DNA from: a virus
DNA: 28,643 bases
Strand: one strand, 5' to 3'
IMG/VR virus record: IMGVR_UViG_3300022928_000095
Coordinates: 1 to 28,643 of that record
Below are positions 1-28,643 of the stretch, piece by piece. The translations under genes and the position numbers were made by a program. Under the pieces are notes generated by a model. It ran no database searches and had not been told where the DNA came from. It was given only the letters and a program-made list of their open reading frames with translations. Every line of letters begins with the position of its first letter. Within the stretch, counting starts at the first letter, position 1.

Positions 1-173
1 ACTTTTAGTCTAGTTGCTAAGTTTCCGAAAAAACCGTGACTCATAAGCATTTTTACTCTTGCTTTAATAATCTTATCGTATGCTTCGTCTTTTTCTGCTT
101 GACTAACTTCACCAATAAGGTTATCGAACTTATGTGCTTCTTGCTCTTGTTTTGGATTTACTGCTGTGGTCAT
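1..173 (-). CDS. DUF2201 VWA-like metallopeptidase-domain protein, N-terminal 57 codons (runs off window)
   Basis: The reading frame starts at the ATG at 173-171 behind an AGGAG ribosome site and is open to the window edge, so only the N-terminus is seen. Residues near 36-55 (ARVKMLMSHGFFGNLATRL) match the start of the DUF2201 putative metallopeptidase / VWA-like family, where a helical stretch leads into a 'hPFFG-L' signature. In that family the gene is usually paired with a MoxR-type AAA+ ATPase, and one lies immediately upstream at 339-1424. The pair probably acts as a chaperone-like or co-factor-inserting machine; its substrate in phages is unknown. A consensus sigma70 promoter at 197-224 could transcribe it separately. 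The family call is good for so short a fragment; the function is inference. Confidence 0.7.
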   Translation of the reverse strand, partial: MTTAVNPKQEQEAHKFDNLIGEVSQAEKDEAYDKIIKARVKMLMSHGFFGNLATRLK

Positions 174-196
174 AATTTGTTTCTCCTACAATTATA

Positions 197-224
197 ATTA
201 TACTTCTTTTTGTATAATTGTCAA
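197..224 (-). promoter_or_regulatory. sigma70-type promoter for the DUF2201 gene
   Basis: Minus strand: TTGACA at 224-219, 16 bp spacer, TATAAT at 202-197, followed directly by a second TATAAT at 196-191. It is 18 bp upstream of the ATG at 173, in a gene-free stretch. Confidence 0.75.
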
Positions 225-255
225 CCGTTTTTTCTGGTCCATTTTAAATAAGGAT

Positions 256-275
256 GGGGGAAGTTGCCTTCCCCC
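256..275 (-). terminator. GC-rich hairpin, possible terminator or transcript-end stabiliser
   Basis: Perfect 8-bp inverted repeat GGGGGAAG / CTTCCCCC with a 4-nt loop. On the minus transcript the loop is GCAA, a GNRA tetraloop. It lies downstream of the AAA+ ATPase stop (339) and upstream of the promoter at 197-224. The following U-tract is weak (ATCCTTATTTAAAAT), so termination may be partial. Confidence 0.55.
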
Positions 276-277
276 TA

Positions 278-324
278 TTTGCTCGATTGTAGTATGTAGG
301 TGTAGGAGTAACATACCGAGCAAA
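278..324 (-). other. Long imperfect hairpin downstream of the AAA+ ATPase gene
   Basis: The outer stem TTTGCTCG (278-285) pairs perfectly with CGAGCAAA (317-324). The inner stem GTATGT (292-297) pairs with ACATAC (311-316). A one-sided 6-nt bulge (286-291) separates them and the loop is 13 nt. It begins 14 nt past the ATPase stop codon and is followed by the second hairpin at 256-275. The role is unknown: an RNA processing or stability element, or a small structured RNA, are possibilities. Confidence 0.5.
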
Positions 325-338
325 ATTAGTTTAGCCTA

Positions 339-1424
339 CTAGTCTTCTACCCAATATTGGATATACTTGTCACTAAAGTCGTCCCAACTTTTAACATTGT
401 AGTGGTCAAACTCTAAGTCATAGTCTCTGAAGAGAGTAATTGCGGCTAATACGTTCATTTCAGTTTCAAAGTTTTTCATTGTGAACTGTAAGAAATTATT
501 AACATATTCGATAAGTTTTTTCTCATCTCCTTGTTTTTCTACTTCTTTAAGTTCATAACATAATGAAACGGTAAGAGCAAAATTGGCTGAAATCTCTTTT
601 ACTTTGAGTTCAGTAACATTACCCTCTAAAACGTCTATCGGCTTAGGTAAGTCTGCGGCAAACTTTTTATGTGTCATAAATTTTACCGCCATACCTTCGC
701 CTACTGCAGAAGCAACCATTTCTAGTAAGTCGTTACCTTCAAGGTCACCATCTGAAATAAGTTCACTTACAAAAGTCCAACTTCTTGGAGTTGCAAAACT
801 TCTGCTTGAACTTTTTGGATCGAAGTCAAATAAGTCTGCTTTGTTGGCTGAAAGATAACCAATAACATCTGCATTAATGCCGTTATTGATTGCCCAACCT
901 TGCCAATCATCAAAACTTACTTCAAGTTCGAAATGTAAAAATCTGTTTTCTAACGGACTTGGCATTTTGTATGTAACACCTTTGTCAGTCTCTCTGTTAC
1001 CAGCCGCAACAACTACAACGTTTTCAGGCAAATGATATTGTCCTACACGTCTGTTTAATACTAACTGGTATGCACTGGCTTGTACTGCCGGAGGTGCCGC
1101 ATTCAATTCATCTAAGAAAAGCACCACTTTATCATACTGACTGCATAGTTCTTCTGTAGGAAGTTCTGCAGGGGAGGCCCACTCCATTGTATTTGTTTCT
1201 GGGTTTCTGTATGGATATCCTTTGATATCTGTTGGATCTAAAAGAGGCAATCTCAAATCAATTAGAAAACCATTGTCTTCTTCTGTGATTTGTTGCATCA
1301 ATTCTGATTTGCCAATACCGGGAGGACCCCATAAAAATACTGGTCTTTTCTTATCAAAAGCCTTCTTGACATAAGATTTAGCCTTTGAAAGTCTAATTTT
1401 TCTAACTACTGTATCTTGTGACAT
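339..1424 (-). CDS. MoxR-type AAA+ ATPase
   Basis: A 361-residue AAA+ ATPase. Walker A is GPPGIGKS at residues 33-40. Walker B is VVLFLDEL with D105/E106. A sensor-1 like VVAAGN lies near 137-142, followed by an arginine in PSPLENRF. The start ATG at 1424 follows AAAGGAGT at a good distance. Members of the MoxR branch couple ATP hydrolysis to remodelling of a target together with a VWA-domain partner. The partner here is probably the DUF2201-type protein encoded directly downstream (173 to 1). A sigma70 promoter with perfect hexamers (1460-1488) drives it, suggesting early or middle expression. The ATPase call is firm; the target in phage infection is not known. Confidence 0.9.
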   Translation of the reverse strand: MSQDTVVRKIRLSKAKSYVKKAFDKKRPVFLWGPPGIGKSELMQQITEEDNGFLIDLRLPLLDPTDIKGYPYRNPETNTMEWASPAELPTEELCSQYDKVVLFLDELNAAPPAVQASAYQLVLNRRVGQYHLPENVVVVAAGNRETDKGVTYKMPSPLENRFLHFELEVSFDDWQGWAINNGINADVIGYLSANKADLFDFDPKSSSRSFATPRSWTFVSELISDGDLEGNDLLEMVASAVGEGMAVKFMTHKKFAADLPKPIDVLEGNVTELKVKEISANFALTVSLCYELKEVEKQGDEKKLIEYVNNFLQFTMKNFETEMNVLAAITLFRDYDLEFDHYNVKSWDDFSDKYIQYWVED

Positions 1425-1459
1425 TTTTACTCCTTTGTTTAATGTTACCTACATATATT

Positions 1460-1488
1460 ATTATACGTCGATATCGGGGTAGTGTCAA
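1460..1488 (-). promoter_or_regulatory. Perfect-consensus sigma70-type promoter
   Basis: Minus strand: TTGACA at 1488-1483, 17 bp spacer, TATAAT at 1465-1460. It sits in the gap between the 123-aa gene and the AAA+ ATPase, about 36 bp upstream of the ATPase start codon. Confidence 0.85.
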
Positions 1489-1501
1489 GTATATTTTGTA
1501 A

Positions 1502-1873
1502 TTATTTTAAACTTTTTAACCATTTGTTAAAATCATTGCCTCTTAACTTTAACATAAATGCGTCTTTGCCGCTGAATAACACCATTTGTTTACCGTCTAC
1601 ATAATATGGAAATTTCATTACTTTATCCATCTTAATAACAATATTACTGGTAATTTTTATATCTTGTATTTTATATTGATAATAGTCATACACCTTTTTC
1701 ATTATTTTAAGACCATATGGACTCAATCTTAAACCAGTTACATTGTTTGGACTTAACCTAAAGTTTTTGAATATTTGGTACAATAGATCCTCAGTTTCAT
1801 ATTCTTCGATACCAAGTTCTTCTCGTAACTGATTGGTTATTTTGTATTGTATGCTATTTTTTAACGATGTCAC
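1502..1873 (-). CDS. Conserved hypothetical phage protein (123 aa)
   Basis: I do not recognise a family with a known function. The start is a GTG at 1873 preceded by GAGG and AAGGAAA. It overlaps the end of the upstream gene (stop 1854) by 20 nt, so the two are probably translated from one message. The protein is basic, with N-terminal helices followed by a central stretch (NNVTGLRLSPYGLKIMKKVY) that looks like a small helical DNA- or protein-binding module, then alternating hydrophobic residues suggesting beta strands. No signal peptide or membrane segment is visible. Its place in the small-gene run near RNase H suggests a role in nucleic-acid metabolism or host takeover, which is only inference. 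Confidence 0.65.
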   Translation of the reverse strand: MTSLKNSIQYKITNQLREELGIEEYETEDLLYQIFKNFRLSPNNVTGLRLSPYGLKIMKKVYDYYQYKIQDIKITSNIVIKMDKVMKFPYYVDGKQMVLFSGKDAFMLKLRGNDFNKWLKSLK

Positions 1874-2159
1874 TTTCCTTAACCTCAGTTCCTTGGTCTA
1901 ATCTAACCACAGAAAACTTGTCTGTAGAGAATTTTTTGTTAAGGCGTTCTGCAAGGTTAAATGCGTGTCCAGGATTTGAAAAAGATACCTTTTTGTATTT
2001 AGGACCAGGGTAGTCCATAAAGATATGACTGACTCGTAAGTTGATAGGCTCACCATCAAAAAATACACTATAGATAGATTGTGCTTTAAGTATCTGCTCA
2101 CTTTTATGAGTTTCAGTATCTGTGTGTTCTAAAATAATTGTAGGTTTAGGTCTACTCAT
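1854..2159 (-). CDS. Conserved hypothetical phage protein (101 aa)
   Basis: A 101-residue soluble protein beginning MSRPKPTIILEH, with strands and one amphipathic helix (NPGHAFNLAERLNKKF). It starts at an ATG at 2159 with CAGGAGAC as ribosome site. The octamer GATAAATA lies just upstream (2186-2179), so this gene may open a late transcript. I can assign no function. The mix of a short beta sheet and a 'HAFNLAERLN' helix resembles small phage modulators, but no motif identifies one. The coding call rests on length, a clean ribosome site and tight packing with its neighbour. Confidence 0.65.
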   Translation of the reverse strand: MSRPKPTIILEHTDTETHKSEQILKAQSIYSVFFDGEPINLRVSHIFMDYPGPKYKKVSFSNPGHAFNLAERLNKKFSTDKFSVVRLDQGTEVKESDIVKK

Positions 2160-2178
2160 TGTCTGTCTCCTGTATACT

Positions 2179-2186
2179 TATTTATC
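2179..2186 (-). promoter_or_regulatory. T4-type late promoter candidate GATAAATA
   Basis: Minus-strand GATAAATA is one base from the T4 late octamer TATAAATA and identical to the octamers in front of structural genes at 22746 and 26859. It is about 20 bp upstream of the ATG at 2159, which leaves only a short leader. Confidence 0.4.
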
Positions 2187-2216
2187 AAAAAATTAATTAA
2201 AACTACTGTTAATTAT

Positions 2217-2483
2217 TTAATATTTACTTCTTAGGAGTCCAAACAATCCTGCGTCTCTGCGCCTCTCAAATGTTATATATGCTATTTTTGTTTTATCAAC
2301 TACGTTGAAATGCCAACCAAATCTACCTTTACATCTATCATTAATACGACGTAATACGCCTGATGGTATACCAATACCTTCCCAAGGTTCATCAGGACCT
2401 CTGGCCCATTCGACTCTATATTGGAATATCTTATTATACCCGCAGTCTTTACGCCAATCAAAATCTTTAGAAGTGTCCGCCAT
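2217..2483 (-). CDS. Conserved hypothetical phage protein (88 aa)
   Basis: An 88-residue soluble protein rich in aromatic and basic residues (WRKDCGYNKIFQYRVEW; DRCKGRFGWHFNVV). It could form a small alpha/beta fold, with two cysteines at 14 and 51. It overlaps the stop of the upstream small gene by 17 nt and has no clear Shine-Dalgarno sequence of its own, so translation is probably coupled. No domain is recognised. It closes this gene run, with a non-coding gap of about 57 bp before the next gene downstream. Confidence 0.6.
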   Translation of the reverse strand: MADTSKDFDWRKDCGYNKIFQYRVEWARGPDEPWEGIGIPSGVLRRINDRCKGRFGWHFNVVDKTKIAYITFERRRDAGLFGLLRSKY

Positions 2484-2652
2484 CTGCGTCTATATCTAAA
2501 AGTGAATCGTCTGGTTTATTAAACTGTTCGATTTCATTTTCAATTGCTGTTAGTTGATGTAACAACCAATTGGAATCTAAATTCGCGGTTGGCGAGATTT
2601 TTGCTTTTTGCTCTATGAGAATTTTAAGACTGGTCAGTACTTCGCTTTTCAC
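2467..2652 (-). CDS. Small hypothetical protein (about 61 aa, GTG start)
   Basis: The frame is open from an ATG at 2715, but that start would overlap the upstream gene by 92 nt. A GTG at 2652 follows CAGGGA at about 9 nt and reduces the overlap to 29 nt, so I prefer it. The product is a short, mostly helical, acidic-ended protein (VLTSLKILIEQKAKISP, then LDSNWLLHQLTAIENEIEQF). It has coiled-coil character and no recognisable domain. Both the start and the reality of the gene are moderately uncertain. Confidence 0.5.
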   Translation of the reverse strand: MKSEVLTSLKILIEQKAKISPTANLDSNWLLHQLTAIENEIEQFNKPDDSLLDIDADGGHF

Positions 2653-3142
2653 GATTAAGTTCCCTGAGTCTTCTTCTGCATTCAATCTTGTTAGCAAATG
2701 GACCTTCATAGCCATACTCTAAAAGAGTAGATAGTTTGGGACAATTACCGTGTTTCCAAGCCTTATCAAAATTTATACAATACCAACCTGCCGCATAATA
2801 TACATCACTGTTCGATGTTTTTGCAAAAGTTGGTATTTTTGGATTGTAACTTGGATGCGACTCATCAATCGGAAACGGATTTTTATATTTGATAGGATGA
2901 CCTTGAATAAAGAAAGTACCAGGTTCGCTAACACTTTCTAAATGAGTACTAAAAACATCTTTAGTTGTTCCTAAAAATCTCAAACAATCTTTTTTAGTTT
3001 CGAATGTTTCTCTTTCTCCACTTCTATCAAGTAAGTCAAATTTTCCTTGTATTGTTTGGCTTAATATACCAACATTACCTTTCTTACCTGCGTCTAAAAC
3101 TAACCAACTGTTATCAGTTATGGCTTTCAATTTTGCTTTCAT
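2624..3142 (-). CDS. Conserved hypothetical phage protein (172 aa) next to RNase H
   Basis: The ATG at 3142 lies 28 nt inside the end of the RNase H gene and is preceded by AAAGGAG, so translation coupling is likely. The N-terminal 60 residues alternate strands and loops (LVLDAGKKGNVGILSQ). The middle carries a segment rich in Pro, Tyr and Asn (HPIKYKNPFPIDESHPSYNP). The C-terminus is helical and basic (KIECRRRLRELNREKR). No catalytic motif is visible. The location suggests a partner of DNA metabolism, but no function can be claimed. Confidence 0.65.
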   Translation of the reverse strand: MKAKLKAITDNSWLVLDAGKKGNVGILSQTIQGKFDLLDRSGERETFETKKDCLRFLGTTKDVFSTHLESVSEPGTFFIQGHPIKYKNPFPIDESHPSYNPKIPTFAKTSNSDVYYAAGWYCINFDKAWKHGNCPKLSTLLEYGYEGPFANKIECRRRLRELNREKRSTDQS

Positions 3143-4133
3143 CTTTCATCGCTCCTTTATTTAACATAGTAGCAAACTCTGTGGCATCATCTGCCAACCT
3201 TTGCATATCCCATTTAGCACAAAACTTCATAAAAGCAAATCCTACATTAGTAGCACGTGGCTTTTGTAGTGCTTCGTTAATACTTTCTATACAACTTTGT
3301 CTTATCTCGTCTGGTTGTTCAGTTAAGTCTATAAGTATTTTGTTTCTCAAAAAGTCATCTCTAACTCTATGTTCTTCTTCGTTATGGTCTGTCCATCTTT
3401 GTAACATAAAATTGTTATAGTTGAACCCACCTGTTTTTCTGTCTTCGAAGGCTTCCATTATACCTGTTTTATTCTTACTGCCTTTCTTTCTAGCACCAGG
3501 GTATGCACTAAAAATGTTATCACTAGAGTCGCCTCTAACACACTTTTCAAACAATGCAAATTCTGGATCTATTGGTGCTTTTACATCTTTGGTCTTTTTA
3601 TCTATTACCCATTCGCCTGTTTTAACATTTTTAAAGCCTTCTAAACTAACTAGTTCATCTGTAGTGCCGTTATATTGCGTTACATTGGGTGCTAATAGTT
3701 GATAAAAGTCACTATCAGTGCTAACAATAATATGCTCATCTTGTGGATGTTCTTGTATCCATATTGCAATCATATCATCTGCTTCTGCTTGTTTGTTCTG
3801 CAGAATAGTTGCGTTAGTTTTTTCTTGTAAGAATTCAATAAAGTCATTGTATGCTTCAAAATACAATTCATCATCTTCTTGTTCTTTAACACTTCTTTGG
3901 TCTGCAATAACTTTACGGTTTGCTTTGTAAGGTGCATAAAAGTCCTTTCTCCAACTTCTGCCTTCTAAACAAAATACAACGTGGTCGCCACCGAAATCCC
4001 TATAGGCTTTCCTAATACTGTTTAAAGTAATGTGCATTGCCATACCAATTTTCATATCGATACTTTGCCCTCTACCGCCAACGTGTTTGGCTCGCATAAA
4101 CATATTAAGACTGTCTACAAGGATATATTTCAC
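3114..4133 (-). CDS. rnh: T4 RNase H-type 5'-3' exonuclease (FEN/PIN-like nuclease)
   Basis: A 339-residue member of the flap-endonuclease family; the T4 homologue removes RNA primers from Okazaki fragments. The metal-binding acidic residues are in order: D7 in ILVDSLNMF, the EADD cluster at 117-120, D140 and D142 in STDSDFYQLL, and D202/D205 in RGDSSDN. The start is a GTG overlapping the stop of the upstream gene as GTGA. It is a little longer than T4 RNase H (about 305 aa). It works at the replication fork with gp43 and gp45, both in this window but more than 12 kb upstream. I see no truncation. The call is strong on motif order; the exact in vivo substrate is from family knowledge. Confidence 0.88.
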   Translation of the reverse strand: MKYILVDSLNMFMRAKHVGGRGQSIDMKIGMAMHITLNSIRKAYRDFGGDHVVFCLEGRSWRKDFYAPYKANRKVIADQRSVKEQEDDELYFEAYNDFIEFLQEKTNATILQNKQAEADDMIAIWIQEHPQDEHIIVSTDSDFYQLLAPNVTQYNGTTDELVSLEGFKNVKTGEWVIDKKTKDVKAPIDPEFALFEKCVRGDSSDNIFSAYPGARKKGSKNKTGIMEAFEDRKTGGFNYNNFMLQRWTDHNEEEHRVRDDFLRNKILIDLTEQPDEIRQSCIESINEALQKPRATNVGFAFMKFCAKWDMQRLADDATEFATMLNKGAMKDESKIESHN

Positions 4134-4639
4134 TCTTTATCTTCCCCTTCTGGTTGTTCTTTTTCTTTTACAAAATCTACATCTGGATTATTCTGTAAGC
4201 CAAAATCCATATCTGCTCTTTCTTGCAGTAATACTGTTCTACATAAATCATTAAACCAAGTATTAACTACTACTTCATCGCTTTCGCCTTTGTAACCGTT
4301 GTCGTGTAACATCTGTACAAATTTATCATTCCAATCAAGTTCCATAAAACCTGCTTTAGGATTTTCAGGATCTACATCCATCTTAAGAACATTTACATAA
4401 GGCTCATTAGTTACTTCTGCTTTTTGTTTGTGAAATTGCTGTTCAGTGATAACACCTTCTCTTAAATCAATTTCTAACTTAATAACCTCTGAATTATCAG
4501 GGTCATTAATTTCTGCGAGACGTTTGTCTAAGTCTGCGCCTTCATAGTAGTATTCTGCTTCTGCAACAAGTCTAGACTTACCTTTAAGTCCCCAACTGGC
4601 TGGCATCATACTAAAAGGTAATTTTGTTTTCTTTTTCAT
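4130..4639 (-). CDS. Conserved hypothetical protein upstream of RNase H (169 aa)
   Basis: The protein opens MKKKTKLPFSMMPASWGLKG, a pattern I associate with conserved but uncharacterised proteins of marine T4-like phages. A central stretch (LEIDLREGVITEQQFHKQKA) looks like a short helical hairpin. The C-terminal third is acidic and ends in a disordered Glu/Asp-rich tail. The last codons overlap the GTG of RNase H (GTGA), so the two are co-translated. No membrane segment or enzyme motif is seen. Function unknown. Confidence 0.7.
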   Translation of the reverse strand: MKKKTKLPFSMMPASWGLKGKSRLVAEAEYYYEGADLDKRLAEINDPDNSEVIKLEIDLREGVITEQQFHKQKAEVTNEPYVNVLKMDVDPENPKAGFMELDWNDKFVQMLHDNGYKGESDEVVVNTWFNDLCRTVLLQERADMDFGLQNNPDVDFVKEKEQPEGEDKE

Positions 4640-4670
4640 ATAATCTCTCTATGTATATAGTATAACATCT

Positions 4671-5114
4671 TTATCCAACATCTGCAACCAAGTATATTTC
4701 TTTAATAGTACAAGGATACAATGCTCTTCTATTTGTCCAACTTATAGGTATAATATTATCCCCTTTACTAATAAAACTAGAACCTTTCATCCAAGGAACA
4801 AATTTTAATCCAGTTGCATATTCCATATCCCAACATCTATTAAAGAATGTTATATCTACTTTTTTATATTTTCCTATAGATAATCTTAGTGTATTAGCCT
4901 TTTTATCCCAATCCCACGTACCTCTTACGTTACTAAAATTAAATGATTTAACTTTTAAATCTTCTTTAGTAACAGCAATACCGTGTTCGGTATATCCTAT
5001 AACTTTATCTTCATCTGCTTTTGTTTCAAATGCTACCATTAAAAAGAACATTACAACTGCTGTAATCAAAAGAGGACTCATATTTTTTATAAAGTTTTTA
5101 TCAAATTCATCCAT
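4671..5114 (-). CDS. Hypothetical membrane-anchored or exported protein (147 aa)
   Basis: It starts at ATG 5114, one base after the QueE stop region, and is therefore in the same operon. Residues about 13-30 (SPLLITAVVMFFLMVAF) form one hydrophobic segment after a charged N-terminus, followed by ETKADED. This could be a signal anchor or a cleaved signal peptide (after TKA). The remaining 110 residues are probably beta-rich and periplasmic, with two cysteines (in RCWDM and YPCTI) able to form a disulfide. No family recognised. It is unusual in a nucleotide-metabolism run and may act in the envelope. Confidence 0.65.
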   Translation of the reverse strand: MDEFDKNFIKNMSPLLITAVVMFFLMVAFETKADEDKVIGYTEHGIAVTKEDLKVKSFNFSNVRGTWDWDKKANTLRLSIGKYKKVDITFFNRCWDMEYATGLKFVPWMKGSSFISKGDNIIPISWTNRRALYPCTIKEIYLVADVG

Positions 5115-5115
5115 A

Positions 5116-6003
5116 TTATTTTCCTATTGCGTTACCATAAATGTGTACGTGAACTCTACTTGTATAATTATATCCACGTTGTATAGCCTCGTCGGCAATG
5201 GTGGCTTCAGTTTGTACTAAGCCTTCAAATGTGCCGCCTACTCCCATAATCCATACAGGAAAGTCGCAACCTGCTTCTCTAAACAGTTTAACATTGTCTT
5301 CTACTTCTTGCCAACTTGCTTCTGAGCCATTAACAACAAACTTCAACTGTCCTACTGGACTTACTTCAGCATATCTACCAATTACTTCAGGCTGTATTGC
5401 TTTCTTAGGCTTCTCACCAGCAGTACTCCATAACTTAGGTGATAAACTCCAATACCATTCTCTGCCAGTCCAACCTGTGTAATTACGATGTACCCAACCA
5501 GCAAACTCATCTGTAATAGGCTTTGTGCCATTTGTTTCCACAGTAACATTCATTGGCATATTGTCTCTGCGTTTGAACTCTTCTATAACCTGCATCATAC
5601 CAGGCTGTGTGTTTTTAAGCATTGGCTCGCCGCCTGTAAACACCATATGCACAGGTTGTTGTGTAACTGGGTGTACAAACTTAGAGTGCGGTAGAAGTGC
5701 TGTAAGTTCGTCTACTGCCTCTTCTACCGTCTTATCTGTTATTAAATGCTTATACTTTTTACTCCAAGTATAACTGCTATCACAACCTTTTTCAAACACA
5801 GGTAAATCAAACACATTTGTTATATCTGATATATCAATTGTTTCATATGGTAGTTCATATGTGCTAGGGTCTGTTGGGTCTTTTTGTCCAAAGCCATTGC
5901 ATTGTAAGTTACATAGGAAAAATCTCATCCACAGACTAGGTATGCCTACATACTTGCCTTCGCCCTGTGCAGAATAAAATGTTTCGCTATATTTTAATGT
6001 CAT
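5116..6003 (-). CDS. queE: 7-carboxy-7-deazaguanine synthase, radical SAM (QueE)
   Basis: A 295-residue radical SAM enzyme that would convert 6-carboxy-tetrahydropterin to 7-carboxy-7-deazaguanine (CDG). The N-terminus YSETFYSAQGEGKYVG and the motif VFTGGEPML are typical of QueE, as is the later VETNGT. The iron-sulfur ligands appear split: C31 and C35 in FLCNLQCNGFG, then C74 in GCDSSYTW, the counterpart of the 'WCDTxYTW' that normally follows two residues after the second cysteine. The insertion between them is 38 residues. The start overlaps the FolE stop as TAATG. Together with FolE, the QueD-like protein and DpdA it forms a 7-deazaguanine pathway; QueC is absent from the window. Confidence 0.88.
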   Translation of the reverse strand: MTLKYSETFYSAQGEGKYVGIPSLWMRFFLCNLQCNGFGQKDPTDPSTYELPYETIDISDITNVFDLPVFEKGCDSSYTWSKKYKHLITDKTVEEAVDELTALLPHSKFVHPVTQQPVHMVFTGGEPMLKNTQPGMMQVIEEFKRRDNMPMNVTVETNGTKPITDEFAGWVHRNYTGWTGREWYWSLSPKLWSTAGEKPKKAIQPEVIGRYAEVSPVGQLKFVVNGSEASWQEVEDNVKLFREAGCDFPVWIMGVGGTFEGLVQTEATIADEAIQRGYNYTSRVHVHIYGNAIGK

Positions 6004-6692
6004 TATCTTCCGCAGGCGTATTGTGTTTGCAGTTTAATATTGTCCATAAATTCTTTTTGCACTTTTGCTTCTTCTTTAAATGCACCTTCTAATACAGTTG
6101 TTTGTGTTAAACTGCTATGTGCTAACACACCTCTGTTTTCTACACAACCGTGTGTTGCTTGTATGTACACACCTAAGTTTTTACTGCCAGTTGCTTTCAT
6201 TATTTCTCTAGAAATATCATTGGCAAGTTCTTCTTGTAATGTACCTCGTCTTGCACACCATTGTGCAATTCTTGTATATTTGCTTAAACCAATTAGTGTT
6301 TCTCCAGCAATAATACCAATGTATGCTACACCCTTTACAGGCTGATGGTGATGAGAACACATACTTTGTATTTCACTTCTCACAACCAACATACCTTTGT
6401 AACCTTCTTCTATGTCATTAGGAAATGCTGTGGCATCTGGCATATTGTTATATCTGCCCCACATAAGTTCATTAATATACATTTTAGCAAGACGTTTTGC
6501 AGTACCTTGACTGTTAGGGTCATTGTGTCTATCAATAATAAGTGTATCTAGTACACCTTCGAAATGAGGAACTAGTTCTTCAATAAGTGCTAGGTCATCG
6601 CCTTCATCCATAAATTGTGCAACATTATCACTTGCCCAATACTTTGCTCCGGCTTCTTTAATTCTTTGTGTAATTTTATCACTCACCTTCAT
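6003..6692 (-). CDS. folE: GTP cyclohydrolase I (FolE type)
   Basis: A 229-residue GTP cyclohydrolase I, converting GTP to dihydroneopterin triphosphate, the first step of both folate and 7-deazaguanine synthesis. The zinc ligands are visible as C112 in MCSHHHQP and C183 in HGCVENRG. H114/H115 and H181 match the catalytic histidines, and YTRIAQWCARRGTLQEEL is the family core. The length is close to that of E. coli FolE (222 aa). The start ATG at 6692 follows AAGGA. It is directly coupled to queE (TAATG), so its role here is most likely 7-deazaguanine supply for DNA modification rather than folate synthesis; that is inference from context. Confidence 0.93.
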   Translation of the reverse strand: MKVSDKITQRIKEAGAKYWASDNVAQFMDEGDDLALIEELVPHFEGVLDTLIIDRHNDPNSQGTAKRLAKMYINELMWGRYNNMPDATAFPNDIEEGYKGMLVVRSEIQSMCSHHHQPVKGVAYIGIIAGETLIGLSKYTRIAQWCARRGTLQEELANDISREIMKATGSKNLGVYIQATHGCVENRGVLAHSSLTQTTVLEGAFKEEAKVQKEFMDNIKLQTQYACGR

Positions 6693-6882
6693 TTTGCTTT
6701 TCCTTAATTTGTATTTTTAATTCTTCAATTTCTCTTTTTAATTCTAATTTTTCTAGTTTTAGAGGATTAACTATTTCGTTTGAAGTGTAATCGTCCTCTA
6801 ATATAATAATTTTTTCATCTAATGCTCTATGCCTTTCTTCAAGAACCTTAAGATGATTGCTGAGACTTTTTGATGTACTCAT
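6679..6882 (-). CDS. Small DUF465-like coiled-coil protein (67 aa)
   Basis: A 67-residue, strongly charged helical protein. The pattern L-x3-H-x2-LD-x2-I at residues 9-26, then LKLEKLELKREIEELK near 41-56, fits the DUF465 (YdcH-like) family of small antiparallel coiled coils. Members have no established enzymatic role. It overlaps folE by 14 nt and the gene upstream by 35 nt, so it is part of the same transcript. The start ATG at 6882 has only a weak ribosome site. The family assignment is from pattern alone. Confidence 0.6.
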   Translation of the reverse strand: MSTSKSLSNHLKVLEERHRALDEKIIILEDDYTSNEIVNPLKLEKLELKREIEELKIQIKEKQNEGE

Positions 6883-7051
6883 TGTCTTCCCTCAAAATAC
6901 CGTTTTCCCAATTCTCACACACATCATTTGCATAATGTATGCTTTTATCACGAACATCAACTATACCAAACGGTTCGTAATTTTTAAACAAGTGTACTAC
7001 AAATCCATCTGGGTTGTCAACCACTTCTGCCTTTTTAATTATATTATTCAT
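6848..7051 (-). CDS. Hypothetical protein (67 aa)
   Basis: I choose the ATG at 7051 because it overlaps the phosphoribosyltransferase stop as ATGA and has GAGGA about 10 nt upstream; a TTG three codons earlier is less likely. The product (MNNIIKKAEVVDN..., HLFKNYEPFGIVDVRDKSIHYA) seems to be a small mixed alpha/beta protein without cysteine pairs beyond one Cys. No family is recognised. Its tight coupling to the phosphoribosyltransferase is the only clue to its role. Confidence 0.6.
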   Translation of the reverse strand: MNNIIKKAEVVDNPDGFVVHLFKNYEPFGIVDVRDKSIHYANDVCENWENGILREDNEYIKKSQQSS

Positions 7052-7521
7052 ACCCACCAATCCTCATATGGAAATACTATCCAATTTTCTTCATCTGGTA
7101 AAACATTAACTGCTCTAAAATTTACAGAATCAAAATTACTGGATTCTTTAGCAAATATTGTAGCATACTTTACATCTCCGTGCAACATTATTTGAGGTAT
7201 ATTTTCAACTTCATCGTGTATACCTTGAAGTGTTGCTCCTGAATCATTAATGTCATCAAATATTAAAATATTTTTGCCAATATAATGAGTTAAAATATGT
7301 TTTAATGTTTCTGCATCTTTGATGTCTCCATCTCTAGTTTGCCATCTGAAACCTTCAAACGGAACATCATAGTAATGACTAAGCATAACTCCGCCAGTAT
7401 ATCCACCTCTACCAGGCCCTAATATTACATCGGGTCTGTAACCTTCTTTTGCCATTTCTCTTGTGATAGTAGCCATATAAGAATTCCACTTTTTCCAAGA
7501 GACATATATTTTATCGCTCAT
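7048..7521 (-). CDS. Type I phosphoribosyltransferase
   Basis: A 157-residue PRTase of the type I fold. The PRPP-binding signature is ILIFDDINDSGATL at residues 85-98. An upstream pyrophosphate-loop-like stretch GPGRGGYTGG lies at 35-44, close in style to xanthine/hypoxanthine PRTases (gpt-like). Such enzymes join a base to PRPP to give a nucleotide. In this neighbourhood (folE, queE, queD, dpdA) a purine or deazapurine base is a reasonable substrate, but the base-specificity hood cannot be read from sequence. Starts at ATG 7521, overlapping the previous gene as ATGA. The fold is firm; the substrate is open. Confidence 0.85.
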   Translation of the reverse strand: MSDKIYVSWKKWNSYMATITREMAKEGYRPDVILGPGRGGYTGGVMLSHYYDVPFEGFRWQTRDGDIKDAETLKHILTHYIGKNILIFDDINDSGATLQGIHDEVENIPQIMLHGDVKYATIFAKESSNFDSVNFRAVNVLPDEENWIVFPYEDWWV

Positions 7522-8093
7522 TCAATCTCCTTAAGTATTACAACTAAATTTTCGTAATTATCTGTGTCTGTGTATTTCTTACAAACTTCCGGAATATCTA
7601 TATTGTTAAACTCGCACCATCTAGATATACGTTGTGCAATGTTTACGTCTACTGCTGTGTTAAAGTTGCCTTCTTGCAAATTGTTTTCAATTGGTGTACT
7701 ATTCTTATATGCCCTAATCATTTGCATTACAACGTGTTTAAGACCGTTTGTAAATGCGTTGCTAATGCTTCTAATTTTAGGATTTAGTAGTTTACCTCTA
7801 TTAACACATCTTAAATAAATTTCACCTGAAATTTCAAGTAGTTCTAATTCTACTGTATTTGTGTCTGGATGAAAAATTACTTTGGCTACATTAAACACTT
7901 CTTTTCTAGCATCGAATGTTGTGTTCAAACAAAAGTAATTTACACTTTCCCATATTTCTTTATCATTAACAGGATATAGTTCTTTTAAATCTATTATCTC
8001 ATTACCAACACCAATTGCTTTTACAATATCCATAACTGGCACAGCACTTCTTTCGATTACTACACCTGCTTTTCTTTGTTTAATTACACTCAT
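7518..8093 (-). CDS. Conserved hypothetical protein (191 aa)
   Basis: A 191-residue soluble protein coupled at both ends: ATGA with the epimerase upstream and ATGA with the phosphoribosyltransferase downstream. The first half looks beta-rich (VNYFCLNTTFDARKEVFNVA; TVELELLEISGEIYLRCV) and the second half helical (ISNAFTNGLKHVVMQMIRAY). No nucleotide-binding or catalytic motif is evident. Conserved placement between a sugar epimerase and a PRTase hints at the same pathway but gives no function. Confidence 0.65.
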   Translation of the reverse strand: MSVIKQRKAGVVIERSAVPVMDIVKAIGVGNEIIDLKELYPVNDKEIWESVNYFCLNTTFDARKEVFNVAKVIFHPDTNTVELELLEISGEIYLRCVNRGKLLNPKIRSISNAFTNGLKHVVMQMIRAYKNSTPIENNLQEGNFNTAVDVNIAQRISRWCEFNNIDIPEVCKKYTDTDNYENLVVILKEIE

Positions 8094-9067
8094 TTCTTAA
8101 CCCAATTATAATGTGTTCTAACCATTTCCTCTAAATCAAGTGTTGGACTCCAGTTTAACTTTTTACCAATGTGTGATAAATCTGCACTGGTGTAGTCTGG
8201 ATCTCCTTCTCTTCTATCACCTTCGATTACTTCAATCTGTTTTCCGGTAATAGATTCTACAACCTTAATTACTTCTCTAATACTTTTAGGATTGCCGCCG
8301 CCAACATTAAATTGATGTATGTTTCCAGTTTCTTCCAAACCTTCCATTAATTCTACACTCTTTCTGATTGCTTTTGCAACATCTACTACGTGAGTGTAAT
8401 CTCTAACAGGCGTGCCATCAATTGTACTGTAATCTGTACCATTAAGTGTAAAAGGTTTTTCATTGATTGCACAATCAACTAATATTGGAATAAGATGCAT
8501 TTTAGGTTCTGTTGTATAACCATTTCTATTATCTAAGTCTGCTCCTGCTACATTAAAAGGACGGATATGAGTGATGTTTAATCCAAAATGTGCAAAGTCA
8601 TTTAAAATTTCTTCTCCATACATCTTAGTTTTTCCGTATGGACTAACTGGATTTAAAGGAGTTGTTTCGCATATAGTACCATCTACATTAGTTTCTTCAA
8701 TGTCACCATACACACTACTTGAACTTACAAAAACAAAGTTTTTAACTTCGTGTTCCATACAAGAACCAATTAGTGTAATAAGATGAGAAATATTATTTTC
8801 ATAATATTTGTGTGGTTCTATAAAACTGTTACCTACCATTGTAGAAGCCGCACAATGTACAACTGCTACAGGCTTAAACATTTTCATAATTGCGTTTACA
8901 CCTTTATTATTAATATCTTCTGGAAAATTAGTTATACCACTTGTACCTGTAAATTTTCTAGGACTTCTATCTATACTGATAGGTGTGTATCCTTTTTCCT
9001 GTAATTCCAAACAAACTTGGTGACCGATATATCCACCGCCACCTGTTACTATTACTGTTCCACTCAT
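8090..9067 (-). CDS. NAD-dependent sugar epimerase, GalE-like (extended SDR)
   Basis: A 325-residue extended short-chain dehydrogenase. The Rossmann glycine motif TGGGGYIGH is at residues 8-16, a serine stretch VSSSSVYG near 114-121, and the catalytic pair Y144/K148 in SPYGKTKMYG. The downstream PVRDYTHVVDVA segment is typical of UDP-glucose 4-epimerases, which interconvert UDP-glucose and UDP-galactose (or the N-acetyl forms). It sits directly upstream of the PRTase run and one base from the glycosyltransferase stop, so it probably supplies that enzyme's donor sugar. Full length; the subclass (GalE versus WbpP-like or another epimerase) cannot be set without alignment. Confidence 0.88.
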   Translation of the reverse strand: MSGTVIVTGGGGYIGHQVCLELQEKGYTPISIDRSPRKFTGTSGITNFPEDINNKGVNAIMKMFKPVAVVHCAASTMVGNSFIEPHKYYENNISHLITLIGSCMEHEVKNFVFVSSSSVYGDIEETNVDGTICETTPLNPVSPYGKTKMYGEEILNDFAHFGLNITHIRPFNVAGADLDNRNGYTTEPKMHLIPILVDCAINEKPFTLNGTDYSTIDGTPVRDYTHVVDVAKAIRKSVELMEGLEETGNIHQFNVGGGNPKSIREVIKVVESITGKQIEVIEGDRREGDPDYTSADLSHIGKKLNWSPTLDLEEMVRTHYNWVKK

Positions 9068-9068
9068 T

Positions 9069-10118
9069 TTACTTTCCTTTTAATATATTATACATCTTAG
9101 AACCATCAAAGAAATGTTCTTTAAGAATCTTTCTTTGGTCTTCTACCTTGTCTACAACATCATCAGAATCTAAGATATTTCTAATAAATGCAATAAGTTT
9201 ATCCTTATTATTTAGGTAATTTTCCCAATTTTCTGTCCAAATACTTGGATAGATAAAGGGCGGTATAGCCATTTCGCTATAACTTAATCTATCAGGAACA
9301 ATAGGTGCGGCACCAACAATGGCTCCTTCATACCAACTTATTCCTAATGTTTCTTGTAAGTTAGCACTGAACACTATTTTACTTCTACTAAGTGCAAGAT
9401 GATATTCATCTTTAGTAAAATTGTGTTCTTGTGCTATCACAAACTCCACATCATCCATAGACTTTGCGAGGTCTTTGAATATTTCGACTTGTTTTTCTGG
9501 TGCTAGTCTATGTGGAAATATCACCATATTCATTTTGTTTGCTGGTATGTTATACTCAGATAATTCTGTATCCAAATACTCCATAGGCCAACCAACTTGA
9601 TGAATTTTGCTACTATCCAATTCAGGAAATGCTTCAAGAAACATATCTATATGAAATTGTGTAGCAAAGAAGTTATCATCGAAGGTATTGTACATTGCCT
9701 TTTCTGTATCTCTTACCCATTCCTCTTTATGACCAATAAGTCTTCCCAAGAAATCAGCAGGGTCATACGCACCGGCGTGCCACATACCTCCGAATTTAAC
9801 ATCTTTTTCTAGTAATCTAGCCATATACTTTGCCTGCAATACTGTAGGGTTCCAAGCATCTGTATAAAGAAAGTAGTCGCCATCTTGTATTGTGCCATCA
9901 GCAAACATTTGACTAATAGTCTTTAACTGTTCACTTTTCCAATAGTTAGTGCCACTAAAGTTGAGGAATGCTCCTGGAGTAGTATCTTTAGGAGCATCTG
10001 CAGGACCAGTAATAACTTCAACATCCAATCCAGCATCACGCATTTGCTTAGGCAAATACTGTTTCCACTGAGCAGTATATCTAGTCTCTACTGGTTCTAA
10101 CTCAACTATATAAATCAT
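9069..10118 (-). CDS. GT-B type glycosyltransferase (group 1/GT4-like)
   Basis: A 349-residue protein with the C-terminal half of a GT-B glycosyltransferase. FPHRLAPEKQVEIF at 201-214 matches the 'R-x-x-x-EK' donor phosphate region. ETLGISWYEGAIVGAAPIVP near 256-275 matches the 'E-x7-E' nucleotide-sugar motif (E256 and E264). The N-terminal half has an unusual YTDAWNP stretch. It is followed immediately by the GalE-like epimerase. The acceptor may be phage DNA (T4-like phages glucosylate modified bases), a virion protein or a host surface glycan; nothing in the sequence decides this. No signal peptide or transmembrane helix is seen. Confidence 0.82.
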   Translation of the reverse strand: MIYIVELEPVETRYTAQWKQYLPKQMRDAGLDVEVITGPADAPKDTTPGAFLNFSGTNYWKSEQLKTISQMFADGTIQDGDYFLYTDAWNPTVLQAKYMARLLEKDVKFGGMWHAGAYDPADFLGRLIGHKEEWVRDTEKAMYNTFDDNFFATQFHIDMFLEAFPELDSSKIHQVGWPMEYLDTELSEYNIPANKMNMVIFPHRLAPEKQVEIFKDLAKSMDDVEFVIAQEHNFTKDEYHLALSRSKIVFSANLQETLGISWYEGAIVGAAPIVPDRLSYSEMAIPPFIYPSIWTENWENYLNNKDKLIAFIRNILDSDDVVDKVEDQRKILKEHFFDGSKMYNILKGK

Positions 10119-10285
10119 TTATCTTCCTTTTTGTCGCCAAGACTACCATAGTCAACAACACCAGTTACAGGTTCATTTAATGAGCCTGAATCTTGTGGCT
10201 CTTTATAATCCTTATCTGGTGTTATTTTAACGGTTTCCTTATCGGAGTCCATTTTAGTAAAACCTTGTTTTTTAATATTAGGCAT
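10115..10285 (-). CDS. Small hydrophilic hypothetical protein (56 aa)
   Basis: I take the ATG at 10285 (MPNIKKQGFTKMDSDKE), which overlaps the Hc1-like gene end by 8 nt. An earlier in-frame GTG at 10309 has its purine run touching the start codon and is less likely. The product is short, charged and probably disordered (KITPDKDYKEPQDSGSLNEP), and ends four bases into the glycosyltransferase start. No function can be proposed. Confidence 0.5.
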   Translation of the reverse strand: MPNIKKQGFTKMDSDKETVKITPDKDYKEPQDSGSLNEPVTGVVDYGSLGDKKEDK

Positions 10286-10463
10286 TGTTCTTCGCTTCTT
10301 GAATCTCACTCCTTCTAGTTTTACAAAGTTTTGAAATCTCCATTAGTGCTTTTCTGGCTCTTGTGCCTGCGGCTTTGTTACCACTAGCAACGAACTTTTC
10401 GTTCTCTTCGCCATACTCTGCAAATAGAGTTTTTAGTTTTAAATGTACTTCTAAGTTGTCCAT
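10278..10463 (-). CDS. Histone H1-like Hc1-type small protein (61 aa)
   Basis: Start ATG 10463 is set by AAAGGAGA just upstream; an in-frame ATG 90 nt earlier lies within the previous gene. The central sequence NKAAGTRARKALMEISKLCK matches the Hc1 family signature (GNKAAG-R-RK...). In Chlamydia the family is a nucleoid-condensing histone-like protein, and short Hc1-like proteins also occur in other bacteria and phages. The C-terminus is basic (TRRSEIQEAKNN). A DNA-binding or nucleoid role is reasonable but not shown. It lacks the long Lys-rich tail of chlamydial Hc1, so the effect on DNA may differ. Confidence 0.65.
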   Translation of the reverse strand: MDNLEVHLKLKTLFAEYGEENEKFVASGNKAAGTRARKALMEISKLCKTRRSEIQEAKNNA

Positions 10464-10479
10464 TATTTTTCTCCTTTGG

Positions 10480-10728
10480 TTATCGATTACCTTTTGGTTT
10501 TCTCCTACGCCTTCTGGGTTTAGGAGTGTATTGCTCTGCTTCAAACTCTTCATCTATTTGTTGTTGAGCCTGTTGCATCACAAGTTTTGCCAGTACTTCT
10601 GGCGATTTTTCTTCTAATACAAAATCCTTTATTGCATTAGAAAAAATCTGTTCGGCTTCTTCCTCAGAAAATTCTATAGTAATTTCTAAATTACCATTAC
10701 TTTCATCCATTCCTGTAATTCTTGCCAT
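10480..10728 (-). CDS. Hypothetical protein with acidic body and basic tail (82 aa)
   Basis: An 82-residue protein. Residues 1-60 are acidic and helical (FSEEEAEQIFSNAIKDFVLEE, broken by short loops). A basic tail KPRRRRRKPKGNR (about 70-82) resembles a nucleic-acid-binding extension. It precedes the Hc1-like gene by 16 bp, which hold that gene's ribosome site. The shape suggests a small DNA/RNA-binding accessory protein, but I recognise no family. Confidence 0.6.
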   Translation of the reverse strand: MARITGMDESNGNLEITIEFSEEEAEQIFSNAIKDFVLEEKSPEVLAKLVMQQAQQQIDEEFEAEQYTPKPRRRRRKPKGNR

Positions 10729-10739
10729 TTAATACCTCT

Positions 10740-11195
10740 TTATTTTAAACTTTCGAATACATCAACTAATGCTTGGTCTGGACCATCATTGTCTTCTGTA
10801 CCCTCCAAATTTGGACCATCCAATTCTTCTACTGGATAATCCATTTCGCAACCGTTTTCATTATCTTCGGCTACTGAAATCTTTACAAATCTACCAGGAT
10901 ATCTATCCTGTATTTGTTCTGCTAAATTGTCTGCAATCATTTCGCAGGACTTGTTATTAAGTTGTATAACTTCTTCGTTATACAAACTTTCAAGCCATCT
11001 CTTAAACTGTATAAATTCTATGTCCCTGTCATCGTGGAACACTTCAATCCAAACTTTAAAGTGAAATATGTGTCTGTGCTTGTATCCTAAAAAGGATACA
11101 TCATATTCATCACCTGTTGCGGTTGCAGGGTTTGTGTCTGCACCAGGGTAGTAATGTATACCTTCTTTACTAAATGTTACCCATATACTTCTCAC
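10740..11195 (-). CDS. QueD-like 6-pyruvoyl/6-carboxy-tetrahydropterin synthase homologue
   Basis: I choose the GTG at 11195, placed 6 nt after GGAGG and overlapping the previous stop as TAGTG. The 151-residue product lines up by eye with QueD: a first histidine in EGIHYYPGA, an HxH pair in YKHRHIFHFKVWIEV, an acidic strand DIEFIQFKRWLE, the helix SCEMIADNLAEQI in place of 'TAENIA', and KISVAEDNENGCEMDY in place of the 'V-x-ET...Y' ending. The three histidines would bind zinc. The catalytic cysteine usually found just before HxH is missing. In the pathway it would make 6-carboxy-tetrahydropterin between FolE and QueE. Identity is likely but not certain. Confidence 0.62.
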   Translation of the reverse strand: MRSIWVTFSKEGIHYYPGADTNPATATGDEYDVSFLGYKHRHIFHFKVWIEVFHDDRDIEFIQFKRWLESLYNEEVIQLNNKSCEMIADNLAEQIQDRYPGRFVKISVAEDNENGCEMDYPVEELDGPNLEGTEDNDGPDQALVDVFESLK

Positions 11196-11377
11196 TACCA
11201 ACCTCCGTCAATAGTTTCCATCACTTCATTCATATGACCCAATAGTTGTGTGATAGGTTCATCGTAGTCACCAATTTCATAGTCAACGTCATCTTGTTCT
11301 TTGAACATTGCTTTTATTTGGTCACCATACTGAACAATCTGTTCTAGTTGTTCTCTCATTTCATCTGATATTGCCAT
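11195..11377 (-). CDS. Small acidic hypothetical protein (60 aa)
   Basis: Sixty residues, very acidic and helical (MREQLEQIVQYGDQIKAMF, then EIGDYDEPITQLLGHMNEV), ending DGGW. It starts at ATG 11377 behind AAAGGAGA and touches the GTG of the QueD-like gene (TAGTG). It may be a small partner of that protein or a DNA-mimic-like peptide; neither idea has direct support. Confidence 0.55.
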   Translation of the reverse strand: MAISDEMREQLEQIVQYGDQIKAMFKEQDDVDYEIGDYDEPITQLLGHMNEVMETIDGGW

Positions 11378-11390
11378 TATATCTCCTTTT

Positions 11391-12059
11391 TTACCACTTA
11401 ATACCTATTGTAACACCTAATATATTATTGTCAATCGGATCTTCCGTATAGGTATTTGTTAATCCTAAAACTAAACCATTATCAAAATTATAATTTAGTG
11501 ATGTTTCGTTTCTCACATAGTCATCTGCTTCATCACCGAACTCAACTAGATATTTGTTGGTAAAGTTTGTTTTGTCAGACAGTTTATAGAAAAACCATAA
11601 ACTATTTCTGTAAATTAATTCATCTACTAAGTCACTTGTTAGGTAACCTACTGAAAATTCGTTACTTGCTTTAAATCTTTCTGTTCTCAGTATCTTGTAT
11701 CCATAACCGATTGCCATACTGATTCTTTGTTCGTCTGTTCTGAACTTGTCAACATCGTATGTAGATGTATTAACTATATAATGTTTTGGAGCAAAAGTAT
11801 AAATTAACTTGGTATTTACATATAACTCGTTGGTAGTTTCTATATCACTTTGGGTTTGATACATATAATCTACTTCAATCCCCCTTTGCCATTTGCCTGT
11901 TTCTACAGAATTATCAATTGCTAATTTAAAAGTGGCATCGTCACTATTAATAAATGTGCCGCCAAGTTTAACACCACCAGTTGCATAAGCATTTAATGAT
12001 ACTAAAGTTAGTACCGCAACTGCAAATATAAACAATACTGCTTTTTTAATTCTGCTCAT
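11391..12059 (-). CDS. Secreted outer-membrane beta-barrel protein, DUF481/YdiY-like
   Basis: A 222-residue protein with a clear Sec signal peptide: basic MSRIKK, a hydrophobic core to about residue 22, and an AYA cleavage site after residue 26. The mature part begins GGVKLGGTF and alternates polar and hydrophobic residues throughout. It contains YTFAPKHYIVNTSTYDVDKF and SMAIGYGYKI, and ends GVTIGIKW with a terminal aromatic residue, the usual outer-membrane assembly signal. The pattern fits DUF481 (YdiY-like) barrels. An outer-membrane protein encoded within a phage nucleotide operon is unusual. It could alter receptors or block superinfection, or change permeability. It implies a Gram-negative host. 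Confidence 0.72.
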   Translation of the reverse strand: MSRIKKAVLFIFAVAVLTLVSLNAYATGGVKLGGTFINSDDATFKLAIDNSVETGKWQRGIEVDYMYQTQSDIETTNELYVNTKLIYTFAPKHYIVNTSTYDVDKFRTDEQRISMAIGYGYKILRTERFKASNEFSVGYLTSDLVDELIYRNSLWFFYKLSDKTNFTNKYLVEFGDEADDYVRNETSLNYNFDNGLVLGLTNTYTEDPIDNNILGVTIGIKW

Positions 12060-12592
12060 TATTCCAAATGTTCCTTTTCTATTGGCTCTAGATCTTCTGC
12101 TGTTTCTAGCACAAAATCTTCCTCTTCAGCCGCCCATTCTAACCTACTTTCTAATATACCAAATGCTTCATTTAACTCTATGCCATCTGGGTCCATTATC
12201 CAATAATCATCACTTTTATCTGATATTGTTATACTTTCCTCTAATGTACCTGCAAAATCCATTGATGGTTCATAATACATCAAGTCTGCACTAAAGTCTG
12301 GATTGTTTTCTAAGAATGTTCTAATTGCTCCTGTAGGCGGACTCCAAGCACTTTGAAAGTTACCAGTTAAATGTGCGTGGTCTGGACCGTCAGGATCATA
12401 CTCGAAATGTTGCACTTCGTCTTCACTAATTTCCCACTTAGTTCCCCAAGTGTTTACTGCTTCATTGTAGTCCCATTCTCCAATAGGGCAAAGTGTTTCC
12501 AACATACCTTTAGTTGAAAAATCTTCTTGTAACTTTTTAAGTTCCTCAGCAGGACCTTCTATATGTATGTGATTATCGCACCAATTAGGCAT
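12059..12592 (-). CDS. Api92/YubB-type ferredoxin-like domain protein (177 aa)
   Basis: The N-terminus MPNWCDNHIHIEGPAEEL is the signature opening of the Api92-like / DUF1281 family, whose ferredoxin-like (alpha/beta, not iron-sulfur) domain recurs in phages and plasmids. The middle has a WGTKWEISEDEV stretch and the conserved SAWSPPTGAI. The C-terminal third is strongly acidic. It overlaps the neighbours on both sides by a single base. The molecular function of the family is unknown; association with mobile elements suggests anti-defence or host interaction. Confidence 0.72.
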   Translation of the reverse strand: MPNWCDNHIHIEGPAEELKKLQEDFSTKGMLETLCPIGEWDYNEAVNTWGTKWEISEDEVQHFEYDPDGPDHAHLTGNFQSAWSPPTGAIRTFLENNPDFSADLMYYEPSMDFAGTLEESITISDKSDDYWIMDPDGIELNEAFGILESRLEWAAEEEDFVLETAEDLEPIEKEHLE

Positions 12593-12783
12593 TATGTATT
12601 ATCTCCTTTAGTGTACTTTACAGTACCTTGTTTATCAAACTTTGCTGGATAATTTTTGTTGGAACCCCAAACTTTAATTTCTATAGGTCCGCCATTTTTA
12701 TAATTCAAATAACCCAGTACACTTACAGTAATTAAAAATATTGCTATTGCTATAATATCGAATGTTGTTATATCTTCAAACAT
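12592..12783 (-). CDS. Small single-pass membrane protein (63 aa)
   Basis: Residues about 7-26 (TFDIIAIAIFLITVSVLGYL) form one transmembrane helix. The remainder is a polar, basic tail (KVWGSNKNYPAKFDKQGTVK) that is probably cytoplasmic by charge. It overlaps the upstream gene by 8 nt. A sigma70 promoter lies 155 bp upstream (12939-12967) inside the preceding gene. Function unknown. Confidence 0.6.
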   Translation of the reverse strand: MFEDITTFDIIAIAIFLITVSVLGYLNYKNGGPIEIKVWGSNKNYPAKFDKQGTVKYTKGDNT

Positions 12784-13021
12784 AAAAATTATCTAAATCT
12801 CCTTGATGTTTGTCTGCAACTTCTATAGTCTCAACGTCATCTTCAGTGACACCACAGTCATTACATTCAAACCCTCTTTCAGTTTGTGTAGGTCCACTGC
12901 TTTTGCAATCGTGATACCAAAACTGTAACTTATCATTTATTATACCAGAATTCTTGGCAGATGTCAAGTCCTTATTTGACAACTTTGTCTCCCACATATT
13001 CTGAAAAGTCTGTGTATGCAT
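12776..13021 (-). CDS. Hypothetical protein with cysteine pair (up to 81 aa)
   Basis: The frame is open from ATG 13021. The part that looks protein-like is C-terminal: WYHDCKSSG followed by GFECNDCGV, a Cys plus CxxC arrangement that could hold zinc. The first 17 codons overlap the upstream gene by 50 nt and have only a weak ribosome site. A consensus sigma70 promoter lies inside the frame, so the true start may be further in, although no good in-frame start is seen there. Treat the N-terminus as unsettled. Confidence 0.5.
   Translation of the reverse strand: MHTQTFQNMWETKLSNKDLTSAKNSGIINDKLQFWYHDCKSSGPTQTERGFECNDCGVTEDDVETIEVADKHQGDLDNFYV
12939..12967 (-). promoter_or_regulatory. Perfect-consensus sigma70-type promoter inside a coding frame
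   Basis: Minus strand: TTGACA at 12967-12962, 17 bp spacer, TATAAT at 12944-12939. It begins just after the stop of the 173-aa gene (12972). It could start a transcript for the membrane protein, Api92-like, outer-membrane and QueD-like genes downstream. Confidence 0.75.
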
Positions 13022-13493
13022 CTCTACTTCTTAAATCGTGTAAACTGTGACACCATACACCACTGTTAGAACCTTTAAAATGTTTATCATCTAGTTTAAT
13101 TGTGGCGTTGTAATTGTGTTGGTTTATATATGGTAGAGGTACACTAATCATACTAACAAACTTGTTGTATTCTGTCCAACTATTTTGTAAAACGTCTTCG
13201 GCATATTTTACATTGTAATCCAATGTTACCCAATAACCATATGCCAATAAGTCCAAGATAGTCTTATTCCATTCTAACCAATCATCTCTAGATTCAGGAG
13301 CAAAACAATAACCACACCCTAAATAAATGTGATTCACTTTGTGTTTTTTAGCACGTTTATCGATATCCTTAGCACTTTGGCACCCAACTACAAATAAAGT
13401 TTCAACACCCTTTAACGGAGTGTTTTCAACTTCTACGCCTGTGAAGTAAGTTGGGTTTTCGCCAAAGTTTTCTCTACCATCTATTGTTGCCAT
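12972..13493 (-). CDS. Conserved hypothetical protein (173 aa) within the modification gene cluster
   Basis: A 173-residue soluble alpha/beta protein starting at ATG 13493 and overlapping the MDR dehydrogenase by 13 nt. Its first half reads like a conserved marine-phage protein: YFTGVEVENTPLKGVETLFV, then NHIYLGCGYCFAP. The cysteines in VGCQS, LGCGYC and VWCHS could bind a metal. DWLEWNKTILDLL and WTEYNKFVSMISVPLP suggest a barrel-like fold. I know no function. Its position among dpdA, oxidoreductase and QueD-like genes makes a role in base or sugar modification possible, but the sequence does not show it. Confidence 0.65.
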   Translation of the reverse strand: MATIDGRENFGENPTYFTGVEVENTPLKGVETLFVVGCQSAKDIDKRAKKHKVNHIYLGCGYCFAPESRDDWLEWNKTILDLLAYGYWVTLDYNVKYAEDVLQNSWTEYNKFVSMISVPLPYINQHNYNATIKLDDKHFKGSNSGVWCHSLHDLRSRDAYTDFSEYVGDKVVK

Positions 13494-14431
13494 TTTATAT
13501 AACCTCGTGAATATGTTTTACTTCTATCATTTGCATCTTCAAATGCCTGTTCTAGTTGCGTGTCTCTGTCGTATTCTGTTGTCCATAGTGTGCTAGTATC
13601 TATAGTGCCGTCTCTAACTAGTTCCACTCCTAATACCATCGAATCTATAAAACTTGCATCTCTAGGACTAGGGAATAGTATCTTTTTATTTTCCCATAAC
13701 ATTTTACTAGTATCAACATTCATATTTTCTGTTTTTTCTGCACATATCAGATGTACGCCATTTGTTTTTAACATATCTAATTCGTTAATGTATTTAGGAT
13801 CTGAACTGATATCAAATACAGCATCAAATATAAAATTACCATTGTCTAAATCTTTTTGTGTTAAAAATGTACATTTTGTTTTGTTCCAGAATTTTTTATT
13901 ACTTTTACCAATTACATAAACGTTTGGCTTACTTGGCAATGCAAACTCTAAAGTTTTATACACTACCTGTGCTAAAAAGCCAGTCCCAATAATTAAATAT
14001 TTCTTTCTCTTAAAGAATGTTTTAGGTTGCCCCATAAACATTCTCAAATAGTTATCTACTATGTTAATACCACAAGCAACTGGCTCTATGATATATTTAG
14101 GATCTGCTTCAGGAACTTTAACATAAGTGCCATATTTTGCAATATATTCATCTGCAAATCCAGGCTCTCCTCTTGTAGCAACATAATCTCCCACCTTAAA
14201 ACCTATATCAGGATTTGCAACTTCTGTAATTACTCCCAAGCATTCGTGTCCTTGAATTTCTTTTGGTAATGTAATAAAGTCTCCATTATACATAGCAACA
14301 TCACTTCTGCAGACACCTGTATAAATGCTTTTAACTTTAACATCGTCACCTGTTAATTTAGGTAACTTATATGTAGTTTCTACTATATCTTGGTTTCCTG
14401 TGGTATAGAATAATCTATTTTTCTTTCTCAT
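13481..14431 (-). CDS. Zinc-type medium-chain dehydrogenase/reductase (MDR, alcohol dehydrogenase-like)
   Basis: A 316-residue MDR-family oxidoreductase. The catalytic zinc ligands are recognisable as C41 in GVCRSD, H62 and E63 in GHECLG, with D44 next to them. The Rossmann part follows at IIGTGFLAQVV. The structural-zinc lobe (four cysteines) is missing, which makes it shorter than typical alcohol dehydrogenases (about 340-375 aa). MDR proteins oxidise alcohols or sugars with NAD(P). It overlaps the Gfo/Idh/MocA gene by 17 nt, so the two oxidoreductases are probably produced together and may act on one sugar or polyol. Substrate unknown. Confidence 0.82.
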   Translation of the reverse strand: MRKKNRLFYTTGNQDIVETTYKLPKLTGDDVKVKSIYTGVCRSDVAMYNGDFITLPKEIQGHECLGVITEVANPDIGFKVGDYVATRGEPGFADEYIAKYGTYVKVPEADPKYIIEPVACGINIVDNYLRMFMGQPKTFFKRKKYLIIGTGFLAQVVYKTLEFALPSKPNVYVIGKSNKKFWNKTKCTFLTQKDLDNGNFIFDAVFDISSDPKYINELDMLKTNGVHLICAEKTENMNVDTSKMLWENKKILFPSPRDASFIDSMVLGVELVRDGTIDTSTLWTTEYDRDTQLEQAFEDANDRSKTYSRGYIKWQQ

Positions 14432-15320
14432 TAAATTCCTCTAATTGTTTGTGTATCCATAAGTCAATTTGTTGATGCCATTCATATGGATCATCTGGTG
14501 AAAACTCTAGCATATTTCCGTATGCTTCGTTTGGACATAATCCAAAGGGCCATCTAAGACTAGAACCATCTGCAAAATTAAGATTTATAGACTGGTCATC
14601 TATTCCTTCTTTCCAACTTGCATCTATTGTGATAGGTATATTTTTTAAACTGTAAATATCCACAGCCTTATCGCAGACGTCGTATACACCATCTTCTTTG
14701 TATACTCCATATGCAGTACCACTTATGTTATCTAAGTTCCATTTTTGTACTTTCCAACTAGATACTCGTTTAAACTCTGCAGGATCTTCTTGAAATAAAT
14801 GCAACATAAAACAATACAAGTGTGGGAACAAGTCGTGTGCTACGCCTCCCCAAGCATATTCACGGTTTGTACTCCAATTACCTGGATTAGGTATTCTGTC
14901 TTTATTAATCCAGTTTATAGTAACATCTGTAACATCATACTGCCCCACAAACTCATCTAATATTCCATACGTTTCTCTATACAAGTTATTTTTAACTAGC
15001 ATAATTTTGCTGTTAGGAAATCTGTCTATGGCATCTTGCCAATGTTGGGCACTAGGCAAACCAGGCTTTTCAACAAATATATTTGTAACACCTGCTTCGC
15101 CTAATTGATTTAATAATTCTAAATGTGTGTAATTAGGAGTGCAAATTACAGCCAATTTAAAATCATTATTTGATATTGCATCATCTAAGTCCTCATAATC
15201 AGGATTAGTAAGAACATTGTGCTTGTCAACAGTTACAACTTCATACCCAACTTTTTTCAGTTGTGGTAAGTATACGTTATAACCTATACCGCCAAGTCCT
15301 ACTAATACTGCTTTAGGCAT
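14415..15320 (-). CDS. Gfo/Idh/MocA-family oxidoreductase
   Basis: A 301-residue NAD(P)-dependent oxidoreductase. The N-terminal Rossmann motif GLGGIG is at residues 8-13, the conserved VICTPNYTH at 58-66, and the family hallmark EKPG at 84-87. The second half has the WNLDNISGTAYGVY and DASWKEG beta-sheet region expected for the family. Members oxidise or reduce sugars, often nucleotide sugars (3-keto intermediates), or inositols. It overlaps the DpdA-like gene by 8 nt and the MDR dehydrogenase by 17 nt. With GalE and the glycosyltransferase it suggests synthesis of an unusual sugar. Exact substrate unknown. Confidence 0.85.
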   Translation of the reverse strand: MPKAVLVGLGGIGYNVYLPQLKKVGYEVVTVDKHNVLTNPDYEDLDDAISNNDFKLAVICTPNYTHLELLNQLGEAGVTNIFVEKPGLPSAQHWQDAIDRFPNSKIMLVKNNLYRETYGILDEFVGQYDVTDVTINWINKDRIPNPGNWSTNREYAWGGVAHDLFPHLYCFMLHLFQEDPAEFKRVSSWKVQKWNLDNISGTAYGVYKEDGVYDVCDKAVDIYSLKNIPITIDASWKEGIDDQSINLNFADGSSLRWPFGLCPNEAYGNMLEFSPDDPYEWHQQIDLWIHKQLEEFNEKEK

Positions 15321-16830
15321 TTTTTAATTCTGCCTCCAAATTTGCTAACACTTCATCATTCTCATCAAATGAGTTATCATCTGCTTCAGTAACTTCCTCT
15401 TCGAACAAACTTTGGAATAATTTGTTATTACCATCTTTATGAGGATTATTGTTTAGTGCTTCTAAGAATAATGTTGCTTCGTCGAGTAGTCCGTGTGGGT
15501 CTTCACTAGCAAAAAGTTCTTGTACGAAAGTATTAAAGTATAGAATGTTTCTAGGAACCCATTGACTAAACTCTTTACTTTTATCATTTCTTTTAACTCT
15601 TTCCCAATTTCTCCAATCTGGCTGATACTCTTGCATTTCAATTAATGCTAATTGATTTGCTCTCTGAACTGCTCTGATGTGCATATAAACATTGTGTATC
15701 ATTAAAATACCGTATGTAAAACTATCCCAACTTGTTTTACCTTCTTTACCAATTTTGTTTAACATACCAGGCTTGTACCAGTTTACATCTTTAACTTTTG
15801 TTCTAAGACCAATTGGACTTTCAAAAGGAAATGGTAAATCTCCAATATTTTCACTATTAAGTTTGTTATCAAAACATTTGTCCATTAAGTAACTTTGTCT
15901 GTCTGCACTTAATACAGTTTGTGAGTAAACTAAACCATTTGCACTACTGATAAACGGACTTGCACTATCAAAACTAATAGTAATATTAGGATTAATCTTT
16001 CTAAGTTCTCTTTGAATCACAGTAAACATTACTGCCCAATCCAACTTACTTGTACCAAGATAATGTATCCAATCTTTACCTTCAATTTTACCTTCATCTC
16101 TCATCACAATAAGACGTTTGAGACACATCTTCATATCTCTCATATGGTTACCACCCATTGCCCACCCTTCAAACGGATAGTCTTTTACTGCGTCATACCA
16201 TATACTAGCATCTTCCCAATGTGTGCCTTGCAACACATTTAAGAATTTTGTTTTGCCTTGTCTGTGTTGTACAAAGAAATCATTGTTGTGTAATGTACAT
16301 TTTAAACATTCATCAAAATCTTTAAGTCCTGTACGTTCCCTTAGTTCAGGCTTACTTGCCCAACTAGGTACATCAAGTGTCATACTCCAATCTGCTGTAT
16401 GCTCTAACCAGTTTAAAATTTTGTGTCTAACTTTGTCAGCATCACCTTTGTATCCAGGATCGCCAGGCTTTTCAAAAAAGTTCTCCCAGTCGAATTTAAT
16501 AACACCTTTACCAATTTGGAAACCGCCTGAGTCTCCTAGTATCATAGTGTTTTCTCTATCACGTTTTTGAATAATGTATTCTAATTCGTTACTTCTGTCT
16601 ATGTCTAAGTAGGCGTGTCCTGCCGAGTATAAACCCATATTATACTTAAAGTAACCTTTGTCATAGTCTAAAAAGTTTAGACCTTCAAAGCCGTGTTCGA
16701 AGCCTTCTGGAATCCTACCTTCAGGGATATAGCCTTCTATATGTTTACATCTGCCAAGCAGTTCTGTATAGAAACCACTAATAGCAGGCAAATAGACTGC
16801 TGAATCACCTATGTGTTTGGATAAATCCAT
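15313..16830 (-). CDS. dpdA: DpdA-like DNA transglycosylase (TGT fold), 7-deazaguanine insertion
   Basis: A 505-residue member of the tRNA-guanine transglycosylase superfamily. The key TGT positions can be matched in order: D100 in LGDSGGFQIG, D153 in TLDVPSW, Q201/G202 in NVLQGTHW, G226/G227 in WAMGGNH, and the likely nucleophile D288 in ISFDSASP. No CxCxxC zinc site is seen in the C-terminal part, which is longer than in tRNA TGT and ends acidic. In phages, DpdA homologues replace guanine in DNA with a 7-deazaguanine and protect against restriction. FolE, QueD-like and QueE genes nearby favour this over a tRNA role. Start ATG follows AAGGAG and is one base from the sliding-clamp stop. Confidence 0.83.
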   Translation of the reverse strand: MDLSKHIGDSAVYLPAISGFYTELLGRCKHIEGYIPEGRIPEGFEHGFEGLNFLDYDKGYFKYNMGLYSAGHAYLDIDRSNELEYIIQKRDRENTMILGDSGGFQIGKGVIKFDWENFFEKPGDPGYKGDADKVRHKILNWLEHTADWSMTLDVPSWASKPELRERTGLKDFDECLKCTLHNNDFFVQHRQGKTKFLNVLQGTHWEDASIWYDAVKDYPFEGWAMGGNHMRDMKMCLKRLIVMRDEGKIEGKDWIHYLGTSKLDWAVMFTVIQRELRKINPNITISFDSASPFISSANGLVYSQTVLSADRQSYLMDKCFDNKLNSENIGDLPFPFESPIGLRTKVKDVNWYKPGMLNKIGKEGKTSWDSFTYGILMIHNVYMHIRAVQRANQLALIEMQEYQPDWRNWERVKRNDKSKEFSQWVPRNILYFNTFVQELFASEDPHGLLDEATLFLEALNNNPHKDGNNKLFQSLFEEEVTEADDNSFDENDEVLANLEAELKNA

Positions 16831-16831
16831 T

Positions 16832-17575
16832 TTAACTCCTTGCTGGTAAGATGTATGTATATGCTCCTATACCACTGTCGATATCGATTTGCATTGCTCC
16901 TGCTTCACTGAAACTTACTACACAATTACTGCTATCACTTAATCTAAGGATAGTAATAACTTTAGATAGTTCCCAACTCCACGTGCCTTTTAGTTCACCT
17001 TCAACATTATCGTTGACTGGTATTTTAGAACTGTCGCCATTTTGTTGTCCTATAATAAAGTGTAGTAATCCATCTTCTACTTTAGGTGTAAAACTGTTTT
17101 CATACACACCTAAGATGTTGTTAAAGAAGCCTAAGTCTTTTAAGTTCTTCTGACTAGGCACAAAACTAACGTCCCAATCAACGTCTCTCATTTTAACGTC
17201 TTTTAACTGCTGGTTAACTACGTCTGCTAACATAAAGCGGTACTTTGCATTATGCCCTTCTGCACTTTTAAACTCAACTTCAACTGGAATATCTTCTCCG
17301 TTTCTTTCTTGTTTATTAATGCTAACAGTTGCGTCGTCACTATCAAAGCCTGGAAACTTTAATAGTCCATCAATAACTGTCATTCTACTCAAACCAACCG
17401 TTGCGTCAATAAAGTCGCTGATAGGACTGTGTAACTTACCCTGTATGATGACTGTTTTATCTTGATCCATAGCAGAGATTGTGGTCTCTGTGTCTGTACC
17501 AGATACTTTCACCATTTCAACAAATCCTAATGCGTGGGTATGCTTTAGGATGTCTTTAAAAATATCTTTTATCAT
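16832..17575 (-). CDS. 45: T4 gp45-like sliding clamp
   Basis: A 247-residue protein with the repeated beta-alpha-beta layout of phage processivity clamps: FIDATVGLSRMTVIDGLLKF in the first domain and LGFFNNILGVYENSF then TWSWELSKVITIL in the second, with a final strand GAYTYILPA. T4 gp45 is 228 aa and forms a trimeric ring that tethers gp43 and activates late transcription. It has its own sigma70 promoter (17599-17627) and lies just downstream of gp43, as clamp genes often do. The clamp loader (gp44/gp62) is not in the window. The call rests on pattern and context, as clamps diverge strongly. Confidence 0.72.
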   Translation of the reverse strand: MIKDIFKDILKHTHALGFVEMVKVSGTDTETTISAMDQDKTVIIQGKLHSPISDFIDATVGLSRMTVIDGLLKFPGFDSDDATVSINKQERNGEDIPVEVEFKSAEGHNAKYRFMLADVVNQQLKDVKMRDVDWDVSFVPSQKNLKDLGFFNNILGVYENSFTPKVEDGLLHFIIGQQNGDSSKIPVNDNVEGELKGTWSWELSKVITILRLSDSSNCVVSFSEAGAMQIDIDSGIGAYTYILPARS

Positions 17576-17598
17576 TAGTTCACTCCTGTAATTTAGAT

Positions 17599-17627
17599 AT
17601 TATACATTTATTATTTAGAAAAGTCAA
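17599..17627 (-). promoter_or_regulatory. sigma70-type promoter for the sliding clamp
   Basis: Minus strand: TTGACT at 17627-17622, 17 bp spacer, TATAAT at 17604-17599. It lies in the 71-bp gap between the polymerase stop and the clamp start, with CAGGAGTGAAC before the clamp start codon. Confidence 0.8.
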
Positions 17628-17646
17628 TGTCTTTCCCCCCATAATT

Positions 17647-20349
17647 TTAGTCTGAGAATGTAAACAAATCGTGGAATGTGTTACTAGTCTGTATTTGACT
17701 GAAATCCCATTTTAATACACTCAATAAATTTTGTACCTTTTTGTCTATTACTTTCTTCTCCATATCATCTTCGTCAAACGGTAACTTCTTAAACCATTCA
17801 GGTAATTGTAATTCATCTGTAGGATATGCAATACTGCTGAATCCCATATTGTTTGTTTTTAAACTACACACAATTACTTTCATACCGTCAGTAATTTTCA
17901 TACTGTAGTTGTCTGACTGTGCTTGTAACATATTATTCCAATTTATACTTGCCCTGACGTGTCCTGGAATTGTTGTTGATTTTTTCTTTGCACCATCATT
18001 TTTAATTGATTCTAACCTAAATAAAGACTGGCTGTTGCCTGGTGTTTGTACTGTTTTGTTATAAAGTGATGTATAGTTTGTTAAATTATTAACACGTTTA
18101 GGCATACCTTTACGCCAAGGGTCCATACCTTTAAATTCTTCTTTGAATGTCCGAATATCTGCCATTATAGTTTTTTCGTCGCCGCCGTCGAGTGTTTTAG
18201 CAAGTATATCTTGTAAAAAATCTTGAACAAACTCTGGAGTATCACTTCGCTTGATATCTAACCCCATAATCTTTAGTTTACCACCTTCAGGCCTCCAGCC
18301 TTCCAAGTCTAGTACATTAATAGCATATCTTTTCTTTGTGATAAACAATCCTGCTCTGCCAACTACTTCTCTGCCTGCTTTAATAACATCGCCTTGATGT
18401 GTAGGCACGTTAAAGTCATTTTTCATAAAATTAGGAAAACTATCACTAACAGTATTAGAAATAGTATCATACAACTCAGTTGCCATTTCTAAATCCATTG
18501 TTGTTCCTTCAGGCAATGCAGGTGCGGCTGTAAAATATACCGAGTCTGTATCACCATATATAATTGTTGCACCTTGATGATTGTATTCTCCGGTGAGCAG
18601 TCTATTTGTTTCTGCACCCATATGACGTGTGATACGTCTACCTGTAAGTGTAGTACTTTGTCCTATTCTCATATCAAAGAACCTACAACCTGCATTAAGT
18701 ATCGCACCATACAAACTGTTCAAGTTAATCTTTTTGACCAATTGTCTTTTATCATAGAATGCAATTTGCTCTGGATCTGTTTGCTCTTTCTTTTTAGCCT
18801 GTAGTTCTTGCCTTTCTGAATACCAACGTTCAAGTAATCCAGGCACAATGCCTTGTACATCAGTTCTAAACAAAGTGCCATTGGCACTCAAACACCAAGG
18901 TTGATTACTGTTAAATACCAAATTATAAACATCGGCACCAGTTACTTCATTGCTTGTACCATCTTCCATATCAAGTATAATAGGTCTAGTAACATCTTTG
19001 CTCATAACAAGTTCATACTCGTTACTACCAAACTTACCTAACCAAGCATCAGCAAAACTCTTGCCTTCGATTGTCATTTTGTCATTAATTTCTTTTTCAG
19101 TATGATCAGGTCTCAACTGACCTACTACTGTTTCAGGTGCCATATTTAATGCTCTAAACACACTAGGATATAGACTGTTTAAATCCATTGAACCTACCCA
19201 ATCGTGCAAACCTTTTTGTGGGAAAGCAACAAAGGCACCTGCCGCCTGTGTGTTCTCTGGACGTTCTCTTAATCTATCTGGAACTACCACACCACGTCTA
19301 TGTGCTTCATTAATTATTGCTTGTTCTGTTGTTGCTACCGCACCCATTGTTGTTGGCAGTAATACAGTATTATCGTGTGCAATAGTATTTGCTAAATCAA
19401 TGAACTGTAGTTTGTCATCAATCTTTTTCAACAACATAGTATCCTGAATGTTATATTCTAAGAACAATTCAAAATCGTGATTGTAAAGCCTATCTAAACT
19501 TCCTTCATACGGAACTTTCTTTTCACCTACTTCCATTTCACCGATAAAGTCCAATCTGTAACTGTGCCTTTCTTCATAGTTGTACTTTCTATAAAGTTCC
19601 AAATAGTCCAAATGAACTCTACCAATCAAATCATATGTTTCTGTTTCTCTTCCGTGATTGATATATTTTCTTTCCTTGGGTAACATATCCCATAAACACA
19701 TCTTTCTAGTTTCGCTTTTACCTAACACTTTGGTAATACGATTTATTGTGTAAGGAATATCATAACCTTCTGAATTCCAACCACTCAATATGTCAGCATC
19801 CTCTATCAATACTAAAAACTTTTGTAGCAGTTCTTTTTCGTCTTTACATATAATGGTGTTGCCTACTTTGTCTGCAATTTTGTTTGCTTGTTCGTTATCT
19901 AACGACTTAGGAGCAACTGCTAGACAAACTATAGCATCACACCAGTTTAACACAACGGCTACCGCTGTGATGGGCATAAATGCGTCTTGTGGGGAACTAT
20001 ATCCTCTTTCAGGGTCAAAGTCTACCTCAATATCAAAAAATGCAGTATGTAGTTTTGGTGCTTCGACACCTTGATAGTGGTCTGAAATAACCCGATTGAT
20101 TGGACGTAAATCACTTTCAAAAAGTTTTTTACCTCTATTGAATGCTATGTTTTTTTGGAAATCTTTGTGAGTAGAGCAAGTAATTTTGGTTACAGAGTCA
20201 CCATAAATGCTTTTGTATTTGCCTTTTGGATCTTCTACATAAAAATAATATCTAGCCGGATGTTCTACATATTTACGTTTACCATCTATGCGTTCGACAA
20301 CATTTACTTTATTCTTTTGTTTGTCATAATACGCATCAACGTAACTCAT
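17647..20349 (-). CDS. 43: T4 gp43-type family B DNA polymerase
   Basis: A 900-residue replicative polymerase, the same length as T4 gp43 (898). The 3'-5' exonuclease motifs are intact: Exo I FFDIEVD (D106, E108), Exo II GWNSEGYDIPY (D197), Exo III YNIQD (Y299, D303). The polymerase motifs are intact: A DLNSLYPS (389-396), B KKINLNSLYGA (about 539-549), C YGDTDS (598-603, D600 and D602). The C-terminal HDLFTFSD is in the position of the T4 clamp-binding tail. There is no intein or split, unlike some phage polymerases. A perfect sigma70 promoter (20404-20432) and a hairpin beside the ribosome site (20363-20382) precede it, suggesting T4-like autogenous control. Confidence 0.97.
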   Translation of the reverse strand: MSYVDAYYDKQKNKVNVVERIDGKRKYVEHPARYYFYVEDPKGKYKSIYGDSVTKITCSTHKDFQKNIAFNRGKKLFESDLRPINRVISDHYQGVEAPKLHTAFFDIEVDFDPERGYSSPQDAFMPITAVAVVLNWCDAIVCLAVAPKSLDNEQANKIADKVGNTIICKDEKELLQKFLVLIEDADILSGWNSEGYDIPYTINRITKVLGKSETRKMCLWDMLPKERKYINHGRETETYDLIGRVHLDYLELYRKYNYEERHSYRLDFIGEMEVGEKKVPYEGSLDRLYNHDFELFLEYNIQDTMLLKKIDDKLQFIDLANTIAHDNTVLLPTTMGAVATTEQAIINEAHRRGVVVPDRLRERPENTQAAGAFVAFPQKGLHDWVGSMDLNSLYPSVFRALNMAPETVVGQLRPDHTEKEINDKMTIEGKSFADAWLGKFGSNEYELVMSKDVTRPIILDMEDGTSNEVTGADVYNLVFNSNQPWCLSANGTLFRTDVQGIVPGLLERWYSERQELQAKKKEQTDPEQIAFYDKRQLVKKINLNSLYGAILNAGCRFFDMRIGQSTTLTGRRITRHMGAETNRLLTGEYNHQGATIIYGDTDSVYFTAAPALPEGTTMDLEMATELYDTISNTVSDSFPNFMKNDFNVPTHQGDVIKAGREVVGRAGLFITKKRYAINVLDLEGWRPEGGKLKIMGLDIKRSDTPEFVQDFLQDILAKTLDGGDEKTIMADIRTFKEEFKGMDPWRKGMPKRVNNLTNYTSLYNKTVQTPGNSQSLFRLESIKNDGAKKKSTTIPGHVRASINWNNMLQAQSDNYSMKITDGMKVIVCSLKTNNMGFSSIAYPTDELQLPEWFKKLPFDEDDMEKKVIDKKVQNLLSVLKWDFSQIQTSNTFHDLFTFSD

Positions 20350-20362
20350 ATATCAACTCCGA

Positions 20363-20382
20363 GCACCACTTCAGGCTGGCAC
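20363..20382 (-). promoter_or_regulatory. Hairpin next to the gp43 ribosome site, candidate translational operator
   Basis: In the minus-strand RNA, GUGCCA (20382-20377) can pair with UGGUGC (20368-20363) with two G-U pairs, around an 8-nt loop GCCUGAAG. The stem ends two bases before the Shine-Dalgarno GGAG (20360-20357) of the polymerase. T4 gp43 represses its own translation through a hairpin with an 8-nt loop in the same place. The loop sequence differs, so the match is positional. Confidence 0.4.
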
Positions 20383-20403
20383 AATACCAAATATTAAAAA
20401 TTA

Positions 20404-20432
20404 ATTATAGCAAAAACTTTGACGGTTGTCAA
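20404..20432 (-). promoter_or_regulatory. Perfect-consensus sigma70-type promoter for DNA polymerase
   Basis: Minus strand: TTGACA at 20432-20427, 17 bp spacer, TATAAT at 20409-20404. It starts right after the stop codon of the DsbA-like gene and leaves a leader of about 47 nt before the polymerase start. Confidence 0.88.
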
Positions 20433-20696
20433 TTATAATGTTTTGCCAACTACTTCTAAGATAGTTTCAAGTTCATCAAACTTATCTCTTTCTTGTCCTA
20501 AGGAAGCCTTGTGGGCGACTCTAATTGCTTTGTTTAGTGTACCTGCATTTAGATCCATTTCTTCTGCGATTGCTTTAACTGTATCACGAAGTCCTTCTTT
20601 GAGGGCGTCCATTTCAAAATGAACTTGCATACCTTCGTTGACTAATTTCTTTAGCCTTGCGACTTCTTCTTGATTAAATGTTTTATTAAATGCCAT
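20433..20696 (-). CDS. dsbA: DsbA-like small dsDNA-binding protein
   Basis: An 87-residue helical protein, the size of T4 DsbA (89 aa), which binds double-stranded DNA near late promoters. The stretch ALKEGLRDTVKAIAEEMDLN, followed by TLNKAIRVAHKASLG and ERDKFDELETILEVVG, aligns by eye with T4 DsbA's 'ELIKDIRIRAKDELGVDGKMFNRLLALYHKD...FEAETEEVVELY' layout. The middle resembles a helix-turn-helix. It precedes gp43 and has its own promoter with a palindrome (20727-20762). In T4 the gene lies between gene 33 and rnh; here gp43 follows instead. Homology is likely; a role in late transcription is inferred. Confidence 0.65.
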   Translation of the reverse strand: MAFNKTFNQEEVARLKKLVNEGMQVHFEMDALKEGLRDTVKAIAEEMDLNAGTLNKAIRVAHKASLGQERDKFDELETILEVVGKTL

Positions 20697-20726
20697 TTAT
20701 TTCTCCCTGTGTATGTAATTATCTGT

Positions 20727-20747
20727 TTAGACTATTATATAGTCTAA
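20727..20747. promoter_or_regulatory. Palindrome overlapping the -10 box, candidate operator
   Basis: A perfect inverted repeat: TTAGACTAT and ATAGTCTAA separated by TAT (21 bp). It covers the -10 hexamer of the promoter at 20734-20762 entirely. A dimeric repressor bound here would block RNA polymerase. It could alternatively form a 5' hairpin in the transcript, but the arrangement on the -10 box favours a DNA operator. Confidence 0.5.
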
Positions 20748-20762
20748 GAATTGGTAAGTCAA
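20734..20762 (-). promoter_or_regulatory. sigma70-type promoter for the DsbA-like gene
   Basis: Minus strand: TTGACT at 20762-20757, 17 bp spacer, TATAAT at 20739-20734. It lies in the gap between the acidic 100-aa gene and the DsbA-like gene. Confidence 0.8.
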
Positions 20763-20772
20763 TAAATATTTT

Positions 20773-21075
20773 TTAAACTGTGGTACTTGCTTCAAATTCG
20801 AAGTCAAGTTCTGGGAATTCTTCTAATAATTCTTCTGAAATATCTTCACCTTCAGATGATGAGATATCGTCCTGTAGTAGTATCTCGTATGCAAACAAAT
20901 CCTCTTCTTGATAAACTAATACATCAAATTTATCTTCTTCACCACTAGACACTTGCATCATCTTTTTAGTGTCTGCTAAACTGTTTACAATATTAAAATA
21001 CTTAGTAATGTCAGGCCCAGCCAACTTCTCTTTGGTTATGAGCCTGCAAAAGTTTTTTATAAACTTATCTTCCAT
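20773..21075 (-). CDS. Acidic hypothetical protein (100 aa), positional candidate for gp33
   Basis: A 100-residue protein with a helical N-terminal half (FIKNFCRLITKEKLAGPDIT, KYFNIVNSLADTKKMM) and a very acidic C-terminus (EGEDISEELLEEFPELDFEF). It is directly upstream of the DsbA-like gene. In T4 the gene in that position is 33, a small late-transcription co-activator whose C-terminus binds the clamp with a short hydrophobic-acidic motif; the LDFEF near the end here is loosely similar. The sequence otherwise does not look like gp33, so this is only a positional guess. A DNA-mimic protein is an alternative. Confidence 0.6.
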   Translation of the reverse strand: MEDKFIKNFCRLITKEKLAGPDITKYFNIVNSLADTKKMMQVSSGEEDKFDVLVYQEEDLFAYEILLQDDISSSEGEDISEELLEEFPELDFEFEASTTV

Positions 21076-21080
21076 TACAA

Positions 21081-21407
21081 TTACTTACCTTTGCTAAATG
21101 CTTGAGCACCAAAGAATGCGGCAACGATACCTGCTACTGCTACAAAGTATGTAGCCGCCATATCGCCTAGTATTTTACTAGCACTTTCTAATCCAAATAG
21201 AACTGCTAATACTACTGCAAATGGATATAGAAGCATACCACTTAGTGCAAACCAAGCCATACTTCTTTGTGCATCTCTCATTGCATCTAAATCTTCCAGT
21301 TCTTTTCTTTTGAACTCTAGGTACATTTGCTCTTCTGCTTTTGAAACCTTTCCATCTCCATTTGTATCAGCCGGATGGTGTACTGCTGTTTTTGTTTCTT
21401 CTGTCAT
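21081..21407 (-). CDS. EF-hand loop membrane protein with two transmembrane helices (108 aa)
   Basis: Residues 14-25 form a textbook EF-hand calcium loop: D14, N16, D18, G19, S22, E25 (DTNGDGKVSKAE). A charged helix FKRKELEDLDAMRDAQRS follows, then two hydrophobic spans (about 49-73 and 83-104) with an alanine/glycine-rich second helix. The layout suits a small inner-membrane protein with a cytoplasmic calcium-sensing head. Holin-like activity or a virion/membrane role is possible, and it sits beside structural genes. Start ATG 21407 is preceded by AGGAG. The architecture is seen directly; function is unknown. Confidence 0.7.
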   Translation of the reverse strand: MTEETKTAVHHPADTNGDGKVSKAEEQMYLEFKRKELEDLDAMRDAQRSMAWFALSGMLLYPFAVVLAVLFGLESASKILGDMAATYFVAVAGIVAAFFGAQAFSKGK

Positions 21408-21420
21408 TTATGTTCTCCTA

Positions 21421-22719
21421 CTAACTACTTATGACTGTTCTGTCTGTCACTCGACGCCAGTTTGTGCCATCGCTAAATGCCATTACTGCGCCTCCTGACT
21501 CGTTAGGCACAAATATCATATGCCCTGTATATGCAGATGCATCAGGTACTGATGCAACTTCATACTGTGGAAACTCAACTGGTCCTCCACTTGATTCCAC
21601 TACACCGTAATCACTATTAACCAGTGCTACAACGGTATCAGTTAAATTACCATAATTAATTGTGTTTGTTGTTGAACTAGCAACCGATCCGTAATCGCTT
21701 ACTGTTTCAAATATAGGCGATGATACAGTACTAGCATCAACTTCACCGAATGTTAAATTGCCAGTGAGTTTTGCATCTATGGCACTATTTGCTCTGGCAT
21801 CTGTGTAATAAAGATTTGTTGAACCTTCTGTGACGTCATCTGTATCACCACTTAGTTCACTTAAGGCATCAACAGTATCAACTTGTGCGTCAACGTATGT
21901 TTTAACTGCTAATTGTGATGGTACTAAAGTATCTGAAGCACTAGCAAAAGAAGTATCTGTATCAATTGCCGCTTGTACTCTAGCATCTGCTCTTGCGTTT
22001 GTGAAATATAAATTTGTACCTTCTGTGATATTGCTTGTACTAGATGTAGCAAAACTTACTACACCACTGCCATTTGTTGTTAATACTTGATTAGCAGTAC
22101 CATCTGATGTGGGCATTGTGTAAGAACCATTTACAATTAGTGTGTTTGCTCTAACAACGTTAGGTGCTCCATTAGGTGCTATACTACCTGTTACATTACC
22201 ACTTAGGTTACCAATTAATGCACCAGCACTAAATGTTTCACCATTTACTGTCCACTCACCTTCGCCTTCGTCCCAACGTAGAAAAACGTTTCCTTCGTTA
22301 CCTCTATTAACTAAAATGCCTGCGTTTGCAGTTGCGGGTTGGTTACTTGCTAAATCACTGTTTAATACAATTTCATTGTCAGCAATGTTAAGAGTTTCTG
22401 TATTAATTACCGTTTGAGTGCCATTTACAGTTAAATCGCCTGTAATAGTTACATCTGCACCAAATGTTACATCACTGCTTAATGTACTTGATATTTGATT
22501 ATCTACAACCGAAGTGTTTGTTACATCAGTCCAAGCACCGCCAGAAGTTCTAATTGCTAAACGTTGATTATTTTTGTCAAACCAAATATCACCTGCCGAT
22601 ACTGTATAACTACCTGAAGGATCTGATGCACCACTGTATAATCCAGAACCTCTGTTGGATAACCCCAATCTGAATTCTGTTTTACTAGTACCTTTTAAAT
22701 TTCTAAAGACGTCTGCCAT
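21421..22719 (-). CDS. Repetitive virion structural protein, tail-fibre/adhesin-like (432 aa)
   Basis: A 432-residue Ser/Thr/Asn/Gly-rich protein typical of phage fibres. A beta-helix-like segment VTITGDLTVNGTQTVINTET at about 90-109 is followed by LNIADNEIVLNSD and a 'GILVNRG...NVFLRWDE' block. The same module order appears in the 549-aa protein at 25108-26757, so the two are paralogues in this part. Internal repeats 'EGTNLYFTNARADARV' and 'EGSTNLYYTDARANSAI' are visible. It follows a GATAAATA late promoter. It probably forms part of the tail fibre or a virion decoration; whether it contacts the host receptor is not known. Confidence 0.8.
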   Translation of the reverse strand: MADVFRNLKGTSKTEFRLGLSNRGSGLYSGASDPSGSYTVSAGDIWFDKNNQRLAIRTSGGAWTDVTNTSVVDNQISSTLSSDVTFGADVTITGDLTVNGTQTVINTETLNIADNEIVLNSDLASNQPATANAGILVNRGNEGNVFLRWDEGEGEWTVNGETFSAGALIGNLSGNVTGSIAPNGAPNVVRANTLIVNGSYTMPTSDGTANQVLTTNGSGVVSFATSSTSNITEGTNLYFTNARADARVQAAIDTDTSFASASDTLVPSQLAVKTYVDAQVDTVDALSELSGDTDDVTEGSTNLYYTDARANSAIDAKLTGNLTFGEVDASTVSSPIFETVSDYGSVASSTTNTINYGNLTDTVVALVNSDYGVVESSGGPVEFPQYEVASVPDASAYTGHMIFVPNESGGAVMAFSDGTNWRRVTDRTVISS

Positions 22720-22722
22720 TTA

Positions 22723-22745
22723 CTTAAACCTTTCATATGTTTAAG
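22723..22745 (-). promoter_or_regulatory. Hairpin overlapping the ribosome site of the 432-aa structural gene
   Basis: Perfect 7-bp repeat CTTAAAC / GTTTAAG with a 9-nt loop, starting directly after the late octamer GATAAATA. The ribosome-site AAAGG (22733-22729) lies in the loop and the edge of the stem, so folding could limit translation. The stem is AT-rich and weak. Confidence 0.35.
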
Positions 22746-22753
22746 TATTTATC
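22746..22753 (-). promoter_or_regulatory. T4-type late promoter GATAAATA for the 432-aa structural gene
   Basis: Minus-strand GATAAATA, with context AAGATAAATA shared with the octamer at 26859-26866. It is 27 bp upstream of the ATG of a virion protein, the expected place for a T4-like late promoter (family form NATAAATA). Confidence 0.65.
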
Positions 22754-22770
22754 TTATTTTAATTTTTGAC

Positions 22771-23517
22771 TTAGTTGACGGTAACTCGATTAATTATTGT
22801 TTCTTTTGCCTTTGTTCTGTCGTTTACTCTATGCTCTTTTACATAGCCAGAAATGTTATAACTGTCATTTACATTTAAATCTGTAGATGAAAAAAACTTG
22901 ATAATATTATTATCTTTGGTTCCAACATATAACCAACTTTGAGTTCTGTGTATATATTTCCTCATAATTAATTTTACATCTTCGAAATCATTTCTTTCAT
23001 ATTCGGTGCCTATAAATTCGCTTTTAGAGCCAATTTCCTTTTCCATTTTTTCTGTTTCTTTAAACTTTAAAGCATTTTTATAGATTAAAGGTAAACTCGA
23101 TACAACTCCAATATCAGGATAACTTATATATTCATCTTTTATAAGTTTTAAGATTTTTTGCTCAAAGTCACTTAAATTACCTTTCATACCTTTTATAAGT
23201 AATCCTTTAAAAAATTTAATTTGTTGTGTTGTCATATCAGCATCATCTTGATTGGTATCTATTTCGAGAGCATCTATAAAATTTAGTATGCTTGAATGAT
23301 GTTTCTTGCCCACACCCAAAATATGTCTAACAATAAGAACATTTGGAACTTTATCAATTTTTGTGTCATCTGAAATAACTTGAGGAACTTCATTTGCTTT
23401 AACATATCCATTTTTGCGAAATACTGCATTAGCAACAATTAATAAATCTGTAAAACTAAATTTACTATTACTTTTAAACTTTGGATTCTTGCTGTCTATT
23501 GTTCTAACTGTTATCAT
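22771..23517 (-). CDS. Hypothetical protein with C-terminal OB-fold-like domain (248 aa)
   Basis: A 248-residue basic soluble protein. The last 60 residues (WLYVGTKDNNIIKFFSSTDL..., SYNISGYVKEH, ETIINRVTV) resemble the small OB-fold module that ends several phage replication and helicase-type proteins ('GxxxGNxIxWF...GTVKxHxxxxGxxxTxLxRV'). The N-terminal 170 residues are helical (LLIVANAVFRKNGYVKA, KFFKGLLIKGMKGNLSDFEQK) and unrecognised. A nucleic-acid-binding role is a reasonable inference from the OB-like tail. It starts at ATG 23517 seven bases after the HAD gene stop, in the transcript from the promoter at 24139. Confidence 0.65.
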   Translation of the reverse strand: MITVRTIDSKNPKFKSNSKFSFTDLLIVANAVFRKNGYVKANEVPQVISDDTKIDKVPNVLIVRHILGVGKKHHSSILNFIDALEIDTNQDDADMTTQQIKFFKGLLIKGMKGNLSDFEQKILKLIKDEYISYPDIGVVSSLPLIYKNALKFKETEKMEKEIGSKSEFIGTEYERNDFEDVKLIMRKYIHRTQSWLYVGTKDNNIIKFFSSTDLNVNDSYNISGYVKEHRVNDRTKAKETIINRVTVN

Positions 23518-23524
23518 ATTTGCT

Positions 23525-24115
23525 CTACTTTGTAACTAAATTATAAATTTCTTGCCAATTAACAACTACATTTGCATTGCCTGTGTAGTTCATATTGTGA
23601 CCGTGTTCAACTAAAATACCTTTGAGTCCTGCTTCTATACCCCAATTTAAGTTCTCAGGTTTGTCTTCGATCCAGTAATTACCTTTATACTTTTCGCCGT
23701 ACTCTTTGAGTATTTCATCTTTGTCTGCACCTGTGTCTAAACACACTACTTCTATAAAGGCATCTCCAAACAACTTTTTGAGGTTTCTTTCTCTTAACTC
23801 TTTTGCATAAGGATCTAAACTTAAACTTGTAATAGCAATAAATTTATATTGATGTTGTTCGTGTAATTTTTTAACAAAGTATTGAGCATCTCTAAGTGGA
23901 GGAAGAAATCCTATTGCCGCACTTTCGTTGAATACTTTTACCATTTGGGAACCTTGCTCTTTGCTTATACCATAACGGTCACCAACATTATACATTGTTT
24001 TGTAACCTTCAACAGTCGAATGTCCGTGATGTTCCATCCAAACTGAAAATCCTTCTTCCCAATCTAAGACCACACCATCGCAGTCTGTCAATATTATCTT
24101 ATCTTTATTAATCAT
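23525..24115 (-). CDS. HAD-superfamily phosphatase, 5'(3')-deoxyribonucleotidase-like
   Basis: A 196-residue HAD hydrolase. Motif I is LTDCDGVV with D11 as nucleophile and D13 as acid/base. Motif II is AITSLS (T96/S97), motif III is probably K132 in GADKDE, and motif IV is YWIEDKPEN (E150/D151). A helical cap lies between residues 20 and 75. The size and cap resemble 5'(3')-deoxyribonucleotidases, which would recycle deoxynucleoside monophosphates during infection; other small phosphate esters are possible. It is transcribed from its own sigma70 promoter (24139-24166), divergent from the plus-strand secreted-protein gene. Confidence 0.8.
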   Translation of the reverse strand: MINKDKIILTDCDGVVLDWEEGFSVWMEHHGHSTVEGYKTMYNVGDRYGISKEQGSQMVKVFNESAAIGFLPPLRDAQYFVKKLHEQHQYKFIAITSLSLDPYAKELRERNLKKLFGDAFIEVVCLDTGADKDEILKEYGEKYKGNYWIEDKPENLNWGIEAGLKGILVEHGHNMNYTGNANVVVNWQEIYNLVTK

Positions 24116-24138
24116 ATTTTTACCTACCTACATAACTA

Positions 24139-24166
24139 ATTATACAGAAATATTCAGAAAAGTCAA
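24139..24166 (-). promoter_or_regulatory. sigma70-type promoter for the HAD phosphatase gene
   Basis: Minus strand: TTGACT at 24166-24161, 16 bp spacer, TATAAT at 24144-24139, 24 bp upstream of the ATG at 24115. Confidence 0.78.
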
Positions 24167-24185
24167 GTGTTTTTGGAACAATTTG

Positions 24186-24193
24186 TATAAATA
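24186..24193 (+). promoter_or_regulatory. Exact T4-type late octamer TATAAATA, plus strand
   Basis: TATAAATA matches the T4 late promoter exactly and points towards the secreted-protein gene at 24301, leaving a leader of about 100 nt. It is directly upstream of the phased repeats at 24198-24241. A chance match is possible in such AT-rich DNA. Confidence 0.45.
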
Positions 24194-24197
24194 CTTT

Positions 24198-24241
24198 TGT
24201 AACATAATCGTAACATAAATTTAACACAAACGTTACAGGTC
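24198..24241 (+). promoter_or_regulatory. Four 11-bp phased direct repeats, PhoB-box-like
   Basis: Four consecutive 11-bp units: TGTAACATAAT, CGTAACATAAA, TTTAACACAAA, CGTTACAGGTC. The first 7 bp are related in all four and the last 4 are AT-rich in the first three. An 11-bp period with 7+4 organisation is the layout of Pho boxes bound by PhoB dimers. A -10-like TAAAGT (24251-24256) follows at about 10 bp and TAAAAT at 24263-24268. The nearest target is the secreted protein at 24301. A different OmpR-type regulator is also possible. Confidence 0.5.
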
Positions 24242-24300
24242 CCAAAGGGATAAAGTAATTGTTAAAATGTTTCAATATGTTCATCAAACAGGAGAATAAA

Positions 24301-24603
24301 ATGGCGAAGTCCTTAGGAATAGTAGCCGGATTGCTCATACTTTTTTCAAGTGGAACAGTTCTGGCTGACAATCATATCAACAAATCTGAAATAGACAAAG
24401 TTGAATTTACAAAAACACAAATATTCTTTAGAATGAAAGATGAGTCTATATACAAGGGAGACCTTATTAGACCACAAAGTTGTCCCATTAAACCAAAAGG
24501 GGTAAAGTACGGTTTTGACGATAAAATACACAATAGTTTTGTTGTGTATCACAATTCCGGATTTCAAACCTGTAAGTTTAAAAACGTGGAGAGACTGGTA
24601 TGA
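24301..24603 (+). CDS. Secreted small protein with signal peptide (100 aa), plus-strand
   Basis: The ATG at 24301 follows CAGGAGAAT and gives a classic Sec signal: MAK, hydrophobic core LGIVAGLLILFSSG, and a VLA cleavage site before DNHIN. An in-frame ATG 42 bp earlier would bury the signal behind 14 extra residues and is rejected. The mature part of about 76 residues has two cysteines (in QSCPI and QTCKF), probably a disulfide, and is predicted mostly beta. It is one of only two plus-strand genes here, placed behind phased PhoB-like repeats. No family recognised. A periplasmic host-modifying or nutrient-related role is inference. Confidence 0.8.
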   Translation: MAKSLGIVAGLLILFSSGTVLADNHINKSEIDKVEFTKTQIFFRMKDESIYKGDLIRPQSCPIKPKGVKYGFDDKIHNSFVVYHNSGFQTCKFKNVERLV

Positions 24604-24680
24604 AGAGAATATGGAATACACTTGATAACATAATGAAAGCAGGTAGATTTACCCGAGTAGTTCATTTATTAAGAGATTAA
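24600..24680 (+). CDS. Very small basic peptide, coupled to the secreted protein (26 aa)
   Basis: The ATG at 24600 overlaps the previous stop as ATGA, the standard coupling arrangement in this genome. The product (MKRIWNTLDNIMKAGRF..., ending VVHLLRD) is amphipathic and basic, and is followed after 13 bp by a strong terminator. It is too short for family assignment; reality rests on the coupling, the terminator and placement in the otherwise empty gap. Confidence 0.45.
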   Translation: MKRIWNTLDNIMKAGRFTRVVHLLRD

Positions 24681-24693
24681 ACAATAACCTAAT

Positions 24694-24721
24694 AAAAAGG
24701 GAGCATCGATGCTCCCTTTTT
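24694..24721. terminator. Bidirectional intrinsic terminator
   Basis: A fully palindromic 28-bp element: AAAAA, GGGAGCATCGATGCTCCC, TTTTT. On both strands a GC-rich stem is followed by five U residues. It separates the plus-strand genes (24301-24680) from the convergent minus-strand peptide gene (24726-24875). Confidence 0.92.
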
Positions 24722-24725
24722 CATC

Positions 24726-24875
24726 TTAAGGATAGAAAGGATTATCTGTTATATATGCAGGTAACTCGCTTTTCTTACTTTCTCTAATACTGTTTTTCAC
24801 ATTATTAGTTAAGTGTTTTTCCTTAAGAGATTTTTTGACTGCTCTTATAAAGAGCCTTGATTGATATGTTGTCAT
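24726..24875 (-). CDS. Small basic peptide (49 aa) downstream of tandem glutamine-riboswitch-like RNAs
   Basis: ATG at 24875-24873 with AGGAGG five bases upstream, a near-ideal ribosome site; stop TAA at 24728-24726, five bases before the bidirectional terminator. The product, from MTTYQSRLFIRAVKK to AYITDNPFYP, has about ten Lys/Arg against four Asp/Glu and one amphipathic helix. Two RNA elements with the glutamine-riboswitch core lie in its leader, and that RNA class is known for controlling short ORFs in cyanobacteria and their phages. In cyanobacteria some of those encode glutamine-synthetase inactivating factors, also small and basic. Whether this peptide is one is untested; I see no clear sequence identity. 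Confidence 0.75.
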   Translation of the reverse strand: MTTYQSRLFIRAVKKSLKEKHLTNNVKNSIRESKKSELPAYITDNPFYP

Positions 24876-24897
24876 AACATCCTCCTAATTAAAGTTA

Positions 24898-24948
24898 GAT
24901 GCGTTCCTTCAGTTTTCACCTACTTCCGTCTCTTGCGAGATGAACGAA
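24898..24948 (-). ncRNA. Glutamine-riboswitch-like aptamer 2 (gene-proximal)
   Basis: In the minus-strand RNA: P1 CGUUC (24946-24942) pairs with GAACG near the 3' end. A hairpin UCUC-GCAA-GAGA follows, then the conserved ACGGAAGUAG, a small GU-GAAA-AC hairpin, and GAAGGAACGCAUC. This order is the core of the glnA / Downstream-peptide RNAs, which bind L-glutamine. Eleven bases separate it from the AGGAGG ribosome site. Confidence 0.82.
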
Positions 24949-25012
24949 GATGCGTTCCTTCGTCTACTTGACTACTTCCGTTCACTGCTACATTTAGAGT
25001 GAATGAACGATG
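24949..25012 (-). ncRNA. Glutamine-riboswitch-like aptamer 1 (promoter-proximal)
   Basis: Same architecture as aptamer 2: AUCGUUCA, a hairpin UUCACU/AGUGAA with a larger loop, the conserved ACGGAAGUAG, a short GUC/GAC hairpin, then GAAGGAACGCAUCU. The two copies share the core sequences exactly but have different hairpin stems and loops with pairing kept, as expected for functional RNA. It begins about 22 nt after the late octamer TATAAATA. Confidence 0.82.
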
Positions 25013-25033
25013 TAACATTTCTGTTACATATAA

Positions 25034-25041
25034 TATTTATA
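25034..25041 (-). promoter_or_regulatory. Exact T4-type late promoter TATAAATA for the riboswitch transcript
   Basis: Minus-strand TATAAATA between the terminator at 25052-25077 and aptamer 1. A start a few bases downstream would give a leader of about 150 nt holding both aptamers and the ribosome site. Confidence 0.7.
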
Positions 25042-25051
25042 CATTATGCTC

Positions 25052-25077
25052 AAAAAGAAAGGGCCTAAAAAGGCCCC
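25052..25077 (-). terminator. Intrinsic terminator after the 549-aa structural gene
   Basis: In the minus-strand RNA a 6-bp stem GGGCCU/AGGCCC with a UUUU loop is followed by UUUCUUUUU. It lies about 30 bp after the stop of the 549-aa gene and before the late octamer at 25034, so it insulates the riboswitch transcript. Confidence 0.85.
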
Positions 25078-25107
25078 TTCATATTGTTATTGTCTAACTA
25101 TCAAATA

Positions 25108-26757
25108 TTATACAAACTTGTATTCTACTTGTGCGTTCACAACTCCACCTGTTGGTGTTGCTGATGTTGAACCGTCTGCTTGAACAAATGCAACTTGAAT
25201 TGCCGCATTCTTAGTTAAAGCATCTGCATAGTCTATATCGATTACATAAGTACCAACTGCTACATCATTTTCTGTAGCCGCCGCTAATGTGTTACCTGAA
25301 CCTGCGTTATCTTTAACAAGCATACCTGCAACTGAGCCACCACTTACTTCTGTTGAAACATTAAGTATAACTCTACTTGCATAGTAAGTTCTTCCTGATA
25401 CGTTAGGTACTGTACCAATATTAAAAGTAGCATCACTGCTGTTTGCTGTAAAACTTGCTCTTAATAATAACCCATCACCAGCATTATTGGCAACGTAATC
25501 TACGACTGCCGCTGAAGTTGGGATTGTGGTATCATTGTCGTTATTTGCAATACCGTCTGCTTCGTCAACAAACTTAGTTACTGCAATACTTTCACCACTG
25601 TCAGTTAATGTACCGAAAGATACAATTCCTGAAGCAGTTACGTTTACTGCACCTGTTAATGAACCTGAACTAAGACTTGCTGTACCGTCTGTTAATGTTG
25701 TTGAACTAACACTTGTTAAACCTGAGATAGAACTATCTAAGTTTAAAGTTACTTGGTCACCACTTACTGCTGAAGTAATGTTTGTACCACCTGCAACTGT
25801 TAAAGTGTCACCACCCTCAATTGTGCTAGTTGAAGAACCATCACTTAATGTGAAACTGGTTTGAATAGCAACATTACTTGCTGATGTTATTCTACCTTGA
25901 GCATCTACTGTAAATGATGGAATGTTAGTTGCATCACCATAGTCACCTGCTGTTACGGCAGTATCGTCTAGGTTTAATGTTACAGCACTTGCGCCGGAGG
26001 CTGATGTTATACCAGTTCCACCTGCGATAGTTAATGTACCACTATCTAAGTCTAAAGTTCTACCGGTACCATCGTCACCTGTAAATTGTAAGTCATCGTC
26101 TCTGTCTAAGCCATCGACGTATGCTTTTAAGTTTGTATTCGCAGTATCAACGTATGCCTTTACAGATTGCTGTGAAGGTAATTTGTTTGCGGCGTTATCC
26201 GCAAATGTATCGTCGTCTACGAAAGTCATTGTTAAAGTACCATCATTAAATGATGAACCTTTTACTTCTGCCGCTTCAAAGTCAGCGACTGTTAATGTTA
26301 ATGCGCCGGAACTAGAACCTGTGAAGGATCCTGTTGCCGCTACGACTTTATCTTCTGATTCGTCCCATCCAATAAACACGTTATTGCTGTCACCACGTTC
26401 GATTACTAAACCTACGTCGTTTGCTGGCGTGCCAGTTGTGCCCGTTGCTAATTCTAGCAATGAGTCTGCAATAGTTGTGTTAGTTGATGAAACGGTAGTT
26501 GTACTACCATTGACTGTCAGGTCACCTGTGATTGTCGCATCACCTGAAATGCTAATTGCACTTGCTGTGATATCATCTGATAAAAGTGTGCCTTGGACGT
26601 CTACGTTAGCCGCTCTAACTGCCGCTAATGTTGATCCGTCTGATTCGTAGAATTCAAATCTAGTGTTACCACTTGACCATTTCGTTCTACCACCACTTTT
26701 ACCTAATTGTACGTCATCACCGATTCCCTTTAATCCAAAATTCTTGACATCGGCCAT
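25108..26757 (-). CDS. Repetitive virion structural protein, tail-fibre-like (549 aa)
   Basis: A 549-residue Ser/Thr/Gly-rich protein starting MADVKNFGLKGIGDDVQLGK after TTGGAGAAA. The N-terminal third carries the shared module DATITGDLTVNGSTTTVSST, then TIADSLLELATG and 'LVIERGDSNNVFIGWDE', the same order as in the 432-aa protein. A KAYVD coiled-coil-like spacer follows. Fibre repeats come next, with LTIAGGTGITSASG and LTVAGGTNITSAVSG each followed by a strand VTLNLD, and the phage-fibre phrase FTVDAQGRITSAS. The C-terminal 130 residues look like a globular beta domain, possibly a tip or assembly domain. It ends before a strong terminator. Late virion protein; exact location in the particle is not known. 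Confidence 0.82.
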   Translation of the reverse strand: MADVKNFGLKGIGDDVQLGKSGGRTKWSSGNTRFEFYESDGSTLAAVRAANVDVQGTLLSDDITASAISISGDATITGDLTVNGSTTTVSSTNTTIADSLLELATGTTGTPANDVGLVIERGDSNNVFIGWDESEDKVVAATGSFTGSSSGALTLTVADFEAAEVKGSSFNDGTLTMTFVDDDTFADNAANKLPSQQSVKAYVDTANTNLKAYVDGLDRDDDLQFTGDDGTGRTLDLDSGTLTIAGGTGITSASGASAVTLNLDDTAVTAGDYGDATNIPSFTVDAQGRITSASNVAIQTSFTLSDGSSTSTIEGGDTLTVAGGTNITSAVSGDQVTLNLDSSISGLTSVSSTTLTDGTASLSSGSLTGAVNVTASGIVSFGTLTDSGESIAVTKFVDEADGIANNDNDTTIPTSAAVVDYVANNAGDGLLLRASFTANSSDATFNIGTVPNVSGRTYYASRVILNVSTEVSGGSVAGMLVKDNAGSGNTLAAATENDVAVGTYVIDIDYADALTKNAAIQVAFVQADGSTSATPTGGVVNAQVEYKFV

Positions 26758-26785
26758 TTTGTTTTCTCCAATTAATTGTGTTGTT

Positions 26786-26801
26786 AGCCTTATTTAAGGC
26801 T
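26786..26801 (-). other. Hairpin in the leader of the 549-aa structural gene
   Basis: AGCCTT / AAGGCT, a 6-bp perfect stem with a 4-nt loop, about 13 nt before the ribosome site TTGGAGAAA. No U-tract follows, so termination is unlikely; protection of the late mRNA or a translation effect is possible. A 10-bp palindrome TTGTATACAA lies at 26820-26829 in the same leader. Confidence 0.4.
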
Positions 26802-26858
26802 TAAATTATTCTCTATTTTTTGTATACAATAGATGTGTGTATGCTGTATTGTTCTTAA

Positions 26859-26866
26859 TATTTATC
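26859..26866 (-). promoter_or_regulatory. T4-type late promoter GATAAATA with a long leader
   Basis: Minus-strand AAGATAAATA, matching the octamer at 22746. It is just after the stop of the fibre gene at 26897 and about 100 bp before the start of the 549-aa gene. The 138-bp gap (26758-26896) therefore holds promoter, palindrome, hairpin and ribosome site. Confidence 0.6.
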
Positions 26867-26896
26867 TTAATTTAGAGAAAATTATACAGAACCGTA

Positions 26897-28643
26897 TTAG
26901 ATATACGTTACTTTGATTGTGATATTACCACTTGTTGCGGTAAAATGAGTGCATTTTGCTCTTAAAACTAATTCATCTGAATTACTGTCAGGATACAAAT
27001 ATTCTGGAGTTGCTACATACGAACCTGTTTCTTCTAAATCAAAGTTTACGTTGCCTGCAACTAAATCAGGATCTGATGTTGTGCCAACTTCTACAATAGG
27101 CACAGTATTTGCTGTTTGTCCACTAAATGCTGTGTGGACGTCGACACTAACACTTTGTATCTTACCACCGGGAGATATATTACCCATTACAACTGTATTA
27201 CTGTTGCCAAATCCACTGTCTGGCATTACAAATGTTGCTGTGAGCGTCTGTGCGTCTGTATTAGCACTATCTTCATCGGATATCTTAACCCAAGCACTAC
27301 CATCATATAGGTACAATGCCCATTCGCCAACACCGTTGTCTAACACATAAGCCTGGTCACCTGTAGCGGCAGTTCCTGAGGCGTCTCTGGCGGCAATATT
27401 ATTATATACTGTCACTGTTGCTTGACGTATACCCTGTTCAATGTTTACTGCAATAGGATATGAACCAGTGTGTGAACTGAAAATCCCAACATCACCTGTG
27501 AATGACCCACTGTTATCAAACAGCAATATCTCACCACCGTCGCTTCTAGTAAGTTTAAGTTTTTGAGCAGTACTGGCACTTGTTGTTGCAACCAACCCTG
27601 AAGTGTTTGCTGAACCACCCACAAACGGATTACCGTTTTTGTCATTTGCGACAGCATAAATGTTTATAGCATTACCATTTGCTTCTGTGAGTTTTACAGC
27701 CGCTCCTGTACCTGTACCTACTGCTGATGCAGTCAAATTATCTATACTTGCGGCATTAATATCTGTTACAAAATCTTCTGCCAATGCAATGCCCGAATAT
27801 CCTGCCGCCACACCTGCTGTGGTTGTGGTAAATGTAATTGTGGTATTACCATTGCCGCTGTCTATATTGGCTTGTGGCGCCGAGCCACCGTCTACATAAC
27901 TACCCACAACACCATAACTTAGTCCACCTGCACTAGTAGAACTTTGTACGGTGGTTGCGTCAACAACTGTACTTGCAGTTACAGTAGTATTAGATGTGTG
28001 ACTATTTAATTCTGTTTGAATAGTACTGATATTTGCACCAGTACTGAATGTAATATCAAAACCATTTACAGATAGATTAGATGCTCCACTTAGTGTTGGA
28101 TTACCAATAGAACCTGTTGCTATACTAGGTACAGCATCTTTAATTTTTAAGAAAACAACTTTTCCAGTATCTGATGTAGTTAAATCGCCATCAGTATCTG
28201 CATAGATATAATCTCCTGATGAACCTGGCAAAGCAGGATTAAAGTCAACAACTTTGTTAAAAGGCTGAACTATAAATTGATTTGGTCCTGGGCCTGCTTC
28301 TGTAACAATACCAAATGTTTTACTTAAATTTAAACTGTTTGCTTTGACATATGAGCCATCTGACGCAACTGCTATAACATCAGATTTTGCAAATCCGTGT
28401 GCTGTTTTATCTAAAACATAATTGTGTTGAGGATTAAGATATTGGAATCTACCCATAACATTTGGATAAAAACTGTAACTGGCAATAGTACTTGGAAATG
28501 GATCTAGCATAGGTAACCCATCTTCATTGATGTTGAATACCACTGCGGCTCCGTTACCAAAAATACCACTACCGCCTGAACTGTTAAACGTATTATAACG
28601 TAACCAATCTTCTACAACACAGGTAACACTACTGGCTGTCTTT
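26897..28643 (-). CDS. Large repetitive virion structural protein, 5' end outside the window
   Basis: The frame is open from the stop at 26897 to the window edge, so the gene is truncated upstream. A GTG at 28543 is internal: the 34 codons before it (including VVEDWLRYNTFNS and GGSGIFGNGAA) have no stop and read as protein. At least 582 residues are seen. The N-terminal visible part has alternating turns (NEDGLPMLDPFPS; FGIVTEAGPGPNQFIVQPF). The middle is Ser/Thr/Ala-rich fibre-like sequence, and the last 120 residues form a probable beta-sandwich ending ITIKVTYI. A late tail-fibre or baseplate-associated protein is likely; exact role unknown. Confidence 0.8.
   Translation of the reverse strand, partial: KTASSVTCVVEDWLRYNTFNSSGGSGIFGNGAAVVFNINEDGLPMLDPFPSTIASYSFYPNVMGRFQYLNPQHNYVLDKTAHGFAKSDVIAVASDGSYVKANSLNLSKTFGIVTEAGPGPNQFIVQPFNKVVDFNPALPGSSGDYIYADTDGDLTTSDTGKVVFLKIKDAVPSIATGSIGNPTLSGASNLSVNGFDITFSTGANISTIQTELNSHTSNTTVTASTVVDATTVQSSTSAGGLSYGVVGSYVDGGSAPQANIDSGNGNTTITFTTTTAGVAAGYSGIALAEDFVTDINAASIDNLTASAVGTGTGAAVKLTEANGNAINIYAVANDKNGNPFVGGSANTSGLVATTSASTAQKLKLTRSDGGEILLFDNSGSFTGDVGIFSSHTGSYPIAVNIEQGIRQATVTVYNNIAARDASGTAATGDQAYVLDNGVGEWALYLYDGSAWVKISDEDSANTDAQTLTATFVMPDSGFGNSNTVVMGNISPGGKIQSVSVDVHTAFSGQTANTVPIVEVGTTSDPDLVAGNVNFDLEETGSYVATPEYLYPDSNSDELVLRAKCTHFTATSGNITIKVTYI

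Follow-up and report, generated by a model that had tools for sequence, protein, structure and literature searches.

The window, by which we mean the whole analysed stretch of 28,643 nucleotides, carries on its minus strand (25041–24726) a cassette that runs from a T4-type late promoter through two aptamers to a 49-aa basic ORF. On its 5′ side lies an intrinsic terminator at the end of a fiber-like gene (25108–26757), found by terminator scan as a 10-pair stem with a T run (25057–25080, minus strand). The promoter sequence, TATAAATA, is matched exactly at 25034–25041 (minus strand), and the interval between it and aptamer 1 holds a hairpin, GUAAC-AGAAAU-GUUAC (25012–25027, minus strand), read from the sequence and its relatives, many of which keep the hairpin with a changed loop. 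Aptamer copies 1 and 2 occupy 24949–25011 and 24898–24948, followed by a proposed expression platform (24878–24901), the Shine–Dalgarno sequence (SD) AGGAGG (24886–24881) and the ORF (24726–24875), all on the minus strand; the ORF product, MTTYQSRLFIRAVKKSLKEKHLTNNVKNSIRESKKSELPAYITDNPFYP, has a pI of 10.0. A palindrome, AAAAAGGGAGCATCGATGCTCCCTTTTT (24694–24721, not assigned to a strand), was called by eye from the sequence and has no entry in the terminator scan output; it is probably a bidirectional terminator, with the cassette on one side and a convergent ORF of the plus strand on the other. This neighbor encodes a small protein with a signal-peptide-like start (24259–24603, plus strand), shares the palindrome with the cassette and has a second exact TATAAATA on its 5′ side (24186–24193, plus strand). 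The first-pass annotation had proposed an exact late promoter, a small ORF with AGGAGG and terminators on both sides, and all of these were recovered. In the AT-rich window TATAAATA was found twice against 4.4 occurrences expected, so the match has no significance by itself, and the late-promoter call rests instead on the family: for 43 of 47 distinct type A (window-family) peptides an ATAAATA is found no more than 40 nt 5′ of the aptamer, compared with about 1% expected.

Both aptamers match the Rfam covariance model RF01739 well above its gathering score of 35 bits, copy 1 with 59.6 bits (E = 5.6e-11) and copy 2 with 63.6 bits (E = 4.4e-12), and each contains the P1 stem (CGUUC/GAACG), P2, the loop-E GGAAGUA, P3 and the three-way junction of this family. 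The same search returned no match in the window to RF01704 (Downstream-peptide, glutamine-II), and RF01739 was the only family listed. The earlier proposal of two adjacent copies of a glnA/Downstream-peptide aptamer was therefore right about the copies and about glnA, and its Downstream-peptide part is rejected. Judged by sequence, the RNA belongs to the glutamine-I (glnA, type I) riboswitches, and it would be expected to bind glutamine. The two copies differ in P2 (UUCACU..AGUGAA versus UCUC..GAGA) and in P3 (GUC..GAC versus GGU..ACU) with pairing kept in both. In a set of 134 distinct aptamers of related phages, positions 1–5 of P2 and 1–3 of P3 are paired in 88–100%, with several pair types and, P3 position 1 excepted, clearly more often than with shuffled partners, which agrees with the earlier remark that stems and loops diverge while pairing persists. 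The core is strictly kept in both copies while P2 and P3 vary compensatorily, and the placement is that of a predicted 5′ UTR, reaching from the late promoter to the SD with its co-varying hairpin. Tandem copies have been reported for glnA RNAs (PMC2864571).

The type A family was assembled from the protein side: 39 viral contigs were found with the window peptide alone and one more by profile search, giving 40 loci. All 40 have one or more aptamer 3′ ends immediately upstream, and two aptamers are present in 35; the five single-aptamer loci include one (L005) in which the contig end cuts into the aptamer. The covariance model RF01739 finds the aptamer in 49 of 50 family or related records, the exception being this same truncated contig. 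The ORF, on whose conservation the first-pass annotation had made its reading depend, is conserved across the 40 loci and under purifying selection (median dN/dS 0.22, 41 pairs). Type A peptides share an MTKYQ start, a basic middle and an invariant C-terminal P-x-Y-I-x-x-N-P-x-Y-P, and a sister group has a C-terminal NPWY. AlphaFold gave the window peptide a confident N-terminal helix only (residues 3–34, pTM 0.41), which is too simple for a fold search. Searches of Pfam, PHROGs and NCBIfam, and of the PDB by profile, returned no match to the window peptide, no credible match was found among solved structures, and isolate phages yielded no relative. A scan of genome contigs for cellular homologues gave one weak match, to residues 27–46 in a Desulfosporosinus MAG, which we judged to be due to chance. 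Most likely, the protein would consist of a basic N-terminal helix and a conserved YITDNPFYP tail, and would bind a host target.

The cassette is a unit of ~380 bp present in unrelated neighborhoods. Between L033 and L034, similarity is confined to positions −217 to +165, counted from the start codon (94.8%), and nothing else aligns in 8 kb; likewise, for L025/L033 (93.5%) and L020/L025 (86%) the cassette alone is aligned between the 8-kb neighborhoods. Four orthologues of the fiber-like gene (L249, L250, L267, and L278) have the cassette immediately behind them, as in the window. Most orthologues lack it, and in many of these a nucleotidase-like gene comes directly next. Two records without a cassette at the fiber site (L261 and L270) have one elsewhere (L033 and L035). 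With its own promoter and terminators, a patchy presence at orthologous sites and one unit in unrelated contexts, the cassette is moron-like. It is a real, selected and mobile glutamine-riboswitch unit, presumptively glutamine-binding, which has moved between unrelated neighborhoods.

The DNA polymerase of the window is closest to those of Sinorhizobium phage Phosso and Agrobacterium phage Atu_ph07; for the capsid of a related contig, the nearest relatives are in Pelagibacter and Methylophilales phages. None of the 17 type A contigs examined, which reach 110 kb, contains psbA; the gene was found only in one contig encoding a DUF4278 peptide. A cyanophage host is thus not supported for type A; since polymerase and capsid are nearest to non-cyanophages and psbA is missing, the hosts are probably heterotrophic marine bacteria and not cyanobacteria. 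The window also encodes FolE, a QueE-like radical SAM protein, a phosphoribosyltransferase and a 505-aa protein (5116–6692, 7048–7521, and 15313–16830, all minus strand); the last resembles, by eye, a tRNA-guanine transglycosylase/DpdA, and together they are possibly a 7-deazaguanine DNA modification set.

Directly after P1, the tail of aptamer 2, CAUC (24901–24898), can pair with GAUG (24881–24878), which adjoins the SD on its 3′ side. Among phages the two partners change together (CAUC/GAUG, CAAUC/GAUUG, CACU/AGUG, CACC/GGUG, CAUU/AAUG), and such double changes are seen in unrelated peptide types. The mean longest Watson–Crick helix between tail and SD flank was 3.61 compared with 2.78 after permutation (75 distinct combinations); none of 2000 permutations reached the observed value (permuted maximum 3.07), a result that is not a strict probability because related sequences share ancestry. 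Folding of 41 tandem leaders gave the SD-sequestering pairing a predicted probability of 0.95 on average. This covariation implies a translational ON switch, whose coupling to the aptamer we infer. Since P1 shares no bases with the SD hairpin and the two could be present together, the coupling would depend on one tertiary pair. The type I structure shows glutamine in contact with G59:C1 and, terminating the P1 helix, a long-range pair that corresponds to C19:G41 in type II (PMC6698751). By these stated equivalences, the long-range pair would be 23:60, with C60 as the first base of the tail. Given G23 as the partner of this base, glutamine binding should remove the closing pair of the SD hairpin, and an ON switch is predicted from this loss; cyanobacterial riboswitches of types I and II are both reported to be of the ON kind (PMC6316151).

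Under the proposed mechanism, the tail of aptamer 2 would pair beside the SD and hide it when glutamine is absent. When glutamine is bound, C60 would be kept in the aptamer through its long-range pair with G23, and the SD hairpin, deprived of its closing pair, would allow translation to begin. Two aptamers could make the response steeper, or both might have to be filled, and the small basic protein would be produced late in infection, at high cellular glutamine. Secondary-structure energies do not favor P1 in either copy and are therefore no guide to the switching balance. The tail of copy 1 is variable among loci. A hairpin of GAACG/CGUUC over the 6–9 nt linker, which would break both P1 stems, had an average predicted probability of 0.14; we set it aside as speculation.

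The wider class was surveyed by scanning viral contigs with a pattern for the aptamer core that placed no condition on the downstream sequence. With all loci gathered, an SD–ATG ORF lies within 60 nt 3′ of 153 of the 158 distinct aptamers among the matches listed, compared with 4.6% at random positions; this fraction is biased upwards because the 158 include loci collected with an ORF pattern, and the unconditioned sample, again among the matches listed, follows the same trend. All 149 distinct complete ORFs among the matches listed are no longer than 65 aa (48% for random SD–ATG ORFs). The peptides behind the aptamer form at least six sequence types, each with a median pI of about 10, and include DUF4278 proteins; tandem aptamers precede DUF4278-like peptides in six phage loci, of which the one tested reached 36.9 bits (cutoff 25.3). 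In one contig with psbA at 30120–30992 (L143) an aptamer precedes a DUF4278-type peptide, MSKVVYRGVEYD..., and the SD hairpin differs (CUUUAC/GUAAAG), which suggests a cyanophage branch of the aptamer–peptide arrangement. Types E (L149, L192, and L327) and A (P0001, the window peptide) share [ST]D[DN]P near the C-terminus and are otherwise dissimilar; the motif may be a faint sign of a common partner.

Among isolates, cyanophage P-TIM68 encodes a DUF4278 peptide under the aptamer, Mosig has the aptamer upstream of a 51-aa basic protein of type E (Mosig_00116, ending ...TDDPRMQGI), and HTVC008M has no aptamer. The aptamer of Melnitz has been published as controlling the tmRNA, as part of the ssrA region (PMC9004378). 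The tmRNA gene carries it at its 3′ end, and next comes a basic ORF of 32 aa (type B, starting MTLYQQ), which has an SD but no annotation; the statement on tmRNA control should be re-examined for this reason. At this locus (L061:2570–3153; MZ577097.1, about 45984–46564) the ORF, MTLYQQWCYLKAQKEYRRRQKILMYFRIRLKG, is overlapped by an annotated 33-aa CDS on the opposite strand. We advance it tentatively, as a proposition just short of an even chance, that marine T4-like phages, those of heterotrophs included, have in common a large class of glutamine-gated effectors that spreads horizontally, in which six or more unrelated kinds of tiny basic protein stand under one RNA switch and act late on host nitrogen metabolism or another function read through glutamine.

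For the window itself, we consider it quite likely that the cassette (terminator, T4-type late promoter, two glutamine-I aptamers, ORF, terminator) is a self-contained mobile late unit, that its protein is made late at high glutamine through an SD-hairpin ON switch, and that the tail of this protein binds a host target, for which a nitrogen-assimilation protein is our best single guess. A link to glutamine synthetase (GS) is possible as a guess by analogy. The more specific reading, that the peptide is the phage counterpart of the cyanobacterial GS inactivating factors or another DUF4278-type regulator and lowers host GS when glutamine is high, appears unlikely to us, even though the same aptamer class controls IF17, whose N-terminus is the DUF4278 domain, and DUF4278 proteins in the majority of cyanobacterial genomes (PMC6316151). 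The six tandem loci with DUF4278-like peptides (36.9 bits in the one tested) speak for it as well, as do the small size and pI of about 10 common to all these proteins and an internal YRG(V/I), as in DUF4278, in four relatives of the window peptide (L055, L095, L035, and L017). These four, members of the YITDNPFYP family, are possible bridges between the two peptide types. However, no homology of the window peptide to DUF4278 or to another family could be detected: in the profile comparison with GS inactivating factors that the first-pass annotation had suggested, DUF4278 (PF14105) matched neither the window peptide nor 28 family members, only a type C peptide and that of P-TIM68, and no homology to known GS inactivating factors was found. 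A PDB comparison of IF7 found nothing and is not counted as evidence. The carriers, moreover, lack psbA and have proteobacterial phages as their nearest relatives, and diverse peptide types occur under the aptamer; we know of no control of proteobacterial GS by peptides of the inactivating-factor type.

Short ORFs behind leaders are often leader peptides, and with the Melnitz aptamer annotated within the ssrA region (PMC9004378) one might take the ORF for a leader peptide or by-product, the regulated item being the transcript or a downstream gene. We reject this reading as exceedingly improbable: a terminator follows the ORF immediately, the neighboring gene is convergent, the peptide is under selection (dN/dS 0.22) with an invariant C-terminus, and in Melnitz the aptamer sits at the end of the tmRNA gene with an ORF and SD of its own behind it. 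The mobility of the cassette and the variable tail of copy 1 would also suit aptamers that are non-switching relics carried along with a mobile late promoter, the peptide then being a plain late protein, but such relics would hardly keep both cores strictly with compensatory P2 and P3, score above the RF01739 cutoff in 49 of 50 records, or persist before six unrelated peptide types, and we hold this to be very improbable.

The RNA class is already known; the literature searched contains no description of phages employing it as a common late gate for small basic proteins, and a Riboswitch Scanner survey reported no riboswitch in pelagi- or cyanomyophages (PMC7029224). Sensing of a host metabolite by a phage riboswitch has hardly been described, and similar glutamine-gated tiny proteins would be present in many other marine phages, almost unnoticed so far. 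If this is true, many marine phages read the glutamine level during infection, the switch offers an address label by which dozens of so far unannotated effector proteins of phages could be located, and phage handling of host nitrogen status becomes directly testable.

Among the closest known systems is the glutamine-I riboswitch of cyanobacteria, as in the gifB leader of Synechocystis, which resembles the cassette in aptamer sequence, three-way junction and a small basic regulator downstream, and is reported as ON, the direction predicted here; the cassette, by contrast, is phage-borne and mobile, follows a T4 late promoter, has nearly always tandem aptamers within its family and encodes an unrelated peptide. 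Downstream-peptide RNA (glutamine-II, RF01704) likewise controls short ORFs, in marine picocyanobacteria, and has the same ligand pocket, but its architecture is a pseudoknot and the window aptamers do not match its model. DUF4278/IF17 proteins and the P-TIM68 peptide are also small and under glutamine aptamers, with the YRG motif common to four family relatives, whereas the window peptide has no DUF4278 match. Methylophilales phage Melnitz (PMC9004378), a T4-like phage of a heterotroph, has the same aptamer class next to its 32-aa basic ORF and differs in its single aptamer, its type B peptide, the missing annotation of the ORF and the published role in tmRNA control. Pelagibacter phage Mosig combines the same aptamer class with a 51-aa basic protein and differs by its type E peptide. 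Phage morons, finally, share with the cassette their own promoter and terminator, a position between late genes and a patchy distribution; the cassette is set apart from them by its occurrence in T4-like phages and by its place under a metabolite riboswitch.
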